Shown: in pieces, positions 1 through 64,000 of the stretch
How positions within the stretch are numbered: the stretch's first letter is position 1
How the letters are laid out: every line of letters begins with the position of its first letter
DNA from: Streptomyces sp. DI166
GTDB taxonomy: Bacteria > Actinomycetota > Actinomycetes > Streptomycetales > Streptomycetaceae
Assembly: GCF_900091315.1 (NCBI RefSeq)
Contig: NZ_FLSP01000042.1
Span: 1 to 64,000, forward strand
Direction of reading: 5' to 3'
DNA length: 64,000 nucleotides
Position numbers and translations under genes: made by a program
The notes under the pieces: generated by a model
The model's input: the letters and a program-made list of their open reading frames with translations, nothing else
The model's database searches: none
Told to the model about the DNA's origin: nothing

Positions 1-143
1 GGTGCGGCGGCGGCGCGGCCGTCGGCCGGGGTGGCCGCGGCGCCCAGCAGGGCGGCCGCGGTGGCTCCGGCGGCCACGCCCAGCATGCCGCGTCTGCTGA
101 GGCGGTGGGTGAGCTCGGGGTCGGTGCGATGGGTGCGGCTCAT
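1..143 (-). CDS. Tat-exported protein, N-terminal fragment cut by the window edge
   Basis: Only the first 47 codons are inside the window, starting at the ATG at 143-141. An AGGAGGAG ribosome site lies about 8 nt upstream, which supports this start. The visible part is a leader: a charged n-region, the twin-arginine stretch SRRGMLG (residues 16-22), then an Ala/Gly-rich hydrophobic core and a likely cleavage area near AATPA. It is therefore probably exported folded by the Tat system. It lies 86 nt beyond the stop of the EboF-like gene on the same strand, so it may be the last gene of that operon. The mature domain is outside the window and no function can be assigned. Confidence 0.7.
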   Translation of the reverse strand, partial: MSRTHRTDPELTHRLSRRGMLGVAAGATAAALLGAAATPADGRAAAA

Positions 144-229
144 GCGGGAACTCCTCCTGATCACGGGGCGTTGTCAGTGGTGAGTGCTTCACTGGGGACC
201 GGTCGAAGTCGCGGGTGAGGGGTTGTCCC

Positions 230-1642
230 TCAGCCCAGACCGGCCAGTTGGAGCAGCAGTGACTTCACATCGGTGGCCGCGAGGCGGTCACCGACAGCGC
301 GGGGGGTGGAGCAGATGAGGAGCGGACCGTCGTCGTCGCTCTCCGGAAGGCGGCCGTGGCTGCCGCGAATAGGTGAGGGGTCCAGGGGCACCACCGCCAT
401 GCGGTAGCGCATGCCGAGTTTCTTGCGCGCCAGGGCGGTCGCGGCCTTGACCTTGACGTAGGGGTCGAGCGGGTCCATGAACAGCTCGACCGGGTCGTAG
501 CCGGGTTTGCGGTGGATCTCGACCAGGCGCGCGAAGTCGGGCGCGCGGGCGTCGTCGAGCCAGTAGTAGTACGTGAACCAGGCGTCCGGCTCGGCGACGG
601 CGACGAGTTCGCCGGAGCGCGGATGGTCGAGATGGTGCGCCTTCTTGCCCTCGTCGTCGAGGAGTTGGCCGAGCCCGGGCAGTCCGTCCAGCGCGGCGCG
701 GGTCGCGTCGAGGTCCTCGGGGCGGCGCACGTACACATGGGCGATCTGGTGGTCGGCGACGGCGAAGGCACGGGAGGCCATCGCGTCGAGGTACTCCATG
801 CCGTCCTGGGTGTGCACCTCCAGCAGACCGGCCCGGCGCAGGGCGCGGTTGATGTCCACGGGGCGGGTCACGCGGGTGATGCCGTACTCGGACAGCGCGA
901 CGACGGTGCGGCCCTCGGCGCGGGCGTCGTCGAGGAGCGAGGCGAGGGCCGTGTCGAGGTCGGTGGCCGCCTGGAGGGAGCGCGGGTCGTCGGGGCCGAA
1001 GCGCTGCAGGTCGTAGTCGAGATGAGGGAGGTAGCACAGGGTCAGGTCGGGGTGGCGGGTGCGGTTGATGTGGCGGGTGGCGTCGATGATCCACTGGCTG
1101 GAGACCAGGTCGGCGCCGGGTCCCCAGAAGTGGAAGAGGGGGAAGGTGCCCAGTTCGTCGGTGAGTTCGTCGTGCAGGGCGGCGGGGCGGGTGTAGCAGT
1201 CGGGTTCCTTGCGGCCGTCGGCGTAGTAGATCGGACGGGGGGTGACGGTGTAGTCGGTGTCGGCGCCCATGGCGTACCACCAGCAGATGTTGGCGACGGT
1301 GTAGCCGGGGTGGGCGCGGCGGGCGGCGTCCCACAGTTTGTCGCCGGAGACGAGGCCGTTGTGCTGGCGCCACAGCAGGACGTCGCCGAGTTCGCGGAAG
1401 TACCAGCCGTTGCCGACGATGCCGTGCTCGGACGGGTGGGTGCCGGTGAGGAAGGTGGACTGGGCGGCGCAGGTGACGGCGGGCAGCACGGTGCCGAGCG
1501 CGGCTCGGGAGCCGGAGCGGCCGAGCGCCTTGAGGTGGGGCATGTGGTCGAGGAGACGGGGGGTGAGGCCGACGACGTCCAGGACGAGGAGCGGGGTCGG
1601 GCCGTCGGTGCCGGAGCCGGTCGGTGCGGTGCCCGGGGTCAT
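230..1642 (-). CDS. eboF: EboF-like nucleotide pyrophosphatase/phosphodiesterase family protein
   Basis: A 470-residue alkaline-phosphatase-superfamily hydrolase of the type I phosphodiesterase/nucleotide pyrophosphatase group. Near the N-terminus, VLDVVGL supplies the first metal-binding Asp. PAVTCAAQSTFLTGTHPSEHG carries the expected Thr nucleophile followed by the usual Gly-rich turn. LPHLDYDLQRFGP supplies further Asp/His ligands and SHGRLP a late His. Where NPP enzymes have SDHG, this protein reads SEYG, so one metal site is altered; this may be normal for the Ebo branch. The start overlaps the stop of the EboE gene by 4 nt (ATGA). No signal peptide is visible. The EboF name rests on family and position in the operon. 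The substrate is unknown, perhaps a phosphorylated metabolite made by the neighbouring enzymes. Confidence 0.82.
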   Translation of the reverse strand: MTPGTAPTGSGTDGPTPLLVLDVVGLTPRLLDHMPHLKALGRSGSRAALGTVLPAVTCAAQSTFLTGTHPSEHGIVGNGWYFRELGDVLLWRQHNGLVSGDKLWDAARRAHPGYTVANICWWYAMGADTDYTVTPRPIYYADGRKEPDCYTRPAALHDELTDELGTFPLFHFWGPGADLVSSQWIIDATRHINRTRHPDLTLCYLPHLDYDLQRFGPDDPRSLQAATDLDTALASLLDDARAEGRTVVALSEYGITRVTRPVDINRALRRAGLLEVHTQDGMEYLDAMASRAFAVADHQIAHVYVRRPEDLDATRAALDGLPGLGQLLDDEGKKAHHLDHPRSGELVAVAEPDAWFTYYYWLDDARAPDFARLVEIHRKPGYDPVELFMDPLDPYVKVKAATALARKKLGMRYRMAVVPLDPSPIRGSHGRLPESDDDGPLLICSTPRAVGDRLAATDVKSLLLQLAGLG

Positions 1643-2796
1643 GGGAGCTCCTTCAGGCCGAGGTCCGTCAGCAGGTCGCGGGCGAGGGCGAGTTCGGCGG
1701 CGATGCCGTCGGCGAGCCGGCCCCGGGTGGCGGGGCGCAGTTCGGGTGGGAGGGCCTGCCAGGTGTAGGTCTCGACCTCCAGGTGGCGGGTGAGCGGCTG
1801 CGGGCCGCCGACGAGACGGCTCAGGGCGGTTATGAGGACGGGGAGTGTGGAGGTGAGGGGCGCGGCGGGGGCCGCGTGCAGGGGGACGTGGAAGTGGGCG
1901 CGCCAGGGCGCGGTGTCGGGCAGGGCCCGGCCGGCGAGGGCCTCCCCGAGGTCGTCGGTGCCGCGAAGGCCGGACGGGGTGCGGGTGCGGGTCTGGTGCA
2001 GGAAGCGGGGCTCGTCGAAGGCGGCGAGGGCGGTGCGGACGGCGGGCAGGTGCGGCTGCTCGGCGTGCAGGGCCGCGGAGAGCTGGGACTTGACGACGGG
2101 GACACCGGTGGCGCCGAGGGCGGCCAGGGCGGTGTGCGGATCTTCGAAGGAGGTGGCGAGGTGGCAGGTGTCGACGCAGATGCCGATGCGCGGGTGGCCG
2201 ATCGCGGTGAGCGGGGCGATGGCGTCGGCGGTGGTCTCGACGACACAGCCGGGTTCGGGTTCCAGGCCGACGCGGATGGAGCGGCCGGTGAGTTCGTGCA
2301 GTGCGTCGAGGCGTTCGCCGAGGGTGCGCAGCGCGGTGTGGGCGGCCTCGGTGGGCCGGGTGCGCCAGGCGAGCGGGAGGGTGGAGACGCTGCCCTCGTC
2401 GATGTCGTCGGGGAGCAGTCCGGCGAGCAGCCGGGCGAGGGCGGTGGTGTGGTCGAGGCGCTCGGGGTCGGTCCAGTCCGGCCGGTAGACGCGGTACTTG
2501 ACCTCCTCGGAGCCGAAGCCCTCATAGGGGAAGCCGTTGAGGGTGACGACTTCGAGTCCGCGGCGGTCGAGTTCGCAGCGCAGTCCGCGCAGCGCGGCCG
2601 GGTCGCTGCCGAGGGCGCGTGCGGCGTCCTTGGCGAGCCACAGGCCGATGCCGAGGCGGTCCCGGCCGAGACGGCGGCGGACGGGTTCGCAGTGCTCGCG
2701 GAGCTGGGCGAGGACGCCGTCGAGGGTCTCTGCGGGGTGGACGTTGGTGCAGTAGGCGAGGTGGACGGTGGTGCCGTCGGGGTGGCGGAAGCGCAT
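1639..2796 (-). CDS. eboE: EboE-like TIM-barrel (xylose-isomerase-like) protein
   Basis: A 385-residue soluble protein of the sugar phosphate isomerase/epimerase-like TIM-barrel type, matching what is annotated as metabolite traffic protein EboE. The N-terminal strand reads HLAYCTNVHPAETLDG. Candidate metal ligands occur as VGLEPEPGCVVET, GICVDTCHLAT and LEVETYTWQALPP, a spacing typical of AP-endonuclease-2-like barrels. The ATG at 2796 lies 3 nt from the stop of the TatD-like gene, and its own stop overlaps the next start, so it is translated in the middle of the operon. In cyanobacteria the ebo cluster is needed to move the scytonemin monomer to the periplasm; the chemistry of EboE is not established. 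The reaction is left open here. Confidence 0.82.
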   Translation of the reverse strand: MRFRHPDGTTVHLAYCTNVHPAETLDGVLAQLREHCEPVRRRLGRDRLGIGLWLAKDAARALGSDPAALRGLRCELDRRGLEVVTLNGFPYEGFGSEEVKYRVYRPDWTDPERLDHTTALARLLAGLLPDDIDEGSVSTLPLAWRTRPTEAAHTALRTLGERLDALHELTGRSIRVGLEPEPGCVVETTADAIAPLTAIGHPRIGICVDTCHLATSFEDPHTALAALGATGVPVVKSQLSAALHAEQPHLPAVRTALAAFDEPRFLHQTRTRTPSGLRGTDDLGEALAGRALPDTAPWRAHFHVPLHAAPAAPLTSTLPVLITALSRLVGGPQPLTRHLEVETYTWQALPPELRPATRGRLADGIAAELALARDLLTDLGLKELP

Positions 2797-2799
2797 GGC

Positions 2800-3648
2800 T
2801 CACGCCCCGCCGCGCAGGATGGAGTTGCCCTCGTGGGTGGCGTCGGTGCCGCCGACGTCGAGGTTGAGCCGGCCGCTGAGCCCGTAGAAGGCGACGGGGT
2901 TGTGCCACAGCACCCGCTCGACCTCGTCCTCGGTGAACCCTTCGGCCAGCATCAGGTCGCCGACCCCGCGGGTCTTGAGGGGGTCGCTGCGCCCCCAGTC
3001 GGCGGCGGAGTTCACCAGCACCTGCTCGGGGCCGTAGGCGCGCAGGATGGCGACCATCCGCTCCTCGTCCATCTTGGTGTCGGGATAGACGGAGAAGCCG
3101 AGCCAGCAACCGCTGTCCTTGGCCTCCTTGACGGTGGTCTCGTTGAGGTGGTCGACCAGGACGCGTTCCGGGGGCAGTGTGGACTCGCGCACGACGTCGA
3201 GGGTGCGGCGCAGTCCGGCGGCCTTGTCGCGGTGCGGGGTGTGCACCAGGGCGGGCAGGTCGTGGTCGGCGGCGAGCTGGAGCTGGGCGGCGAGCGCGGT
3301 GTCCTCGGCCGGGGTCATCGAGTCGTAGCCGATCTCACCGACGGCCACCACCTGGTCCTTGACGAGATAGCGGGGCAGTTCGTCGAGGACGGGCCGACAG
3401 CGCGGGTCGTTGGCCTCCTTGGGGTTGAGGGCGAGGGCGCAGTGGTGGGCGATGCCGTACTGGGCGGCGCGGAAGGGTTCCCAGCCGAGGAGGGAGTCGA
3501 AGTAGTCGAAGAAGGTGGCCGGCGAGGTGCGCGGCTGGCCGAGCCAGAAGGAGGGTTCGACGACGGCGCGGACACCGGCCGCGTACATGGCCTCGTAGTC
3601 GTCGGTGGTCCTGGACGTCATGTGGATGTGGGGGTCGAAGATGCGCAT
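2800..3648 (-). CDS. eboB: EboB-like TatD-family metal-dependent hydrolase
   Basis: A 282-residue amidohydrolase-superfamily protein beginning MRIFDPHIHMTSRTTDDYEA, where DPHIH is the N-terminal metal-binding H-x-H. VVAVGEIGYD supplies the conserved Glu strand, LPALVHTPH a metal His, and VLVDHLNE a second His. VLVNSAADWGRSDP is the usual late Asp region. I chose the ATG at 3648 because it overlaps the EboA stop by one base (TGATG) and starts exactly at the first barrel strand; a longer open frame upstream has no family similarity. Ebo operons contain a TatD-like hydrolase named EboB, and its position between EboA and EboE fits. The substrate is unknown. Confidence 0.85.
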   Translation of the reverse strand: MRIFDPHIHMTSRTTDDYEAMYAAGVRAVVEPSFWLGQPRTSPATFFDYFDSLLGWEPFRAAQYGIAHHCALALNPKEANDPRCRPVLDELPRYLVKDQVVAVGEIGYDSMTPAEDTALAAQLQLAADHDLPALVHTPHRDKAAGLRRTLDVVRESTLPPERVLVDHLNETTVKEAKDSGCWLGFSVYPDTKMDEERMVAILRAYGPEQVLVNSAADWGRSDPLKTRGVGDLMLAEGFTEDEVERVLWHNPVAFYGLSGRLNLDVGGTDATHEGNSILRGGA

Positions 3649-4346
3649 CAGGACTCCTTGCCGTGGGGGTCGGCCGCACCGGGCGGCGGAGGTGGGGAGC
3701 CGGCTTCGGTCAGGGCGAGGACGCGGTACAGGTCCTCGGGCACGGGACGGCCCGCGGCGGTGCGTTCGGCGGCGTAGTCGCCGAGCATGCGGGCGAGTTC
3801 GGCGTCGCCGCGGGCCCGGCGCGCCAGGTCCGCGACCGCGGTGACGGGCACGCCGGTGAACAGGCACTTCAGTACGGCGTGCCGCCACTGGTGGGCGTCG
3901 AGGTGCCGGGCGGCGTAGGGGCCGACGGCGGCGGCGACAAGGCCGGTGTCGTTGGCGCGCAGGGCGTCCTCGACGAGCGGGAGGGCGTCCGGGCCGGGCA
4001 CGAGGTGGGGCAGGGCGTGCAGGACGGCGCGGCGTTCGGGGCCGGTGCCCTGGCGGTAGACCCGGGTGACCGCCTCGGTGTCGGCGCGGGCGGCGTGCAG
4101 GATGAGGACGCGGGCGGCGTCGGCGTGCTCGGGGCCGCATCTGCGTCCGGCCTCGGCCAGGCGCAGCTCCCAGACGGAGATGGGCCCGTGGGTGCCGGGG
4201 TGGGCGGCGGCCTCGTCCAGGGCCCGGTCGAGCCAGCTGCGGGCGGCGTCGGTGAGGCGGGCCGCGAGGCGGGCGCGAAGGGCGCTGGGGGTGGTGAGCA
4301 GGGGTCCGGCCGTCGGGGAGTCCGTGTCGGGGTGGAGCGGTGTCAT
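3648..4346 (-). CDS. eboA: EboA domain-containing protein
   Basis: A 232-residue, mostly helical soluble protein with no catalytic motif that I recognise. It has the profile of EboA: an N-terminal helical stretch (LRARLAARLTDAARSWLDRAL), a middle ISVWELRLAEAGRRCG segment, and HEAT-like alpha repeats rich in Ala and Arg. It overlaps the upstream TIM-barrel gene by 4 nt (ATGA at 4343-4346) and the downstream TatD gene by 1 nt, so expression must be coupled to both. The C-terminus is a short Pro-rich tail (SPPPPPGAADP). EboA is the marker gene of the Ebo cluster and its biochemical function is unknown. The call rests partly on the gene neighbourhood. Confidence 0.75.
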   Translation of the reverse strand: MTPLHPDTDSPTAGPLLTTPSALRARLAARLTDAARSWLDRALDEAAAHPGTHGPISVWELRLAEAGRRCGPEHADAARVLILHAARADTEAVTRVYRQGTGPERRAVLHALPHLVPGPDALPLVEDALRANDTGLVAAAVGPYAARHLDAHQWRHAVLKCLFTGVPVTAVADLARRARGDAELARMLGDYAAERTAAGRPVPEDLYRVLALTEAGSPPPPPGAADPHGKES

Positions 4347-5218
4347 CGGGTGCTCCCTTCGGGGGCGGCGGAGCGGAGGAAGGGCAGGGAGCGCGCGGCG
4401 TGGTCGGGGCCGGCGTGGGAGTGGCGGGGCAGTTCCACGACGGTCAGGCCCCGGTAGCCGGTGTCGGCCAGGGCCGCGAGGACGGGCGGGAAGTCGATCT
4501 CGCCCTCGCCGAAGGGGAGGTGTTCGTGGACGCCGCGCCGCATGTCCTCGATCTGGACGTGGCGCAGCCAGGGAGCGGCGGCGCGTACGCAGTCGGCGGG
4601 CGGGAGGGGTTCGAGGCACTGGCAGTGGCCGATGTCCAGGGTGAGTCCGAGGTGCGGGTGGTCGCCGAGGGTGTGACGGAGGTGGTGGAAGTCGGCGAGG
4701 GTGGCGAGCAGATGGCCGGGTTCGGGTTCGACGGCCAGCGGGACACGGGCGGCGGAGGCCGCGTCGAGGACAGGGGTGAGTGCCTCGGCCAGGCGCTTCC
4801 AGGCGGTGTCCGGGTCGGTGCCGTCGGGGGTGATACCGCTGAAGCAGTGCACGGCGTGGGCGCCGAGGTCGGCGGCGATGCGTACGGCACGCAGCAGCAG
4901 GTCGACCCGGCGGCCGCGGTCCTCGGCGTCGGGGTCGAGGAGGGAGGGGCCGTGCTTGCGGCGCGGGTCGAGGACATAGCGGGCGCCGGTCTCGACCGTG
5001 ACGCGGAGTCCGAGCGCGTCCAGGCGCCGGGCGACGTGACGGACCCGGGCGGCGAGTTCCGGGGCCGGGGCCAGCGGGTCGAGGTGCATGTGGTCGAGGG
5101 TCAGTCCGACCCCGTCGTAGCCGAGGTCGGCGAGCAGGCCGAGGGCGTCGTCCAGACGCAGGTCGGCGAGGCCGTTCGTGCCGTAGCCGAAGCGGAGGGT
5201 GCCCGGTGCGGTGGTCAT
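4343..5218 (-). CDS. Sugar phosphate isomerase/epimerase-like TIM-barrel protein
   Basis: A 291-residue AP-endonuclease-2/xylose-isomerase-like barrel. The start FGYGTNGLADLRLDDALGLL leads into repeated beta-alpha units. Metal-ligand candidates are the Glu in LAVEPEPGHLL, Asp and His in TLDIGHCQCLEP, His in WLRHVQIEDM, and the terminal Glu in LTVVELPRHSH, all expected in this superfamily. It overlaps its neighbours by 4 nt on both sides. It is a second barrel protein in the operon besides EboE, and an extra member relative to the minimal EboA-F set. It may isomerise or epimerise the cyclitol or sugar product of the MIPS-type cyclase encoded upstream, but this is inference. Confidence 0.85.
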   Translation of the reverse strand: MTTAPGTLRFGYGTNGLADLRLDDALGLLADLGYDGVGLTLDHMHLDPLAPAPELAARVRHVARRLDALGLRVTVETGARYVLDPRRKHGPSLLDPDAEDRGRRVDLLLRAVRIAADLGAHAVHCFSGITPDGTDPDTAWKRLAEALTPVLDAASAARVPLAVEPEPGHLLATLADFHHLRHTLGDHPHLGLTLDIGHCQCLEPLPPADCVRAAAPWLRHVQIEDMRRGVHEHLPFGEGEIDFPPVLAALADTGYRGLTVVELPRHSHAGPDHAARSLPFLRSAAPEGSTR

Positions 5219-6621
5219 GTGATGCTCACCTTTCTCGCGAACCGGCGGCCCAGCGGGGCGAGAGCCGCGACGAACAGTGCGGTGGCCGCGGCACCGGAGC
5301 GGGCGGCGAGCGCGGCCTGGAGCGGCACGGTGGCCCGGATACCGGCGCCGACGGCGCGTTGGGTGAGCGGGGGTGAGGGGTTCAGGGCGGCGTGGAAGTG
5401 GGGGCGGGCGGTGGTGGCGGCGTAGGCGGCGGCCAGGGCTTGGGGGAGGGTGGGGGCGGAGGCTCGGCGGAGGGCGGCGAGAGGGCCGACGGAGGCCGCC
5501 CGCGCCGGACCGGTGCCCGCCGCGCCGACGCCCCTGCGCTCCGCGCCCCGTGACTCCGGGCGAGCCCGCCCGCCGACGGAGCCTCGGATGTCGCTGTCGC
5601 CCGCGCCGACGCCCGTGCCCGAGGCACGCCGTCCGCCACCGAGGGCCCTCTCAACACCGGCAGGGTCCCCGGTACAGCGACCGCCCCTGCCGACGCCCGA
5701 GCCCGAGCCGCTCCGTCCGCCACCGCCGGGGACCGTCTCAGCACCGGCCGTGCCCCCGGTACGGCTACCGCCCGAGCCGTTCCGTCCGCCACCGCGGGCG
5801 GCCCTCTCAGCACCAGCGGTACCCCCGCTACGGCGACCGCCCGTGCGGCCCGCCTGGTCCGCGCCGCTCGCGCCGTCGGGAATCGCGCCCGCGCCACGGG
5901 CTCCCCGTGCCCCCGCGCCGCTCCGCGTGATCAAGGCGCTCAGCGCGGCGGTGACGGCCAGGGCCGCGAGGGGAGCTTTGGCCGAGCCGCCCCTCGTCTC
6001 GTGGCGGGAGACCGAGGTGACCGTCAGGGTGTGGGTGCCCAGGAGGGCGGCGGACGGCAGGGCCGGGCGGATGCGGCCGGAGGTGGCCGCGGCGCCGAGG
6101 AGGAGGTCGAGGGCGCGGGCCGCTCCCATGGCGGCGGGACCGGCGGGGGTGTGCTTGAGGCGCAGGTCGTAGGCCCAGACCGTGGCGGCGGAGGGGGCGG
6201 CCACCGCGAGGGCGGGGCGACCGGCGCGGGCGGCCAGTGCGAGGCCGCCCGCGGTGAGCGCGCAGGCCGCGGTGAGGGCGGCGGCGGGGCGGACGCGGCC
6301 GGAGGGCAGGGGGCGGTGGGGGCGTTCGGCGGCGTCCTCCTCGCGGTCGGCCCAGTCGTTGAGGGCCATGCCGGCCTCGTACAGGCACAGGGAGGAGCCG
6401 ATGGCGAGCAGGGTGCGGGAGTTGTGGGGTACGGAGGTGGCAGCGGCGCCTGCCAGGGCGTCACCGGGGACGGTGAACAGAGCGGGCAGGCGCAGGAGTT
6501 CGACCCAGACCCAGGCACCGGCCCATACGCCCGATCCCGATCCAGATCCCGATCCCGATCCCGATCCCGCACCCGCACCCGCACCCGCTCCGGCCCCGGC
6601 TCCGGTGCGCGCGCTCACCAT
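5215..6621 (-). CDS. eboC: EboC-like UbiA-family prenyltransferase with repetitive Gly-rich insertion
   Basis: An integral membrane prenyltransferase of the UbiA family, 468 residues from the ATG at 6621. I prefer that ATG because it overlaps the cyclase stop by 7 nt. The first Asp-rich motif is intact: NDWADREED at residues 88-96, followed by RPHRPLPSGRV. A second conserved loop reads WAYDLRLKHTPAG. Two regions are abnormal. Residues 7-31 are a Gly-Ala/Gly-Ser run encoded by a 6-bp microsatellite. Residues about 234-374 are a Gly/Arg/Ser-rich low-complexity insertion between predicted membrane helices, built from imperfect GGTAGAE-type repeats. The usual second Asp-rich motif is not evident. 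Family members are typically near 300 residues, so the insertion explains the excess length. Whether the enzyme is active needs checking. Confidence 0.8.
   Translation of the reverse strand: MVSARTGAGAGAGAGAGAGSGSGSGSGSGSGVWAGAWVWVELLRLPALFTVPGDALAGAAATSVPHNSRTLLAIGSSLCLYEAGMALNDWADREEDAAERPHRPLPSGRVRPAAALTAACALTAGGLALAARAGRPALAVAAPSAATVWAYDLRLKHTPAGPAAMGAARALDLLLGAAATSGRIRPALPSAALLGTHTLTVTSVSRHETRGGSAKAPLAALAVTAALSALITRSGAGARGARGAGAIPDGASGADQAGRTGGRRSGGTAGAERAARGGGRNGSGGSRTGGTAGAETVPGGGGRSGSGSGVGRGGRCTGDPAGVERALGGGRRASGTGVGAGDSDIRGSVGGRARPESRGAERRGVGAAGTGPARAASVGPLAALRRASAPTLPQALAAAYAATTARPHFHAALNPSPPLTQRAVGAGIRATVPLQAALAARSGAAATALFVAALAPLGRRFARKVSIT
5500..5922 (-). repeat. Imperfect minisatellite-like coding repeats in the prenyltransferase gene
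   Basis: This stretch encodes the Gly/Arg/Ser-rich insertion of the EboC-like protein. Repeated blocks of roughly 24-26 codons share the phrase GGTAGAE followed by Gly-Arg-Ser runs, and a more diverged copy has DPAGVERALGGG. The pattern indicates expansion by unequal exchange or slippage within the frame. The boundaries are approximate. Confidence 0.65.
6533..6600. repeat. Hexanucleotide microsatellite (GATCCC then GCACCC units)
   Basis: GATCCC-type units are repeated about seven times with one variant, followed by three or four GCACCC-type units. Read on the minus strand they encode the Gly-Ser and Gly-Ala dipeptide runs at the N-terminus of the prenyltransferase. Unit-number changes keep the frame because the unit is 6 bp, so length variation between strains is likely. 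Confidence 0.85.
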
Positions 6622-7754
6622 CCCGTCCCCTCGCCCTCGCCCTCGCACAGCACGTCAGCGAACCGCAGCAGTTCGGCGTACTGCTCCGACAGCGCTGCCG
6701 GTCCGTCCCCCACCGGGTCCTTGAAGTAGAAGCCGAGTTCGCCGAGCGGTCCCGTGAGGCCCCGCTCGTGCGCCCGGGCCGTGAGCCGGGCGAGGTCGAG
6801 GACCAGAGGGGCGGCCAGGGCGGAGTCGCAACCCTGCCAGATGGTCTGCAGGACCATGCGGGTGCCGAGGAAGCCGTCGAAGGCGATGTGGTCCCAGGCG
6901 GTCTTCCAGTCGCCGAGGGCGGGCACGTCGTCGATGTGGACCTCGCCCTCGGGAGGGGTGGCCAGGGTCTCGGCGAGGACGCGTTCCTTGCCCGCGTTCT
7001 TCGCGGCGGCGGCCGCCGGGTCGGCAAGGGCGGCGCCGTCACCGCCGCCGAGGAGGTTGGTGCCGGACCAGGCGCGCACGGCGAGGGCGCGCTGGGTGAA
7101 CATCGGCGCCAGGGCGGCCCGGAGCAGGGTCTGCCCGGTCTTGCCGTCGCGGCCCGCGTAGGGCAGGCCGGAGTCGGTGGCGAGGGAGGCCAGTTCGGGG
7201 TGGTGCAGGCCGGTGGAGGGGGTGAAGTTGACGTACGGGCAGCCCGCGCGCAGGGCGGCTGCCGCATACAGGCTGCTGGGCGGGAGCGCCCGGCCGGTGG
7301 CGGCGGGCTCGGTGGAGGCGACGTTCACCACGACCGCGCGGGCCAGGCCGAGCCGTCGTACGAAGTCCTGGATGTCGTCGGCGAAGGCGCTGATCAGTGC
7401 GGCTTCGTCCCGGGTGTCGCCGGGGAGGGGGCCGCCAGGCCTGATCTCCCGTTCGCCGGCGGCCAGTTCGGACTGGACGGCGGCGGGCAGGCCGTGCGGC
7501 AGGACGCCGCCCGCGGCGAGTTCCTCGGCGCGCTTGGGCAGTGGGCAGTCGAGGGTGTCGTGGCCGCCGAAGACCAGGTTCGGCAGCGGTGGCAGTTGGC
7601 AGTCGGTGAAGGCCGGGGTTTCGGTGACCATGCCCGTGGGCGGGTGCAGGCCCGCGGAGATCGCGGCGCAGCCCGCCACCACGGTCGTGGCGACGGAGCC
7701 GCGGGCCCCGACCAGCCACACTCCGGTTCGGGTTCCAGAAGGGGACACGGACAT
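6615..7754 (-). CDS. Inositol-3-phosphate synthase (MIPS)-like NAD-dependent cyclase
   Basis: A 379-residue protein with the MIPS fold signatures in order: an N-terminal NAD loop VGARGSVATTVVAG, VNVASTEP, YVNFTPS, the substrate/NAD loop AGRDGKTGQT, WSGTNLLGGGDG, and IAFDGFLGTRM near the catalytic lysine area. Known MIPS enzymes convert glucose-6-phosphate to inositol-3-phosphate through an NAD-dependent oxidation-aldol-reduction cycle. An AAGGAGG site lies 7 nt before the ATG, and this is the first gene of the minus-strand operon, directly after the terminator of the ThuA gene. In described Ebo operons the sugar-cyclase slot is filled by EboD, a 3-dehydroquinate-synthase-like enzyme; here this unrelated cyclase type takes that place. 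It could also be simply a second inositol synthase. Confidence 0.9.
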   Translation of the reverse strand: MSVSPSGTRTGVWLVGARGSVATTVVAGCAAISAGLHPPTGMVTETPAFTDCQLPPLPNLVFGGHDTLDCPLPKRAEELAAGGVLPHGLPAAVQSELAAGEREIRPGGPLPGDTRDEAALISAFADDIQDFVRRLGLARAVVVNVASTEPAATGRALPPSSLYAAAALRAGCPYVNFTPSTGLHHPELASLATDSGLPYAGRDGKTGQTLLRAALAPMFTQRALAVRAWSGTNLLGGGDGAALADPAAAAAKNAGKERVLAETLATPPEGEVHIDDVPALGDWKTAWDHIAFDGFLGTRMVLQTIWQGCDSALAAPLVLDLARLTARAHERGLTGPLGELGFYFKDPVGDGPAALSEQYAELLRFADVLCEGEGEGTGW

Positions 7755-7811
7755 GGGCAGCCTCCTTGTCGTGCGGGAAACCCCGGTACTCCCCCGGGAA
7801 GGGGGGAAGAC

Positions 7812-7843
7812 GGCGGGCGGGAGTCCGGCGTCTCCCGCCCGCC
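7812..7843 (-). terminator. Strong hairpin after the ThuA-DUF1080 gene
   Basis: A perfect 12-bp stem (GGCGGGCGGGAG pairing with CTCCCGCCCGCC) with an 8-nt loop lies just beyond the stop at 7849 of the minus-strand ThuA gene. It should end the carbohydrate transcript, so the Ebo-type operon must have its own promoter in the roughly 60 nt between here and 7754. Confidence 0.7.
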
Positions 7844-7848
7844 GCCGC

Positions 7849-9183
7849 TCAGTTGCCCCTGGTGGGCAGTTCCTTGATGCGGATGTTCCGGAAGGACACC
7901 TGGTCGCCGGCTCCGTGGTTCTGGATGCCGATGTGTCCGTCGCGCAGGCTCCGGGCCGGATCGGTGTTCGTGAAGTCGTTGATCTGCACGCCGTTGAGCC
8001 AGACGCGCAGCCGCTCGCCCTCCACCCGGATCTCGTACGTGTTCCACTCCCCCGGCGGGTTCAGCGCGGCGTCCCGCCGGGCCAGGTCGGCGGACCGGAA
8101 GCCGTAGACGGCTCCGGTGGTCCGCTCGGGGGCGTCCGTGGCGTCGATCTGGACCTCGTAGCCGTTGTTCACCGCCGACCACGGGTCGTCGGAGGGCGGG
8201 AAGCCCACGAACACACCGGAGTTGTCGTCCCCGGCCATCCTCCAGTCGAGCTTCAGGGAGTAGGACCCGAGGCCCTGGTCGGCGTACCAGAGCATGCCCA
8301 TGCCGCCCGTGGTGGTGAGGCTGCCGTCGGCCTCCAGCTGGAAGGAGCCGGGGCCCGCCTGCCGCCAGCCGGACAGCGACTCGGCGGTGCCGTCGAAGAG
8401 CGGCCGGTAGCCGTTCTCCGGGCGGCAGTCGGCCTGTACGGCACCGGTGGTCCAGCGCAGCCCGCCCAGCAGGTGCTGCCGGAAGGCGAGGTCGGCGTAG
8501 GACTCCTTGGTGTGGCCGCCGCCGGTGTAGAAGGCCCGCCCGCCCTGACTGGTGTGGCACCAGGCGATGGGATGGTCGCCGTTCATGGTGCCGCCGGAGT
8601 ACGAGGACTCGTCCAGGGAGGCGAGCACCCGGACCCGGTCGCGCGGGTTGGAGCGGTAGTTGTACCACTCGTCCATCCGGTTCCAGGCCGTCGGCAGGTG
8701 CGAGGTCGCCGCGTGGGCACCGTCCTCGACCTGCACCGTGGCCTGCTGGATCGCCGGGTGCGACTGGAAGTAGGCGCCGACGGTCTGCCCGTAGAACGCC
8801 CAGTCGTACTCGGTGTCGGCGGCGGCGTGGACGCCCAGGAAGCCGCCGCCCTGGCGCACATACCGCTCGAACGCCCGTTGTTGGGCGGAGTTGAGCACGT
8901 CGCCCGTGGTGGACAGGAACACCACGGCGTCGTAGCGGCGCAGGTTGGCGTGGGTGAAGGCGCGGGCGTCCTCGGTGGCGTCGACCGTGATGCCGGCCGA
9001 GGCTCCGAGGTCCTTCAGCGCCTGTACGCCGTCGGGGATGGAGTCGTGGCGGAAGCCCGCCGTCCTGGAGAAGACCAGCACCCGTTCCCCGACGTCGGGT
9101 TCGGAGGCGGCCGGTCCCGACATGCAGCCGAGGAGCAGGGCCGCGCCGGTGATCACAGTGGCCAGTTGGCCGGTCCGTCGCAT
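7849..9183 (-). CDS. Secreted lipoprotein: ThuA-like domain fused to DUF1080 (3-keto-disaccharide hydrolase type)
   Basis: The 444-residue protein begins with a lipoprotein leader ending in the lipobox LLGC. Residues about 33-245 form a ThuA-like (glutamine-amidotransferase-fold) domain: VLVFSRTAGFRHDSI, FLSTTGDVLN, GGGFLGVHAAADTEYDW and GGHTKESYAD. Residues about 252-443 form the DUF1080 jelly-roll: NGYRPLFDGTAESLSGWRQ, GMLWYADQGLGSYSLKLDWR, NSGVFVGFP, GYEVQIDAT, PGEWNTYEIRVEGERLRVWLNG and HIGIQNHG. DUF1080 members include 3-keto-disaccharide hydrolases/lyases. A GAGGAGG site precedes the ATG, only 14 nt after the upstream stop, so it is coupled to the dehydrogenase gene. It probably acts on the outer face of the membrane on an oxidised glycoside. 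The exact substrate is unknown. Confidence 0.88.
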   Translation of the reverse strand: MRRTGQLATVITGAALLLGCMSGPAASEPDVGERVLVFSRTAGFRHDSIPDGVQALKDLGASAGITVDATEDARAFTHANLRRYDAVVFLSTTGDVLNSAQQRAFERYVRQGGGFLGVHAAADTEYDWAFYGQTVGAYFQSHPAIQQATVQVEDGAHAATSHLPTAWNRMDEWYNYRSNPRDRVRVLASLDESSYSGGTMNGDHPIAWCHTSQGGRAFYTGGGHTKESYADLAFRQHLLGGLRWTTGAVQADCRPENGYRPLFDGTAESLSGWRQAGPGSFQLEADGSLTTTGGMGMLWYADQGLGSYSLKLDWRMAGDDNSGVFVGFPPSDDPWSAVNNGYEVQIDATDAPERTTGAVYGFRSADLARRDAALNPPGEWNTYEIRVEGERLRVWLNGVQINDFTNTDPARSLRDGHIGIQNHGAGDQVSFRNIRIKELPTRGN

Positions 9184-9197
9184 GATGTACCGCCTCC

Positions 9198-11726
9198 TCA
9201 GCCGGTGGTGAAGGTGAAGTCGTCGACGTCGAACAGCGCGCCCGAGCCGCCCTTGAAGACGAGGTAGAGCGTGGTCGTGCCGCGCGGCGCGCGGCTCAAC
9301 TGGGCGGTGACGTCCTGGAAGTTCTCCCAGCCGCCGGTCACGGGCACGGCCACCGAGCCGAGCAGGGTGCCGGAGGAGCTGCCCGCACGGATCTCCAGCG
9401 TGCCGCCCGCGCCGCCGGAGGAGACGCGTGCCGTCAGCGACTTGGCGTTCCCGAGGGCGTACGGCGTGAAGGAGATCCAGTCGCCGTTGTGGATGTCGCC
9501 GACGGTGCGGCCGCCGTGGGCGCCGGTCTTGGTGATGAGGGAGACGCCCAGGCTGTTGCCGAAGTGCTCGGCCTGCCGGTGCCTGGGCTGCAACTGGGCC
9601 TGGTCGTGGGTGGTCAGCGGGGCCTGGCCGCCGCCTCCGCCGTCGGTGTACTCGGCGTCCAGGACGCCGAAGATGTTGGCGTCCTCGTCGTGGCCGCCGT
9701 CGGCGCTGGTCTGGATGGTGCCGGTGCAGCCGTTGGCCGAGGTGACGGGGTGGCCGTGGCTGTCGTGGCCGAGGACGAAGGTGACCTTCACCTTCGAGCA
9801 GTCGATCCTGCGGTCCTCGGGGTCGCTGACCCGGACCTTGAACGGGATGGCGTCACCGAAGCTGAACAGCTGCCCGTCCTGGGGCAGTTCGAGTGTCACC
9901 TTGGGTGCGGTGTTGCCGACCACGACCTGCACGCTCGCGCTTCCGGTGCGCCCGGAGGGGTCCTTGACCGTCAGGGTCGCGGTGTAGGTGCCGTTGGTGC
10001 GGTAGCGGTGGGTGGGGGCGGCGCTGGTGGAGGTGGCGCCGTCGCCGAAGTCCCAGTGGTAGGTGAGGGTGTCGCCGTCCTGGTCGGTGCTGCCCTCGGA
10101 GGAGAACCGCACCCGCAGCGGGGCCTGTCCGGAGGTGCGGTCGGCCGAGGCCTGCGCGACCGGGGAGTGCCCGTCGGCGGCGTACTCGATGCGGTACAGG
10201 GCGGAGTTCTCGTCACCGCCGAACCAGGACAGGCCGTAGTCGAGGACGTAGAGGGCGCCGTCGGGGCCGAAGGCCATGTCCATCACCTGGGTGCCGGTCC
10301 AGGGCACGTCGTTGATGGACCGCACGGTGCCGTCGGCGTCGCTGGTGATCCGCTTGATCCAGCGGCGGCCGAACTCACCGGCGAAGAAGTCGCCGTCGTA
10401 GGCCTCGGGGAACTTCACCGGCGAGTCGAGGGCCGCGTCGTAGTGGTAGACGGGTCCGCCCATCGGGGATTCGGAGCCGGTGCCGAACTCGGGCACGGAC
10501 CCGCCGTCGTACGGGATCCAGGCGGCCTGCGCCGGGGGCAGGTCGGTGAGCCCGGTGTTGTGGGGCGAGGTGTTCTTCGGGGCGGCGCAGTCGAAGGCGG
10601 CGCCGGACTGCTTGGTGGCGAAGTCGTAGTCGACGTAGGCATCGTTGTCGCCGGTGCAGTACGGCCAGCCGAAGTTGCCGGGGCCGGTGACACGGGCGAA
10701 CTCGACCTGGCCCGCCGGCCCCCGGGACGGGTTGGCGGCGCCGGCGTCGGGGCCGTAGTCGCCGACGTAGAGGATGCCCGTCGCCTTGTCGACGCTGAAC
10801 CGGAAGGGGTTGCGGAAGCCCATCGCGTAGATCTCGGGCCGTGTCCTCTCGGTGCCGGGGGCGAAGAGGTTGCCCTCGGGGACGGAGTACGAGCCGTCCG
10901 CGTTGACCTTGATGCGGAGGATCTTGCCGCGCAGGTCGTTGGTGTTGCCGGAGGTGCGCCGGGCGTCGAAGGCGGGGTTGCGGTCGGCGCGTTCGTCGAT
11001 GGGGGTGAAGCCGTCGGACTGGAAGGGGTTGGTGTCGTCGCCGGTCGACAGGTACAGGTTGCCGTCCGCGTCGAAGTCGATGTCGCCGCCGACATGGCAG
11101 CAGATGCCGCGCGAGGCGGGCACGTCGAGGATCTTCTTCTCGCTGGCGGTGTCGAGGGTGCCGTCCTCCTTCAGCACGAACCGGGAGAGCCGGTTGACGC
11201 CGTCGAAGGGGGCGAAGTCGGCTGCCGTGCCAGTCTCCGGGGCGTCACCCGCAGGGGTGTCCAACGGGGGTGCGTAGTAGAGGTAGATGAAGCGGTTCTC
11301 GGCGAAGCCCGGGTCCACGCCGATGCCTTGCAGACCCTCCTCGTCATGGGCGTAGACGTCGAGCCTGCCCGCGAGCGTGGTGTTGCCCGCGGGGTCGGTC
11401 AGGCGCAGTTCGCCGTCGCGGGAGGTGTGCAGGACGGAGCGGTCCGGGAGGACGGCGAGCGACATCGGCTCGCCGACCTCCGGCTCGCCCTTGGCGAGGG
11501 TGACCTGCTGGAAGTCCTCCGCCGCGACGGCGGCGGCACCGTCCGCCGGGGCCTCGGCGACGGCCTGCGGGGCCAGGGTGAGCAACGCGCCCGCCAGCAG
11601 CGCGCCGCTGAGCAGGGCGACCGCCTTGCGCAGCACGACCGCCTTGCGCAGCGCGACCGCCTTGCGCAGAGCGGGGCGTCTTCTGTGGTTGTCGGCAGGG
11701 TCGGTGGTGCGGTCTTTCGCTTGCAC
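9198..11726 (-). CDS. Secreted glucose/sorbosone-dehydrogenase-like protein with PKD and CBM6 domains
   Basis: An 842-residue secreted multidomain protein. I place the start at the GTG at 11726 because TGGAGG lies 7 nt before it; the ATG 30 nt further upstream has no ribosome site. The leader contains three near-identical LRKAV blocks before its hydrophobic core. The GSDH beta-propeller (about residues 75-480) shows FAENRFIYLYYAPP, CCHVGGDIDFDADGNLYLSTGD, YAMGFRNPFRFSVD, GNFGWPYC and GPDGALYVLDYG. A PKD domain follows (about 520-600, YHWDFGDGATS), then a linker domain, then a C-terminal CBM6-like domain (about 715-842). The family oxidises sugars with PQQ. Streptomyces usually lack PQQ synthesis, so the cofactor is uncertain. 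It likely feeds the co-encoded DUF1080 protein. Confidence 0.87.
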   Translation of the reverse strand: MQAKDRTTDPADNHRRRPALRKAVALRKAVVLRKAVALLSGALLAGALLTLAPQAVAEAPADGAAAVAAEDFQQVTLAKGEPEVGEPMSLAVLPDRSVLHTSRDGELRLTDPAGNTTLAGRLDVYAHDEEGLQGIGVDPGFAENRFIYLYYAPPLDTPAGDAPETGTAADFAPFDGVNRLSRFVLKEDGTLDTASEKKILDVPASRGICCHVGGDIDFDADGNLYLSTGDDTNPFQSDGFTPIDERADRNPAFDARRTSGNTNDLRGKILRIKVNADGSYSVPEGNLFAPGTERTRPEIYAMGFRNPFRFSVDKATGILYVGDYGPDAGAANPSRGPAGQVEFARVTGPGNFGWPYCTGDNDAYVDYDFATKQSGAAFDCAAPKNTSPHNTGLTDLPPAQAAWIPYDGGSVPEFGTGSESPMGGPVYHYDAALDSPVKFPEAYDGDFFAGEFGRRWIKRITSDADGTVRSINDVPWTGTQVMDMAFGPDGALYVLDYGLSWFGGDENSALYRIEYAADGHSPVAQASADRTSGQAPLRVRFSSEGSTDQDGDTLTYHWDFGDGATSTSAAPTHRYRTNGTYTATLTVKDPSGRTGSASVQVVVGNTAPKVTLELPQDGQLFSFGDAIPFKVRVSDPEDRRIDCSKVKVTFVLGHDSHGHPVTSANGCTGTIQTSADGGHDEDANIFGVLDAEYTDGGGGGQAPLTTHDQAQLQPRHRQAEHFGNSLGVSLITKTGAHGGRTVGDIHNGDWISFTPYALGNAKSLTARVSSGGAGGTLEIRAGSSSGTLLGSVAVPVTGGWENFQDVTAQLSRAPRGTTTLYLVFKGGSGALFDVDDFTFTTG
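11617..11670. repeat. Three tandem 18-bp repeats in the signal-peptide coding region
   Basis: Units at 11617-11634, 11635-11652 and 11653-11670 are nearly identical (core GACCGCCTTGCGCAG). They encode the LRKAVA/LRKAVV/LRKAVA blocks in the n-region of the dehydrogenase leader. Each extra copy adds six residues, two of them basic, without breaking the frame. Confidence 0.9.
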
Positions 11727-11807
11727 GAAGTGCCTCCAGAGTGGGGCTGGTTGCATGCGGTGCTTGCGCCGGGGTGCGCCGTCACCCCGGAGACTGCTGT
11801 GGGGGGG

Positions 11808-12805
11808 TCAGTTGCCGAAGGCCGCGTCGAAGGAGGCCGACGGCGGGTCGAAGTCGTACGCCTTGAGCCGGGCCAGCGCCTCGGGGGCGCCCTGGAGCCG
11901 GTCCATGCCGGCGTCCTCCCACTCCACGGAGACGGGGCCCCGGTAGTCGATGGAGCGCAGCATCCGGAAGACGTCCTCCCAGGGCACGTCACCGTGGCCC
12001 GCGGAGACGAAGTCCCAGCCGCGCCGAGGGTCGCCCCAGGGCAGGTGGGAGCCTAGGCGGCCGTTGCGGCCGTCGAGGCGCTTGCGGGCCTCCTTGCAGT
12101 CGACGTGGTAGATGCGGTCCCGGAAGTCCCAGAGGAAGCCGACCGGGTCGAGGTCCTGCCACACGAAGTGGGAAGGGTCGAAGTTCAGGCCGAACGCGGG
12201 CCGGTTGCCGACCGCGTCCAGGGCGCGCCGGGTGGTCCAGTAGTCGTAGGCGATCTCGCTGGGGTGGACCTCGTGGGCGAAGCGGACGCCCTCGGCGTCG
12301 AAGACGTCCAGGATCGGGTTCCAGCGCTCGGCGAAGTCCTCGTATCCGCGTTCGATCATCGACTCGGGGGCGGGGGGAACATCGCGACCAGGTGCCAGAT
12401 CGCGGAGCCGGTGAAACCGATGACGGTGTTCACGCCGAAGGCGGCCGCGGCGCGCGCGGTGTCCGCCATGCGGGCCGCCGCCCGGCGGCGCACGCCCTCG
12501 GGGTCGCCGTCGCCCCAGATGTCGTCGGGCAGGATCGCCCGGTGGCGTTCGTCGATGATGGCGTCGCAGACGGCCTGGCCGACGAGGTGGTTGGAGATCG
12601 CCCAGCACTTCAGCCCGTACTTGTCGAGCAGGGCGTGCCGGGAGGGCAGGTAGGAGGGGTCGGCGAGGGCCTTGTCGACCTCGAAGTGGTCGCCCCAGCA
12701 GGCGAGTTCGAGTCCGTCGTAGCCGAAGTCCCGGGCGAGGCGGCAGACCTCTTCGAGCGGGAGGTCGGCCCACTGTCCGGTGAAGAGTGTGAAGGTGCGC
12801 GGCAT
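11808..12805 (-). pseudogene. Sugar phosphate isomerase/epimerase, interrupted by a one-base frameshift
   Basis: Two frames together encode one complete TIM-barrel sugar isomerase of about 332 residues. The first frame (12805 to 12356) gives the N-terminal 149 residues from [20 protein letters not shown] to AIWHLVAMF, then runs out as PPPPSR-stop. The other frame continues with [18 protein letters not shown] to the stop at 11808, including FAHEVHPSEIAYDYWTT, GLNFDPSHFVWQ, YHVDCKEA and GPVSVEWEDAGMD, which carry the metal and catalytic residues. Adding one C to the C-run (G6 on the plus strand, 12372-12377) restores the frame. It may be a sequencing error or a real mutation. The stop TGA overlaps an ATG in the second frame (ATGA at 12356-12359), so the 183-residue C-terminal part could still be translated by coupling. 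The gene sits between the oxidoreductase and dehydrogenase genes. Confidence 0.85.
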
Positions 12806-12818
12806 GACCGGGGCCTCC

Positions 12819-14030
12819 TCAGACCGCTATGGGGGTGTAGACGGAGTTCTTCTCGGCGCTCTCCTCCACCGCGGCGAGGACGCGCTGGACCTGGAGTCCG
12901 TCGGCGAAGGACGGTTCGGGCTGCCGTCCCTCGTGGATGGCGTGCACGAGGTCGCGGGCCTGGTGGACGAAGGTGTGCTCGTAGCCGAGGCCGTGGCCCG
13001 GCGGCCACCAGGCGTCCAGGTAGGGATGGTCGGGTTCGGTGACGAGGATGCGGCGGAAGCCCGCGTGCGCTCCGGGCTCGGTGCCGTCGTGGTACGAGAG
13101 TTCGTTGAGCCGTTCCAGGTCGAAGGCCAACGAGCCGTTCTCGCCGTTGAGTTCGAGGCGCAGCGCGTTCTTGCGGCCGGTGGCGTAGCGGGTCGCCTCG
13201 AAGGAGGCGATGGCACCGGAGGGGAAGCGCGCGGTGAACAGGGCCGCGTCGTCCACGGTGACCCGCCCTGTGCCGCCGTCGGCCGAGACGGCGGACAGCC
13301 CCTGGACGGCGCCGCCGGGCAGCGGGCGTTCGCGGACGAAGGTCTCGGTGAGGGCGGAGACCCCGGCGAGTTGCTCCCCGGCCACGTACTGGGCGAGGTC
13401 GACGATGTGGGCGCCGAGGTCGCCGAGCGAGCCGGAGCCCGCGTGTTCCCGGCGCAGCCGCCAGGTGAGCGGGAACTGCGGGTCGACCAGCCAGTCCTGG
13501 AGGTAGGTGACGCGCACGTGCCGCAGCCTGCCGATGCGGCCCTCGGCGACCATCCGCCGGGCCAGCGCGGTCGCGGGCACCCGGCGGTAGTTGAAGCCGA
13601 CCATAGCCAACTGGCCGCGCTCCTGCGCGGTTTCGGCGGCGCGCACCATGTCCTCGGCCTCCTCGACCGAGTTGGCGAGCGGCTTCTCGCACAGGACGTG
13701 TTTTCCGGCGGCGAGGGCCGCGACGGCGATCTCGGCGTGGCTGTCGCCGGGGGTGCAGATGTCGACGAGGTCGACGTCGTCCCGGGCGATCAGCGCACGC
13801 CAGTCGGTCTCGGCCGCCGCCCAGCCGTGCCGGTCGGCCGCCGCGCGCACCGCGGCCCCGTCCCGTCCGCAGATCGCGGCCAGCACCGGGCGCCGGGGCA
13901 GGTCGAAGACGCGCCCCACGGTGCGCCAGCCCTGGGAGTGGGCGGCGCCCATGAAGGCGTAGCCCACCATGCCGACCCGCAGCGGCGGCTTCTCGGGCTC
14001 GGCACCTTCTGACTGCTGCGGCTGTGCCAT
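12819..14030 (-). CDS. Gfo/Idh/MocA family NAD(P)-dependent oxidoreductase
   Basis: A 403-residue cytoplasmic dehydrogenase. The N-terminal Rossmann fold begins [19 protein letters not shown] (GxGxxG-like with Tyr/Phe variants). The conserved motif [11 protein letters not shown] carries the catalytic Lys of the E-K-P signature. [18 protein letters not shown] contains the usual Asp and His of the active site. The C-terminal alpha/beta domain includes [35 protein letters not shown] precedes the ATG at 14030. It lies 13 nt upstream of the broken isomerase gene and 83 nt after the binding-protein stop. Family members oxidise sugars or cyclitols, often at C3. Here the imported sugar of the adjacent transporter is the likely substrate. 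Confidence 0.92.
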
Positions 14031-14113
14031 GCGGATGTCCTCCTCGTGCGGTCGTCGGGGGGTGGCTCCCCCAGGGCCCTCCGGTGGCGCCGGGGCCCTG
14101 GGGTCGGCACGGC

Positions 14114-15151
14114 TCACTTGAAGCCGGTGGGCATGTACTGGTCGACGTTCTCCTTGTCGACGACGGCGGAGTACAGGGTCAGCGAGGCCGGGATCTCGAA
14201 CTCGGCGAGTCCGCCGACGCCCTTGCCCTGGCCGAGCGCGCGGGCGAGGTCGATCGCGGAGGCGGCCATGGTCGGCGGGTAGAGGACGGTCGCCTTGAGC
14301 ACGCCGTCGTCCTGCTTGATGGCCTGGAAGGCGGACAGGGCGCCCGCGCCGCCGACCATCAGGAAGTCGTCGCGTCCGGCCTGCTCGATGGCGCGCAGCG
14401 CGCCCACGCCCTGGTCGTCGTCGTGGTTCCACAGCGCGTCGAACTTGGACTGGGCCTGGAGCAGTTGGGCCATCTTGGCCTGCCCGGACTCGACGGTGAA
14501 CTCGGCGGCCTGGCGGGCGACCTTCTTGATGTTGGGGTAGTTCTTCAGGGCGTCGTCGAAGCCCTTGGTGCGCTGCTGGGTGAGCTCCAGGTTGTCCAGG
14601 CCCGCGAGTTCGATGACGCGGGCGTCGGACTTGTCCTTGAGCTTCTCGCCGATGTAGTGACCGGCGTTCAGGCCCATGCCGTAGTTGTCGCCGCCGATCC
14701 AGCAGCGGTAGGCCTGCGGGGAGTTGAAGATGCGGTCGAGGTTGATCACGGGGATGCCCGCGCGCATCGCCTTCAGGCCGACCTGGGTGAGGGCCTTGCC
14801 GTCGGCGGGCAGGATCACCAGGACGTCGACCTTCTTGTTGATCAGGGTCTCGATCTGGCCGATCTGGGCGGCGGTGTCGTTGGAGCCCTCGGTGATCTCC
14901 AGGGTGACGTCGGAGTATTTCTTCGCCCGGTTCTTGGCGTTGTCGTTGATGGCGTTGAGCCAGCCGTGGTCGGCCTGGGGTCCGGCGAAGCCGATGGTGA
15001 CGGGCTTGCCGGGCTTGTCGTCGGCGGCCGGCTGGTCGTTGGCGGCCGGTTCGTCGTCGGACTCGTTGCTCGTGCATCCCGCGATCAGGGCTCCCGCCCC
15101 GATGGCGGCGGAACCGAACAGCAGCCCTCTGCGACTGGTGAACTCTGGCAT
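14114..15151 (-). CDS. ABC transporter sugar-binding lipoprotein (CUT2 type)
   Basis: A 345-residue extracellular substrate-binding protein of the periplasmic-binding-protein-4 family (ribose/xylose type). The leader combines a twin-arginine stretch, TSRRGLLFG, with the lipobox LIAGC, so it is probably a Tat-exported lipoprotein. A short Asp/Glu/Ala-rich spacer (residues about 27-48) precedes the fold. The fold shows PVTIGFAGPQADHGWLNAIN, NKKVDVLVILPADGKALTQ, GIPVINLDRIF, GGDNYGMGLNAGHYI and FDALWNHDDDQGVGALRAI. The gene follows the permease with a 17-nt gap and an AGGAAAGGG site. It captures the sugar for the adjacent importer. The ligand cannot be read from the sequence. Confidence 0.93.
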   Translation of the reverse strand: MPEFTSRRGLLFGSAAIGAGALIAGCTSNESDDEPAANDQPAADDKPGKPVTIGFAGPQADHGWLNAINDNAKNRAKKYSDVTLEITEGSNDTAAQIGQIETLINKKVDVLVILPADGKALTQVGLKAMRAGIPVINLDRIFNSPQAYRCWIGGDNYGMGLNAGHYIGEKLKDKSDARVIELAGLDNLELTQQRTKGFDDALKNYPNIKKVARQAAEFTVESGQAKMAQLLQAQSKFDALWNHDDDQGVGALRAIEQAGRDDFLMVGGAGALSAFQAIKQDDGVLKATVLYPPTMAASAIDLARALGQGKGVGGLAEFEIPASLTLYSAVVDKENVDQYMPTGFK

Positions 15152-15168
15152 GGCGGTGAACCCTTTCC

Positions 15169-16188
15169 TCAGGTCGTGCTCGCGGTACGGCGCTGGACCA
15201 GCACGGCGGCGACGATGATCGCGCCCTTGGCGATCTGCTGGACGTCGCTCTGCAGGTTGTTCAGGGCGAAGATGTTGGTGATCGTGGTGAAGATCAGGAC
15301 GCCGAGCACGGAGCCGGTGATGGTGCCCCGGCCGCCGCTGAGCAGGGTGCCGCCGATGATCGCGGCGGCGATGGCGTCGAGTTCGTAGAGGTTGCCGTTG
15401 GTGTTCTGACCCGAGCCGGACAGGATGATCAGCAGGAAGGCGGCGATGCCGCAGCACAGCCCGGACAGCAGGTACAAGTACAGGCGCTGGCGGCGGACAT
15501 CGATGCCGGCCAGCCGGGCGGCCTCGGCGTTGCCGCCGACGGCGACGGTGCGGCGGCCGAAGGTGGTGCGGTTCAGCAGCAGCCAGCCGATGACGGTGAC
15601 GACGGCGAAGACCATCACCAGCGGCGGGACGCCGAGCACGTAGGCGTCGCGTTCGCCGAGGTCGAGGATGCTGGGGATGGTGACGATCTGCGTCTTGCCG
15701 TCGGTGATCTGCAGGGCCAGTCCGCGCGCCGAGGCGAGCATGGCGAGGGTGGCGATGAACGGCACCATCCCGCCGTACGCGATCAGCAGTCCGTTGACCA
15801 GTCCGCAGCCGACACCGACCAGGACCGCCGTGAACAGCACGCCGCCGAAGCCGTACTCCTGCGTGGCGACCGTGGTCGCCCACACCGAGGACAGGGCGAC
15901 GATCGCGCCGACGGACAGGTCGATACCGCCGGAGGTGATGACGAAGGTCATGCCGACGGTGACGACGCCGATGACGGACGCCTGGGTGAGGACGAGCTGG
16001 AGGTTGCGGGTGTCCAGGAACTCGTCCGGCTTGGTGATGCCGCCGATGACGATCAGCGCGGCGAGCACGCCGAGCAGGGACAGGGTGCGTACGTCGGCGC
16101 GGGCCATCATGCCCCGCCAGGCGGGGAGTTCGGCCACGGGTGCGGTCTTGCCGGTGCCGTCCCTCGGTGGGGACGCGTGCTGCGTCAT
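15169..16188 (-). CDS. ABC transporter sugar permease (CUT2/RbsC type)
   Basis: A 339-residue membrane protein of the branched-chain/ribose permease family, with about 8-10 hydrophobic helices. It includes FVITSGGIDLSVGAIVALSSV, the most conserved loop of RbsC-type permeases, and GRRTVAVGGNAEAARLAGIDV, the cytoplasmic coupling loop that contacts the ATPase. The start overlaps the ATPase stop by 4 nt (ATGA at 16185-16188), so the two are co-translated. The C-terminus is short and basic (LVQRRTASTT). It forms the channel for the binding protein encoded immediately downstream. The substrate is inferred only as a monosaccharide or cyclitol. Confidence 0.93.
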   Translation of the reverse strand: MTQHASPPRDGTGKTAPVAELPAWRGMMARADVRTLSLLGVLAALIVIGGITKPDEFLDTRNLQLVLTQASVIGVVTVGMTFVITSGGIDLSVGAIVALSSVWATTVATQEYGFGGVLFTAVLVGVGCGLVNGLLIAYGGMVPFIATLAMLASARGLALQITDGKTQIVTIPSILDLGERDAYVLGVPPLVMVFAVVTVIGWLLLNRTTFGRRTVAVGGNAEAARLAGIDVRRQRLYLYLLSGLCCGIAAFLLIILSGSGQNTNGNLYELDAIAAAIIGGTLLSGGRGTITGSVLGVLIFTTITNIFALNNLQSDVQQIAKGAIIVAAVLVQRRTASTT

Positions 16189-17702
16189 GACGCCGGGCTT
16201 CCTTCCATGACGAGGTCGAGGACACGGTGTTCGTCGAGCGCGCGGGCGGGCGCGGTGTGCACGACGCGCCCCTCGCGCAGCACCAGGACGCGGTCGGCGA
16301 GGCCCAGCACCTCGGGCACCTCGCTGGAGACGAGCAGCACGGCCAGGCCCTCGTCGGCCAGGCGCCGCACCACCGCGTACAGCTCGGCGCGGGCGCCCAC
16401 GTCGACGCCGCGGGTGGGTTCGTCCAGCAGCAGCACCCGGCAGCCGCGCAGCAGCCAGCGGGCGAGGACGGCCTTCTGCTGGTTGCCGCCGGACAGGGTG
16501 CGCACGGGCACGGCGGGGTTGTCGGGCCGCAGTGACAGCTCGCGGGTGGCGGCGCGGGCGGCGCCGAGTTCGGCGGAGCGGTCGATCCAGCCGGCGCGGG
16601 CGAAGCGGGACATGGAGGAGACCGAGACATTGCGGGTGACGGACTCCAGCATGAGCAGGGCCTGCGCCTTGCGTTCCTCGGGCGCGAGCCCGAGCCCGGC
16701 GCGAACGGCGGCGCGGACGCTTCCGGGGCGCAACTCCTTGCCGTCGACGAGGACTTGGCCGGTCGTCGGTTTGCGCGCACCGTAGATCGTCTCCAGGATC
16801 TCGGAGCGCCCCGAGCCGACCAGTCCGGCCAGCCCGACGATCTCCCCGGCCCGCACCTCCAGGTCCAGCGGCTCGAACTCCCCTTGCCGGGAGAGCCCCT
16901 TGACCTGGAGGACCGGTGCGCCGGCCGCGTCCCCGACGGGCCGCTCGGGGAAGACGTACTCGACGTTGCGGCCCGTCATCAGGGCGACGACGTCGCGGGT
17001 GGGCGTGGACTTCGCGGGCAGTCCCCCCGCGACCGCCCGGCCGTCCTTGAGCACGGTCACCCGGTCGCCGATGCGCCGGATCTCCTCCAGTCGGTGCGAG
17101 ATGTAGACGACGGCGACCCCGTCGGCGGTCAGGTCACCGACGATCCGGAACAGGTTGTCGACCTCGTCCGGGTCGAGGGCCGCCGACGGCTCGTCCATCA
17201 CGATCAGCCGTACGTCGTGAGAGAGCGCCCGCGCCATCGAGACGATCTGCTGCTGCGCCGCCGACAACTGACCGACCAACCGGCCTGGATCGATCTCGGG
17301 ATGACCAAGTCGTTTGAGCAGCCTGGCAGTTGACTCGCGTGCGGTCTTGCGCCTCACGACGAATCCGGCGGTGGTGGGTTCGTGTCCGAGGTGGACGTTC
17401 TCGGCCACCGACAGGTGCTCGACCAGGTCGAGTTCCTGGTAGATGGTGGCGATGCCCAGGCGCATGGCCGCGATCGGGGAGCGCAGGGTGACGTCCTCGC
17501 CGCGCCAGCGGATGGTGCCGGTGTCGGGCTGGTGGGCACCGGCCAGGACCTTGATCAGGGTGGACTTCCCGGCGCCGTTCTGGCCGAGCAGACAGTGCAC
17601 CTCCCCGGCCTGGACATCGAGGTCGACTCCGTCGAGGGCCCGGACACCGGGGAAGGACTTGGTGATGCCGGACATGCTGAGCAGCGGTGGTTCTGGTGCC
17701 AT
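16185..17702 (-). CDS. ABC transporter sugar ATP-binding protein with two nucleotide-binding domains
   Basis: A 505-residue double ATPase typical of RbsA/XylG. The first domain has the Walker [17 protein letters not shown], a signature-like [15 protein letters not shown] and the Walker [13 protein letters not shown]. The second domain has the degenerate Walker [18 protein letters not shown], signature [15 protein letters not shown] and [19 protein letters not shown] degenerate second Walker A is normal for this family. The ATG at 17702 begins the transport operon after a 160-nt gap following the ROK gene stop. It energises sugar uptake with the permease encoded next. Confidence 0.95.
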
Positions 17703-17862
17703 GAGCTCCCCTTGGCGGACGTGCGGGACCGGTGTCAGGGCAGGGCGAAGCAGAGGGATGTGCTCGGGTGACTCGTGTCAGGGACCGGTCGGGCCGGGCC
17801 CCGTACAGGTGTGCCGTGGTGCGGGCCGTGAGGTACGGGCTCTGCGGTGCGGGCTCGTGCGG

Positions 17863-19053
17863 TTACGCGGGTGAGAACAGGTGGTCGCTGATCAGCCGGG
17901 CCGCGCCGATGACTCCGGCGGTGGGGCCCAACTCGCCCAGCACGATGGGCAGGTTGCCGGTCGCCAGCGGCAGCGACTGGCGGTAGACCTGGGTGCGGAT
18001 CGCGGCGAGCAGGGTGTGGCCGAGGCCGGTCACCCCGCCGCCGATCACCACCAGGCCGGGGTTGAAGAAGCTGACGAGTCCGGCGATGACCTGGCCGGTG
18101 CGGGTGCCGCCCTCCCGGATCAGGTCGAGGCTGGTGGCATCGCCCGCGGCTGCCGCGGCGGCGACGTCGACGGCGCTGAGCGAGCCGTTCGCCTCCAACC
18201 GCGCGGCCAGTTCCGCCGAACGGCCCTGCTGGGCCGCCTCCTCGGCGTCCCGGGCGAGCGCCGCGCCGCTGAAGTGGGCCTCCAGGCAGCCCCGGTTGCC
18301 GCAGGCGCAGGGCCTGCCGTCGGGAACCGCCTGGATGTGCCCGATGTCGCCGGCGCTGCCCGTCGTACCGCGGTGGACATGGCCGTCGACCACGATGCCG
18401 CAGCCGATACCGGTGCCGATCTTGACGCAGAGGAAGTCGCCCACGGAGCGTGCCACGCCCGCGTGCTGCTCCCCCATCGCCATCAGGTTCACGTCGTTGT
18501 CGACCATGACCGGGCAGCCGAGTTCCTGACTGAGCGCCTCCCGCACGGGGAAGCCGTCCCAGCCGGGCATGATCGGCGGTGCCACCGGGACGCCCTCGGG
18601 GAAGCGGACGGGCCCGGGGACGCCGATACCGGCGCCGTCGTAGCCCTCCGCGAGCCCGGTCGCCCGCAGTTTGGCGGCCATGGCGAGGACCTGCTCGAAG
18701 ACCGCGACCGGGCCCTCGCGCACGTCCATCGGGTGGTTGAGGTGTCCGAGGATCTCCAGTTCCGCGTTGGTGACGGCGACGTCGACCGAGGTCGCGCCGA
18801 TGTCCACACCGAGAAAGCGGAGTCCCGGGTTGAGCCTGATGTTGTGGGAACGGCGGCCCCCGCGCGAGGCGGCGAGTCCGTCGGCCACCACCAGACCCGT
18901 CTCCAGCAGCCGGTCCACCTCCACGGCCAGCTTGGACCGTGACAGATCGACCTGATCGCCCAGTTGCGCCCGGGAGTTGGGCCCCCCGTCACGCAACAGC
19001 TTCAGCAGCCGGGCCTGATGGGCGTTGGCGGGTCGCGCCGTCATCCGTCTCAC
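17863..19053 (-). CDS. ROK family transcriptional regulator
   Basis: A 396-residue repressor of the NagC/XylR type. The N-terminal winged helix (residues about 8-65) contains NSRAQLGDQVDLSRSKLAVEVDRL. The ROK sugar-kinase-like domain begins FLGVDIGATSVDVAVTN and carries the zinc motif CACGNRGCLEAH. The GTG at 19053 has a GAGGGG site 4-5 nt upstream; an in-frame ATG 9 nt later is less well placed. It lies directly upstream of the ABC operon on the same strand and is the obvious candidate to sense the imported sugar or a derivative and repress the locus. The gene ends in TAA, unusual in this GC-rich context. The effector is unknown. Confidence 0.93.
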   Translation of the reverse strand: MRRMTARPANAHQARLLKLLRDGGPNSRAQLGDQVDLSRSKLAVEVDRLLETGLVVADGLAASRGGRRSHNIRLNPGLRFLGVDIGATSVDVAVTNAELEILGHLNHPMDVREGPVAVFEQVLAMAAKLRATGLAEGYDGAGIGVPGPVRFPEGVPVAPPIMPGWDGFPVREALSQELGCPVMVDNDVNLMAMGEQHAGVARSVGDFLCVKIGTGIGCGIVVDGHVHRGTTGSAGDIGHIQAVPDGRPCACGNRGCLEAHFSGAALARDAEEAAQQGRSAELAARLEANGSLSAVDVAAAAAAGDATSLDLIREGGTRTGQVIAGLVSFFNPGLVVIGGGVTGLGHTLLAAIRTQVYRQSLPLATGNLPIVLGELGPTAGVIGAARLISDHLFSPA

Positions 19054-19242
19054 GAGCCCCTCCCCGCCTCAATCGGCCACCGGTCGCCTGGCTTTCGAGG
19101 GGAACGTAGCAGCGGGCGCGGTGGCTGGGAAGAATCTGTGCACGAATTCCCTTCGACTTTTTCCACTGACAGGACAAAGGCGAGGGGTTTTGTGGTCAAT
19201 GGGCGAGTTGCGCCCACCGGAGTACTGGGGTGCCTCGCGGAC

Positions 19243-19920
19243 TCAGCCCTGCTGACTCGCGTGGTACGAGGTCCGCGTGTGCTCCGTGTGCTCGCGCATC
19301 AGTTCCGTCGCCCGCCGCTCGTCGCGGTCGGTGATCGCCGCGATGAGGCGGCGGTGCTCGATCCAGGACTGCTTGCCCCGTACGCGGGCGATGGGCGTGT
19401 AGTACCAGCGCACCCGCCGGTCGACCTGGGCGGCGAGCTCGGCCAGCACGGTATTGCCCGCCAGTTCCATGATCTTGGCGTGGAAGCGGGCGTTCATGGC
19501 CACCGCGCCGTCCACGTCGTCCGCCTCCACCGCGCGCTCGCCCTCCGCGCACAGCTCCTCAAGCGCCGCGATCCCGTCCGTCCCGGCGTTGGCGGCGGCG
19601 AGCCGGGCGGCCTCGGCCTCCAGCAGGGTCCGTACGGTGAGGAGCTGGTCGGCCTCCTCCTCCGTCGGCTCGTGGACGAACGCGCCCTGGGCGGGCCGCA
19701 GATCGACCCACCCCTCGGTGTTCAGCCGTTGCAGCGCCTCGCGCACCGGCTGCCGTGACACCCCGAGGTGCCCGGCGAGTTCGCTCTCGACCAGATGCTG
19801 GCCGGGGCGCAGGGCACGGGTCGTGATGAGTTCCAGGAGCGCCTCGTAGACACGGTCCCTGAGCGGCCCCGGCCGTTCCAGCTTCGGCACCGTCCCCTGC
19901 GGAAGTCCTGTCGACAACAT
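19243..19920 (-). CDS. GntR/FadR-family regulator with FCD ligand domain
   Basis: A 225-residue regulator from the ATG at 19920, chosen because GGAGGGGG sits 6 nt upstream; the open frame begins a little earlier without a ribosome site. The N-terminal winged helix reads LRDRVYEALLELITTRALRPGQHLVESELAGHLGVSRQPVREAL, with typical GntR spacing. The all-helical FCD domain contains FHAKIMELAGNTVLAEL and EHRRLIAAI, with Asp/His metal-ligand positions. It adjoins the FabH and formate genes. A candidate operator sits 39-61 nt upstream of its own start and a similar element lies in the divergent promoter at 22739-22763, so it probably controls itself and the formate dehydrogenase operon. Confidence 0.92.
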   Translation of the reverse strand: MLSTGLPQGTVPKLERPGPLRDRVYEALLELITTRALRPGQHLVESELAGHLGVSRQPVREALQRLNTEGWVDLRPAQGAFVHEPTEEEADQLLTVRTLLEAEAARLAAANAGTDGIAALEELCAEGERAVEADDVDGAVAMNARFHAKIMELAGNTVLAELAAQVDRRVRWYYTPIARVRGKQSWIEHRRLIAAITDRDERRATELMREHTEHTRTSYHASQQG

Positions 19921-19958
19921 CGCGGTCCCCCTCCAGAGCCGTCCGACCACATCCAGGG

Positions 19959-19981
19959 ATTGTCTTTCGTCTACAGTCTAC
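19959..19981 (-). promoter_or_regulatory. Candidate operator of the FadR-type regulator (site A)
   Basis: The plus strand reads ATTGTC then TTTCGTCTACAG then TCTAC. The 12-mer TTTCGTCTACAG (19965-19976) recurs with one mismatch at 22752-22763. GT-N3/4-AC half-sites agree with FadR-family operators. It lies 39 nt upstream of the regulator start, which fits autoregulation. Confidence 0.5.
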
Positions 19982-20040
19982 GGCGCACCGGGGCCAGTGA
20001 AAGGGGGAGTTGGCCTCGTCACACCGCGCTCGGCGGCGGT

Positions 20041-20979
20041 TCAGGGACAGCGCACGACCTGTCCGGCGTAGGACAGGTTCCCGCCGAACCCGAACAGCAG
20101 CACCGGGTCCCCGCTGGAGATCTTGCCCCGCTCCACGAGCTTGGAGAACGCCAGCGGGATGCTCGCCGCCGAGGTGTTCCCGGAGTCGGTGACGTCCCGG
20201 GCCACCACGGCGTTGACCGCGCCGATCTTCTCCGCGAGCGGTTCGATGATCCGCAGGTTCGCCTGGTGCAGCACGACCGCGGCGAGGTCGGCCGGGGTGA
20301 GTCCCGAGCGCTCGCAGGCGCTGCGCGCGATGGCGGGCAGCCGCGTGGTGGCCCAGCGGTACACGCTCTGCCCCTCCTGCGCGAACCGCGACGGCACTCC
20401 CTCGATCCGCACGGCGTTCCCCATCTCCGGCACCGACCCCCACAGCACCGGACCGATGCCGGGCGTCTCGGCGGCCTCGACCACGGCGGCCCCCGCGCCG
20501 TCGCCGACGAGCACACAGGTCGTGCGGTCGGTCCAGTCCGTCACGTCGGACATCTTGTCGGCGCCGATCACCAGGGCGCGGGTGGCGGCACCCGCGCGCA
20601 CGGCGTGGTCGGCCGTGGCCAGCGCGTGGGTGAACCCGGCGCACACCACGTTGACGTCCATCGCGGCGGGCGAGGGGATGCCGAGCCGGGCGGCGACCCG
20701 CGCGGCCATGTTCGGGGAGCGGTCGACGGCGGTGGAGGTGGCCACCAGCACCAGGTCGATGTCACCGGGCGCGTACCCCGCCGCCGCCAGCGCCTTGGCC
20801 GCCGCGTGGCCCGCCAGCTCGTCCACGGGCTCGTCGGGTCCGGCGATGTGGCGTGTGCGAATGCCCACCCGGGACCTGATCCACTCGTCACTGGTGTCGA
20901 CCAGGCCGGCCAGGTCCTCGTTGGTGAGTACCTTGGCCGGCTGGTAGTGGCCGACCGCGGCGATGCGCGAGCCGTTCAT
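20041..20979 (-). CDS. 3-oxoacyl-ACP synthase III (FabH-like) paralogue
   Basis: A 312-residue thiolase-fold condensing enzyme with an intact catalytic triad: the Cys in MDVNVVCAGFTHALATAD, the His in VVLHQANLRIIEPLA, and the Asn in VTDSGNTSAASIPLAFSK. The N-terminus, RIAAVGHYQPAKVLTNEDLA, and the C-terminal FGFGGNLSYAGQVV are typical of KAS III, which joins an acyl-CoA to malonyl-ACP. It is not next to other fatty-acid genes, so it is an orphan paralogue. It lies between the GntR regulator and the MFS transporter gene, on their strand, with about 165 nt upstream before the transporter partner gene. The role in a formate locus is not obvious. Confidence 0.93.
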   Translation of the reverse strand: MNGSRIAAVGHYQPAKVLTNEDLAGLVDTSDEWIRSRVGIRTRHIAGPDEPVDELAGHAAAKALAAAGYAPGDIDLVLVATSTAVDRSPNMAARVAARLGIPSPAAMDVNVVCAGFTHALATADHAVRAGAATRALVIGADKMSDVTDWTDRTTCVLVGDGAGAAVVEAAETPGIGPVLWGSVPEMGNAVRIEGVPSRFAQEGQSVYRWATTRLPAIARSACERSGLTPADLAAVVLHQANLRIIEPLAEKIGAVNAVVARDVTDSGNTSAASIPLAFSKLVERGKISSGDPVLLFGFGGNLSYAGQVVRCP

Positions 20980-21144
20980 TCGGGTGGTTCCCCCTCGTTG
21001 CCTTGGGTAGCGGGATCCACCAGTCTGATCAGTGACTCACCGGTACGGCGGCAGGTGATGCCACAGGAAACCGGCGCCCGGGTTGTCGGCTTCCGTCAGA
21101 CACCCGGACATCCGAACATGCGTCGAACAGCCTGCCGCCCCCGG

Positions 21145-21279
21145 TCACCCGGTGAACAGCTGTGTCGCCTTACGCACCAGTTCGTACAGTCCGTACCCGA
21201 GCGGCGCCCCGACCCACAGCCAGGCGAAGGCGATCAGTGCGCGCCGGTCAGGCGGACTCTGACTGCTGTCGTTCGACAT
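21145..21279 (-). CDS. Small membrane protein, MFS transporter small-subunit type
   Basis: A 44-residue protein starting MSNDSSQSPPDRRALIAFAW and ending YELVRKATQLFTG. It has a polar N-terminus, one membrane segment (roughly residues 14-33, LIAFAWLWVGAPLGYGLYEL) and a basic C-terminus. Its ATG at 21279 lies inside the 3' end of the MFS gene, overlapping by 32 nt in another frame, so it should be translationally coupled and made in proportion to the transporter. Families of very small proteins encoded directly after OFA-type transporters are annotated as MFS transporter small subunits, and this one fits in size, topology and place. Its effect on transport is unknown. Confidence 0.75.
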   Translation of the reverse strand: MSNDSSQSPPDRRALIAFAWLWVGAPLGYGLYELVRKATQLFTG

Positions 21280-22594
21280 CGGCGGCCTCCTGCCGGGCTC
21301 GGGGTGCGGGGATGTGGTGGCGGGGGTGCACGGGGCGGACCAGTTCGTTGGCGACGAAGCCGACGGCCAGCAGGCCGATCATGATGACGAAGGAGAGCCC
21401 GTACAGCGAGGCGCCGGTCCTCCCGGCCTCCTCCTGCCGGTCGGCGATCCAGTTGACGATCAGCGGTCCGAGGACGCCGGCCGTGGACCAGGCGGTGAGC
21501 AGCCTGCCGTGGATGGCGCCGACCTGATGGGTGCCGAAGAGGTCCTTCAGATAGGCGGGGATCGTGGCGAAGCCGCCGCCGTAGAAGGAGAGGATCACCA
21601 GCGCGCACAGCACGAACAGCGGCTTGGAGGAGTCGCCGAACAGGGCGATGCAGGCGTACATCAGTGCGCCGACGCCCAGGTAGACGCGGTAGATGTTCTT
21701 GCGTCCGATCAGGTCCGAGGTGGTGGACCAGCCGATGCGGCCGGCCATGTTGGCGGCCGACAGCAGGGCGACGAAACCGGCGGCCGCGGTCGCCGACACC
21801 GTTGTCTCCGTCTCGGCGAAGAAGTCCATGATCATGGGGGCGGCCTTCTCCAGGATGCCGATGCCGGCGGTCACGTTCGTGCAGAGCACGATCCACAGCA
21901 GCCAGAACTGGGGTGTGCGGATCGCCTGCCCCGCCGTCACCTGCGGGCGGGTGGGGGCCGACGCGGCCCGGTCGTCCCGTGCCACCGGCTCGGCCTGGGG
22001 CACCCGCACCAGCAGCACACCCAGCGCCATGAACACCGCGTACGCCAGTCCGTGCACCAGGAAGGCGGCGGCGATCCCGGAGGAGTCGGCGCCGAAGGAC
22101 TCCAGCATGCGCGCCGACCACGGCGAGGCGATCAGCGCGCCGCCGCCGAAGCCCATGATGGCGATGCCGGTGGCCATGCCGGGGCGGTCCGGGAACCACT
22201 TGATCAGTGTGGAGACCGGGGAGATGTAGCCGATGCCGAGGCCGATCCCGCCGACGAATCCGTAGCCGAGCACGATCAGCCAGTACTGCTCGGTCGCGGC
22301 GCCGAGGGCGGAGAGCAGGAAACCGGAGGAGAAGCAGCACAGGGCGACCGTCATCGCCCAGCGCGGGCCGCGGCGTTCGACGAGCGTGCCGCCGAACGCC
22401 GCGGACAGCCCCAGCATCACGATGGCGAGCTGGAAGGGCAGCGCGCTCTGCGTACCGCTCAGGCCGAGCGCGGATTCCAGGGGCGGCTTGAACACGGACC
22501 AGGCGTACGCCTGCCCGATGGAGAGGTGGACGGACAGGGCGGCGGGGGGAACGAGCCAGCGGCTCCAGCCGGGAGGGGCGATGGGGGGACTCAT
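21248..22594 (-). CDS. OFA-family MFS transporter (oxalate/formate antiporter-like)
   Basis: A 448-residue major facilitator with about 12 membrane helices. LSIGQAYAWSVFKPPLE near the N-terminus and IGLGIGYISPVSTLIKWFPDRPGMATG are characteristic of the oxalate/formate antiporter group. The central loop (VRVPQAEPVARDDRAASAPT) separates the two halves, and GRIGWSTTSDLIGRKN is the second-half A-like loop. The cytoplasmic C-terminus is His/Arg-rich. It is divergent from the ketopantoate-reductase/formate dehydrogenase operon across a 216-nt region with a candidate operator. Monocarboxylate transport, plausibly of formate or oxalate, is inferred from family and neighbourhood. The start at 22594 lacks a strong ribosome site. 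Confidence 0.88.
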   Translation of the reverse strand: MSPPIAPPGWSRWLVPPAALSVHLSIGQAYAWSVFKPPLESALGLSGTQSALPFQLAIVMLGLSAAFGGTLVERRGPRWAMTVALCCFSSGFLLSALGAATEQYWLIVLGYGFVGGIGLGIGYISPVSTLIKWFPDRPGMATGIAIMGFGGGALIASPWSARMLESFGADSSGIAAAFLVHGLAYAVFMALGVLLVRVPQAEPVARDDRAASAPTRPQVTAGQAIRTPQFWLLWIVLCTNVTAGIGILEKAAPMIMDFFAETETTVSATAAAGFVALLSAANMAGRIGWSTTSDLIGRKNIYRVYLGVGALMYACIALFGDSSKPLFVLCALVILSFYGGGFATIPAYLKDLFGTHQVGAIHGRLLTAWSTAGVLGPLIVNWIADRQEEAGRTGASLYGLSFVIMIGLLAVGFVANELVRPVHPRHHIPAPRARQEAADVERQQSESA

Positions 22595-22738
22595 GAGGCC
22601 GAACGGTAGGAAGTGAGCCGGTAGTTGAGAAGGCAACAGGTCGACCGTATGCGGTGAGCGGTATGCGACGCGCGACGAGCGGTCGACAACCCCCCGTACA
22701 GCGCACCCTGTCCGAACCCTTGCCGCTCCAACACGCAT

Positions 22739-22763
22739 ACTGTAGACAATATTTCGTCGACAG
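22739..22763 (+). promoter_or_regulatory. Candidate operator of the FadR-type regulator (site B) in the divergent promoter
   Basis: TGTAGAC (22741-22747), eight spacer bases, then GTCGACA (22756-22762) form an inverted repeat with one mismatch. The block TTTCGTCGACAG matches TTTCGTCTACAG upstream of the GntR gene. It lies about 48 nt upstream of the panE-like start and 145 nt upstream of the MFS start. Confidence 0.5.
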
Positions 22764-22810
22764 AGTTTCGGCAGTTCCTCGGTACCCTCGACCGAACGGA
22801 GCTCCCCCGT

Positions 22811-23782
22811 ATGAAAGTCGCAGTCCTCGGCGCCGGTGCGATCGGCGCCTACGTCGGTGCCGCGCTCCACCGCGCCGGCGCCGATGTGCATCTCATCGCC
22901 CGTGGACCGCATCTGGCGGCCATGAGGCAGCACGGCGTACGGGTGCTCAGCCCGCGCGGAGACTTCACCTCCCGGGCCCACGCCACCGACGACCCGGCCG
23001 AAGTCGGCCCCGTCGACTATGTGTTCCTGGGCCTGAAGGCCAACTCGTACGCGGCGTGCGGGCCGCTGATCGAGCCGCTCCTGCACGACTCCACCGCCGT
23101 GATCGCCGCCCAGAACGGCATCCCCTGGTGGTACTTCCACCGGCACGGCGGCCCCCACGACGGCCACCGCCTGGAGAGCGTCGATCCCGGCGGCGCGGTC
23201 AGCGCGGTGCTCGCCCCCGAGCGGGCCGTCGGCTGCGTCGTCTACGCGGCGACCGAACTGCGGGAACCGGGCGTCGTACAGCACCTGGAAGGCACCCGGT
23301 TCTCCGTCGGCGAGCCCGACCGCACCGTCTCCAAACGCTGCCTGGACTTCAGCGAGGCGATGGTCGCCGGCGGCCTGAAGTGCCCGGTCGAGCCCGACCT
23401 GCGCTGCGACATCTGGGTCAAGCTGCTCGGCAACATCAGCTTCAACCCGATCAGCGCGCTGGCCCGCGCCACCATGCGGCAGATGTGCCTGCACGGCGGC
23501 ACCCGCCGGGTGATCGAGACGATGATGACCGAGACGCTCGCCGTCGCAGGCGCCCTCGGCTGCGAGGTCGGCGTCTCCATCGAACGCCGGATGGCCGGCG
23601 CCGAGAAGGTCGGCGACCACCGCACCTCCACGCTCCAGGACCTGGAGCGCGGCAAACCCCTCGAACTCGACGTCCTGCTCGCGGCCGTCGTCGAACTCGC
23701 GGAGATCACCGGCGTCCAGGTGCCCACCCTGCGCACCGTGCACGCCATCTCGGACCTGCTCGCGCTGAGGAGCGCCGCATGA
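22811..23782 (+). CDS. 2-dehydropantoate 2-reductase-like protein (PanE/ApbA family)
   Basis: A 323-residue NADPH-dependent reductase. The N-terminal Rossmann loop MKVAVLGAGAIGAYVGAAL is exact for the ApbA/PanE family, and VFLGLKANSYAACGPLIEP follows. DIWVKLLGNISFNPISAL carries the conserved Lys and Asn of the active site. The helical C-terminal dimer domain ends VPTLRTVHAISDLLALRSAA. True PanE reduces ketopantoate in coenzyme A synthesis. Its place at the head of the formate dehydrogenase operon suggests it may act on another 2-oxo acid, but this is inference. It is coupled to the dehydrogenase gene through a duplicated 23-bp junction. GGAG lies about 10 nt before the ATG. Confidence 0.9.
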   Translation: MKVAVLGAGAIGAYVGAALHRAGADVHLIARGPHLAAMRQHGVRVLSPRGDFTSRAHATDDPAEVGPVDYVFLGLKANSYAACGPLIEPLLHDSTAVIAAQNGIPWWYFHRHGGPHDGHRLESVDPGGAVSAVLAPERAVGCVVYAATELREPGVVQHLEGTRFSVGEPDRTVSKRCLDFSEAMVAGGLKCPVEPDLRCDIWVKLLGNISFNPISALARATMRQMCLHGGTRRVIETMMTETLAVAGALGCEVGVSIERRMAGAEKVGDHRTSTLQDLERGKPLELDVLLAAVVELAEITGVQVPTLRTVHAISDLLALRSAA

Positions 23783-23805
23783 CGTCACTGAGGAGCGCCG
23801 CATGA
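23765..23805 (+). repeat. Tandem duplication of a 23-bp gene junction, creating an 8-codon mini-ORF
   Basis: The segment CTGAGGAGCGCCGCATGA occurs at 23765-23782 and again at 23788-23805, a period of 23 bp. The first copy ends the panE-like gene. The second supplies the GAGGAG site and ATG (23802) of the formate dehydrogenase gene. Between them an ATG at 23779 opens a mini-ORF (MTSLRSAA-stop) overlapping both neighbours by ATGA. The duplication keeps stop-start coupling across an inserted peptide. Confidence 0.9.
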
Positions 23806-25721
23806 GGAAACGTGGCCCCAGGAACTACACCCGGCTCACCCACCCGCTGGTGCGCGACTCCCGCGACGAGCCCTTCCGGCAGGCGAGCTGGCAGGAGGCC
23901 CTGGACCGGGCGGCGCGCGGCATCGCCCGCAACCGGGGCAAGTTCGGCATGTTCTCCTGCGCCCGCGCCACCAACGAGATGAACTACGTGGCGCAGAAGT
24001 TCGCCCGGGTCGTGATGGGCACCAACAACGTCGACTCCTGCAACCGGACCTGCCACGCGCCGAGCGTCGCCGGGCTGTCGGCGGCCTTCGGCTCCGGCGG
24101 CGGGACCTCGTCCTACGAGGAGATCGAGCACACCGACGTCATCGTGATGTGGGGCTCCAACGCCCGCTTCGCGCACCCGATCTTCTTCCAGCACGTCCTG
24201 AAGGGGATCAGGAACGGCGCCCGCATGTACGCCGTCGACCCGCGCCGCACCTCCACCGCCGAATGGGCGGAGAGCTGGCTCGGCCTGAACGTCGGCACCG
24301 ACATCCCCATGGCACACGCCGTCGGCCGCGAGATCATCCACGCGGGTCTGGTCAACGAGGCGTTCGTCGAGCGGGCGACCAGCGGATTCGAGGAGTACAA
24401 GGCCCTCGTCGAACCGTGGACCCTGTCCCTGGCCGAGAAGGTGACGGGCGTACCCGCCGCCGCCATCGGGGAGTTGGCGCACGCCTACGCCCGCGCCGAG
24501 CGCGCCCAGCTGTGCTGGACCCTCGGCATCACCGAGCACCACAACGGCACCGACAACGTCCGCGCGCTGATCAACCTCTCCCTGCTCACCGGCCATGTCG
24601 GCCGCTACGGCAGCGGACTTCAGCCCCTGCGCGGGCAGAACAACGTGCAGGGCGGCGGCGACATGGGCGCCATCCCCAACCGCCTCCCCGGCTTCCAGGA
24701 CATCCTCGACGCGGGCGTGCGGCACAAGTTCGAGTCCGCCTGGGACACCGTCATCCAGCCCCACTACGGCCTCAACCTCACCGAGATGTTCGAGGCGATG
24801 GAGGAGGGGACGCTCAGGGCCGTCTACTGCATCGGGGAGAACCCCGCCCAGTCCGAGGCCGACAGCGAACAGGCGGTGCGGCGGCTGAAGGCGCTCGACT
24901 TCCTCGTCGTCCAGGACATCTTCCTCACCAGAACGGCAGAGCTGGCCGATGTCGTCCTGCCCGCCACCGCCGGATGGGCCGAGACCGAGGGCACCACCAC
25001 CAACAGCGAACGGCGCGTCCAGCGGGTCCGGCGCGCCGTCGCCCCGCCCGGCGAGGCGCGCGAGGACATCGACATCATCTGCGAACTGGCCGCACGGCTC
25101 GGCCACGAGTGGAAGTACGCCGACGCCGAAGCGGTGTGGAACGAGCTGCGGTCGGTCTCGCCGGACCACTACGGAATGACCTACCCCCGCCTGGAGCGGC
25201 ACCAGGGCATCCAGTGGCCCTGCCCGAGCACGGACGAGCTCGAACCGCCCTATCTGCACGGCAGGTTGTGGGACCCGGACCCGGCGCGGCGGGGACGTCT
25301 CGCACCCTTCGGACTGGTCCGGCACGATCCGCCGGTCGACCTCACCGACGAGCGCTTCCCCATCCGGCTCACCACCGGACGCCGCCTCGACTCCTACAAC
25401 ACCGGGGTGCAGAGCGGCAGTTTCGCCTCGCCGCTCCGGCGCGGCGAGTTCATCGAGCTGTGCCCCGAGGACGCCGAGCGGTACGGCGTCGTCGTCGGCG
25501 AACGGGTCCAGGTGACCTCGCGGCGCGGATCGGTGGTCGCACCGGTGTGGATCGACACCGCGCTGCGCCCCGGCCTCGCCTTCATGACCATGCACTTCCC
25601 CGACGAGGTGGACACCAACTCCCTGACCATCGAGGCCAACTGCCCGATCGCCGGGACGGCGGAGTTCAAGGCGTCGGCGATCCGGATCGACAAGCTGCCC
25701 GTCGCGACCATCGTGAGGTGA
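23802..25721 (+). CDS. Formate dehydrogenase alpha, catalytic molybdopterin part lacking its N-terminal Fe-S domains
   Basis: A 639-residue Mo/W-bisPGD oxidoreductase. NNVDSCNRTCHAPSVAGL carries Cys84-His85, the metal-ligand Cys and neighbouring His of formate dehydrogenases (Sec in E. coli FdhF). VMWGSNARFAHPI, YAVDPRRTSTAEWA, LQPLRGQNNVQGGGDMGAIP and LADVVLPATAGWAETEGTTTNSERRVQ match FdsA/FdhF. The C-terminal beta-barrel includes TGRRLDSYNTGVQSG. Family alpha chains are near 950 residues and start with [2Fe-2S] and several [4Fe-4S] domains. Here those are missing and are encoded by the third gene of the operon (27544-28404), including the [4Fe-4S] subdomain that normally abuts this fold. 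No Tat leader is present, so it is cytoplasmic. It oxidises formate to CO2, passing electrons to the NAD-reducing subunit encoded next. Confidence 0.92.
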   Translation: MRKRGPRNYTRLTHPLVRDSRDEPFRQASWQEALDRAARGIARNRGKFGMFSCARATNEMNYVAQKFARVVMGTNNVDSCNRTCHAPSVAGLSAAFGSGGGTSSYEEIEHTDVIVMWGSNARFAHPIFFQHVLKGIRNGARMYAVDPRRTSTAEWAESWLGLNVGTDIPMAHAVGREIIHAGLVNEAFVERATSGFEEYKALVEPWTLSLAEKVTGVPAAAIGELAHAYARAERAQLCWTLGITEHHNGTDNVRALINLSLLTGHVGRYGSGLQPLRGQNNVQGGGDMGAIPNRLPGFQDILDAGVRHKFESAWDTVIQPHYGLNLTEMFEAMEEGTLRAVYCIGENPAQSEADSEQAVRRLKALDFLVVQDIFLTRTAELADVVLPATAGWAETEGTTTNSERRVQRVRRAVAPPGEAREDIDIICELAARLGHEWKYADAEAVWNELRSVSPDHYGMTYPRLERHQGIQWPCPSTDELEPPYLHGRLWDPDPARRGRLAPFGLVRHDPPVDLTDERFPIRLTTGRRLDSYNTGVQSGSFASPLRRGEFIELCPEDAERYGVVVGERVQVTSRRGSVVAPVWIDTALRPGLAFMTMHFPDEVDTNSLTIEANCPIAGTAEFKASAIRIDKLPVATIVR

Positions 25722-25726
25722 CGCAA

Positions 25727-27547
25727 GTGGACCTGCACTTCGGCGACAGCAAACCCACGGACGACGAACGGGCCGCCGTGGACGCCCTGTTGGGCCCGCC
25801 CGAGTCGTCCTGGGAGGGCGCCGACCGCAGCGACGCCGACCTCAGGTGGGCGCGCGGCGGCCGGGCCGCCCGCGACCGCAGGGACCTGCTGCTGCCGGGG
25901 CTGCACGCCATCAACGACCGCATCGGCTGGATCAGCGCCGGCGCCCTCGACTACCTGTGCAGACGCCTGACCGTGCCCCCGGCGGAGGCGTACGGCGTCG
26001 CCACCTTCTACGCCATGTTCTCCGTCCGGCCCCGCCCCTCGACCGTCCTGCACGTCTGCACCGACCTCGCCTGCACCGCGGCGGGCGCGGCCGACCTGTG
26101 CGCGGGGATCGAGGCGCGTCTCGGCCCCGGCATCCACCTTGAGCGCAGCCCCTGCCTCGGCCTGTGCGAACGCGCCCCGGCCGCCCTCACCGTCCGGGCG
26201 GGCGACCCCGTACGCACGGCCGTCTCGGCACCGGCCACCGTGCGCGACACCGTACTGGCCGCGACCGCCCCGGACTCGGCCCCCGAGGAACCGCCCCCGG
26301 CGACAGCGGTGCCCCAGGCCGGGAACCCCGGGCTCACCCTGCTGGCCCGGGTGGGAGTGGTGGACCCGGAAAGCCTGGACGACTACCGCGCCCACGGCGG
26401 CTACCGCGCCCTGCGCCGCGCCTTCGACCTGGGCCCGGCCGCCGTCATCCGCGAGGTGACCGACTCCGGTCTGGTCGGGCGCGGTGGCGCCGCCTTCCCC
26501 ACCGGCCGCAAATGGCAGGCCACGGCGTCCCAGCCCGACCACCCCCACTATCTCGTCTGCAACGCCGACGAATCCGAACCCGGCACCTTCAAGGACCGCG
26601 TGATCATGGAGGGCGACCCGTACTCCCTGGTCGAGGCGATGACCATCGCCGGGTACGCGACCGGCGCGCACCACGGCTACCTGTACCTGCGCGGCGAGTA
26701 CCCGCGCGCCCTGGCCCGCATGGAGCACGCCCTCACCCAGGCACGCGCGCGCGGACTGCTCGGGCCCGACGTCCTCGGCCAGGGCTACGCCTTCGACATC
26801 GAGATCCGGCGGGGCGCGGGCGCGTACATCTGCGGCGAGGAGACCGCCCTGTTCAACTCCATCGAGGGCTACCGGGGCGAGCCCCGCTCCAAGCCGCCGT
26901 TCCCGGTGGAGAAAGGGCTGTTCGGCAAGCCGACCGTGGAGAACAACGTCGAGACGCTCGTCAACGTACTGCCGATCCTGACGGGCGGGGCGCAGGCGTA
27001 CGCGGCCGTCGGAACGGAGGCGTCGACCGGGCCCAAGCTCTACTGCGTGTCGGGAAGTGTGGAGCGGCCAGGCGTCTACGAGTTCCCCTTCGGGGTGACG
27101 CTCGGGGACGTGCTCCGGGAGGCCGGGGTGCGGGACGGGCTGCGGGCGGTGCTGCTGGGGGGCGCGGCAGGGGGGTTCGTACGGGCCGACGAGCTCGACA
27201 TCCCCCTGACGTTCGAGGGAACGCGGGCGGCCGGGGCAACGGTCGGGTCCGGAGTGGTGATGGCTTTCGACAGCACTGTGCCACTGCCCCGGCTGCTGTT
27301 GCGCATCGCCGAGTTCTTCCGCGACGAGTCGTGCGGGCAGTGCGTGCCCTGCCGGGTCGGGACCGTACGGCAGGAAGAGGCGCTGCGGCGACTGGGCGAG
27401 GGCAGGGGGGCAGCTGCGGCGGCCGATGACATCGCCCTGCTGAGGGAGGTGGGGCGCGCGATGCGCGACGCCTCGATCTGCGGTCTGGGACAGACCGCCT
27501 GGAACGCCGTGGAATCCGCCATCGACCGACTGGGGGCCTACGAATGA
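25727..27547 (+). CDS. Formate dehydrogenase NAD-reducing subunit, FdsG-FdsB (NuoE-NuoF) fusion
   Basis: A 606-residue fusion starting at the GTG at 25727, with GAGGTGA just upstream. The N-terminal NuoE-like domain (about 1-155) has a thioredoxin-fold [2Fe-2S] site, HVCTDLACTAAG and SPCLGLCERAP (C-x4-C and C-x3-C). A Pro/Ala-rich linker (about 165-205) leads to the NuoF-like domain. That domain has GLVGRGGAAFPTGRKW (NAD/FMN loop), CNADESEPGTFKDR, GAGAYICGEETALFNSIEG, and the [4Fe-4S] motif ESCGQCVPCRVGT with a distal Cys in SICGLGQ. It receives electrons from the Fe-S relay and reduces NAD, as in soluble FDHs. It overlaps the next gene by ATGA. E and F are separate genes in many bacteria. 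Confidence 0.93.
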   Translation: MDLHFGDSKPTDDERAAVDALLGPPESSWEGADRSDADLRWARGGRAARDRRDLLLPGLHAINDRIGWISAGALDYLCRRLTVPPAEAYGVATFYAMFSVRPRPSTVLHVCTDLACTAAGAADLCAGIEARLGPGIHLERSPCLGLCERAPAALTVRAGDPVRTAVSAPATVRDTVLAATAPDSAPEEPPPATAVPQAGNPGLTLLARVGVVDPESLDDYRAHGGYRALRRAFDLGPAAVIREVTDSGLVGRGGAAFPTGRKWQATASQPDHPHYLVCNADESEPGTFKDRVIMEGDPYSLVEAMTIAGYATGAHHGYLYLRGEYPRALARMEHALTQARARGLLGPDVLGQGYAFDIEIRRGAGAYICGEETALFNSIEGYRGEPRSKPPFPVEKGLFGKPTVENNVETLVNVLPILTGGAQAYAAVGTEASTGPKLYCVSGSVERPGVYEFPFGVTLGDVLREAGVRDGLRAVLLGGAAGGFVRADELDIPLTFEGTRAAGATVGSGVVMAFDSTVPLPRLLLRIAEFFRDESCGQCVPCRVGTVRQEEALRRLGEGRGAAAAADDIALLREVGRAMRDASICGLGQTAWNAVESAIDRLGAYE

Positions 27548-28404
27548 CCACTACCGCGCTGGGGATTCCCCGCCGTCTGCTGGAGTTCACCATCGACGGG
27601 GAGCCGGTGCGGGCTCCCGAGGGCTCCACGATCCTCGACGCCTGCCGGGCCGCGGGGACGGACGTCCCGACCCTGTGCGAGGGGGACACGCTGCGGCCCA
27701 GGAACGCCTGCCGGGTGTGTGTCGTGGAGGTCGAGGGGTCCCGCACCCTGGTTCCCGCCTGCTCCCGGAAGGCCGAGGGCGGCATGGAGGTGCGCACCGG
27801 GACCGAGCGGGTGCGGCACAGCCGGAAGATCGTCCTGGAACTGCTCGCCTCGTCGGTCGACTTGTCGACCACCCCCAGGGTGCGCGAGTGGATCAAGGAG
27901 TACGGGGCCGAGCCGGGGCGGTTCGGGGCCGATGCGGGGCGGGTGAACGAGGCACCGAGGGTTGACAACGATCTTTATGTCCGGGACTACGGCAAGTGCA
28001 TCCTCTGCTACAAGTGCGTCGACGCGTGCGGGGACCAGTGGCAGAACAGCTTCGCGATCTCGGTCGCCGGGCGGGGGTTCGATGCGCGGATCGCCGTGGA
28101 GCACGACGCTCCGCTGACCGAGTCGGCGTGTGTGTACTGCGGCAACTGCATCGAGGTCTGCCCGACCGGGGCCCTCTCCTTCAAGTCCGAGTTCGACATG
28201 CGCGCCGCCGGCACCTGGGACGAGGACCGGCAGACCGAGACGACCACGGTGTGCGCGTACTGCGGAGTGGGCTGCAACCTCACTCTCCACGTGCAGGACA
28301 ATGAGATCGTGAAGGTCACCTCGCCGCACGACAACCCGGTGACCCACGGCAATCTGTGCATCAAGGGTCGCTTCGGCTACCAGCACGTCCAGAACCGGAA
28401 CTGA
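27544..28404 (+). CDS. Formate dehydrogenase alpha, detached N-terminal iron-sulfur part
   Basis: A 286-residue ferredoxin-like chain carrying what is normally the N-terminus of FdsA/NuoG-type proteins. A [2Fe-2S] domain uses Cys45, 56, 59 and 73. Two [4Fe-4S] clusters follow: C152-x2-C155-x2-C158-x3-C162 and C196-x2-C199-x2-C202-x3-C206. Residues 237-272 (TVCAYCGVGCNLTLHV to HGNLCIKGR) form the [4Fe-4S] subdomain with C237-x2-C240-x3-C244-x27-C272 that in other enzymes is continuous with the molybdopterin fold. The chain stops right after it, at QHVQNRN. Together with the 639-residue catalytic chain it rebuilds a full alpha subunit of about 925 residues, but the genes are in reverse order. 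It relays electrons between the Mo centre and the NAD-reducing subunit. Confidence 0.92.
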   Translation: MTTTALGIPRRLLEFTIDGEPVRAPEGSTILDACRAAGTDVPTLCEGDTLRPRNACRVCVVEVEGSRTLVPACSRKAEGGMEVRTGTERVRHSRKIVLELLASSVDLSTTPRVREWIKEYGAEPGRFGADAGRVNEAPRVDNDLYVRDYGKCILCYKCVDACGDQWQNSFAISVAGRGFDARIAVEHDAPLTESACVYCGNCIEVCPTGALSFKSEFDMRAAGTWDEDRQTETTTVCAYCGVGCNLTLHVQDNEIVKVTSPHDNPVTHGNLCIKGRFGYQHVQNRN

Positions 28405-28421
28405 TCGGGGCTGATCGGGAC

Positions 28422-29270
28422 ATGGGACGAGTCACCGAACGACGCAAGGTGCTGCGCATCCGGGACGGCGCGGTCTCCAGCCGACCGGACACCCTCGTCG
28501 CCGAGGAGCCCCTGGAGATCCGGCTGAACGGCAAGCCCCTCGCGATCACGATGCGGACGCCGGGCGACGACTTCGCGCTGGCGGCCGGGTTCCTGGTCAG
28601 CGAGGGGGTGCTGGCCGAGCAGGGGGATCTGCGGAACATCGTCTACTGCGCGGGGGCCACGGCGGACGGGTCCAACACGTACAACGTGGTCGATGTGCAG
28701 ACCTCGGGTGGTGTCGTCATTCCGGACATCACTCTTGAGCGGAACGTCTACACGACGTCTTCGTGCGGGTTGTGCGGCAAGGCCAGCCTTGACGCGGTAC
28801 GGACCACCGCGCGGTGGCCCATCGCCGACACTCCCCCGGTGCGCGTGGACGCCGAGGTGCTGGCGAGCCTGCCGGACCGGCTGCGGGCCGCGCAGCGGGT
28901 CTTCGACCGGACCGGTGGACTGCACGCGGCCGCCCTGTTCTCCGAGGACGGGGAGCTGCTCGACATACGGGAGGACGTGGGGCGGCACAACGCGGTCGAC
29001 AAGCTGGTGGGACGGGCCCTGCAGAACGGGGACCTGCCCCTGTCACGGACGGTGCTGCTGGTCTCCGGGCGGGCGTCCTTCGAGCTCGTGCAGAAGGCGG
29101 TGATGGCGGGAATTCCGGTACTGGCGGCCGTGTCGGCGCCGTCGTCGCTGGCCGTGGACCTGGCCGCGGAGGCCGGGCTGACCCTGGTGGGGTTCCTGCG
29201 GGGCAGCTCCATGAACGTGTACGCGGGTGAGGACCGGGTTGCCCTTCCGGCAGCGGCGGGACGGGGCTGA
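28422..29270 (+). CDS. fdhD: Formate dehydrogenase accessory sulfurtransferase FdhD
   Basis: A 282-residue cytoplasmic FdhD. The key CxxC loop is SSCGLCGKAS, with Cys115 and Cys118, which receives sulfur from a cysteine desulfurase and sulfurates the Mo cofactor. Other conserved parts are EEPLEIRLNGKPLAITMRTPGDDFALAAGFL, GGLHAAALFSEDGELLDIREDVGRHNAVDKLVG and SGRASFELVQKA. It starts 17 nt after the Fe-S subunit stop and closes the operon before a hairpin. FdhD is required for activity of Mo formate dehydrogenases, which supports assignment of the preceding genes as a true formate dehydrogenase rather than a nitrate reductase. Confidence 0.96.
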   Translation: MGRVTERRKVLRIRDGAVSSRPDTLVAEEPLEIRLNGKPLAITMRTPGDDFALAAGFLVSEGVLAEQGDLRNIVYCAGATADGSNTYNVVDVQTSGGVVIPDITLERNVYTTSSCGLCGKASLDAVRTTARWPIADTPPVRVDAEVLASLPDRLRAAQRVFDRTGGLHAAALFSEDGELLDIREDVGRHNAVDKLVGRALQNGDLPLSRTVLLVSGRASFELVQKAVMAGIPVLAAVSAPSSLAVDLAAEAGLTLVGFLRGSSMNVYAGEDRVALPAAAGRG

Positions 29271-29302
29271 GGGTTCTCCTCGCGGCGCGACGGCTGGGCC
29301 CC

Positions 29303-29321
29303 GGGGGCGGGGAGCGCCCCC
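29303..29321 (+). terminator. Hairpin terminator after fdhD
   Basis: The stem GGGGGCG/CGCCCCC has a 5-nt loop and lies 33 nt after the fdhD stop. A T-run (GTTTTTTG) follows about 20 nt later. It probably ends the formate dehydrogenase transcript. Confidence 0.6.
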
Positions 29322-29499
29322 TGCGTCACCGGGGTCGGGCTGTTTTTTGTCTGAGGGGGCCTGTGTTGTTTACACGCCGCCTCAGTGATGTTGGGTCGGT
29401 CGCCTGCGGGGCGCCTCATGCCTCCGGTTCCCTCCCGGCCGGTGGCCGGGGTTCAGGCGCCCTTGGTTGGCAGGCCGGCGTTCGATAGCGTGCGTCGGC

Positions 29500-30717
29500 A
29501 TGCCCCGTATCGGTGTTGCTGGACGGTGGGCCTGGGTCAGTTTTCTGGTGGTCCTGGGGCTTGGGGCTGTCCTGCTCACCCGGCTGCCCGCAGACCGTGG
29601 CGGAGGCGATGACTGTTCCGGCCGTACCGTTCGGTCCTGGGGTGCCCACTCGTCGTTGAACTCCGAGTTCTCCCGGTACGGCGATGACGCCTCCCGTGCC
29701 GACGACTGGACCGGGGGTGACGGCACCCACTCGGTGCGGTTGCCGGACGGGCGGGTGCTGTGGTTGTTCTCGGACACGTACTTGGGGCAGGTGTACGGGC
29801 CGCCCAATCCGTTCGGCGAGTCCTACGCCTGGCGTGACACCTCCGCGCCGATGGTGCGCAACTCGGCGGTGGTGATGCGGGACGGGCGGCTGGAGAGCAC
29901 GCTGCCCGCTCCTCTGTTCGCCGATCCGGCGCCCGGACAGTGGCGCTGGCCCGTCGCCGCTCGGGTGGAGCCCCGGCGGCCGGGGGCGGAGGAGCAAGTG
30001 CTGCGGGTGGTGTTGTGGGTGCGGGCGGCTGGGCAGGCTCCGTGGATCTACGGGGTGCCTACCGCCACCGAGGTCGCCACGCTGTCGTTGCCGGATCTGC
30101 GCGTGGAATCGACGGTGACGGTGTTCGACCAGCGGCTTGTCGCCGATCCGTCGCGGCGTGTGCTGTTCGGGACGACGCTGGTGGAGGAGAGCGGCTGGAC
30201 GTATGTGTTCGGTGGCGATGATCGGCAGGCGGTGTCGCGGCCGGTCTCGCGGGCCTATGTCGCGCGGGTGCCGGAGGGCGGGCTGGCCGATCCCGCGGCC
30301 TGGGAGTACTGGGACGGGGAGGAGTGGGCGGCTGGGGTTCGGCCTCGGACCGTGCTCGGGGACGGGGGGCGGAGGGGGGTGGGGAGTGCCTTTTCCGTTG
30401 TGCGGGACGGGGGCACGTATGTGCTGTTCAGCATGGCCGGCGGTGGGGAAGGGCTCACGACCGTGACCTCCTACTGGGCCTGTTCGCCGACAGGGCCCTG
30501 GCACGGGCCCACCAAGGACTTCCGGCCCGATCTGCCCGACGGGAACGTGGCCGCGTACAACCCGCAGGTGCATCCGGAGCTGAGCGGGGGCGGGCGGCTG
30601 GTGCTCAGCTACGACGTGAACTGGCTGGAGACGAACGGCGCCGCGGCGCAGCTCAGCCGGAACGTGTCCCTGTACCGACCGCGATTCGTGACGCTGCGGC
30701 TGGGTCCTGTGCGGTGA
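29500..30717 (+). CDS. Membrane-anchored DUF4185-type beta-propeller protein
   Basis: A 405-residue protein from the ATG at 29500. An N-terminal signal anchor (WAWVSFLVVLGLGAVLLT, residues about 9-26) leaves the rest outside. The body resembles DUF4185/glycosidase-like five-bladed propellers: DGTHSVRLPDGRVLWLFSDTYLG, WIYGVPTATEV, GWTYVFGG, RAYVARVPEGGLADPAAWEYWDG, YVLFSMAGGG, and NPQVHPELSGGGRLVLSYDVNW. No catalytic residue is certain. It is separated from fdhD by a terminator and about 230 nt, so it is probably its own unit. Its 3' end overlaps the convergent symporter gene by 65 nt. A carbohydrate-related surface role is only a guess. Confidence 0.75.
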   Translation: MPRIGVAGRWAWVSFLVVLGLGAVLLTRLPADRGGGDDCSGRTVRSWGAHSSLNSEFSRYGDDASRADDWTGGDGTHSVRLPDGRVLWLFSDTYLGQVYGPPNPFGESYAWRDTSAPMVRNSAVVMRDGRLESTLPAPLFADPAPGQWRWPVAARVEPRRPGAEEQVLRVVLWVRAAGQAPWIYGVPTATEVATLSLPDLRVESTVTVFDQRLVADPSRRVLFGTTLVEESGWTYVFGGDDRQAVSRPVSRAYVARVPEGGLADPAAWEYWDGEEWAAGVRPRTVLGDGGRRGVGSAFSVVRDGGTYVLFSMAGGGEGLTTVTSYWACSPTGPWHGPTKDFRPDLPDGNVAAYNPQVHPELSGGGRLVLSYDVNWLETNGAAAQLSRNVSLYRPRFVTLRLGPVR

Positions 30718-31687
30718 CCTCGGGGTCGCGGGCGCGGCGCTTGGCGATGACCGCGCAGACCATGAGCTGCATCTGGTGGAAGAGCATCAGCGGGAGGACG
30801 GCGAGGGAGGCCTGGGCGCCGAAGAGGACTCCGGCCATGGGGAGGCCCGCGGCCAGGGACTTCTTGGAGCCGGCGAACTGGATGGCGATCCGGTCCTCGC
30901 GGTCGAAGCGCAGGGCCTTGGCTCCGTACCAGGTCAGAGCGAGCATCGCCGCCAGGAGGACGGCTTCCACGCCCAGCAGTGCGGCCAGCCGTGCCGGGCT
31001 GACCCGGCTCCAGACGCCCGCGACCATGCCCTCGCTGAAGGCCGTGTAGACGACCAGGAGTATGGAGCCCCGGTCGACGAGGCTCAGGATCTTCTTGTGG
31101 CGCTGGACGAAGGTGCCGATCCAGGGGCGCAGAAGCTGGCCGGCCAGGAACGGGACCAGCAGTTGCAGCACGATCTTCAGCAGGGTGTCGCCGGAGAAGC
31201 CACCGCCGGTGCTCCCCAGCAGGCTTGCCGCGAGGAGCGGGGTGGCGACGATGCCGACCAGGGACGAGAAGGAGCCCGCGCAGATGGCCGCGGGCACGTT
31301 GCCGCGGGCGATGGAGGTGAAGGCGATCGAGGACTGGACGGTCGAGGGCACCAGGGTGAGGAACAGCAGGCCCTGGTAGAGGGGGTCCGTGAGGACTGCG
31401 GGGACCGTGACCCGGGCGGCCAGACCGAGCAGGGGGAAGACGAGGAAGGTGCAGGCCAGGATGGTGATGTGCAGGCGCCAGTGGCGCAGGCCGTCCAGGG
31501 CCTCGCGGGTGGAGAGGCGGGCTCCGTAGAGGAAGAACAGCAGGGCGATGGCCGCTGTGGAAGCGCCGGAGGCCACGTCGGCGCCCGTGCCGCGGGCCGG
31601 GATCAGTGCCGCGAGGCCCACCGTCCCGAGCAGGAGCAGCAGGTACGGGTCGATCGGCATGCGACGCGGCCAGCGCAGGCGTTTCAC
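30653..31687 (-). CDS. Bile acid:sodium symporter (BASS/SBF-like) family transporter
   Basis: A 344-residue membrane protein with about 9-10 hydrophobic segments (LLLLLGTVGLAALIPA, ALLFFLYGARLSTREAL, ITILACTFLVFPLLGLAARV). The family hallmarks FLTLVPSTVQSSIAFTSIARGNVPAAI and QFAGSKKSLAAGLPMAGVLF mark the crossed helices that bind sodium. This is the SBF-like branch, to which E. coli YfeH belongs. The divergent LysR gene starts 133 nt away, the same arrangement as yfeR-yfeH, so that regulator is the likely controller. Its 3' end overlaps the convergent DUF4185 gene by 65 nt. The substrate is probably an organic anion but is not predictable. Confidence 0.88.
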   Translation of the reverse strand: MKRLRWPRRMPIDPYLLLLLGTVGLAALIPARGTGADVASGASTAAIALLFFLYGARLSTREALDGLRHWRLHITILACTFLVFPLLGLAARVTVPAVLTDPLYQGLLFLTLVPSTVQSSIAFTSIARGNVPAAICAGSFSSLVGIVATPLLAASLLGSTGGGFSGDTLLKIVLQLLVPFLAGQLLRPWIGTFVQRHKKILSLVDRGSILLVVYTAFSEGMVAGVWSRVSPARLAALLGVEAVLLAAMLALTWYGAKALRFDREDRIAIQFAGSKKSLAAGLPMAGVLFGAQASLAVLPLMLFHQMQLMVCAVIAKRRARDPEVTAQDPAAASRIAVGTGTRSG

Positions 31688-31791
31688 TGTGCTCCACTAC
31701 TTCACTTGCGGGCGGTTCCGGGGCACGGGCGTGCCCTCTCCATCGTCCTCCGTCGCACGTTGATCGGGAATCCCGTATACCGCTCTGACTG

Positions 31792-31810
31792 CTATCGCGT
31801 ACGGCGATAG
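31792..31810 (+). promoter_or_regulatory. Palindromic candidate LysR-type operator
   Basis: CTATCGC-GTACG-GCGATAG is a perfect 7-bp inverted repeat with a 5-nt centre and contains ATC-N9-GAT, fitting the LysR T-N11-A pattern. It ends 10 nt before the LysR GTG start and about 105 nt upstream of the divergent symporter gene, so occupancy would directly affect regulator synthesis. Confidence 0.55.
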
Positions 31811-31819
31811 CCTGGGGGT

Positions 31820-32683
31820 GTGTACGAGCCCTCTCATCTGCGGACCTTCCTGGCCGTCGCCCAGACGCTGAGCTTCACGCAGGCGGCGCGGCGGCTGGGG
31901 TTGCGGCAGTCGACGGTCAGCCAGCATGTGCGGCGGCTGGAGGACGCGACGGGGCGGCAGCTGTTCGCGCGGGACACGCACTCCGTGGAGCTGACCGAGG
32001 ACGGCGAGGCGATGCTGGGGTTCGCGCGGCGGATCCTGGAGGTGCACGAGCAGGCGGCGGCGTTCTTCACGGGGACCCGGCTGCGGGGGCGGCTGCGGTT
32101 CGGGGCCTCGGAGGACTTCGTACTGACCCGGCTGCCGGAGATCCTGGAGGGCTTTCGGTACGAGCATCCCGAGGTCGACCTGGAGCTGACCGTGGAGCTG
32201 TCGGGGGCGCTGCACGAGCAGTTGGCCGCCGGGAAGCTCGATCTGGTGCTGGCCAAGCGGCGGCCCGAGGATCCGCGGGGTGAGCCGGTGTGGAGCGACC
32301 GGCTGGTGTGGATCGGGGCGGAGCGGCTGCGGCTGGAGGTGGACCGGCCGGTGCCGCTCATCGTGTATCCGCCGCCGGGGATCACCCGGGCCCGGGCGCT
32401 GGAGGCGCTGGAGCGGCAGGGGCGGGAGTGGCGCATCGTGTGCACCAGCGGGAGTCTGAATGGCTTGATCGCGGCGGCTCGGGCGGGGCTGGGTGTGATG
32501 GCGCACACCCGGGGGCTGATTCCGCCGGGGCTGGTGCGGATGCCCGAGCGGGCAGGGCTGCCGGAGCTGGGGCGGGTGGACTTCGTGCTGGTGCACGGCG
32601 CGCGGCGGACGGCGGCGAAGGGGGCGGCGGACGCGCTGGCCGCGGCGATTCTGGCGGGCGGGGAGCGGCTGCACCGGCGTTGA
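31820..32683 (+). CDS. LysR-family transcriptional regulator
   Basis: A 287-residue regulator beginning with GTG. The N-terminal winged helix-turn-helix is YEPSHLRTFLAVAQTLSFTQAARRLGLRQSTVSQHVRRLEDATG, continuing LFARDTHSVELTEDGEAM. The effector domain starts near residue 90 (GRLRFGASEDFVLTRLPEIL). It is divergent from the SBF-like transporter gene with a shared 132-nt promoter region containing a perfect palindrome. By analogy with YfeR it likely represses or activates the transporter in response to the transported solute or ionic conditions. The effector is not known. Confidence 0.94.
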   Translation: MYEPSHLRTFLAVAQTLSFTQAARRLGLRQSTVSQHVRRLEDATGRQLFARDTHSVELTEDGEAMLGFARRILEVHEQAAAFFTGTRLRGRLRFGASEDFVLTRLPEILEGFRYEHPEVDLELTVELSGALHEQLAAGKLDLVLAKRRPEDPRGEPVWSDRLVWIGAERLRLEVDRPVPLIVYPPPGITRARALEALERQGREWRIVCTSGSLNGLIAAARAGLGVMAHTRGLIPPGLVRMPERAGLPELGRVDFVLVHGARRTAAKGAADALAAAILAGGERLHRR

Positions 32684-32687
32684 GCGG

Positions 32688-32886
32688 GTCGTACAGATTT
32701 GGTGGAGATCAAGGCACCGAACCTTACTCAACCGTCAGGTTTCTGTCCGACCCTTCCCCTTGTGCGTGCATTTTCCCTGGCAGACGGGGCCGCGTCGCGG
32801 CTTTGGCCGGTTTTCCGCCCCCTCCCGCCCGGTCTGACCGTGGGGTAGCTTTCACGGCCAGCGCTGGCGTCGTACAAGGTCGTACA
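32688..32886. promoter_or_regulatory. Leader region of the acyl-CoA ligase with three GTCGTACA copies
   Basis: The octamer GTCGTACA occurs at 32688-32695, 32869-32876 and 32879-32886; the last two are spaced by exactly 10 bp, one helical turn. They lie in the 226-nt gap before the TTG start. This could be a regulator site but may be chance. No clear terminator for the LysR gene is visible here. Confidence 0.3.
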
Positions 32887-32909
32887 CACAACGGGGAGCG
32901 GGAGCGGGT

Positions 32910-34736
32910 TTGCGCGAGTTCACCAACCCTCCGTTGGCGTTGGCACCGCCGGTGGGCGGACTGGCCGACGTGGTGTTCCGGCATGCCGAGGAGGACCCGG
33001 CGCATGTGGCGCTGGGCCGCAAGGACGAGGCCGGGCAGTGGCGGGACGTGACCTCCGCGGAGTTCCGTGACGAGGTGCTGGCCCTGGCCAAGGGGCTGCT
33101 CGCGCGGGGGGTGCGGTTCGGTGACCGGGTCGCGGTGATGTCGCGTACGCGGTACGAGTGGACGCTGTTCGACTTCGCGCTGTGGACCGTCGGCGCCCAG
33201 GTGGTGCCGATCTATCCGACGTCGTCGGCCGAGCAGTGTTTCTGGATGCTGTACGACGCCGAGGTGACCGCGGCGATCGTGGAGCACGAGGACCACGCGA
33301 TGACGATCGCCACCGTCATCGACCGGCTGCCGCACCTGCGGGAGCTGTGGCAGCTCGACGCGGGCTGTGTGCAGGAGCTGTACGACGCGGGCGCGCACCT
33401 CGACGACGAGGTGGTGCACCGGCACCGGCAGGCCGTCACCCCCGATTCCGTCGCCACCGTGATCTACACGTCCGGTACCACGGGCCGTCCCAAGGGCTGT
33501 GTGATCTCGCACGGCAATCTGATGTACGAGGCGGACACGGTCATCGAGCGCTGGGAGCCGGTGTTCCACTCCAAGAAGGGTGACGAGGCGGCGACGCTGC
33601 TGTTCCTGCCGCTGGCGCATGTCTTCGGGCGGATGGTGCAGGTCGCGGCGATCCGGGGGCGGGTGCGGTTCGGGCATCAGCCGCAGATGAACGCCGCCGC
33701 GCTGCTTCCGGATCTCGCCGCGTTCCGGCCCACCTTCTTCCTGGCGGTGCCGTACATCTTCGAGAAGGTGTTCAACGCCGCGCGGCGCAAGGCCGAGAAG
33801 GAGGGCAAGGGCGGCGCGTTCGAGAAGGCCGTCGAGGTGGCCGTGAACTACGCGGACGCGATGGAGGCGAAGGCCTGGGGCATCGGGCCGGGGCCGTCGG
33901 CGGGGCTGCGGATGCAGCACCAGCTCTTCGACAAGCTCGTCTACGGCAAGATGCGCGCCGCGATGGGCGGCAGGATCCGGCACGCCATGTCCGGCGGCTC
34001 GGCGATGGACCGGCGGCTGGGGCTGTTCTTCGCGGGCGCGGGTGTGCACATCTACGAGGGGTACGGGCTGACCGAGTCCACGGCCGCCGCCACCGCCAAC
34101 CCGCCCGAGCGCACCCGCTACGGAACGGTCGGGCAGCCGATTCCGGGCGTCACGGTCCATATCGCGGACGACGGGGAGATCTGGCTGAGCGGCGGCAATG
34201 TCTTCCAGGGCTATCTGAACAACCCCAAGGCCACCGACGAGACGTTGCACGACGGGTGGCTGGCCACCGGTGACCTCGGCGCGCTGGACGAGGACGGCTA
34301 TCTCACCATCACCGGGCGCAAGAAGGAGATCCTGGTGACCTCGGGTGGCAAGAGCGTCTCGCCGGGGCTGCTGGAGGAGCGGGTGCGGGACCATCCGCTG
34401 GTCGCGCAGTGCATCGTGGTCGGCAACGACCGCCCGTACGTCGCCGCCCTGGTCACGCTGGAGCAGGAGGCCGTGGAGCACTGGCTGAGCATGCGGGGCA
34501 AGCCGATGCTGAGCCCGGCGGAGCTGGTGCGGGACCCCGATCTGGAGTCCGAGGTGCGGCGGGCGGTGGTCGCCGCCAACACGCTGGTCTCGCAGGCCGA
34601 GTCGATCCGCACCTTCCGGATCCTCGCGCAGCCGTTCACCGAGGAGCACGGGCTGCTCACGCCGTCGCTGAAGCTGAAGCGCCGGGCGATCGAGAAGGCG
34701 TACGTCAATGAGGTCGAGGCGCTGTATCAGGCGTGA
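32910..34736 (+). CDS. AMP-dependent long-chain fatty acid-CoA ligase (FadD-like)
   Basis: A 608-residue acyl-adenylate-forming enzyme starting at TTG (32910) after a purine-rich GGGAGCGGGAGCGGG stretch. Core motifs are present: the P-loop-like A3, VIYTSGTTGRPKGCVISHGNL (about residues 187-207), GYGLTESTAAATANPP (A5), and GWLATGDLGALDEDGYLTITGRKKEILVTSGGKSVSP (A7-A8 hinge). The catalytic Lys lies near the end, in LTPSLKLKRRAIEKAY. A lid region similar to FadD15-type ligases (RKAEKEGKGGAFEKAVEVA) is present. It activates fatty acids with ATP and CoA in the cytoplasm. The upstream 226-nt gap carries repeats of GTCGTACA. It is likely a single-gene unit. Confidence 0.95.
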   Translation: MREFTNPPLALAPPVGGLADVVFRHAEEDPAHVALGRKDEAGQWRDVTSAEFRDEVLALAKGLLARGVRFGDRVAVMSRTRYEWTLFDFALWTVGAQVVPIYPTSSAEQCFWMLYDAEVTAAIVEHEDHAMTIATVIDRLPHLRELWQLDAGCVQELYDAGAHLDDEVVHRHRQAVTPDSVATVIYTSGTTGRPKGCVISHGNLMYEADTVIERWEPVFHSKKGDEAATLLFLPLAHVFGRMVQVAAIRGRVRFGHQPQMNAAALLPDLAAFRPTFFLAVPYIFEKVFNAARRKAEKEGKGGAFEKAVEVAVNYADAMEAKAWGIGPGPSAGLRMQHQLFDKLVYGKMRAAMGGRIRHAMSGGSAMDRRLGLFFAGAGVHIYEGYGLTESTAAATANPPERTRYGTVGQPIPGVTVHIADDGEIWLSGGNVFQGYLNNPKATDETLHDGWLATGDLGALDEDGYLTITGRKKEILVTSGGKSVSPGLLEERVRDHPLVAQCIVVGNDRPYVAALVTLEQEAVEHWLSMRGKPMLSPAELVRDPDLESEVRRAVVAANTLVSQAESIRTFRILAQPFTEEHGLLTPSLKLKRRAIEKAYVNEVEALYQA

Positions 34737-34800
34737 GCCTCCCGGACGGAGGAGTGAGCCTCCCGGACCCCTTCCGGACTGATTCTGCGATCAGGAATGC

Positions 34801-34823
34801 ATCACGGGCCGTGATCGTTGACG
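34801..34823 (+). promoter_or_regulatory. Palindrome and -35-like element upstream of the aldo/keto reductase
   Basis: ATCACGG-G-CCGTGAT (34801-34815) is a perfect 7-bp inverted repeat. TTGACG follows at 34818-34823 and can serve as a -35 box. The GTG start is 44 nt further on. The arrangement suggests a repressor or activator site at the promoter. Confidence 0.4.
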
Positions 34824-34866
34824 ATGGGGCGTATCACCTGACGACAACCGTAAGGATCAAGAGCTC

Positions 34867-35703
34867 GTGAGCAGCAAGGTCCCCCTGATCAAGCTCAACA
34901 ACGGCGTCGAGATGCCCCAGCTGGGCTTCGGCGTCTGGCAGGTGCCGGACGACGAGGCGGAGCGGGCGGTCGGCACCGCGCTGGAGTCCGGGTACCGCAG
35001 CATCGACACAGCGGCGATCTACGGAAACGAGGAGGGCACCGGCAAGGCCATCGCCGCCTCGGGCATCCCCCGTGAGGACATCTTCGTCACCACCAAGCTC
35101 TGGAACGCGGACCAGGGGTACGACTCCACCCTGCGCGCCTTCGACGCCTCGCTGGCCAAGCTGGGCCTGGAGTACGTCGACCTCTACCTCATCCACTGGC
35201 CGCTGCCGGCCAAGGACAAGTACGTCGACAGCTACAAGGCGTTCGAGAAGCTGCTCGCCGACGGCCGGGCCAAGACGATCGGTGTGTCCAACTTCCTGCC
35301 GGAGCACCTGGAGCGGCTGATCGGCGAGACGTCGGTCGTCCCGGCGGTCAACCAGATCGAGCTCCACCCGCATCTGCAGCAGCACGCGGCCCGGGAGTTC
35401 CACGCCCGGCACGGCATCGCCACCGAGGCGTGGTCGCCGCTCGGCCAGGGCAAGGGCCTGCTGGAGGTCCCGGCGATCGTGGCGATCGCCCAGAAGCACA
35501 ACCGCACCCCGGCCCAGATCGTGCTGCGCTGGCACCTGCAGACCGGCAATGTGGTCATCCCGAAGTCCGTCACCCCGTCCCGCATCCGCGAGAACATCGA
35601 CGTCTTCGACTTCAGCCTCGACACCGAGGACCTGGCGGCGATCAGCGCGCTGAACGAGGACCGGCGGATCGGTCCGAACCCGGCGACGTTCGACGTGGTC
35701 TGA
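34867..35703 (+). CDS. Aldo/keto reductase
   Basis: A 278-residue NADPH-dependent reductase with the full tetrad: Asp47 in YRSIDTAAIYGNEEG, Tyr52, Lys77 in VTTKLWN, and His110 in DLYLIHWPLP. The cofactor region IPKSVTPSRIRENIDVFDFSL is the usual 2'-phosphate-binding segment, indicating NADPH. The GTG start at 34867 is preceded by an AAGGA stretch. It resembles the 2,5-diketo-D-gluconate reductase group (AKR5). It is cytoplasmic and likely reduces reactive aldehydes or ketones. It faces a convergent SDR gene across a strong shared hairpin. Confidence 0.95.
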   Translation: MSSKVPLIKLNNGVEMPQLGFGVWQVPDDEAERAVGTALESGYRSIDTAAIYGNEEGTGKAIAASGIPREDIFVTTKLWNADQGYDSTLRAFDASLAKLGLEYVDLYLIHWPLPAKDKYVDSYKAFEKLLADGRAKTIGVSNFLPEHLERLIGETSVVPAVNQIELHPHLQQHAAREFHARHGIATEAWSPLGQGKGLLEVPAIVAIAQKHNRTPAQIVLRWHLQTGNVVIPKSVTPSRIRENIDVFDFSLDTEDLAAISALNEDRRIGPNPATFDVV

Positions 35704-35710
35704 CCCGCGT

Positions 35711-35747
35711 CGTGCGGGCGGCTCCGTGCCGACGGGCCGCCCGCACG
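35711..35747. terminator. Bidirectional terminator between aldo/keto reductase and SDR genes
   Basis: A perfect 12-bp stem (CGTGCGGGCGGC pairing with GCCGCCCGCACG) with a 13-nt loop fills the 46-nt gap between two convergent stops. It probably stops transcription from both sides. Confidence 0.75.
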
Positions 35748-35749
35748 GG

Positions 35750-36451
35750 TCACACCGGCTGTCCGAGCGGCCGTACGACGACGGTGTTCACATCGACGCC
35801 TTCCGGCTGCCGGATCGCCCAGACGATCGAGTCGGCGACCTGGTCGGCGGTGAGCAGGTGGCCCGGGGGCAGGCTGCCGTAGCTGTCCCAGAACGGCGTC
35901 TCCGCCCGGCCCGGCGCGACGAGGGTGACGCCGATGCCCCATTCGGTCACCTGACGGCGGGTGTTCTCGGCGAGCCCGGTCACCGCCCACTTGGTGGCGC
36001 CGTAGATGTTGCCGGGCGTGTGCACGAACCCGGCGACGCTGCCGATCAGTACGATCCGGCCCCGGCTCTCCTTCAGGGCGTCGACGGAGGCGCGGATGAG
36101 CAGCGCAGGCCCGAGAACATTGGTGAGGATCATCTCCGGCCAGCCGGACGGGTCTCCCTCGGCGACCGAATCGTGGGTGGCGAAGCCCGCGTTGGCGACG
36201 ACCGTGTCGATCCGCCCGAACGCCTTCAGCGTGCTGTCCACGGCGGCCTCGATCTGACCCTGATCAGCAGCGTCCCCGACGATCGTCAACAGCCCCTCGG
36301 GTTCCCCGAGTTCCTCGGCAAACCCCTTCAGCCTGGCCTCGCCGCGGCCGGTGACGGCCACCCTGTACCCGGCGTCCAGCAACCGCCGCGCGACCGCGGC
36401 GCCGATACCACTGCCGCCGCCGGTAATGAGCGCGACCGGTGATGCCGTCAT
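35750..36451 (-). CDS. Short-chain dehydrogenase/reductase
   Basis: A 233-residue classical SDR. The cofactor loop is GGGSGIG (residues 11-17), followed by ANAG near residue 86. The active site has Ser138 in VLIGSVAG and the Tyr150-x3-Lys154 pair in IYGATKW. An acidic residue after strand 2 is absent (VTGRGEARL), so NADP is preferred. The start at 36451 lies below a MerR-type promoter dyad. The adjacent convergent aldo/keto reductase suggests a shared theme of carbonyl detoxification, although substrates are unknown. No regulator gene is adjacent. Confidence 0.93.
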   Translation of the reverse strand: MTASPVALITGGGSGIGAAVARRLLDAGYRVAVTGRGEARLKGFAEELGEPEGLLTIVGDAADQGQIEAAVDSTLKAFGRIDTVVANAGFATHDSVAEGDPSGWPEMILTNVLGPALLIRASVDALKESRGRIVLIGSVAGFVHTPGNIYGATKWAVTGLAENTRRQVTEWGIGVTLVAPGRAETPFWDSYGSLPPGHLLTADQVADSIVWAIRQPEGVDVNTVVVRPLGQPV

Positions 36452-36497
36452 GGTGACCCCCTGAGTTGTCCGGTGAACGGAAGTGAGAGTCCATCAA

Positions 36498-36520
36498 TTG
36501 GAGTGCTCTCTAAGTCAAGG
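36498..36520 (-). promoter_or_regulatory. MerR-type promoter dyad upstream of the SDR gene
   Basis: Read on the minus strand, TTGACT (-35 like) is followed immediately by the dyad TTAGAG-AGCA-CTCCAA lying in the promoter spacer, and then TTGATG further down. MerR-family activators bind such dyads inside long spacers, and AdhR/NmlR-like sites are similar. It sits 47-69 nt upstream of the SDR start. The cognate regulator is not encoded nearby. Confidence 0.5.
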
Positions 36521-36556
36521 GGTCCCGGCTTCGCAGGTGGTGCGGTACTCGGCGGA

Positions 36557-36578
36557 GGGCAGGGGCGGGGGCCTGCCC
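36557..36578 (-). terminator. Hairpin after the His-tagged-like methyltransferase gene
   Basis: The stem GGGCAGG/CCTGCCC with a GC-rich 8-nt loop lies 8 nt beyond the methyltransferase stop at 36586. It likely separates this gene from the SDR promoter. Confidence 0.55.
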
Positions 36579-36585
36579 CGCCGGA

Positions 36586-37473
36586 TCAGCCGGTGCGGAC
36601 GGCTGTGTGTACCGTTCGGGCCGCCAGGACGTACAGGTCGGGGCGCTGGTGGACGCTGGCCTCGTCGTTGGGGTCGAGGAGGCGGTCCAGGGTGGTGCGG
36701 TCCTCGGCGTCGAGGTGGTCGGCGAGCTTGTCGCGGACGCGTTCGAAGGTGTCGGCGGCTACCGCGCGGGCCCGGTCGGGGGTCGGGGCGGGGAGGTCCA
36801 GGAGGAAGGTGCGGGTGCCGGAGGGCTTGAGGCCGGCGTTGGTCATCAGGGTGCGCCAGTCCTCGGTGACCGGCACGCTGTCGGGCAGGGAGGCGCGCAT
36901 CTCGGTGAACCAGTCGGCCTGGACGGCGTCGATCCTGGCCTCCAGGCCGGGGCGGCCGATGCCGATGTCGCGCGGCAGGAAGCGGACGGGCAGGCCGCCC
37001 TCGACCAGGGCGAGGGTGCCGCCGATGCTCAGGCGCTCGGCGTAGGCGGCGATCGCCGCCTGCTGGTCGCCGATGTGATGGAGGCTGTGGCTCGCCCAGA
37101 TCAGGTCGGCGGGGTAGTCCAGGTCCGCCATCACGTCCGGGAGTTCGCCGGCCAGCGTGGCGAAGCGGTCCGCGACCCCGAGCCGCTCCGCCCTGGCGCG
37201 GGCCAGTTCGAGCAGCGGCTCGGAGCCGTCCACGGCGACGACCCGGGCCCCGGGGAAGGCTTCGGCGAGCTGGCAGGAGACGACGCCGGGGCCGCTGCCC
37301 GCGTCGACGATCAGACCCGGTTCGGTCTGCTTGCCGCCCAGCCAGGCCAGCGCGTGCTCATGGAGCGGGGTGAACAGCTCGGCCTGGGTCTGGAGGTGCT
37401 CGGCCATGTCGGCCCAGTCGATCTCCGTGTCGTTGTGCTCGTGCGCGTGCTGGTGTGCGGGTCCGTGCGCCAT
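36586..37473 (-). CDS. SAM-dependent class I methyltransferase with His-rich N-terminus
   Basis: A 295-residue Rossmann-fold methyltransferase. Motif I is LIVDAGSGPGVVSCQLAEAFPG, followed by VVAVDGSEPLLELARARAE (acidic residue for SAM ribose) and ADLIWASHSLHHIGD (motif post-II/III). The C-terminal half has LFLL-type hydrophobic strands and an Arg-rich end. The first 14 residues, MAHGPAHQHAHEHN, contain five His and could bind a metal, but no known domain is recognised there. The substrate is unknown. It appears monocistronic: a hairpin follows, and the upstream 146-nt gap holds the cellulase terminator. Confidence 0.88.
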   Translation of the reverse strand: MAHGPAHQHAHEHNDTEIDWADMAEHLQTQAELFTPLHEHALAWLGGKQTEPGLIVDAGSGPGVVSCQLAEAFPGARVVAVDGSEPLLELARARAERLGVADRFATLAGELPDVMADLDYPADLIWASHSLHHIGDQQAAIAAYAERLSIGGTLALVEGGLPVRFLPRDIGIGRPGLEARIDAVQADWFTEMRASLPDSVPVTEDWRTLMTNAGLKPSGTRTFLLDLPAPTPDRARAVAADTFERVRDKLADHLDAEDRTTLDRLLDPNDEASVHQRPDLYVLAARTVHTAVRTG

Positions 37474-37575
37474 GGTGCTCAGCCTCTCCTCCGGGTGCCG
37501 ACAGGGTGCGTCGACGCACCGGAGGGAGGCAAATGTCCTTGCCGGATCCGCAAAAGGAGCCGGACCGGCAAAGGT

Positions 37576-37608
37576 GCCGGGGCGCCCGGTGCGGCGGGGC
37601 GCCCCGGC
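37576..37608 (-). terminator. Terminator of the GH6 cellulase gene
   Basis: A perfect 12-bp stem (GCCGGGGCGCCC pairing with GGGCGCCCCGGC) with a 9-nt loop lies 12 nt beyond the GH6 stop at 37620 on the minus strand. It is a strong intrinsic hairpin of the kind common in Streptomyces, without a T-run. Confidence 0.75.
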
Positions 37609-37619
37609 GTATCAGCCGC

Positions 37620-39335
37620 CTACGACAGCGGCGGGTAGGCGTTCTGCATCAGCTCTCGGAACTGGGCGGAGAACCACTGACCGGAGATCGGCGCGTTCGG
37701 CAGGGCGCCGGAGAGGTTGTTGCCGTTGCGGGCGTTGCCCGTGTAGGTGGGGTCGCACATACGGTCGAAGCCCTTGCCCTCGTCGTTCGGGATCTCTGAG
37801 CTGGAGCCGTCGGACTCCCCCGGGGGCTTCATCCAGACGTAGGCGTCGATCCCGGCGGCCGGTGCCGCCTGCGGGCGTTCGCCGAGACCGGCTCCGGACT
37901 GGTTGCACCAGTTGCCGATGTGGATGCGCCGGTCGATACGGCCGCCTTCGATATAGGTGTCGACGCTGGTCGAGGCGCCGGGACCAGTGGGCCGGGCGGA
38001 GCCGCCCCAGCCGTTGCGGGAGGTGTCGATCAGCATGCCGATGCCGGAGTTGAAGCCGACCCGGACCAACTCCTGGCGGAAGGCCTGGGCGAAGGACAGC
38101 TCGTCGACGTAACGGTTCCAGTCGACCCACTTCGACTCGCGGACGGACTTGCCGCCCACGGTGTCGTTGATGGAGAAGTTCTCCTCCTTCAGGGCGCTGT
38201 AGTTGGCCGTGTTGGTGATGAAGCCGTGGACGTCGTCGACGGTGGCGCCCTCGGTGGTGGCGGCCTCCTTCATGATGTTGGCCGTGGGCGTGAAGTTGTC
38301 GTCCCAGCCGATCCAGCCGTGGTGGCCGGCGTCCACGTAGTTGTAGACGTTGGGGATGTCACCGAGCTTGTTGAGGGCGTAGCCCACGCCCTTCTGGTAG
38401 TTGCCGTTGGCCTTCATCACGTCGCACTCCGGTGTGGCGGTGGCCCGGCTGCCGGTGTTGGTGACGAGGTTGGGCAGTGAGTCGATCTCGACGGTGGTGA
38501 CGATACGCAGGGAGGCGTACTTCGGGTCCGAGAGGATCTCGGCGATCGGGTCGATGTACTCGCTCTTGTACCGGTCGATCTCGGTCGGGCCCAGTTCGCC
38601 GTTGGAGGCGAGGGCGGAGCAGTCACGGCCCGGCAGGTTGTAGATGACCAGCTGGATGACGAGTTCGCCGTCGCCCTTCTGGGCCAGGGCCTCGTCGAGG
38701 TGCTCGCGCAGACCCATGCGGCCACCTGCGCCGTTGATGGCGGCGGTGCGGTCCAGCCACACTCCGGTGGGCTGGTCGGCGATGCGCTCGCCGCCCGGTT
38801 CGGCGGCGGCGTTCGCGGACCACTCGGGGTTCACGTACACGTTGGCGCCGGAGTACGGATTGTCCACGCGGTCGCCCTCACCCGGTTCGCCCGGGCCGCC
38901 GGGGTCGGTGCCGCCGTCGTCGACGTTGCAGGTGACGCCGTCGAGGGTGAAGGTCGCCGGGATCGCGTTGCTGCCGCTGTAGGTGCCGTTGAAGCCGAAG
39001 CTGACCGAACCGCCGGTACCCAGGGTGCCGTTGTAGCTCTCGTTGGTCGCGGTGACCGAGCTGCCGCTCTGGTTGATCCTGGCGTTCCAGCCGTTGGTGA
39101 TCTGCTGGTTGCCGGCGTAGGACCACTTCACCGCCCAACCGCTCTTCGCGGCACCGTTGTTGGTGACGGTGACGGAGGCGGTGAAGCCGGTGCTCCACTC
39201 GTTCTGCACCCTGTAGTCGACGGTGCAGGGCACGGCGGCCGCGCCGATGTCGTCCGGCGCGGCGGCCAGCGACGTCCCGGAGGCCCCGGCGACCAGCGCC
39301 AGGGCAGCGAGCATCGCGATTCTGGTACGGCTCAT
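37620..39335 (-). CDS. Secreted GH6 cellobiohydrolase with N-terminal CBM2
   Basis: A 571-residue exocellulase. The leader MSRTRIAMLAALALVAGAS ends near ASGTSLAAA. A CBM2 (residues about 36-137, CTVDYRVQNEWSTGFTASVTV to CNV) with surface Trp residues binds crystalline cellulose. A Gly/Pro/Glu linker follows, then the GH6 domain (about 159-571). NVYNYVDAGHHGWIGWDDN is the signature holding the catalytic acid region, and GMLIDTSRNGWGG and DAYVWMKPPGESDGSS shape the tunnel, as in Thermobifida Cel6B. It should attack cellulose from the non-reducing end, complementing the divergent GH48. AAGGA precedes the start. A CebR-like box lies 154 nt upstream. Confidence 0.95.
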   Translation of the reverse strand: MSRTRIAMLAALALVAGASGTSLAAAPDDIGAAAVPCTVDYRVQNEWSTGFTASVTVTNNGAAKSGWAVKWSYAGNQQITNGWNARINQSGSSVTATNESYNGTLGTGGSVSFGFNGTYSGSNAIPATFTLDGVTCNVDDGGTDPGGPGEPGEGDRVDNPYSGANVYVNPEWSANAAAEPGGERIADQPTGVWLDRTAAINGAGGRMGLREHLDEALAQKGDGELVIQLVIYNLPGRDCSALASNGELGPTEIDRYKSEYIDPIAEILSDPKYASLRIVTTVEIDSLPNLVTNTGSRATATPECDVMKANGNYQKGVGYALNKLGDIPNVYNYVDAGHHGWIGWDDNFTPTANIMKEAATTEGATVDDVHGFITNTANYSALKEENFSINDTVGGKSVRESKWVDWNRYVDELSFAQAFRQELVRVGFNSGIGMLIDTSRNGWGGSARPTGPGASTSVDTYIEGGRIDRRIHIGNWCNQSGAGLGERPQAAPAAGIDAYVWMKPPGESDGSSSEIPNDEGKGFDRMCDPTYTGNARNGNNLSGALPNAPISGQWFSAQFRELMQNAYPPLS

Positions 39336-39488
39336 GAGTGCGGGTGTCCTTCGTGTCGATGCGGGGGTTTCGATACGGGAAGGAGTTGCCCGAGGCCGCC
39401 CGGTGACGGCTAAAAGTACTGAACGCGGGGGTGGCGCATGAGCGACTCCTGTGCTGGTCAGCGCGGCCGTTGCGGACGCGCCGACTGA

Positions 39489-39502
39489 TGGAACCGCTCC
39501 CA
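39489..39502 (+). promoter_or_regulatory. CebR-like operator, imperfect
   Basis: TGGAACCGCTCCCA matches the CebR box TGGGAGCGCTCCCA in 11 of 14 positions. It shares with the second site the extension CGCTCCCACTGGT in the same orientation. It lies 154 nt upstream of the GH6 start. Confidence 0.75.
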
Positions 39503-39631
39503 CTGGTGTCAACAAAGTTAGCGCCAAGTCACGTTCAGCAACAGGGGAGTTGCCACAGTTCTATGAAATGAACACGTCGAATCTTTTCGATTCTTCAAGC
39601 ACCTTGACCCCCAGCACCCCCTTCCCCACTA

Positions 39632-39645
39632 TGGGAGCGCTCCCA
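39632..39645 (+). promoter_or_regulatory. CebR operator, perfect palindrome
   Basis: TGGGAGCGCTCCCA is the exact consensus of the Streptomyces cellulose-utilisation repressor CebR, which is released by cello-oligosaccharides. It lies 46 nt upstream of the GH48 start. The CebR gene itself is not in the window. Confidence 0.92.
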
Positions 39646-39691
39646 CTGGTTCAAGCCTTGACATCTCCGAGCCGCAAGGAGGAACCAGCAC

Positions 39692-42610
39692 ATGCATCCC
39701 CCACCCCGGAGACGGGCAGTGGTGCGGCGCGCCTGGACAGCCGTCGTCGCCGCTCTGGCGCTTCCGCTCACCCTGCTCGCGACGGGCACGACACCCGCTC
39801 AGGCGGCACCGTTGCAGTGCAGCGTCGACTACAAGACGAACGACTGGGGCTCCGGCTTCACCGCCGACCTGACGATCACCAACCGCGGGACGGACGTGAT
39901 CGACGGCTGGACCCTGACGTACGCCTACTCGGGCAACCAGCGGCTCAGCAACGGCTGGAACGGCACCTGGTCGCAGTCCGGGCAGAACATCACCGTCACC
40001 AACGCGAGTTACAACGGGCGGATCGCGGCCGGCGCCGCGGTCAGCACCGGAGCGCAGTTCACCTACAGCGGCACCAACACCGGGCCCACCTCGTTCAAGG
40101 TGAACGGCACCACCTGTGTCGGCGCCCATCAGCCCCCGATCACGGTGCTGACCAGCCCAGAGGCGGGCGCGGTCTACTCGCAGGGCGACCCGGTGCCGCT
40201 CGCGGCGACCGCGGCGGCGGCCGACGACGCCACGATCACCAAGGTCGAGTTCTACGACGACACCACGCTGCTCGGCACGGACACGAGCGCCCCCTACGCG
40301 CTCTCGGTCTCCAGCTTGACCGTGGGCAGTCATTCCCTGGTGGCGAAGGCGTACGACAGCCTCGGCGCGTCGGCGGAGTCCACGCCGGTCGGCATCACCG
40401 TCGCCTCCGGTCCTGCCGTGGTGGCCTCGACCAACCAACTTGCCGTGCAGCAGGGCAAGACGGGCACGTACGACATCAAACTGTCGACGCAGCCCTCGTC
40501 CAACGTGACCGTCACCACCAGCCGCGCGAGCGGGAATTCGGGGCTCACGGTAACCGGCGGCGGCACGCTCACCTTCACGCCGTCGAACTGGAACACCGCC
40601 CAGCGCGTGACCATCTCCGCCGACTCCTCCGGGACCGGCGCGGCGACCTTCGAGTCGACCGCGAACGGGCACGCGAAGGCGACGGTGACCGTCACCCAGG
40701 TCGAGGAGTCGGGCGAGTACGACGCCCGCTTCCTGGAGCTGTACGGGAAGATCACCAACCCCGCGAACGGCTACTTCTCACCCGAGGGCATCCCCTACCA
40801 CTCGGTGGAGACGCTGATCGTGGAGGCGCCGGACCACGGCCACGAGACCACCTCGGAGGCGTACAGCTATCTCCTGTGGCTGCAGGCCATGTACGGCAAG
40901 GTCACGGGCGACTGGAGCAAGTTCAACGGCGCCTGGGAGATCATGGAGAAGTACATGATCCCCACCCACGCCGACCAGCCGACCAACTCCTTCTACAACG
41001 CCTCCAAGCCAGCCACCTACGCGCCCGAGCTGGACACCCCGAACGAGTACCCGGCCCCGCTCGACTCCGGTGCCTCGGTCGGTCCGGACCCGATCGCGGC
41101 CGAGCTGAAGAGCGCGTACGGCACGGACGACGTCTACGGCATGCACTGGCTGCAGGACGTGGACAACACCTACGGCTACGGCAACTCGCCCGGCAAGTGC
41201 GAGGCAGGACCGTCGGACACCGGGCCGTCGTACATCAACACCTTCCAGCGCGGCGCGCAGGAGTCGGTGTGGGAGACCGTGCCGCAGCCGACCTGCGACG
41301 CCTTCAAGTACGGCGGGAAGAACGGGTACTTGGACCTGTTCACCGGTGACTCCTCCTACGCCAAGCAGTGGAAGTTCACCAACGCCCCGGACGCCGACGC
41401 CCGTGCCGTGCAGGCCGCGTACTGGGCCGACAAGTGGGCCGACGCGCAGGGCAAGGGCAGTGAGATCTCCGCGACCGTCGCCAAGGCCGCGAAGATGGGC
41501 GACTACCTGCGCTACGCCATGTACGACAAGTACTTCAAGAAGGTGGGCAACTGCGTCGGCCCGTCGGCCTGCCCGGCCGGCACCGGCAAGGACGCCTCGC
41601 ACTACCTGCTCTCCTGGTACTACGCCTGGGGCGGTGCCACCGACACCTCGGCGGGCTGGGCCTGGCGCATCGGCTCCAGCCACGCGCACGGCGGCTACCA
41701 GAACCCGATGGCCGCGTACGCCCTGGCCAACTACGCCGACCTGAAGCCCAAGTCGGCGACCGGGCAGGCGGACTGGGCCAAGTCCCTGGACCGGCAGATC
41801 GAGTTCTACCGCTGGCTGCAGTCCAGCGAGGGCGCGATCGCGGGCGGTGCCACCAACAGCTGGGCGGGCCGGTACGCGACCCCGCCGAGCGGCAAGTCGA
41901 CCTTCTACGGGATGTACTACGACGAGCAGCCCGTCTACCACGACCCGCCGTCCAACCAGTGGTTCGGCTTCCAGGCGTGGTCGATGGAGCGGGTGGCCGA
42001 GTACTACCAGCAGACCGGGAACGCCGCCGCCAAGACGGTCCTGGACAAGTGGGTCGACTGGGCGCTGGAGCACACCACGATCAACCCGGACGGCACCTTC
42101 CAGTTCCCGTCGACGCTCCAGTGGTCGGGCCAGCCCGACACCTGGAACGCGAGCAGCCCCGGCTCCAACGCGGGTCTGCATGTCACCGTCGCCGACTACA
42201 CCAATGACGTCGGTGTGGCGGCCGCGTACGCCAAGACCCTGACGTACTACGCCGACCGCTCCGGCGACACCGAGGCGGCGACGACGGCGAAGGCGCTGCT
42301 GGACGGCATGTGGGACAACTACCAGGACGACCTCGGTATCGCCGTCCCGGAGAACCGCGCCGACTACAACCGCTTCGACGACCCGGTCTACGTGCCGAGC
42401 GGCTGGACCGGGACCATGCCGAACGGCGACGCGATCAACTCCTCGTCCACGTTCGAGTCGATCCGCTCCTTCTACGAGGACGACCCGGCGTGGTCGAAGA
42501 TCGAGTCGTATCTGGCGGGCGGCGCGGTGCCGACGTTCACGTACCACCGGTTCTGGGCCCAGGCGGACATCGCCCTGGCCATGGGTTCGTACGCGGAGCT
42601 CCTCGAATAA
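39692..42610 (+). CDS. Secreted GH48 reducing-end cellobiohydrolase with N-terminal CBM2
   Basis: A 972-residue cellulase. The signal peptide ends near TTPAQAA (residue 39). A CBM2 follows (about 40-142, [15 protein letters not shown] to NGTTC), then two beta-sandwich modules: an Ig-like (about 145-236, [20 protein letters not shown]) and a second one (about 237-340). The GH48 domain occupies 341-972 and shows [34 protein letters not shown] with the catalytic Glu, and [21 protein letters not shown]48 enzymes act processively from the reducing end and are key for crystalline cellulose. An AAGGAGG site precedes the ATG. The perfect CebR box upstream indicates induction by cellobiose. A large hairpin follows. 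Confidence 0.96.
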
Positions 42611-42686
42611 CCCCCCGCTGAGCGCCCCCACGGCGCCCGAAGGGCTCCGCGTACGCGGTCTCGCTTCCTGACGGCGAGGCCGGGCA

Positions 42687-42723
42687 GCCGGGCGGTCCCC
42701 TCCCGCACAGGGGGCCGCCCGGC
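42687..42723 (+). terminator. Terminator of the GH48 gene
   Basis: GCCGGGCGG pairs with CCGCCCGGC, extended by CCCC/GGGG with a single bulged base, giving a 13-bp stem around a short loop. It lies 76 nt after the GH48 stop and separates it from the GH74 promoter. Confidence 0.75.
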
Positions 42724-42737
42724 ATATCTCGCACCAT

Positions 42738-42770
42738 CGAGAAAGCGCTTGCTACGAGAAGTGCTTGCTA
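42738..42770 (+). promoter_or_regulatory. Tandem LacI-type operator-like repeats upstream of GH74
   Basis: CGAGAAAGCGCTTGCTA (42738-42754) is followed directly by CGAGAAGTGCTTGCTA (42755-42770). The core AAGCGCTT is the palindrome typical of LacI-family operators; the second copy has AAGTGCTT. It ends 35 nt before the GH74 start and differs from the CebR box, suggesting a separate xyloglucan regulator. Confidence 0.5.
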
Positions 42771-42805
42771 CGAGCAGTCCCCCCACCTTCGGAAAGGACT
42801 CCCCC

Positions 42806-45484
42806 GTGCGAAGAACCGTGCGCAGAACCCGCGTCCTCACAGTCGTCCTGGCACTGGCGGCCGGCCTGCTCGCGGGCACCCCGCCCGCGCTGGCCGCCGA
42901 GCCCGACACCCCGCGGGTGTCCCTCGCCGCCGACACCTACACCTGGAGGAACGCCCGCATCGACGGCGGCGGCTTCGTCCCCGGCATCGTCTTCAACCGC
43001 ACCGAGAAGAACCTCGCCTACGCCCGCACCGACATCGGCGGCGCCTACCGCTGGGTGGAGTCCTCGAAGTCCTGGACGCCGCTGCTGGACTCGGTGGGCT
43101 GGGACGACTGGGGGCACACCGGGGTCGCCAGTATCGCCACCGACCCGGTCGACCCGGACCGGGTGTACGCGGCGGTCGGCACCTACACCAACAGCTGGGA
43201 CCCGGGCAACGGCGCGGTGCTGCGCTCCGCCGACCGGGGCGCGAGCTGGCGGAAGGCCGAGCTGCCGTTCAAGCTGGGCGGCAACATGCCCGGCCGGGGC
43301 ATGGGCGAGCGCCTGGCGATCGACCCGAACCGCAACAGCGTGCTGTACCTGGGCGCGCCGAGCGGCAAGGGCCTGTGGCGGTCGACGGACTCCGGGGCGA
43401 GCTGGTCACAGGTGACGAACTTCCCCAACGTCGGCACCTACGTGCAGGATCCGAGCGACTCCAGCGGCTACGCCTCCGACAACCAGGGCATCGTCTGGGT
43501 CACCTTCGACGAGTCCTCGGGCAGCGCGGGCAGCGCCACCCGGACGATCTACGTCGGCGTCGCCGACCAGGACAACGCGGTGTACCGCTCGACGGACGCG
43601 GGCGCGACCTGGAGCCGTCTCGCCGGTCAGCCCACCGGATATCTGGCCCACAAGGGCGTCCTCGACGCGGAGAACGGCTATCTGTATCTGGCCTACAGCG
43701 ACAAGGGCGGCCCCTACGACGGCGGCAAGGGGCAGTTGTGGCGGTACGCGACGGCGACCGGCACCTGGACGGACATCAGCCCGGTGGCGGAGGCCGACAC
43801 CTACTACGGCTTCAGCGGTCTGACCGTCGACCGGCAGCACCCGGGCACGGTGATGGCGACGGCGTACAGCTCGTGGTGGCCGGACACGCAGCTCTTCCGG
43901 TCCACCGACAGCGGCGCCACCTGGACGACGGCGTGGGACTACACGTCGTACCCGAACCGCGCCAACCGCTACACCATGGACGTCTCCTCCTCCCCCTGGC
44001 TGACCTGGAACGCCAACCCGGCGCCGCCGGAACAGACCCCGAAACTCGGCTGGATGACCGAGGCGCTGGAGATCGACCCGTTCGACTCGGACCGGATGAT
44101 GTACGGCACGGGCGCGACGATCTACGGCACCGAGAACCTCGGGAACTGGGACGAGGGAACGCGGTTCACCATCAAGCCGATGGTCAGGGGCCTGGAGGAG
44201 ACGGCGGTCAACGACCTCGCCTCTCCCCCGTCGGGCGCCCCGCTGCTCAGCGCGCTCGGTGACATCGGCGGCTTCCGGCACACGGATCTGGCCGAGGTCC
44301 CGCCGATGATGTACACCCAGCCGAACTTCACCACCACGACCAGCCTGGACTTCGCGGAGTCCAACCCCGCCACCGTGGTGCGGGTGGGCCATCTGGACTC
44401 GGGGCCGCACATCGCGTTCTCGACGGACAACGGCGCCAACTGGTTCGCCGGTACCGACCCCTCGGGCGTCTCCGGCGGCGGCACGGTCGCCGCGGCGGCG
44501 GACGGCAGCCGCTTCGTGTGGAGCCCGGAGGGTGCCGGGGTGCACTACGCGACCGGCTTCGGCACCTCCTGGTCGGCGTCGTCCGGCATCCCGGCGGGCG
44601 CGGTCGTGGAGTCCGACCGGGTCGACCCGAAGGTGTTCTACGGCTTCAAGTCCGGGAAGTTCTACGTCAGTACGGACGGTGGCGCCAGCTTCACCGCCTC
44701 CGCCGCGACCGGGCTGCCGAGCGGCGACAGCGTCCGCTTCAAGGCGCTGCCGGGCGCGAAGGGCGAGGTGTGGCTGGCGGGCGGCGCGAGTGACGGCGCG
44801 TACGGGCTGTGGCACTCCACCGACGGCGGCGCGAGCTTCGGCAAGCTGTCCGGCGTCGAGCAGGCCGACACCATCGGCTTCGGCAAGTCGGCGCCGGGGG
44901 CGTCGTACCAGACGCTGTACACCAGCGCGAAGATCGGCGGGGTGCGCGGTATCTTCCGGTCCACCGACGAGGGCGAGAGCTGGACGCGCATCAACGACGA
45001 CGCCCACCAGTGGGGTTGGACGGGCGCGGCGATCACGGGTGACCCGCGGGTGTACGGGCGGGTGTACATCGCCACGAACGGGCGGGGCGTTATCTACGGC
45101 GACACGTCCGACAGCGGCGGTACCGACCCGGACCCCGATCCCGATCCTGATCCCGAGCCGACCGGCGACTGCGCGGTGACGTACACGATCACCAACCAGT
45201 GGCAGGGCGGGTTCCAGGCGGATGTGCGGCTGAGCAACACCGGGACGGGCGCGTGGTCCGGGTGGGCGCTGAGCTGGTCGTTCCCGAACGGTCAGACGGT
45301 GTCGCAGATGTGGAACGCCGAGCACAGCCGGTCGGGTTCCACGGTGACGGCGAAGAACGTGGGCTGGAACGCGCATGTGGCGGCCGGTTCGTCGGTCGGC
45401 TTCGGCTTCACCGGTGACTGGTCGGGGACGAACGGCAGGCCGGCCGCCTTCAAGCTGGGCGACCGGTCCTGCACGGTGAACTGA
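42806..45484 (+). CDS. Secreted GH74 xyloglucanase/endoglucanase with C-terminal CBM2
   Basis: An 892-residue enzyme from the GTG at 42806, with GGAAAGGA just upstream; an earlier in-frame ATG lacks a site. The signal peptide is residues 1-31 (ends PPALAA). The GH74 tandem propellers (about 36-768) contain AYARTDIGGAYRW and DSVGWDDWGHTG, which carry the catalytic Asp regions. Repeated Asp-box motifs include YRSTDAGATWSRL, FRSTDSGATWTT and FRSTDEGESWTRI. An Asp-Pro repeat linker (DPDPDPDPDPEP) leads to a CBM2 (about 787-892, CAVTYTITNQWQGGFQADVRL). It hydrolyses xyloglucan backbones. Its own promoter region has tandem LacI-type repeats. Confidence 0.95.
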   Translation: MRRTVRRTRVLTVVLALAAGLLAGTPPALAAEPDTPRVSLAADTYTWRNARIDGGGFVPGIVFNRTEKNLAYARTDIGGAYRWVESSKSWTPLLDSVGWDDWGHTGVASIATDPVDPDRVYAAVGTYTNSWDPGNGAVLRSADRGASWRKAELPFKLGGNMPGRGMGERLAIDPNRNSVLYLGAPSGKGLWRSTDSGASWSQVTNFPNVGTYVQDPSDSSGYASDNQGIVWVTFDESSGSAGSATRTIYVGVADQDNAVYRSTDAGATWSRLAGQPTGYLAHKGVLDAENGYLYLAYSDKGGPYDGGKGQLWRYATATGTWTDISPVAEADTYYGFSGLTVDRQHPGTVMATAYSSWWPDTQLFRSTDSGATWTTAWDYTSYPNRANRYTMDVSSSPWLTWNANPAPPEQTPKLGWMTEALEIDPFDSDRMMYGTGATIYGTENLGNWDEGTRFTIKPMVRGLEETAVNDLASPPSGAPLLSALGDIGGFRHTDLAEVPPMMYTQPNFTTTTSLDFAESNPATVVRVGHLDSGPHIAFSTDNGANWFAGTDPSGVSGGGTVAAAADGSRFVWSPEGAGVHYATGFGTSWSASSGIPAGAVVESDRVDPKVFYGFKSGKFYVSTDGGASFTASAATGLPSGDSVRFKALPGAKGEVWLAGGASDGAYGLWHSTDGGASFGKLSGVEQADTIGFGKSAPGASYQTLYTSAKIGGVRGIFRSTDEGESWTRINDDAHQWGWTGAAITGDPRVYGRVYIATNGRGVIYGDTSDSGGTDPDPDPDPDPEPTGDCAVTYTITNQWQGGFQADVRLSNTGTGAWSGWALSWSFPNGQTVSQMWNAEHSRSGSTVTAKNVGWNAHVAAGSSVGFGFTGDWSGTNGRPAAFKLGDRSCTVN

Positions 45485-45490
45485 GGTGTC

Positions 45491-45520
45491 GGGGCGCGGG
45501 CCGGTGCCGGTCCGCGCCCC
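45491..45520. terminator. Hairpin between GH74 and the convergent small-protein gene
   Basis: GGGGCGCGG pairs with CCGCGCCCC around an internal GCCGG/CCGGT region. It begins 6 nt after the GH74 stop and lies 7 nt before the convergent stop at 45527, so it likely works in both directions. Confidence 0.7.
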
Positions 45521-45526
45521 TCTCAG

Positions 45527-46195
45527 TCACTTCACCTCGCCCGCGAAGACGGACTCCTCCGAGTCGAAGTCGGGCGCCACCTCCACCTGGAGAAACGTTT
45601 CCTTCTTCGGCAGCTCGCAGGCATAGGTGAAGGACAGGGAGCGGCCCGCGAGGATCTTGGTGTCGGGCAGGCCGTCGAGTCCCTCGTCGTAGACGGACTC
45701 GCCCTCCCGGCCCTCGTCGCCGTAGGCGCAGCTGACGGTCATCTCGTTGGCGTCGACGGCGGAGTCGGAGTTGTTGACGACCTTGATGGTGAACTTCACG
45801 TACGGCGTGTTCTCCGGGGCCGCGTACTCGCTGGAGACACCGCGGCTGAAGCCGGAGAGGCTGACCTCGACGTCGTGGTCGTAGACGACGGTGTCGTCGA
45901 GGGCGTAGGCGTCGCCGCTGCCCGCCTCCTCGCCGCCCGTTTCCTCCTCGGCCGTGTCCTCCGCCGCCGCGTCGGTCCCGGCGGCCGGTGCCGTCTTGGT
46001 GACGGTGACGGTGGGCGCGGGCTTGGCCTCGCTGTCGCCGCCGCCGGTGACCCCGTAGGTGACCGCGGCGGCGACCACCGCGCCGGCCACGGCGGCGGCC
46101 GTGGCGATCAGGGCCGTACGGGGTCCCTTCGGCGGCGGAGGCGGCACCGGCGGCCCGTATCCGGGCATCGGCGGCGGCGTGAACTGCTGAGTCAT
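45527..46195 (-). CDS. Membrane-anchored DUF4352-like extracellular protein
   Basis: A 222-residue protein from the ATG at 46195, with GGGGGG just upstream. The cytoplasmic N-terminus is Pro-rich (MTQQFTPPPMPGYGPPVPPP), followed by one membrane helix (ALIATAAAVAGAVVAAAVTYGV, residues about 28-49). An acidic Ala/Glu-rich spacer (about 60-95) leads to an Ig-like beta-sandwich (about 98-222) with VKFTIKVVNNSDSAVDANEMTVSC and a Cys pair that may form a disulfide. The layout matches the DUF4352 telokin-like secreted proteins common in Streptomyces. No enzyme activity is expected. It is encoded after the lyase gene on the same strand but has 82 nt between them. Confidence 0.75.
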   Translation of the reverse strand: MTQQFTPPPMPGYGPPVPPPPPKGPRTALIATAAAVAGAVVAAAVTYGVTGGGDSEAKPAPTVTVTKTAPAAGTDAAAEDTAEEETGGEEAGSGDAYALDDTVVYDHDVEVSLSGFSRGVSSEYAAPENTPYVKFTIKVVNNSDSAVDANEMTVSCAYGDEGREGESVYDEGLDGLPDTKILAGRSLSFTYACELPKKETFLQVEVAPDFDSEESVFAGEVK

Positions 46196-46277
46196 GATCC
46201 CCCCAGGGAAATGGTGCTGAGAAGTGAATCTTCCCCGGGAAGTCATGACATGTGTATCCCTTGTGATCGAAATGTGC

Positions 46278-48149
46278 TCAGCGCGCGTACACCGCGGGTC
46301 GCGGGGCGGTGGGCATGCCGTCGCCGAGGAAGAAGCTGGGGTGCGGCGGCTGGTTGTACGCCGTGTTCTGCCAGGCCAGGCCCGTGCGGTACATCGTGTC
46401 GTGCAGCAGGGTGGTGATCCTGGTGCTGGTCTCGTACGGCGTGGAGTAGATCCGCAGGGCCCTGTTGTCGCTGGTCGGCCAGACGACCTCCTCGCGCCAG
46501 TCGCCGAGGATGTCGCCGGAGAGCGACGGGGTCGCCTTGGTGCCGTTGTTGGAGCGCACCGAGGCGCCGGTCAGCAGACGGGTGTCGGAGGAGGGGCCGT
46601 ACTTGTCGATCCGGGTGCCGTCGAGCAGTTCCCGGACCGTGTCCCCGTCCCACCAGGACAGGAAGTTGACGGAGGACGGCTCACGGCCCTTGGTGGCACC
46701 GGCCTCGTCGCGGATGCCGGTGTCCGAGGCCGACCAGACCTCGGCGCCGTCGTTGCCCGCGTAAATGTCCCCGGCGACCCCGCGTCCGTTGTCGCAGCAG
46801 GCGGCCAGCTTCCAGCGGACGGTCCCGTTCTCGGGGTTGAGGTACAGGGCGGCGGGCTGGGAGGCGGACTCGGAGACCTTGTAGTACTCCAGGCCCGGGG
46901 TGGACGGGTCGAGGTCGCCGAGGTGCTGGGCGTCCCCGTGCCCGGTCTTCGCGGTCCACAGGCCGTACCCGTTGTCGTCCACGGCCATCGAGCCGTACAC
47001 GATCTCGTCCCTGCCGTCGTTGTCGACGTCACCGACGGACAGGCTGTGGGAGCCCTGGCCGTCGTAGCCCTTGCCGGAGTTGGTGGAGGAGTTGGTGTCG
47101 AAGGTCCAGCGGCGGGTGAAGGAGCCGTTGCGCCAGTCCCAGGCGGCGATCACGGTACGGGTGTAGTAGCCGCGGGCCATGATCAGCGAGGGCCGGCTGC
47201 CGTCGAGGTAGGCGGTACCGGCCAGGAACCGGTCCACGCGGTTGCCGTACGAGTCGCCCCAGGAGGAGACCGTGCCGCGGGCCGGGACGTAGTCGACGGT
47301 CTGCATCGCGCGGCCGGTCTGCCCGTTGAACATGGTCAGGTACTCGGGCCCGGAGAGCACGTACCCGCTGGAGTTGCGGTAGTCGGCGGAGGCGCTGCCG
47401 ATGACCGTGCCGCCGCCGTCGACGGTGCCGTCGGCGGTCTTCATGGCGACCTCGGCCCTGCCGTCGCCGTCGTAGTCGTACACCTGGAACTGGGTGTAGT
47501 GCGCGCCGGAGCGGATGTTGCGACCGAGGTCGATCCGCCAGAGCCGGGTGCCGTCGAGCCTGATGCCGTCGACGACCGTGTTCCCGGTGTACCCGGACTG
47601 GGAGTTGTCCTTGGCGTTGGTGGGCTGCCACTTCAGTACCAGGTCGAGGGCGCCGTCGCCGTCGAGGTCGCCGACGGAGGCGTCGTTGGCCTCGTAGGTG
47701 TAGGCGACGCCGTCGGGCGTGGTGCCCCCGGCGGGCGGGGTGATGGGCACGTCCTTGTACCCGGACCGGAACTGGACGGCGTGCACGGAGTCCTGTTGCT
47801 CGACCCCGTTCACGATCGCGCGGACCGTGTAGTCGGCGTGGGCGGGGGCGCCGGAGTGGAAGTAGTTGGTGGACCCGGTGATCGGGGACGAGTTGACCTT
47901 CGTACCGGCGCGGTACAGGTTGAACGCCACGTCGTCGGGATCGGTCCCGAGCCAGCGCCAGCTGACCAGGTTCCCGGCGCCGGTGTACACGCTGACCACC
48001 CCTCGGTCCAGCGCCTCCACCTGCCGAGCGACAGCGGCCTCTGCGGCACCGGCCGCGGGCAGCGGAGCTAGCCCGGCGCCGACGAGCGCGGCGGCGGCGG
48101 TCAGCCCGGCCCAAAGGGCTTTGCGGCGTCTGCGGTGCGGGTGCTGCAT
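46278..48149 (-). CDS. Secreted rhamnogalacturonan lyase, PL11 family
   Basis: A 623-residue polysaccharide lyase from the ATG at 48149, with GGGAGGT 8 nt upstream. The leader (residues 1 to about 38) has a basic n-region HPHRRRRKALW and ends AAGAAEA. The mature part is an eight-bladed propeller typical of YesW/YesX, with several Ca-binding DxDxDG loops: DLDGDGALDLV, DYDGDGRAEVA and DVDNDGRDEIV. GDILGDWREEVVWPT and TLLHDTMYRTGLAWQNTAYNQPPHPS are strongly conserved in PL11. It cleaves the rhamnogalacturonan-I backbone of pectin outside the cell, completing the plant-wall set with the cellulases and xyloglucanase. Confidence 0.95.
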   Translation of the reverse strand: MQHPHRRRRKALWAGLTAAAALVGAGLAPLPAAGAAEAAVARQVEALDRGVVSVYTGAGNLVSWRWLGTDPDDVAFNLYRAGTKVNSSPITGSTNYFHSGAPAHADYTVRAIVNGVEQQDSVHAVQFRSGYKDVPITPPAGGTTPDGVAYTYEANDASVGDLDGDGALDLVLKWQPTNAKDNSQSGYTGNTVVDGIRLDGTRLWRIDLGRNIRSGAHYTQFQVYDYDGDGRAEVAMKTADGTVDGGGTVIGSASADYRNSSGYVLSGPEYLTMFNGQTGRAMQTVDYVPARGTVSSWGDSYGNRVDRFLAGTAYLDGSRPSLIMARGYYTRTVIAAWDWRNGSFTRRWTFDTNSSTNSGKGYDGQGSHSLSVGDVDNDGRDEIVYGSMAVDDNGYGLWTAKTGHGDAQHLGDLDPSTPGLEYYKVSESASQPAALYLNPENGTVRWKLAACCDNGRGVAGDIYAGNDGAEVWSASDTGIRDEAGATKGREPSSVNFLSWWDGDTVRELLDGTRIDKYGPSSDTRLLTGASVRSNNGTKATPSLSGDILGDWREEVVWPTSDNRALRIYSTPYETSTRITTLLHDTMYRTGLAWQNTAYNQPPHPSFFLGDGMPTAPRPAVYAR

Positions 48150-48278
48150 GGATGTACCTCCCTGGAGGCGGGTCGGTTTCCCGGAAGTCGCCGCCAGGGA
48201 GGGGTTAAGTTGCCGTGTTCTCAGGGCAGTTCGCAAGCAGACCCGGCCATCCGCACGCGTGGGCGTGGAACTCTGAGG

Positions 48279-49016
48279 TCAGTCACCCTTCCGGTACACC
48301 CGTAGCTGGAACACCGGGTCCGCCCGGCGGCGGTTCTGGTCCGGGAGGGAGCCCAGGGACGTGGCGAAGTGTTCTGTCAGGGGGTCGTCCGGGGGCAGGC
48401 GGGTGAACCAGCCGCGGCGGAGGTCGGCCGCGGTGCTGTGTGGGCTGCGGCCCTGGCCGACGCCGGTGAAGGTGGCCGAGCCCGCCGGGCGCAGGCCATG
48501 GGCGGCCGCGTGGGCCGTGACCAGCGCCTCCTCGTCCGGGGCGGCGCGGCGCGGGCGTGGGGCCAGGACCTCGTCGATGTCGCTGCCGACGTCGTGGGAG
48601 GCGGCCTTGTCGACCGTCGTGATGTAGACACCGCCCGGCCGGAGCACCCGCGCGCACTCGGCGATCACCGGTGCCACGTCGTCGTCCAGGAGGTGCAGGA
48701 GCCAGATGCTGGTCACCGCGTCGAAGGCCGCGTCCGGGAAGGGCAGGCGGCGACTGTCCGCCAGTACCACCTGTCCGGGCAACCGGGCCGCCGCCATCCG
48801 GGCCATGCCGTACGTCAGGTCCGCGCCGACCACCCGCAGCGCGGGGCGGGCCGCGGCGAGGCGGCGGGTCACTATGCCGGTGCCGCAGGCCGCGTCGAGG
48901 AGGCTGCGGGCACCCTCCGGTATCAGCCCGAGCACCGCCTCGGCGGCCGCGGCGGCCCGGGGTTCGCCGCCCCGGGAGGAGTCGTAGACGTCGGCTTCCT
49001 TGTTGTAGTCGAGCAC
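48279..49016 (-). CDS. SAM-dependent class I methyltransferase
   Basis: A 245-residue methyltransferase starting at the GTG at 49016, with GAGGGG 4 nt upstream. Motif I is SLLDAACGTGIVTRRLAAARP, then VVGADLTYGMARMAAARL, VVLADSRRLPFPDAAFDAVTSIWLLH (motifs II-III) and LRPGGVYITTVDK. These match the UbiE/Methyltransf_11 group. The substrate is unknown. It begins only 7 nt after the stop of the pterin dehydratase gene, so the two are cotranscribed. No hydrophobic or signal segment is present, indicating a cytoplasmic enzyme. Confidence 0.9.
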   Translation of the reverse strand: MLDYNKEADVYDSSRGGEPRAAAAAEAVLGLIPEGARSLLDAACGTGIVTRRLAAARPALRVVGADLTYGMARMAAARLPGQVVLADSRRLPFPDAAFDAVTSIWLLHLLDDDVAPVIAECARVLRPGGVYITTVDKAASHDVGSDIDEVLAPRPRRAAPDEEALVTAHAAAHGLRPAGSATFTGVGQGRSPHSTAADLRRGWFTRLPPDDPLTEHFATSLGSLPDQNRRRADPVFQLRVYRKGD

Positions 49017-49023
49017 GCGCCCC

Positions 49024-49329
49024 TCACTCGGCCCCGTGCCCCGGGGCCAGGTTCTGCACCCGCCGGGCCAGCTCGAAGTCCTTCGCGGTGACCGCGCCGC
49101 CCGCGCTGTGCGTGTGCACGGTCAGGGAGACCGTGTTGTAGCCGAGGGTCAGGTCGGAGTGGTGGTCCAGTTCCTCCTGGACCTGCGCGATGTGCACGAC
49201 CATCGCGGTGGCCGCGAAGTGCGAGGACAGGCGGTAGGTGCGGGCGAGTCTGTCCCCGTCGAGCGACCAGCCCGGCAGCTCCGCGAGCCGGTCCTCGATC
49301 TCCTTCTGCGACAGCGGTTCGACGGCCAT
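49024..49329 (-). CDS. 4a-hydroxytetrahydrobiopterin dehydratase (PCD/DCoH family)
   Basis: A compact 101-residue protein, the usual size for pterin-4a-carbinolamine dehydratase. The active-site region reads QVQEELDHHSDLTLGYNTVSLTVHTHSAGG, with the paired His and distal His typical of the family. The N-terminus EIEDRLAELPGWSLDGDRLARTYRL is also characteristic. It recycles the 4a-hydroxy pterin made by aromatic amino acid hydroxylases, or in some bacteria aids Moco or pterin metabolism. The ATG at 49329 has AAGGAG about 8 nt upstream. A longer open frame upstream is not supported. No hydroxylase gene is nearby. Confidence 0.93.
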   Translation of the reverse strand: MAVEPLSQKEIEDRLAELPGWSLDGDRLARTYRLSSHFAATAMVVHIAQVQEELDHHSDLTLGYNTVSLTVHTHSAGGAVTAKDFELARRVQNLAPGHGAE

Positions 49330-49448
49330 GGAGCCGCTCCTTCCTGGCTGTGGGGTATCTCCCCAGACTGCCACAGAGCGCTCGGGGAAGCCCTGGTCAG
49401 AAGGGGCGCGCTGGGGCGCGCCAGGCGTCTTCGACTACCGTCGGAGGC

Positions 49449-50249
49449 ATGACCACTGCCACCGACCGGGGCGTCGGCCCGCTGCTGCGGGCCTGGCGGG
49501 AGCAGCGCCGGGTCAGTCAGCTGGAGCTGGCGCTGCGGGCCGGGTCCTCCGCCCGGCACATCAGCTTCATCGAGACGGGCCGTTCCCGGCCCAGCGAGGA
49601 GATGGTGCTACGCCTCGCCGAGCATCTGGACGTGCCGGTTCGGGAGCGCAACTCCCTGCTTCTGGCCGCCGGTTACGCCCCTCGCTATCCGGAGACGCCG
49701 CTGGACGCTCCTTCCATGAGCGCCGTCCGCGCGGGCATGGAGCAACTGATCCAGGGCTACGAGCCGTACCCGGCGCTCGTGGTGGATGCCACCTACAACG
49801 TGCTGGCGGCCAACCGGGGCATCCTGATGCTGCTCGACGGCATCCCCGAGCACCTGCTTCAACGCCCGCTCAACGCCATGCGCCTCACCCTCCACCCGGA
49901 GGGCCTCGCCCCGCGCATCCGTAATCTGCGCGAGTGGCGCGGGCACCTGCTGGCGCAGATGGAACGGCAGATCGCGCTGCGCAGGTCGGAGCCCCTGCGC
50001 GAGCTGTACGAGGAGGTGGCCGCCTACCCGGTCCCGGAGGAGCGGGACCACGACCGCGAACTCACCGAGGCGGTCCCCTACTTCGCCCTCCCGCTCCTCG
50101 TCGAGCACGACGGCCGGACGCTCTCCTTCATCTCCTCCATCTCCACCTTCAACACCCCGATGGACGTCACCGTCGCCGAGCTGGCCATCGAGACACTGCT
50201 CCCGGCCGACCCGGCGACGGTCAAGTACCTTCAGACACTGCTGCCCTGA
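49449..50249 (+). CDS. XRE-family regulator with MmyB-like ligand-binding domain
   Basis: A 266-residue regulator whose ATG follows GGAGGC directly. The HTH (residues about 9-65) is GPLLRAWREQRRVSQLELALRAGSSARHISFIETGRSRPSEEM. The C-terminal half (about 95-266) is the MmyB-like domain: ALVVDATYNVLAANRGILMLLDGIP and VTVAELAIETLLPADPATVKYLQTLLP. Such proteins bind fatty-acyl-like or other hydrophobic effectors. They commonly control an adjacent gene; here the convergent small membrane-protein gene overlaps its 3' end by 19 nt, and the pterin dehydratase gene is divergent. Confidence 0.92.
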   Translation: MTTATDRGVGPLLRAWREQRRVSQLELALRAGSSARHISFIETGRSRPSEEMVLRLAEHLDVPVRERNSLLLAAGYAPRYPETPLDAPSMSAVRAGMEQLIQGYEPYPALVVDATYNVLAANRGILMLLDGIPEHLLQRPLNAMRLTLHPEGLAPRIRNLREWRGHLLAQMERQIALRRSEPLRELYEEVAAYPVPEERDHDRELTEAVPYFALPLLVEHDGRTLSFISSISTFNTPMDVTVAELAIETLLPADPATVKYLQTLLP

Positions 50250-50656
50250 CGTACCTTCAGCGCCATGTGCTGGAGCGCCCCGAACCCGGCGACCGTGAGC
50301 GCCTGGAGCACGGTCCACACCGCGCCCGTGGTCGTGGGCGACAGCCACAGCGCGAGGGCGAGCAGGCTGAGCGCCGCCCAGGCGAAGTTGGTCTCGATGA
50401 CGAGGCGGACGGGGACGGACCCGGGTACCCGGCGCGCGGCGAGGACACCGACGCCCGCCGCGTAGCCGGCCAGCAGTGCGCCGAGGGCGAGCAGCAGGGC
50501 CCGGTCCACGCCGAGCAGGTCGCTCAGGGGGCCGGAAGCGGCGAGGTACGCGAGGGCGTTGGCGCCCGTCACCACCGCGTCGACGGCGAGGAAGCGGCGC
50601 AGCACCGTCGCCGGGTCGGAGGTGCGGGCGAGTGCGGCGAGCTGGGTCGCGGACAT
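50231..50656 (-). CDS. Small integral membrane protein, function unknown
   Basis: A 141-residue protein with four predicted membrane segments: VDAVVTGANALAYLAASG, ALLLALGALLAGYAAGVGVLA, FAWAALSLLALALWLS and AVWTVLQALTVAGFGALQHMAL. There are no catalytic motifs, and it resembles unannotated SPW-like membrane proteins of actinobacteria. Its upstream region contains a 34-bp inverted repeat and a separate palindrome. Its 3' end overlaps the convergent XRE gene by 19 nt. Genes of this kind are often repressed by a neighbouring MmyB-like regulator, so regulation by the XRE protein is a reasonable guess. Confidence 0.75.
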   Translation of the reverse strand: MSATQLAALARTSDPATVLRRFLAVDAVVTGANALAYLAASGPLSDLLGVDRALLLALGALLAGYAAGVGVLAARRVPGSVPVRLVIETNFAWAALSLLALALWLSPTTTGAVWTVLQALTVAGFGALQHMALKVRQGSSV

Positions 50657-50696
50657 GGCGAATCATCCTCCGTGGGAAGGGGGGTGGGCGGACGGC

Positions 50697-50730
50697 GGGT
50701 TCCGGACCGGAGTGCGCCGGCCCGGAACCC
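50697..50730. repeat. 34-bp inverted repeat in the leader of the small membrane protein gene
   Basis: Arms GGGTTCCGG (50697-50705) and CCGGAACCC (50722-50730) are perfectly complementary, with further partial pairing inside. It lies 41-74 nt upstream of the start at 50656 and could be an operator or an RNA hairpin. Confidence 0.6.
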
Positions 50731-50768
50731 GTGGGCACCACCATCGCGCCCACGGCCGTACGCGGTCG

Positions 50769-50785
50769 ATTACCTCCCGGGTAAT
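50769..50785. promoter_or_regulatory. Palindrome ATTACC-TCCCG-GGTAAT
   Basis: A perfect 6-bp inverted repeat with a 5-nt centre in an otherwise GC-rich 232-bp region between the divergent membrane-protein and XRE/DUF5753 genes. It is a candidate operator for one of the adjacent regulators. Confidence 0.4.
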
Positions 50786-50888
50786 GCCGGGCGCGGCAGT
50801 GGCGAGCGCCTCATTCCCGAACCGGTGAGAGCGGAAGCGGAACATGGCAGACTGCACGGGAACTTCGGCGCGTAGGGGAGGGCGTGGC

Positions 50889-51752
50889 GTGAGTGAGCGG
50901 CGGCCTGCGCCGACCGTGGGTCAAGTGGTGCTCGGCAAGCGGTTGCAGGAGTTGCGTGAGGCGGCCGGGCTCAAGCGCGAGGAGGCCGCGAAGGTCCTGC
51001 GCGTGGCGTCGGCGACGGTTCGGCGCATGGAGATGGCCGAGGTCGCGCTGAAGATCCCGTACGTGCAGGTGCTGCTCGACACCTACGGGGTGCCCGCGGA
51101 GGAGGCCGCCGCGTTCGTCTCGCTGGCCGAGGAGGCGAACCAGCCGGGCTGGTGGCAGCGGTACCACGATGTGCTGCCGGACTGGTTCAGCCTGTATGTG
51201 AGCCTGGAGGGCGCGGCGCGGATGATCCGCTCCTACGAGCCGCACTTCGTGCCGGGACTGCTCCAGACGGAGGACTACGCGCGGGCCGTGCTCCAGGCCG
51301 GGACGATAGGCCAGATGGGCCCGGAGAGCATCGAGCGCCATGTGGCGCTGCGGATGGAGCGGCAGCGGCTGCTGGACCGGCCGGACCGGCCCCACCTGTG
51401 GGTGATCATGGACGAGACGGTGCTGCGCAGACCGGTGAGCGACCACACCTCGGTGATGCGCGAGCAGCTCGACCGGCTGCTGGAGTTCAGCGAGCGGGAC
51501 CGGGTCACCCTGCAGATCGCCGAGTTCGCCCGCGGCCCGCACCCGGGGACGTACGCCCCCTTCACTCTGTTCCGGTTCGCCGAGCCCGAGCTTCCGGACA
51601 TGGTCTTCACCGAGTATCTGACCGGCGCGCTGTATCTGGACTCGCGCACGGAGGTCGCCGCCCACCTGGAGGTCCTGGACCACATGTCCACCGGCGCCGC
51701 CTCCGCCGACCGCGCCCGCAAGCTGCTGCGGGACCGCCGCGCCGACTTCTGA
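50889..51752 (+). CDS. XRE-family regulator with DUF5753 domain
   Basis: A 287-residue protein from the GTG at 50889 (GGGGAGGGC upstream). An in-frame ATG 45 nt earlier is possible but encodes a low-similarity tail. The N-terminal HTH is GKRLQELREAAGLKREEAAKVLRVASATVRRMEMAEVALK. The DUF5753 part (about 100-280) shows YEPHFVPGLLQTEDYARAVLQ, RLLDRPDRPHLWVIMDETVLRRPV and DMVFTEYLTGALYLD. In Streptomyces these regulators usually sit next to a small DUF397 gene, as in the BldB/AbaA-like pairs. No DUF397 gene follows here; the nar operon starts 95 nt downstream. It may influence development or nar expression, which is unproven. Confidence 0.92.
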   Translation: MSERRPAPTVGQVVLGKRLQELREAAGLKREEAAKVLRVASATVRRMEMAEVALKIPYVQVLLDTYGVPAEEAAAFVSLAEEANQPGWWQRYHDVLPDWFSLYVSLEGAARMIRSYEPHFVPGLLQTEDYARAVLQAGTIGQMGPESIERHVALRMERQRLLDRPDRPHLWVIMDETVLRRPVSDHTSVMREQLDRLLEFSERDRVTLQIAEFARGPHPGTYAPFTLFRFAEPELPDMVFTEYLTGALYLDSRTEVAAHLEVLDHMSTGAASADRARKLLRDRRADF

Positions 51753-51847
51753 GGCCCCTGCGCCCGCCTGACCCGCATGGTGCAGCCGGGTGGTGTGCTC
51801 CCTGACCCCGCCCTAGATTGAGGCGACGGGCAACTGAGGGAGCGCTT

Positions 51848-54800
51848 GTGACCGACACCCAGATACCGCCCACCGAGCCCGGCGCGGCACTGCTCAAGGC
51901 GGGCCGGTTCTTCCGGCCCGGCAAGCCCGCGCCCGATCTGCACAGCATCGGCCTGGTCGGCGGCCGGGAGGCGGACGCCTTCTACCGGGACCGCTGGAGC
52001 CACGACAAGGTCGTCAACTCCACGCACGGCGTGAACTGCACCGGCTCCTGCCGCTGGAAGGTGTATGTCAAGGACGGCATCATCACCTGGGAGACCCAGC
52101 AGACGGACTATCCGAGCGTCGGCCCCGACAGCCCCGAGTACGAGCCCCGCGGCTGCCCGCGCGGGGCGGCGTTCTCCTGGTACACCTACTCCCCCACCCG
52201 GGTGCGCTACCCGTACGTCCGCGGAGTGCTGTTGGAGCTGTACCGGGAGGCGAAGAACCGGCTGAAGGACCCCGTCCTGGCCTGGGCCGACATCCAGGGC
52301 GACCCCGAGCGGCGGCGCCGCTACCAGCAGGCCCGCGGCAAGGGCGGCATGGTGCGCGCCAACTGGGACGAGGCGGTCGAGATGGTCGCCGCGGCCCACG
52401 TGCACACGATCAAGACGTACGGCCCGGACCGTGTCGCCGGTTTCTCCCCGATCCCCGCGATGTCGATGGTGTCGCACGCGGCGGGCGCCCGCTTCCACTC
52501 CCTCATCGGCGCCCCGATGCTCTCCTTCTACGACTGGTACGCGGACCTGCCCGTCGCCTCCCCGCAGGTCTTCGGCGACCAGACGGACGTGCCCGAGTCG
52601 GGTGACTGGTGGGACGCGGCGTATCTGATGATGTGGGGCTCGAACGTCCCCGTCACCCGCACCCCGGACGCGCACTGGATGGCGGAGGCCCGCTACCGGG
52701 GCCAGAAGGTCGTGGTGGTCGCGCCGGACTACGCCGACAACGCCAAGTTCGCCGACGAGTGGCTGCACCCGCACCCCGGCACCGACGGCGCGCTGGCGCT
52801 GGCGATGGGCCATGTGGTGCTGAAGGAGTTCTTCGTCGACCGCGAGACACCGTTCTTCGCGGACTACGTACGCAAGTTCACCGACCTGCCGTTCCTGGTG
52901 ACCCTCACCGCGCGCGACGGCGGCTTCGTGCCCGGCAAGTTCCTGCGCGCCACCGACCTCGGGCAGCGCGGTGAGGGCGCCGAGTGGAAGACGGTCGTGC
53001 TGGACGAGACGACCGGCCGCGCGGTCGTTCCGAAGGGCTCCCTGGGGTTCCGCTGGACGGAGTCCGGCAAGGGCGACTGGAATCTCGAACTCGGCGACAT
53101 CAGGCCCCGGTTGAGCATGCACGGCGAGCGCGCGGCGGCCGGGGTCGAGGTGCTGCTCCCCCGCTTCGACGACGCGGAGGGGCGGGGTGACGTGGTGCGC
53201 CGCGGTGTCCCGGCGACCCGGCTCGGCGGTGCCGACGGGCCCCTGGTCACGACGGTGTACGACCTGCTCCTCGCCCAGTACGGCGTGGCCCGGGACGGAC
53301 TGCCGGGCGTCTGGCCCGCCTCCTACGAGGACGCGGACGCGCCGGGCACGCCCGCCTGGCAGGAGGCGCACACTTCTGTTCCGGCCGCCAAGTGCGTGAA
53401 GATCGCTCGGGAGTTCGCGCGGACCGCGGAACGCTCCAAGGGGCGCTGCATGATCCTGATGGGCGCCGGCACGAACCACTGGTTCCACTCCGAGACCATC
53501 TACCGCGCCTTCCTGGCCCTGCTCCAGCTCACCGGCTGCCAGGGCCGCAACGGCGGCGGCTGGGCGCACTACGTCGGTCAGGAGAAGTGCCGCCCGGTCA
53601 CCGGCTGGGCCACCCTGGCGGCGGCCTCCGACTGGTCCCGCCCGCCGCGGCAGATGATCGGCACCGCGTACTGGTACCTCAACACCGACCAGTGGCGCTA
53701 CGACCGCTTCACCGCCGATGTGCTCGCCTCACCGCTGGGCGAGGGGCGGTTCGAAGGGATGACGGGCGCGGACTGTCTGGCACTGTCGGCGCGCGCGGGG
53801 TGGATGCCGTCGTACCCGACCTTCGACCGCAATCCGCTGGAGCTGGGCGAGGCGTTCGGGGACCCGGTGGCCAAGGCGGTGGCCGAACTGCGGGCGGGGA
53901 CCTTGAAGTTCGCCTGCGAGGACCCGGACGCACCGGAGAACTGGCCGCGCGTGCTCACCCTGTGGCGGGCGAACCTGTTGGGCTCGTCGGCGAAGGGCGC
54001 CGAGTACTTCACCCGGCATCTGCTGGGCACCCACTCCTCGCTGAGCGCGGAGGAGGCGCGGCCCGGAGAGCGCCCCCGCGATGTGACCTGGCGGGAGGAG
54101 GCGCCCGAGGGCAAGCTCGACCTGCTGCTGTCGCTGGACTTCCGGCAGACCTCCTCCACGCTGCTCTCCGACGTCGTGCTGCCCGCCGCGACCTGGTACG
54201 AGAAGCACGACCTGTCCAGCACGGACATGCACCCCTATGTGCACTCGTTCACCCCGGCCGTGGACCCGCCGTGGCAGGCGCGCACCGACTTCGAGACCTT
54301 CAAGGCGCTGGCGGAGCGGCTGAGCGAGCTGGCCGAGGGTCATCTCGGGGTGTGCAAGGACCTGGTGGCGGCTCCGCTCCAGCACGACACCCCGGGCGAG
54401 ACCGCCCAGCCCGGCGGGGTGGTGCGGGACTGGAAGCGCGGCGAGTGCGACCCCGTGCCGGGCAGGACCATGCCGAACCTGGTGGTCGTCGAGCGGGACT
54501 ACACGAAGATCGGCGCGAAGTTCGCCGCGCTCGGGCCGCTGGTGGAGCGACTGGGCCTGCCCGCCAAGGGCATCGCGCTCAAGCCGGACGAGGAGGTGGA
54601 GCATCTGCGGCACCTCAACGGCGTCGGCTTCGACGGGCGGCCCGCCCTGGACACGGCGGTGAAGGCCGCGAACACCATCCTCGCGCTGTCCGGCACCACC
54701 AACGGCCGTCTGGCCACCCAGGGGTTCCACACCCTGGAGGCGCGTACGGGCCAGGAGATGGCGCATCTGGCGGCCGAGCACGAAGGCAAGCGGGTCACCT

Positions 54801-55516
54801 ACGCCGACACCCAGGCGGCGCCCGTGCCGGTCATCACCTCGCCGGAGTGGTCGGGCTCCGAGTCGGGCGGTCGGCGCTACACCGCGTTCACGCTCAACAC
54901 CGAGCATCTCAAGCCCTGGCACACCCTCACCGGGCGCCAGCACTTCTTCCTCGACCACGACTGGATCCACGAGCTGGGCGAGGCGCTGCCGGTGTACCGG
55001 CCGCCGCTGGACATGGGCAAGCTGTTCGGCGAACCGCGCCTGGGCCCGGACGGGAGCAAGGAGGTGACGGTCCGTTACCTCACCCCGCACAACAAGTGGT
55101 CCATCCACTCCGAGTACCAGGACAACCTGTTCATGCTGGCGCTCTCCCGCGGCGGACAGTCCATCTGGATGTCCCCGCAGGACGCGGAGGCGATCGGGGT
55201 CGCGGACAACGACTGGATCGAGGCGGTCAACCGCAACGGCGTGGTCGTGGCCCGCGCGATCGTCTCGCACCGGATGCCCGTCGGCACGGTGTACATGCAC
55301 CACGCGCAGGAGCGCACGGTCAGCGTGCCGAAGGCGGAGTCGACCGGGATGCGCGGCGGCATCCACAACTCGCTGACCCGGCTGCTGCTCAAGCCGTCCC
55401 ATCTGATCGGCGGCTACGCCCAGTTGTCCTGGGCGTTCAACTATCTGGGGCCGACCGGCAACCAGCGCGACGAGGTGACCGTGATCCGCCGTCGCGGCCA
55501 GGAGGTGCGGTACTGA
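51848..55516 (+). CDS. narG: Respiratory nitrate reductase alpha subunit NarG
   Basis: A 1222-residue Mo-bisMGD subunit starting at GTG (51848), with GAGGGAG 7 nt upstream. The [4Fe-4S] FS0 ligands are His60, Cys64 and Cys68 in STHGVNCTGSCRWKVYV, and Cys103 in EPRGCPRGAAFSWY; the His ligand is diagnostic for NarG. The Mo-ligand Asp lies in SFYDWYADLPVASPQVFGDQTDVPESGDWW. QDNLFMLALSRGGQSIWMSPQ and LLKPSHLIGGYAQLSWAFNYLGPTGNQRDE match the C-terminal domain. It reduces nitrate to nitrite on the cytoplasmic face. It overlaps narH by one base. From memory, a nar2-like operon lies near cellulase genes in S. coelicolor. Confidence 0.98.
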   Translation: MTDTQIPPTEPGAALLKAGRFFRPGKPAPDLHSIGLVGGREADAFYRDRWSHDKVVNSTHGVNCTGSCRWKVYVKDGIITWETQQTDYPSVGPDSPEYEPRGCPRGAAFSWYTYSPTRVRYPYVRGVLLELYREAKNRLKDPVLAWADIQGDPERRRRYQQARGKGGMVRANWDEAVEMVAAAHVHTIKTYGPDRVAGFSPIPAMSMVSHAAGARFHSLIGAPMLSFYDWYADLPVASPQVFGDQTDVPESGDWWDAAYLMMWGSNVPVTRTPDAHWMAEARYRGQKVVVVAPDYADNAKFADEWLHPHPGTDGALALAMGHVVLKEFFVDRETPFFADYVRKFTDLPFLVTLTARDGGFVPGKFLRATDLGQRGEGAEWKTVVLDETTGRAVVPKGSLGFRWTESGKGDWNLELGDIRPRLSMHGERAAAGVEVLLPRFDDAEGRGDVVRRGVPATRLGGADGPLVTTVYDLLLAQYGVARDGLPGVWPASYEDADAPGTPAWQEAHTSVPAAKCVKIAREFARTAERSKGRCMILMGAGTNHWFHSETIYRAFLALLQLTGCQGRNGGGWAHYVGQEKCRPVTGWATLAAASDWSRPPRQMIGTAYWYLNTDQWRYDRFTADVLASPLGEGRFEGMTGADCLALSARAGWMPSYPTFDRNPLELGEAFGDPVAKAVAELRAGTLKFACEDPDAPENWPRVLTLWRANLLGSSAKGAEYFTRHLLGTHSSLSAEEARPGERPRDVTWREEAPEGKLDLLLSLDFRQTSSTLLSDVVLPAATWYEKHDLSSTDMHPYVHSFTPAVDPPWQARTDFETFKALAERLSELAEGHLGVCKDLVAAPLQHDTPGETAQPGGVVRDWKRGECDPVPGRTMPNLVVVERDYTKIGAKFAALGPLVERLGLPAKGIALKPDEEVEHLRHLNGVGFDGRPALDTAVKAANTILALSGTTNGRLATQGFHTLEARTGQEMAHLAAEHEGKRVTYADTQAAPVPVITSPEWSGSESGGRRYTAFTLNTEHLKPWHTLTGRQHFFLDHDWIHELGEALPVYRPPLDMGKLFGEPRLGPDGSKEVTVRYLTPHNKWSIHSEYQDNLFMLALSRGGQSIWMSPQDAEAIGVADNDWIEAVNRNGVVVARAIVSHRMPVGTVYMHHAQERTVSVPKAESTGMRGGIHNSLTRLLLKPSHLIGGYAQLSWAFNYLGPTGNQRDEVTVIRRRGQEVRY

Positions 55517-57111
55517 TGCGTCCGATGGCCCAGATCGCCATGGTGATGAACCTCGACAAGTGCATCGGCTGCCATACCTGCTCGGTGACCTGCAAGCAGG
55601 CGTGGACCAACCGGCGGGGCATGGAGTACGTATGGTTCAACAACGTCGAGACCCGCCCCGGACAGGGCTATCCGCGCCGCTACGAGGACCAGGAGCACTG
55701 GCGCGGCGGCTGGGAGCTGAACCGGCGGGGCGCGCTGAGGCTGAAGGCGGGCGGGCGGCTGCGCAAGCTCGCCGGGATCTTCTCCAATCCCAAGCTGCCG
55801 GAGATCAAGGACTACTACGAGCCCTGGACGTACGACTACAAGAACCTCACCGACGCCCCGCTCGGTGACGACTACCCCGTCGCCCGGCCGGTCTCGCAGC
55901 TCGACGGCAAGCCGATGAAGATCGAGTGGTCCTCGAACTGGGACGACAACCTCGCGGGCGCCCCGGCCTACGGCGATCTCGATCCGATGGTGGAGCGCAC
56001 CCGGCAACAGGCCGCGGACAAGGTGCGGTTCGAGTTCGAGCAGACCTTCATGTTCTACCTGCCGCGGATCTGCGAGCACTGCCTGAACCCGTCGTGCGTG
56101 GCGTCCTGTCCGTCCGGCGCGATGTACAAGCGGGCGGAGGACGGCATCGTCCTGGTCGACCAGGACGGCTGCCGGGGCTGGCGGATGTGCGTGACGGGCT
56201 GCCCGTACAAGAAGGTGTACTTCAACCACCGCACCGGCAAGGCCGAGAAGTGCACGCTGTGCTACCCGCGCATCGAGGTCGGGCTGCCGACGGTCTGCTC
56301 GGAGACCTGCGTGGGACGCCTGCGCTACCTCGGGGTCATCCTCTACGACGCCGACAAGGTGACGGCGGCGGCCTCCGTGAAGGACGACAAGGCGCTGTAC
56401 GAGGCCCAGTTGGGCGTCTTCCTCGATCCGGAGGACCCCGAGGTGCGGCGGGCGGCGGAGAACGCGGGGATTCCGTACGACTGGCTGGAGGCAGCCCGGC
56501 GCTCCCCCGTGCACGCCCTGATCAGCAAGTACCGGGTGGCACTCCCGCTGCACCCGGAGTACCGCACCATGCCGATGGTCTGGTACATCCCGCCGCTGTC
56601 GCCGGTCGTGGACGCGCTGTCGGAGACCGGGCACGACGGGGAGGACGCGGCGAACCTGTTCGGCGCGATCGACACCCTGCGCATCCCGCTGGAGTACCTG
56701 GCGGAGGTCTTCACCGCCGGGGATGTGGCGCCGGTGCGGGCCTCGCTGGAGAGGCTCGCCGCGATGCGCTCCCACATGCGGGCGCTCAACCTCGGCGAGG
56801 AACCGGACCTCTCGGTCCCGGCGGCCGTGGGGATGACGCCCGAGGAGATCGAGCGGATGTACCGGCTGCTGGCGATCGCCAAGTACGAGGACCGGTACGT
56901 GATCCCGACCGCCGCCGTGGGCGACGCCCGCCGGCTGGAGGAGTCGGCGCTCCCGGCGGACTGCTCCCTGGACTACGAGGGCGGCCCCGGCATGGGCGGG
57001 GACGGGCCGTTCGGCCAGGACTCGGGGCGCAAGCTGCTGCCGCTGGTGTCGGTGGAGAACTTCCATCTGCTGCGCAGACGGCAGACCACGGACGACGCGG
57101 AGGAGACCTGA
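55516..57111 (+). CDS. narH: Respiratory nitrate reductase beta subunit NarH
   Basis: A 531-residue electron-transfer subunit with four Fe-S clusters. The first Cys group is MNLDKCIGCHTCSVTCKQAW. The second is CEHCLNPSCVASCPSGAMYK. The third is CRGWRMCVTGCPYKKVYFN, with the Trp that defines the [3Fe-4S] site. The fourth is KCTLCYPRIEVGLPTVCSETCVGR. The C-terminal part, MPMVWYIPPLSPVVDAL, is conserved in NarH. It carries electrons from NarI haem to NarG. The ATG at 55516 overlaps the narG stop by one base (TGATG), and the stop overlaps narJ likewise, so the four genes are tightly coupled. Confidence 0.98.
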   Translation: MRPMAQIAMVMNLDKCIGCHTCSVTCKQAWTNRRGMEYVWFNNVETRPGQGYPRRYEDQEHWRGGWELNRRGALRLKAGGRLRKLAGIFSNPKLPEIKDYYEPWTYDYKNLTDAPLGDDYPVARPVSQLDGKPMKIEWSSNWDDNLAGAPAYGDLDPMVERTRQQAADKVRFEFEQTFMFYLPRICEHCLNPSCVASCPSGAMYKRAEDGIVLVDQDGCRGWRMCVTGCPYKKVYFNHRTGKAEKCTLCYPRIEVGLPTVCSETCVGRLRYLGVILYDADKVTAAASVKDDKALYEAQLGVFLDPEDPEVRRAAENAGIPYDWLEAARRSPVHALISKYRVALPLHPEYRTMPMVWYIPPLSPVVDALSETGHDGEDAANLFGAIDTLRIPLEYLAEVFTAGDVAPVRASLERLAAMRSHMRALNLGEEPDLSVPAAVGMTPEEIERMYRLLAIAKYEDRYVIPTAAVGDARRLEESALPADCSLDYEGGPGMGGDGPFGQDSGRKLLPLVSVENFHLLRRRQTTDDAEET

Positions 57112-57605
57112 TGCCCTCGGACGCGGTGCTGTACCAGGCGGCGGCGCTCTGCCTGACCTACCCGGACGACGACTTCCGCGCCCGGCTCCCGTTGTTGCGC
57201 GAAGCCGCCCCGCAGCTACGGGCGTTCACCGATCACGCGGCCGTCACCTCCCCGCAGGAGCTGGCCGCGCACTATGTGCAGGTCTTCGACTTCAAGAACC
57301 GGCACAGCCTGTACCTGAGCTGGTGGCGCGACGGGGACACCCGGCGGCGCGGGATGTCGCTGGTGCGCTTCAAGGACGTCTACCGCGAGCACGGACTGGA
57401 GTTCAGCGGCGAGGAACTGCCCGACTTCCTGCCCGCCGTCCTGGAGTTCGCCGCCCGCACCGGCAACACCGACCTGCTCACCGAGCACCGTGACGGCCTG
57501 GAGCAACTGCGCTCCCGGCTCACCGACTTCGGCACCCCGTACGCCTGCGTCCTGGACGCGGTGTGCGCGGCACTGCCGACCGCACGCGCGGGAGTACGCC
57601 GATGA
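57111..57605 (+). CDS. narJ: Nitrate reductase assembly chaperone NarJ
   Basis: A 164-residue all-helical chaperone of the NarJ/TorD family. The N-terminus is YQAAALCLTYPDDDFRARLPLLREA. The family-specific region is LAAHYVQVFDFKNRHSLYLSWWRDGDTRRRGMSLVRFKDVYREHG, with ELPDFLPAVLEFAA following. It is somewhat shorter than the roughly 200-230 residues of enterobacterial NarJ. It holds NarGH in the cytoplasm until the Mo cofactor is inserted. It overlaps narH by one base and narI by 4 nt (ATGA at 57602-57605). Confidence 0.95.
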   Translation: MPSDAVLYQAAALCLTYPDDDFRARLPLLREAAPQLRAFTDHAAVTSPQELAAHYVQVFDFKNRHSLYLSWWRDGDTRRRGMSLVRFKDVYREHGLEFSGEELPDFLPAVLEFAARTGNTDLLTEHRDGLEQLRSRLTDFGTPYACVLDAVCAALPTARAGVRR

Positions 57606-58327
57606 CCACACTCCTCTGGGGCGTCCTGCCGTACGTCGCCCTCACCCTGCTCATCGCCGGGCTGATCTGGCGCTACCGCTACGACAAGTACGGCTGGACC
57701 ACCCGCTCCTCGCAGGTCTACGAGTCGAAGCTGCTCAACATCGCCTCACCCGCCTTCCACTACGGCATCCTGTTCGTGCTGGTGGGCCATCTGGTCGGGC
57801 TGTTCGTCCCGGAGTCGTGGACGGACGCCCTCGGGGTGAGCGAGCACACCTACCATCTGCTGTCCCTGTACGGCGGTACCGCGGCCGGCATCCTCACCGT
57901 GGTCGGGATCGCGCTGCTGATCTACCGGCGCCGCACCCGGGCGCCGGTGTTCCGGGCGACGACCGTCAACGACAAGCTGATGTACCTGGTGCTGGTCGCG
58001 GCGATCGTGATGGGCATGATCGCCAAGCTGGCCCACTCCTCCGGCGACGGCTACAACTACCGGCACACCATCGCCCCGTGGGCCCGCAGCCTGTTCACGC
58101 TCAGCCCCGACATCGAGCGGATGGAGGGCGTGCCGGTGTCCTACCAGGTGCACGCGGTGATCGGCATGGCGCTGATCGCGCTGGTGCCGTACACCCGGCT
58201 GGTGCACATGTTCAGCGCGCCGGTGCAGTACCTGTTCCGGCCGTACATCGTGTACCGCAGCCGCGACCCGAAGCAGCTCGGGCCGCGGCCGGAGCGGCGG
58301 GGCTGGGAGGAGACGATGCGCCGCTAG
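57602..58327 (+). CDS. narI: Nitrate reductase gamma subunit NarI (cytochrome b)
   Basis: A 241-residue membrane subunit with five predicted helices. Four His residues match the b-haem ligands: His53 and His63 in AFHYGILFVLVGHLVG, and His184 and His202 in YQVHAVIGMALIALVPYTRLVHMFSAP. GYNYRHTIAPWARSLFTLSPD is the conserved loop. It oxidises menaquinol and passes electrons to NarH. The ATG at 57602 overlaps narJ by 4 nt; earlier in-frame starts would lie deep inside narJ. The operon ends 29 nt before the convergent dnaK gene, and no narK transporter gene is attached. Confidence 0.97.
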   Translation: MTTLLWGVLPYVALTLLIAGLIWRYRYDKYGWTTRSSQVYESKLLNIASPAFHYGILFVLVGHLVGLFVPESWTDALGVSEHTYHLLSLYGGTAAGILTVVGIALLIYRRRTRAPVFRATTVNDKLMYLVLVAAIVMGMIAKLAHSSGDGYNYRHTIAPWARSLFTLSPDIERMEGVPVSYQVHAVIGMALIALVPYTRLVHMFSAPVQYLFRPYIVYRSRDPKQLGPRPERRGWEETMRR

Positions 58328-58356
58328 ACCAGCACTGTCACAACAGGCCCTGGCGG

Positions 58357-60228
58357 TCAGGCGGCGCCGCCCTTGGTGTCCTTGTCGTCGTCGACGATCT
58401 CCGCGTCGACGACGCCCTCCTCGTCCGGGGGCGTGTCCTGCGAGCCGGTGGCGTCGGAGGACGGGGCCTGCGCCTGCGCGTACAGGGCCTGGCCCATCTT
58501 CTGGCTGACGGCGGCGAGTTTCTCGATCCCGGCGCGCAACTCGGCGGTGTCCGCCTCCCGTTCGAGCAGGCGCTTCAGCTCGGTGATCGCGGACTCCACC
58601 TCGGTCCGGGTCTCGGAGGGCACCTTGGCCTCGTTCTCGGGGTTCTCGCGCAGGAACTTCTCCGTCTGGTAGACGAGTTGCTCGGCCTGGTTGCGGGTCT
58701 CGGCGGCCTCGCGGCGCCTGCGGTCCTCCTCGGCGTACTGCTCGGCCTCCCGCATCATGCGGTCGATGTCCTCCTTGGGCAGGGCCGAGCCGCCGGTGAC
58801 GGTCATCTTCTGTTCCTTGCCCGTGCCGAGGTCCTTGGCGGAGACGTGCATGATCCCGTTGGCGTCGATGTCGAAGGCGACCTCGATCTGTGGCACCCCG
58901 CGCGGCGCGGGCGGCAGCCCGGTCAGGTCGAAGACGCCGAGCTTCTTGTTGTAGGCGGCGATCTCGCGTTCGCCCTGGTAGACCTGGATGCCGACGGAGG
59001 GCTGGTTGTCGGTGGCGGTGGTGAAGATCTCCGAACGCCGGGTCGGGATCGTGGTGTTGCGCTCGATCAGCTTGGTCATGATGCCGCCCTTGGTCTCGAT
59101 GCCGAGGGACAGCGGGGTGACGTCGAGGAGCAGCACGTCCTTGACGTCGCCGCGGATCACACCCGCCTGGAGCGCGGCGCCGACGGCGACCACCTCGTCG
59201 GGGTTGACGCCCTTGTGCGGGTCCTTGCCGGTCAGCTCCTTGACCAGGTCGGTGACGGCCGGCATGCGGGTGGAGCCGCCGACCAGGATGACGTGGTCGA
59301 CCGCGGAGAGCTTGATCCCGGCGTCCTTGACCGCCTGGTGGAAGGGCGTCTTGCAGCGGTCGAGGAGATCGGCGGTCAGCTCCTGGAACTGGGCGCGGGT
59401 CAGCTTCTCGTCCAGGTGCAGCGGGCCCTCGGCGGAGGCGGTGATGTAGGGCAGGTTGATGGTGGTCTCGGAGGAGCTGGACAGCTCGATCTTGGCCTTC
59501 TCGGCGCCCTCGCGCAGCCGCTGGAGCGCCATCTTGTCGTTGCCGAGGTCGATGCCGTACTGCCCCTTGAACTTCTTCACCAGGTGCTCGACGAGCCGCT
59601 GGTCCCAGTCGTCGCCGCCGAGGTGGGTGTCGCCGTTGGTGGCCTTCACCTCGATGACCCCGTCGCCGATCTCCAGCAGGGAGACGTCGAAGGTGCCGCC
59701 GCCGAGGTCGAAGACCAGGACGGTCTGCTCCTCGCCCCGGTCCAGGCCGTAGGCGAGGGCGGCGGCGGTGGGCTCGTTGATGATCCGCAGCACCTTCAGG
59801 CCCGCGATCTCCCCGGCCTCCTTGGTGGCCTGGCGCTGGGTGTCGTCGAAGTAGGCGGGGACGGTGATCACGGCGTCGGTGACGTCCTCGCCGAGGTAGG
59901 ACTCGGCGTCCCGCTTCAGCTTCTGCAGCACCCGGGCCGACAGCTCCTGGGCCCGGTAGCGGGTGCCGTCGACGGAGCCCTCCTGCGGGAAGCGCCAGCC
60001 GCTGTCGCCCATGTGCCGCTTGACCGAGCGGGCGGTGCGCTCGATGTTGGTCACCGCCTGCCGTTTGGCCACCTCGCCGACGAGGACCTCGCCGTTCTTG
60101 GCGAAGGCCACCACCGAGGGGGTGGTCCTGGCCCCTTCCGCGTTGGCGACGACGGTGGGTTCGCCGCCCTCCAGCACGGCCACCACGGAGTTGGTGGTTC
60201 CGAGATCGATACCGACCGCACGTCCCAT
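58357..60228 (-). CDS. dnaK: Chaperone DnaK (Hsp70) paralogue
   Basis: A 623-residue Hsp70. The ATPase motifs are [73 protein letters not shown] and [18 protein letters not shown]. The substrate domain has [31 protein letters not shown] and [19 protein letters not shown]. The tail is short and acidic ([11 protein letters not shown]). No grpE, dnaJ or hspR lies next to it, so it is a second stand-alone DnaK rather than the main operon copy. AAGGGGA precedes the ATG at 60228. A degenerate HAIR-like element 46 nt upstream suggests HspR control. Confidence 0.97.
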
Positions 60229-60273
60229 CGCTGTCCCCTTCCGCCAGGGCATGTCCCGAACTCCAGCACAAAA

Positions 60274-60294
60274 CTTGAGTGGGCTGTTGTCAAT
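60274..60294. promoter_or_regulatory. Degenerate HAIR (HspR) element upstream of dnaK
   Basis: CTTGAGT (60274-60280), seven bases, then TGTCAAT (60288-60294). The HspR HAIR consensus is CTTGAGT-N7-ACTCAAG: the left arm is exact and the right arm matches in the central TCAA. It is placed 46-66 nt upstream of the dnaK start. Confidence 0.55.
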
Positions 60295-60330
60295 GGCGCC
60301 TCGGGGCCGTGCGGAGTGCGGGCGGGGCGC

Positions 60331-61080
60331 TCAGCCGGTGACGGGCTCCGGCTCGCGGGGCTCGTCGCGCAGGGCCACCGCGCGCCGGGGACGGTCCGTG
60401 ATCAGCACGTCCACTCGGGGATGGTTCAGGAAGGTCCGCATCGAGGCGTCCTCGTTGACCGTCCAGACCATGGTGAACAGACCGTGCCGGGTGGCCTCCC
60501 GCAGCACGCTCGCGCGGGCGAGCCGCTGGTGCACGGCGACCCCGCCCGCGCCGCAGGCGCGCACCCGGCGCAGGGGCAGGAGCTCGCTGATCCGGGTGCC
60601 GGGCAGCCGCCGCCAGCCGATCTCGCCCCGGTCGCGGCCCAGTGAGAGCGCGGTGCGGGCGCCGGGGAAGGCCCGGGTGATCGCGGCGACGGAACGGTCC
60701 TCCAGGGTGGTGGCGACGAAGGCGTCCGGGCCGAGCAGGGCGTTCGCCCGGTCGATCACCTCGCGCTCGTAACCCACCTCCTTCAGGTCCAGGTGGCCGA
60801 TCAGCTTCCCGGCGATCAGCGCCATCACCTCGTCGACCACCGGCACCGGGTACCCTGCGCGCTCGCTCAGCTCGGCGTGGCCGATCGTCGACAGCAGCGG
60901 CCCGGTGTGGTCGACGCGGGCGTCGTGGTAGACGACGAGGACACCGTCGGCGGTGCGCCGGATGTCGAACTCGACGTACTCCGCGCCGCTGAGCAGCGCG
61001 TCCTCGTACGCCTCCCAGGTGGCGGCGCGGGCGCGTTCGGAGCCGCCGCGGTGGGCGGAGACGGCGGGCTGTCGCGGCAT
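60331..61080 (-). CDS. Glycerophosphodiester phosphodiesterase
   Basis: A 249-residue GDPD enzyme. The N-terminal active-site His is in VSAHRGGSERARAATWEAYEDAL, followed by GAEYVEFDIRRTADGVLVVYHDARVD, which holds the metal-binding Glu-x-Asp and the second catalytic His. LIGHLDLKEVGYE supplies the later Glu, and LFTMVWTVNEDASM and VDVLITDRPR complete the barrel. No signal peptide is visible, so it is probably cytoplasmic, hydrolysing glycerophosphodiesters to glycerol-3-phosphate and an alcohol. It begins 6 nt after the CorA-like stop, so the two are cotranscribed. Confidence 0.94.
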   Translation of the reverse strand: MPRQPAVSAHRGGSERARAATWEAYEDALLSGAEYVEFDIRRTADGVLVVYHDARVDHTGPLLSTIGHAELSERAGYPVPVVDEVMALIAGKLIGHLDLKEVGYEREVIDRANALLGPDAFVATTLEDRSVAAITRAFPGARTALSLGRDRGEIGWRRLPGTRISELLPLRRVRACGAGGVAVHQRLARASVLREATRHGLFTMVWTVNEDASMRTFLNHPRVDVLITDRPRRAVALRDEPREPEPVTG

Positions 61081-61086
61081 GGTGGG

Positions 61087-62466
61087 TCAACTCCCGGACG
61101 AGGTACGAGGCGCGGGCACCGGCGCGGTCGGGTCGCCGGAGCGGGGCAGCAGGCTGCGCGGCCCCCGGCCCGCCCGGCGCAGCAACAGGTAGCCGATCAC
61201 GGCGAGGATCACGAACGGCAGCCAGGCCAGCGCGTACGCGGCGCCGTAGCGGCCGAGGTCGAGGATGGAGCGGCTGTCGTCGACATTGGTGGCGTTGACG
61301 CCGAAGAAGGCGAGCAGCAGGGTCGGCGGCAGGGCGATGAGGGTGGCCGCGGCGACCAGGACGGAGATGATGCGGTTCTGTCGCTCGTCGCGTTCGGCGA
61401 GGGCGGCTTCCAGGGCGGCGGAGCGGGCGTTGATGACGGAGGTGAGCCGCTCGACCATGCGGGCGGAGTTGTCGAGGCTGTCGCGGATGCCGAGGGCGTC
61501 GCGCAGCGACGACTGGAAACTCTCCGTGAGCATCTCCGGGATCAGCAGGCTGTCCACGTAGGCCTCGACGCCGAAGGCGAGGTCCAGCTGGAGTTCGTTG
61601 ACGCCGTCGGAGAGCCGCGAGATCAGGGCGCGGACCTCGGAGGGCGAGTCGGTGAGCGCCTGTTCGTTCTCCTTCATCATCGCGAAGGCGGCGAGCCGGG
61701 TGCGCTGCAGGACGGCCAGCGCGGAGATCATGCCGAGCGCGACCACGGCCAGGCCGTTCTCCACGTGCGGGGCCCAGCCCGCCTGTACGGACACGCCGCG
61801 GCCGTGGGCGGAGAGGGTGACGCCGTGGTTCCTGAGGTTGGGCGGGATGCTCACGGTGAGCCGGTCGGCGCCCTCGGCGGGCATCATGCCGCGGTAGACG
61901 ATGCTGTTGAGCAGGGCGGAGCGGTGGGACTGGTCGGTGTGGGCGAGGAGTTCCTCGCGCAGGCGGCCGCCGGGGAAGACGAGCTGGTGCACGTTGAGGC
62001 CGAAGGTGAGCGGTTCGGGCAGTCCCAGGCGGGTGCGCAGGACGTCCAGCAGGGGCCGGTCCCCCCAGGTTAAGTTCGTCCGGTCGAAGCAGGTGGTGGC
62101 GAGCCAGGAGGCGACGGCGCTGCCGTCGGTGTCCCCCGCGAACGCGCAGTCCAGGAGCAGGGTGGCGTCCCCGCGCGGGGTGGTGACGACCAGGAGGTCG
62201 GCGCCGGAGAGGGTCAGGCCGTGGTCGCCGCCGGGCAGGCCCAGTTCGTCCGGGGCCAGCCGCTCGGTCAGCACCGGCACCGGCAACACCGCCCCGCCGG
62301 ACTCCAGATGGGGCCGGAAGCGCCCGAAGTGGAGCCGGTCGACGAGCCCTTGCGACTGGTCCGGCGGATGGATCCGGCAGCCCAGACTGAACAGCAGCAG
62401 GATCCGGGTGACTTCCCGGGCCCCCGCGTCGAGTGCCGTCCCGTTGCCCGCTGTTCCCGTCGCCAT
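61087..62466 (-). CDS. CorA-like divalent cation transporter family protein with GVN motif
   Basis: A 459-residue protein with a large N-terminal cytoplasmic domain. A long helical stalk (ARMVERLTSVINARSAALEAALAERDERQNRI) leads to two C-terminal membrane helices: ISVLVAAATLIALPPTLLLAFFGV and YGAAYALAWLPFVILAVIGYLLL. CorA magnesium channels have a GMN selectivity motif after the first helix; here the sequence is FFGVNATN, giving GVN. The protein could therefore prefer another ion, as in the ZntB branch with GIN, or have a modified channel. It shares an operon with the GDPD gene. A strong terminator lies upstream, after osmC. Confidence 0.82.
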   Translation of the reverse strand: MATGTAGNGTALDAGAREVTRILLLFSLGCRIHPPDQSQGLVDRLHFGRFRPHLESGGAVLPVPVLTERLAPDELGLPGGDHGLTLSGADLLVVTTPRGDATLLLDCAFAGDTDGSAVASWLATTCFDRTNLTWGDRPLLDVLRTRLGLPEPLTFGLNVHQLVFPGGRLREELLAHTDQSHRSALLNSIVYRGMMPAEGADRLTVSIPPNLRNHGVTLSAHGRGVSVQAGWAPHVENGLAVVALGMISALAVLQRTRLAAFAMMKENEQALTDSPSEVRALISRLSDGVNELQLDLAFGVEAYVDSLLIPEMLTESFQSSLRDALGIRDSLDNSARMVERLTSVINARSAALEAALAERDERQNRIISVLVAAATLIALPPTLLLAFFGVNATNVDDSRSILDLGRYGAAYALAWLPFVILAVIGYLLLRRAGRGPRSLLPRSGDPTAPVPAPRTSSGS

Positions 62467-62515
62467 CGCGTCCCTTCCCCCTGGTCGGCGTCCGTTTCAT
62501 ACCCCGAACGGACGG

Positions 62516-62548
62516 CGCGCAGGCAGCCCGGTCCGGGCTGCCTGCGCG
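62516..62548 (-). terminator. Terminator after the OsmC gene
   Basis: CGCGCAGGCAGCCC pairs with GGGCTGCCTGCGCG in a perfect 14-bp stem with a 5-nt loop. It lies 18 nt after the OsmC stop at 62566 on the minus strand and separates osmC from the CorA-like gene. Confidence 0.8.
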
Positions 62549-62565
62549 ACCATGATCGCTGATGC

Positions 62566-62994
62566 TCAGGCGAGCTTCGCCGTCAGGGTGATCGGAACGG
62601 CCTTGAGGGCCTGGCTGACGGGGCAGTTGGCCTTGGCGTCCTCGGCGGCGGCCTGGAAGTCGGCCTCGCTGATGCCGGGCACCGTGCCCTCGACGGTGAG
62701 GTGGATGCCGGTGATGCCCTGGCCCGGCTGGAAGGTCACGTCGGCGGAGGTGACCAGCTTGGTGGGCGGGGTGCCGGCCTTGTCCAGGCCGTTGGAGAAG
62801 GCCATGCAGTAGCAGCTGGAGTGCGCGGCCGCGATCAGCTCCTCGGGGCTGGTCTTGCCGTTGGCGGCCTCGGCGCGCGCGGGCCATGACACCGGCTGCG
62901 CGGCGATCGCGCCGGAGGAGTCGAAGGTGACGACGCCGTTGCCCTGGAACAGGTTGCCTTCCCACACGGTGTGTGCGGAGCGCGTGGTTGCCAC
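62566..62994 (-). CDS. OsmC/Ohr-family peroxiredoxin
   Basis: A 142-residue OsmC-like protein. The two reactive cysteines lie in AAAHSSCYCMAFS and in AEDAKANCPVSQALK, the usual family positions. The beginning, SAHTVWEGNLFQGNGVVTFDSSG, and the Glu/Arg region SWPARAEAANGKTSPEELIA are typical. It reduces organic hydroperoxides using thiols and is often induced by osmotic or oxidative stress. It stands alone between the metallopeptidase-like gene and a strong terminator. The 63-nt leader shows no OhrR-like site that I could identify. Confidence 0.94.
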   Translation of the reverse strand: MATTRSAHTVWEGNLFQGNGVVTFDSSGAIAAQPVSWPARAEAANGKTSPEELIAAAHSSCYCMAFSNGLDKAGTPPTKLVTSADVTFQPGQGITGIHLTVEGTVPGISEADFQAAAEDAKANCPVSQALKAVPITLTAKLA

Positions 62995-63057
62995 GATGAA
63001 TCCCTTCAGTGAGGTCCCGTGTTCGGGGTCCGTGGCCCCATCCGATCACATTCCGGC

Positions 63058-64000
63058 TCAGCTCACCCGGAAGACCGGCCCCTGGGCGCTGAACGGCAGC
63101 CGGGCGCCCTTCGGAATGAGATAGGCGTGCTCGCGCCGCACCCTCAGGGTGTCGCACCAGCCGTCGGTGATGACCAGGATCGGCGCGCCGGGCGGGAAGT
63201 CGTCGGCGCGCTGCAGCAGGTCGATGCCGGGCTGGAGCACGGTGCCGCCCCGGCCGTGCACCCGGACCCGCCCGGCGATCTCGGTGACCTGCACATATCC
63301 CGCGTCGTGCGGGGCCGCGTCGCAGAACACCACGCGGGCGGCCGGTACGTCGCGGGCCTCGGCGTAGGAGGCGATGGCGCCGAGGGCCTTGCCGAGCAGG
63401 ACGCGGTCCATGGAGCCGGAGGTGTCCAGGACCACGCCGAAGGTGCAGCGGGCGATCTCCTCGGGCGGGTACCAGCGTCCGGCGCGCGGGATGTCCGGGG
63501 TGGACGCCTGGCGGCGGGCCGGCCGGGAGTAGGTGCGCAGGGGTTCCGGGCGGGGCACGAACTCGTCGAACCAGCGGGCCAGTTGGGCGTCCCAGGGCAG
63601 GGGCGGGTGGCTGAGCGCGCGGATCTCCTCGACCAGGCCGCCGGGCAGGAAGCCGCGTTCCTGCCGCTGGTGCAGGTCCAGGCCCTGGCACAGGCCGCGG
63701 CGGTAGAACTCGTCGAGGTCGACGTAGTCGCGGGGCGCGACCAGCGGGGCGCCCAGGATGTCCCCGGCGCCCTTGCCGCGCGGGGTGGACATCCGGCGCA
63801 TGCGGCGCAGGTCGCCGGCGATCCGGTCGTAGACCTCCTCGGCGGACAGGCCCGCGAGCTGGGCGTCGTACAGCAGGCCCTCGGGCATGGTGCCGACGTT
63901 CATCTCCTTGAGCCAGCCGTTGATGACGTAGTCGCAGGCGATGTTGAACAGGTAGGGGTCGCGGCCGCCGCAGCGGTCGCCGTGGCGCAGGGCGGCGTGC
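63058..64000 (-). CDS. DUF2201-type putative metallopeptidase with VWA-like domain, 5' end outside the window
   Basis: The coding frame stays open to the right edge, so the first residues are missing; 313 codons are visible, excluding the stop. The beginning, HAALRHGDRCGGRDPYLFNIACDYVINGW, is the metallopeptidase-like part, with His ligands and the conserved Asp. After a middle segment, a VWA-like domain contains TFGVVLDTSGSMDRVLLGKAL, with the DxSxS metal-ion site, and APILVITDGWCD. Such proteins are usually encoded next to a MoxR-type AAA ATPase, which would lie upstream, beyond the window. The role is unknown, probably a chaperone-like or proteolytic maturation function. Choosing the internal ATG at 63903 would remove conserved sequence. 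Confidence 0.85.
   Translation of the reverse strand, partial: HAALRHGDRCGGRDPYLFNIACDYVINGWLKEMNVGTMPEGLLYDAQLAGLSAEEVYDRIAGDLRRMRRMSTPRGKGAGDILGAPLVAPRDYVDLDEFYRRGLCQGLDLHQRQERGFLPGGLVEEIRALSHPPLPWDAQLARWFDEFVPRPEPLRTYSRPARRQASTPDIPRAGRWYPPEEIARCTFGVVLDTSGSMDRVLLGKALGAIASYAEARDVPAARVVFCDAAPHDAGYVQVTEIAGRVRVHGRGGTVLQPGIDLLQRADDFPPGAPILVITDGWCDTLRVRREHAYLIPKGARLPFSAQGPVFRVS

Follow-up and report, generated by a model that had tools for sequence, protein, structure and literature searches.

A MIPS-fold cyclase in the EboD position of an ebo-type operon from Streptomyces

To our knowledge, the ebo operon is a widespread bacterial gene set whose product is not known. In its canonical version (eboABCDEF; Bacteroidota, Cyanobacteria and others), as far as the accessible text of PMC5133447 and PMC6282210 describes it, clustered EboA, EboB, EboE and EboF are combined with the sugar-phosphate cyclase EboD and a prenyltransferase of the EboC equivalog, and sedoheptulose 7-phosphate has been proposed as the EboD substrate (PMC5133447). 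Mutants in ebo retain scytonemin monomer in the cytoplasm, the operon being needed for its movement to the periplasm (PMC6282210). An EboC homologue, Ubi-297, farnesylates quinolines in vitro, and the acceptor substrates reported in the accessible part of that enzymatic study were aromatic (PMC9235831).

The operon described here lies in a 64,000-nucleotide stretch of the genome of Streptomyces sp. DI166 (contig NZ_FLSP01000042.1), referred to below as the window. It shares the clustered EboA, EboB, EboE and EboF with the canonical operon, and its prenyltransferase has an aspartate-rich UbiA motif identical to that of the canonical enzyme, whereas in place of EboD and the EboC equivalog it has a cyclase of the myo-inositol-phosphate-synthase (MIPS) fold, a xylose-isomerase-like TIM barrel and a SCO3242-family prenyltransferase. 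The NCBIfam family of this prenyltransferase is named after SCO3242 of Streptomyces coelicolor, which is annotated as 'putative transferase' and adjoins by number SCO3243, a 'myo-inositol phosphate synthase', thus resembling the window pair by annotation alone (PMC3610822). SCO3242 and SCO3243 fall within the range of the CDA antibiotic cluster (SCO3210-SCO3249; PMC3610822), whereas in the first 14-20 kb of the window sugar-related genes were seen and no antibiotic cluster.

Gene content of the operon

Reading frames and profile searches reveal seven tightly packed genes on the minus strand, running from position 7754 to 230 of the window in the order MIPS-UbiA-TIM-A-B-E-F (Table 1). All seven lie where the preliminary description had placed them, each supported by profile matches. 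The MIPS-bearing ebo operon is confirmed as real, and chance is excluded, as 65 of the 74 ebo loci examined carry all seven genes in unchanged order.

Table 1. Genes of the operon and its immediate neighbours (positions in the window)
Gene	Position	Strand	Remarks
P0001, MIPS-fold cyclase, 379 aa	6615..7754	-	first gene of the block, in the place of EboD
P0002, UbiA-superfamily prenyltransferase, SCO3242 family	5215..6648	-	start GTG 6648 or ATG 6621
P0003, xylose-isomerase-like TIM barrel	4343..5218	-	regular companion of the MIPS-type cyclase
P0004, EboA, 232 aa	3648..4346	-	predicted alpha-solenoid
P0005, EboB, TatD-family hydrolase	2800..3648	-	translation begins one codon 5' of the EboB ATG
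P0006, EboE, TIM barrel	1639..2796	-	predicted ketose-3-epimerase-like fold
P0007, EboF, type I phosphodiesterase / nucleotide pyrophosphatase family	230..1642	-
Start of downstream gene	1..141	-	Tat-like signal by eye; cut by contig end
Upstream neighbour, ThuA + 3-keto-disaccharide hydrolase domain	7849..9183	-
Upstream neighbour, GSDH (glucose/sorbosone dehydrogenase) domain + PKD + CBM6	9198..11756	-

The cyclase P0001 carries both MIPS Pfam domains (PF07994, 120 bits; PF01658, 99 bits), gives no match to PF01761 (EboD / DHQ-synthase superfamily) at E<=0.01, and scores 33 bits against the actinobacterial mycothiol-type MIPS equivalog TIGR03450, below its cut-off of 638. Its best relative of solved structure is the MIPS of Archaeoglobus fulgidus (1u1i, 196 bits), with which its catalytic lysines align. 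The residues aligned to K274, K278, K306, K367 and N255 of the archaeal enzyme, which we take to be its catalytic positions, are kept in 76 of 77 actinobacterial sequences (the remaining one is gapped there) and in all four sequences from haloarchaea and Gemmatirosa. Other active-site positions vary, with the aligned Asp282 being Glu in 18 of 76 sequences and Ser180 differing in 8 of 76. All 9 MIPS relatives compared from outside ebo clusters have the catalytic lysines too; hence, they argue for cyclase activity and not for a special one. P0001 is, by its domains and catalytic lysines, a MIPS-family enzyme with predicted inositol-phosphate synthase activity. A housekeeping function for it was ruled out, given that another, distant MIPS gene (26% identity over the matched part), the only other one found in the host genome, lies elsewhere. 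Among solved structures there is also a MIPS homologue with a different ring product, the 'Five-membered-cyclitol-phosphate synthase' 6k96. MIPS genes that do not belong to ebo clusters were met in a Halomarina and on plasmids of Roseomonas, Hymenobacter and Bacteroides.

The prenyltransferase had been described as EboC; its place in the UbiA superfamily stands (PF01040, 88 bits), but it scores 130 bits against the EboC equivalog (cut-off 250) and belongs instead to the sister SCO3242 family (376 bits, cut-off 260). It contains a long low-complexity insert. The aspartate-rich motif, N-D-x-x-D-x-x-x-D, is found in all 138 aligned sequences from both operon types.

Assignment of the 232-residue P0004 to EboA is borne out by the EboA-domain profile NF035938 (164 bits, cut-off 50), though it stays below the stricter EboA_family NF035937 (59.5 bits, cut-off 320). 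Its predicted fold is an alpha-solenoid, with a best Foldseek E of 0.19 and a best VIA Z of 9.6, a range unreliable for helical proteins; a TPR relationship for EboA has been put forward earlier (PMC6282210). P0005 matches TatD (PF01026, 51 bits), and a profile from EboBs of MIPS-type loci recovers 5 of 5 canonical EboBs (241-436 bits). Likewise, P0007 matches PF01663 (231 bits), and the corresponding EboF profile recovers 5 of 5 canonical EboFs (602-654 bits). P0006 matches EboE NF035939 (416 bits, cut-off 250), and its predicted structure resembles the ketose-3-epimerase family (Z 23.4, with 257 residues superposed at 2.7 A), a match that names the fold and not the reaction.

Distribution of the MIPS-type operon and absence of EboD

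In a survey of 296 actinomycete genomes, a MIPS-type gene (called at E<=1e-60, a limit chosen after the list had been inspected) and EboE (called by its own cut-off) occur together in 70; the MIPS-type gene alone is seen in none, EboE alone in six and neither in 220 (Fisher p 2e-61, ignoring phylogenetic kinship). A looser limit brings in two genomes (G074, G093) having a MIPS relative without EboE. Five of the six genomes with EboE but no MIPS-type gene (L073, L102, L105, L113, L115) were rejected as EboD-type since they have EboE alone in other contexts, and the sixth (L085) since it is an ebo locus without MIPS. Within Streptomyces, 21 of the 28 genomes sampled have the operon, and four further loci from other classes of Actinomycetota are all MIPS-type.

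Examination of 81 loci (80 fetched, plus the window) separated seven EboE-alone loci from 74 ebo loci. MIPS is encoded in 70 of these 74, once as a fragment; in two ebo loci (L043, L085) it is absent within the fetched stretch, for which a contig end is not responsible. The TIM barrel typified by P0003 had been considered an extra gene; it is indeed present, not as a peculiarity of one genome but as a regular part of the operon, being called in 66 of the 70 MIPS-bearing loci and not called in the other four.

Three actinobacterial draws that share part of their genomes (296, 246 and 200 in size) yielded no EboD: in the 296-genome draw the top score of its profile was just 189 bits, where all 5 genomes used as positive controls gave 538-558 bits, and at E<=1e-80 there were no hits among the 200 or the 246 genomes. 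In the 8.87-Mb host genome the profile search gave one AroB-like gene alone. This sole PF01761 gene found adjoins frames whose translations read as shikimate-kinase-like and chorismate-synthase-like, and on account of these neighbours it looks like aroB, which would leave the genome without an eboD. Neither outcome foreseen as adverse in the preliminary description arose, be it a lack of any EboA profile match for the 232-residue protein or an eboD just outside the window together with a housekeeping role for this MIPS. Conversely, a set of 85 EboE loci drawn almost entirely from other phyla has EboD in 72, and no MIPS or P0003-like TIM gene was found in any of the 85. No description of such a swap was found in the open-access literature (PMC main texts), a body that excludes most subscription journals. 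Together, the co-occurrence with EboE, the lack of EboD in the surveyed actinobacterial genomes and the lack of MIPS in EboD loci make it well supported, as first claimed, that the MIPS-type cyclase occupies the EboD position.

A possible prenylated cyclitol and competing readings

We know of no product, substrate or phenotype for any MIPS-type operon, and what we infer of its product and role is a pathway towards which we lean, if only slightly: MIPS and the TIM barrel would stand in for the cyclitol supply of EboD, the UbiA enzyme would prenylate, and the product would serve extracytoplasmic chemistry. The MIPS-fold cyclase would convert glucose 6-phosphate, or a closely similar hexose phosphate, into an inositol phosphate by ring closure, and the TIM barrel, being kin to ketose epimerases and isomerases, might change the stereochemistry or oxidation state of the cyclitol, possibly aided by a Gfo/Idh/MocA oxidoreductase. 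The SCO3242-type enzyme would then attach a prenyl chain to the cyclitol within the membrane; EboB, EboE and EboF may trim, isomerise and dephosphorylate, with EboA as a potential scaffold, and the prenylated cyclitol could act at the membrane. The enzyme set would suit a prenylated cyclitol with a function in export, and an extracytoplasmic role is in line with the ebo-dependent transfer of scytonemin monomer and with the genes for GSDH, 3-keto-disaccharide hydrolase and Tat-signal TIM-barrel proteins that frequently flank this operon type. In 12 of 73 loci the gene directly downstream belongs to a family whose members bear Tat-like signals, and the member in L053 is a xylose-isomerase-like TIM barrel. 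As the EboD substrate is itself a proposal, the two operon types may yield different products.

Alternatively, MIPS and the TIM barrel could make the very cyclitol of EboD from another sugar phosphate, the operon types being isofunctional and the remaining pathway unchanged. Two of the Gemmatimonadota genomes drawn, one of them Gemmatirosa, carry MIPS and TIM but no EboD. In trees, EboF of both genomes and EboE of Gemmatirosa group with EboD-type relatives, and EboF of Gemmatirosa is 75% identical to that of the EboD-type relative L128. At 17 type-separating columns in UbiA, EboB, EboE and EboF, Gemmatirosa is EboD-type in 10, MIPS-type in 2 and other in 5; these proteins thus give no signal of co-adaptation to the cyclase type. 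While the EboF identity and the column pattern of Gemmatirosa, the UbiA motif common to both types and the five-membered ring product of 6k96 favor isofunctional operons, the catalytic lysines kept throughout fit ordinary inositol-phosphate synthesis and the additional TIM barrel is not found in EboD-type loci, and we regard isofunctionality as rather unlikely.

We are similarly doubtful of a metabolite-export module in which an aromatic or secondary metabolite is the substrate of the prenyltransferase and the cyclitol has a separate use, for instance as a phosphodiester-linked handle cut by EboF. Given the farnesylation of quinolines by Ubi-297, the acceptor in the MIPS-type operon may be aromatic, and the cytoplasmic retention of scytonemin monomer fits such a module, as do operons in or near secondary-metabolite genes: apart from the CDA range, one goes with a plasmid-borne type II polyketide cluster and another with a ScyD/ScyE gene. 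However, 49 of the 70 MIPS-bearing loci are flanked instead by GSDH, ThuA or Gfo/Idh/MocA genes, and the frequency of the operon in Streptomyces is unlike a tie to one antibiotic. The GSDH/ThuA protein cluster occurs near 44 of 73 loci and in none of the seven EboE-only loci; 47 of its 57 members are the first or second upstream gene.

These surroundings, including TIM barrels, and comparable genes with ABC transporters next to haloarchaeal clusters recall a sugar-catabolic neighborhood (3-keto-glycoside or inositol related) with MIPS only raising inositol supply, but this is improbable in that MIPS is a biosynthetic enzyme, the host already has a separate one, and EboE accompanies all 70 MIPS-type genomes while sugar genes lie near just 49 of 70 loci.

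Returning to the prenylated cyclitol, it counts against this reading that the haloarchaeal MIPS-type clusters are partial, without recognisable EboA and EboE. The trees suggest that MIPS replaced EboD on separate occasions, which is not proven, since the AU test does not reject, at the 5% level, a grouping of the bacterial MIPS-type operons in one clade (p 0.07 and 0.08). We tentatively entertain a broader possibility, that two unrelated cyclases can each provide the ring of a prenylated cyclitol, with EboD and MIPS plus TIM exchanged separately in Actinomycetota, Gemmatimonadota and haloarchaea, and that the lipid might act in the membrane as a cofactor or carrier in oxidative chemistry on sugars or pigments outside the cytoplasm.

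The MIPS-type variant offers a concrete handle on what the ebo operon makes: its ring enzyme comes from a well-understood family and occurs in tractable Streptomyces and, in partial clusters, in haloarchaea, so that the question of the ebo product becomes testable. A functional swap would point to a cyclitol, and not a compound of the shikimate type, as what the ebo operon needs.

Gene content and flanks of the operon

The seven genes that the preliminary description placed at the start of the window are all present, each identity being backed by NCBIfam and Pfam profiles (see table). Adjacent genes share 1 to 34 bases or lie three bases apart, with the UbiA start taken as either GTG 6648 or ATG 6621. 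Two of the earlier names hold in part: the supposed EboC is a prenyltransferase that passes the SCO3242 model but not the EboC model, and the 232-residue protein scores above the cut-off of the EboA-domain model but below that of the stricter EboA-family one. The UbiA protein has a Gly/Ser-rich repeat at its N-terminus and a long low-complexity insert, which holds a tandem repeat and splits the profile match.

Since the window starts at the contig start, the gene downstream of EboF is truncated; its N-terminal start, read from the translation, resembles a Tat signal. The first downstream gene comes from a family with Tat-like signals in 12 of 73 loci, whose sole profiled member (in locus L053) is a TIM barrel. 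An upstream sugar-isomerase gene lies in two frames, with a break near 12371 relative to its relative in locus L103; judged from the sequence, this may be a frameshift or an assembly error.

Features of the operon and its flank in the window
Feature	Position	Strand	Remarks
Seven-gene ebo block	7754 down to 230	minus	MIPS-fold cyclase (P0001), UbiA, TIM barrel (P0003), EboA, EboB (TatD), EboE, EboF, in this order
UbiA gene	5215-6648	minus	SCO3242 family
Tandem repeat in UbiA insert	5701-5843		69-bp unit
ThuA/3-keto-disaccharide-hydrolase protein	94 bases upstream of block	minus	
GSDH protein	next upstream after ThuA protein	minus	with PKD and CBM6 domains
Split sugar-isomerase gene	11808-12805		

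MIPS probably in the position of EboD

It is very probable that a myo-inositol-phosphate synthase (MIPS)-type enzyme holds the position of EboD, the DHQ-synthase-like cyclase of canonical ebo operons, as had been proposed. In the host assembly (8.87 Mb, 242 contigs, completeness 100) a profile search gave one PF01761 gene, which we read as AroB because shikimate-kinase-like and chorismate-synthase-like frames (from translations) adjoin it; no EboD was found in this 8.87-Mb genome. The host has two MIPS-domain genes, P0001 and one distant copy, presumably the housekeeping enzyme, and the concern that P0001 might itself fill that role alongside an EboD elsewhere is thereby eased.

P0001 and the EboE family were searched in 296 actinomycete genomes, with P0001 matches counted at E<=1e-60, a limit chosen after the list was seen. 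The anticipated association was borne out: both occur in 70 genomes, MIPS-type alone in 0, EboE alone in 6 and neither in 220 (p = 2e-61, ignoring shared descent). Weaker MIPS relatives below this limit were seen in genomes G028, G093 and G074, with EboE present in G028. All 78 non-window EboE genes above the cut-off and 2 sub-threshold ones were fetched as 80 loci, making 81 with the window, some genomes contributing more than one. Of these, 7 have EboE alone and 74 are ebo loci; MIPS is present in 70 (as a fragment only in L055), and 65 of the 74 have all seven genes on one strand in the window's order, one gene's profile match being split in 8 of them (window included). All four loci from further classes of Actinomycetota are MIPS-type. 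Four ebo loci lack MIPS: L090 and L091 are each found at the edge of a contig, with MIPS on other contigs of their genomes; no contig end accounts for its absence from L043 and L085. Both of the latter have UbiA, EboA, EboB, EboE and EboF, with no MIPS in the fetched stretch. L073, L102, L105, L113 and L115 have an EboE above the family cut-off and no second ebo gene within about 19 kb. The genome with the MIPS fragment (G191) has a full-length MIPS-type gene elsewhere (L227), adjoining GSDH and Gfo/Idh/MocA genes.

An EboD model built from five plasmid-borne EboDs found 5/5 positive genomes at 538-558 bits; its top score among the 296 actinomycete genomes was 189 bits. At E 1e-80 no EboD was found among 200 genomes of the family or 246 of the phylum; in these overlapping draws the model was scored on a limited set of first-look candidates from each genome (6 to 9 among the rows listed). 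The comparison set comprised 85 loci, namely the best 80 of 576 by EboE and 5 plasmid loci, and included two actinobacterial loci with EboE alone (L171, L175). EboD exceeded 200 bits in 72 of the 85, and neither MIPS nor a P0003-like TIM barrel was found in any of them, including those 72. The TIM barrel thus accompanies MIPS, being present in 66 of 70 actinobacterial MIPS loci. A single open frame holds both it and EboA in 3 of 68 loci, consistent with PMC5133447, which notes that EboA of actinobacteria may occur fused to a region resembling xylose isomerase; the word 'inositol' is absent from the main text of that source. Outside ebo clusters, MIPS and a P0003-like TIM barrel lie 4-6 kb apart in L231, L234, L221, L222, L224 and L225; between or around them in L231 (Roseomonas) are YcaO, Gfo/Idh/MocA, MBL-fold, methyltransferase, GT4 and PIG-L genes.

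Gemmatimonadota and haloarchaea

Among 200 genomes sampled from the phylum Gemmatimonadota, EboE was found at E<=1e-60 in three, one of them with EboD (locus L128). Gemmatirosa kalamazoonensis and genome G768 have EboB, EboF, UbiA, MIPS, TIM barrel and EboE (frameshifted in G768); EboA was not found in them, nor EboD in either genome. Haloarchaeal plasmids (Halocatena, Halobaculum, Natronococcus) encode TatD, UbiA, MIPS and EboF, together with two TIM barrels whose P0003 scores are moderate (147-174 bits), and Haladaptatus has such a set without MIPS in the stretch. We term these clusters ebo-like, because EboA is not recognisable in them and the TIM barrels score only about 40 bits as EboE (value from locus L230).

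In quick trees, the EboF of both Gemmatimonadota MIPS-type rows and the EboE of Gemmatirosa fall among EboD-type rows, beside L128 or L127, and when EboB, EboE and EboF are joined in one tree Gemmatirosa is the partner of L128 (SH-aLRT 99). The tree of MIPS puts the enzymes of actinobacterial ebo loci in one group (99), including three copies from non-ebo loci, with Gemmatirosa and the haloarchaea outside it and two rows on very long branches. Together these placements suggest that MIPS was recruited separately in these lineages, but a constraint uniting the bacterial MIPS-type rows could not be rejected at the 5% level (p 0.07 and 0.08) in these quick trees.

Conserved residues, surroundings and putative product

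The closest solved structure to P0001 is A. fulgidus MIPS (196 bits). Positions aligned to its K274, K278, K306, K367 and N255 are conserved in 76 of 77 sequences from actinobacteria (the remaining one gapped), in 4/4 from haloarchaea and Gemmatirosa, and also in 9/9 relatives from outside ebo clusters; some further MIPS positions vary in the alignment. The UbiA motif N-D-x-x-D-x-x-x-D shows no variation in 138 MIPS-type and EboD-type sequences. EboE is predicted with good confidence (pLDDT 93) to adopt a ketose-3-epimerase fold (Z 23.4), and L-ribulose-5-phosphate 3-epimerase is nearest to P0003 among solved sequences (43 bits). EboA is a predicted alpha-solenoid (pLDDT 89), with no clear structural match in fold comparison of the model.

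Of 73 MIPS-type loci, 44 are flanked by members of a protein cluster linked by similarity to the window GSDH and ThuA proteins. The cluster has 57 members, of which 47 occupy the first or second place upstream and 50 are on the operon strand. Weak GSDH-profile matches lie near 13 of 72 EboD loci, and two haloarchaeal clusters have GSDH or 3-keto-disaccharide-hydrolase genes close by. Annotated records were inspected for three plasmid operons of Streptomyces. One is contained in a type II polyketide cluster: in L123, on a 90-kb plasmid, such genes lie on one side of the MIPS-type operon and amidase, glutamine-synthetase-like and adenylosuccinate-lyase genes on the opposite side, a neighbourhood reminiscent of diazo-forming clusters. 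Another adjoins a multicopper oxidase and a gene annotated as ScyD/ScyE family (L124:3026-4225, directly upstream of the operon), echoing the scytonemin-ebo link. DUF1080 proteins have been proposed as periplasmic 3-ketoglycoside hydrolases (PMC9007349), and a CDA cluster listing includes SCO3242/SCO3243 (PMC3610822).

In Nostoc punctiforme, the scytonemin monomer is reported to stay in the cytoplasm of ebo mutants (PMC6282210). Homologues of EboC are reported to farnesylate quinolines in vitro (PMC9235831). Taken together with the findings on the operon, these lead us to favour, with slightly better than even confidence in the whole chain, a putative prenylated cyclitol as the product, which would support extracytoplasmic chemistry.
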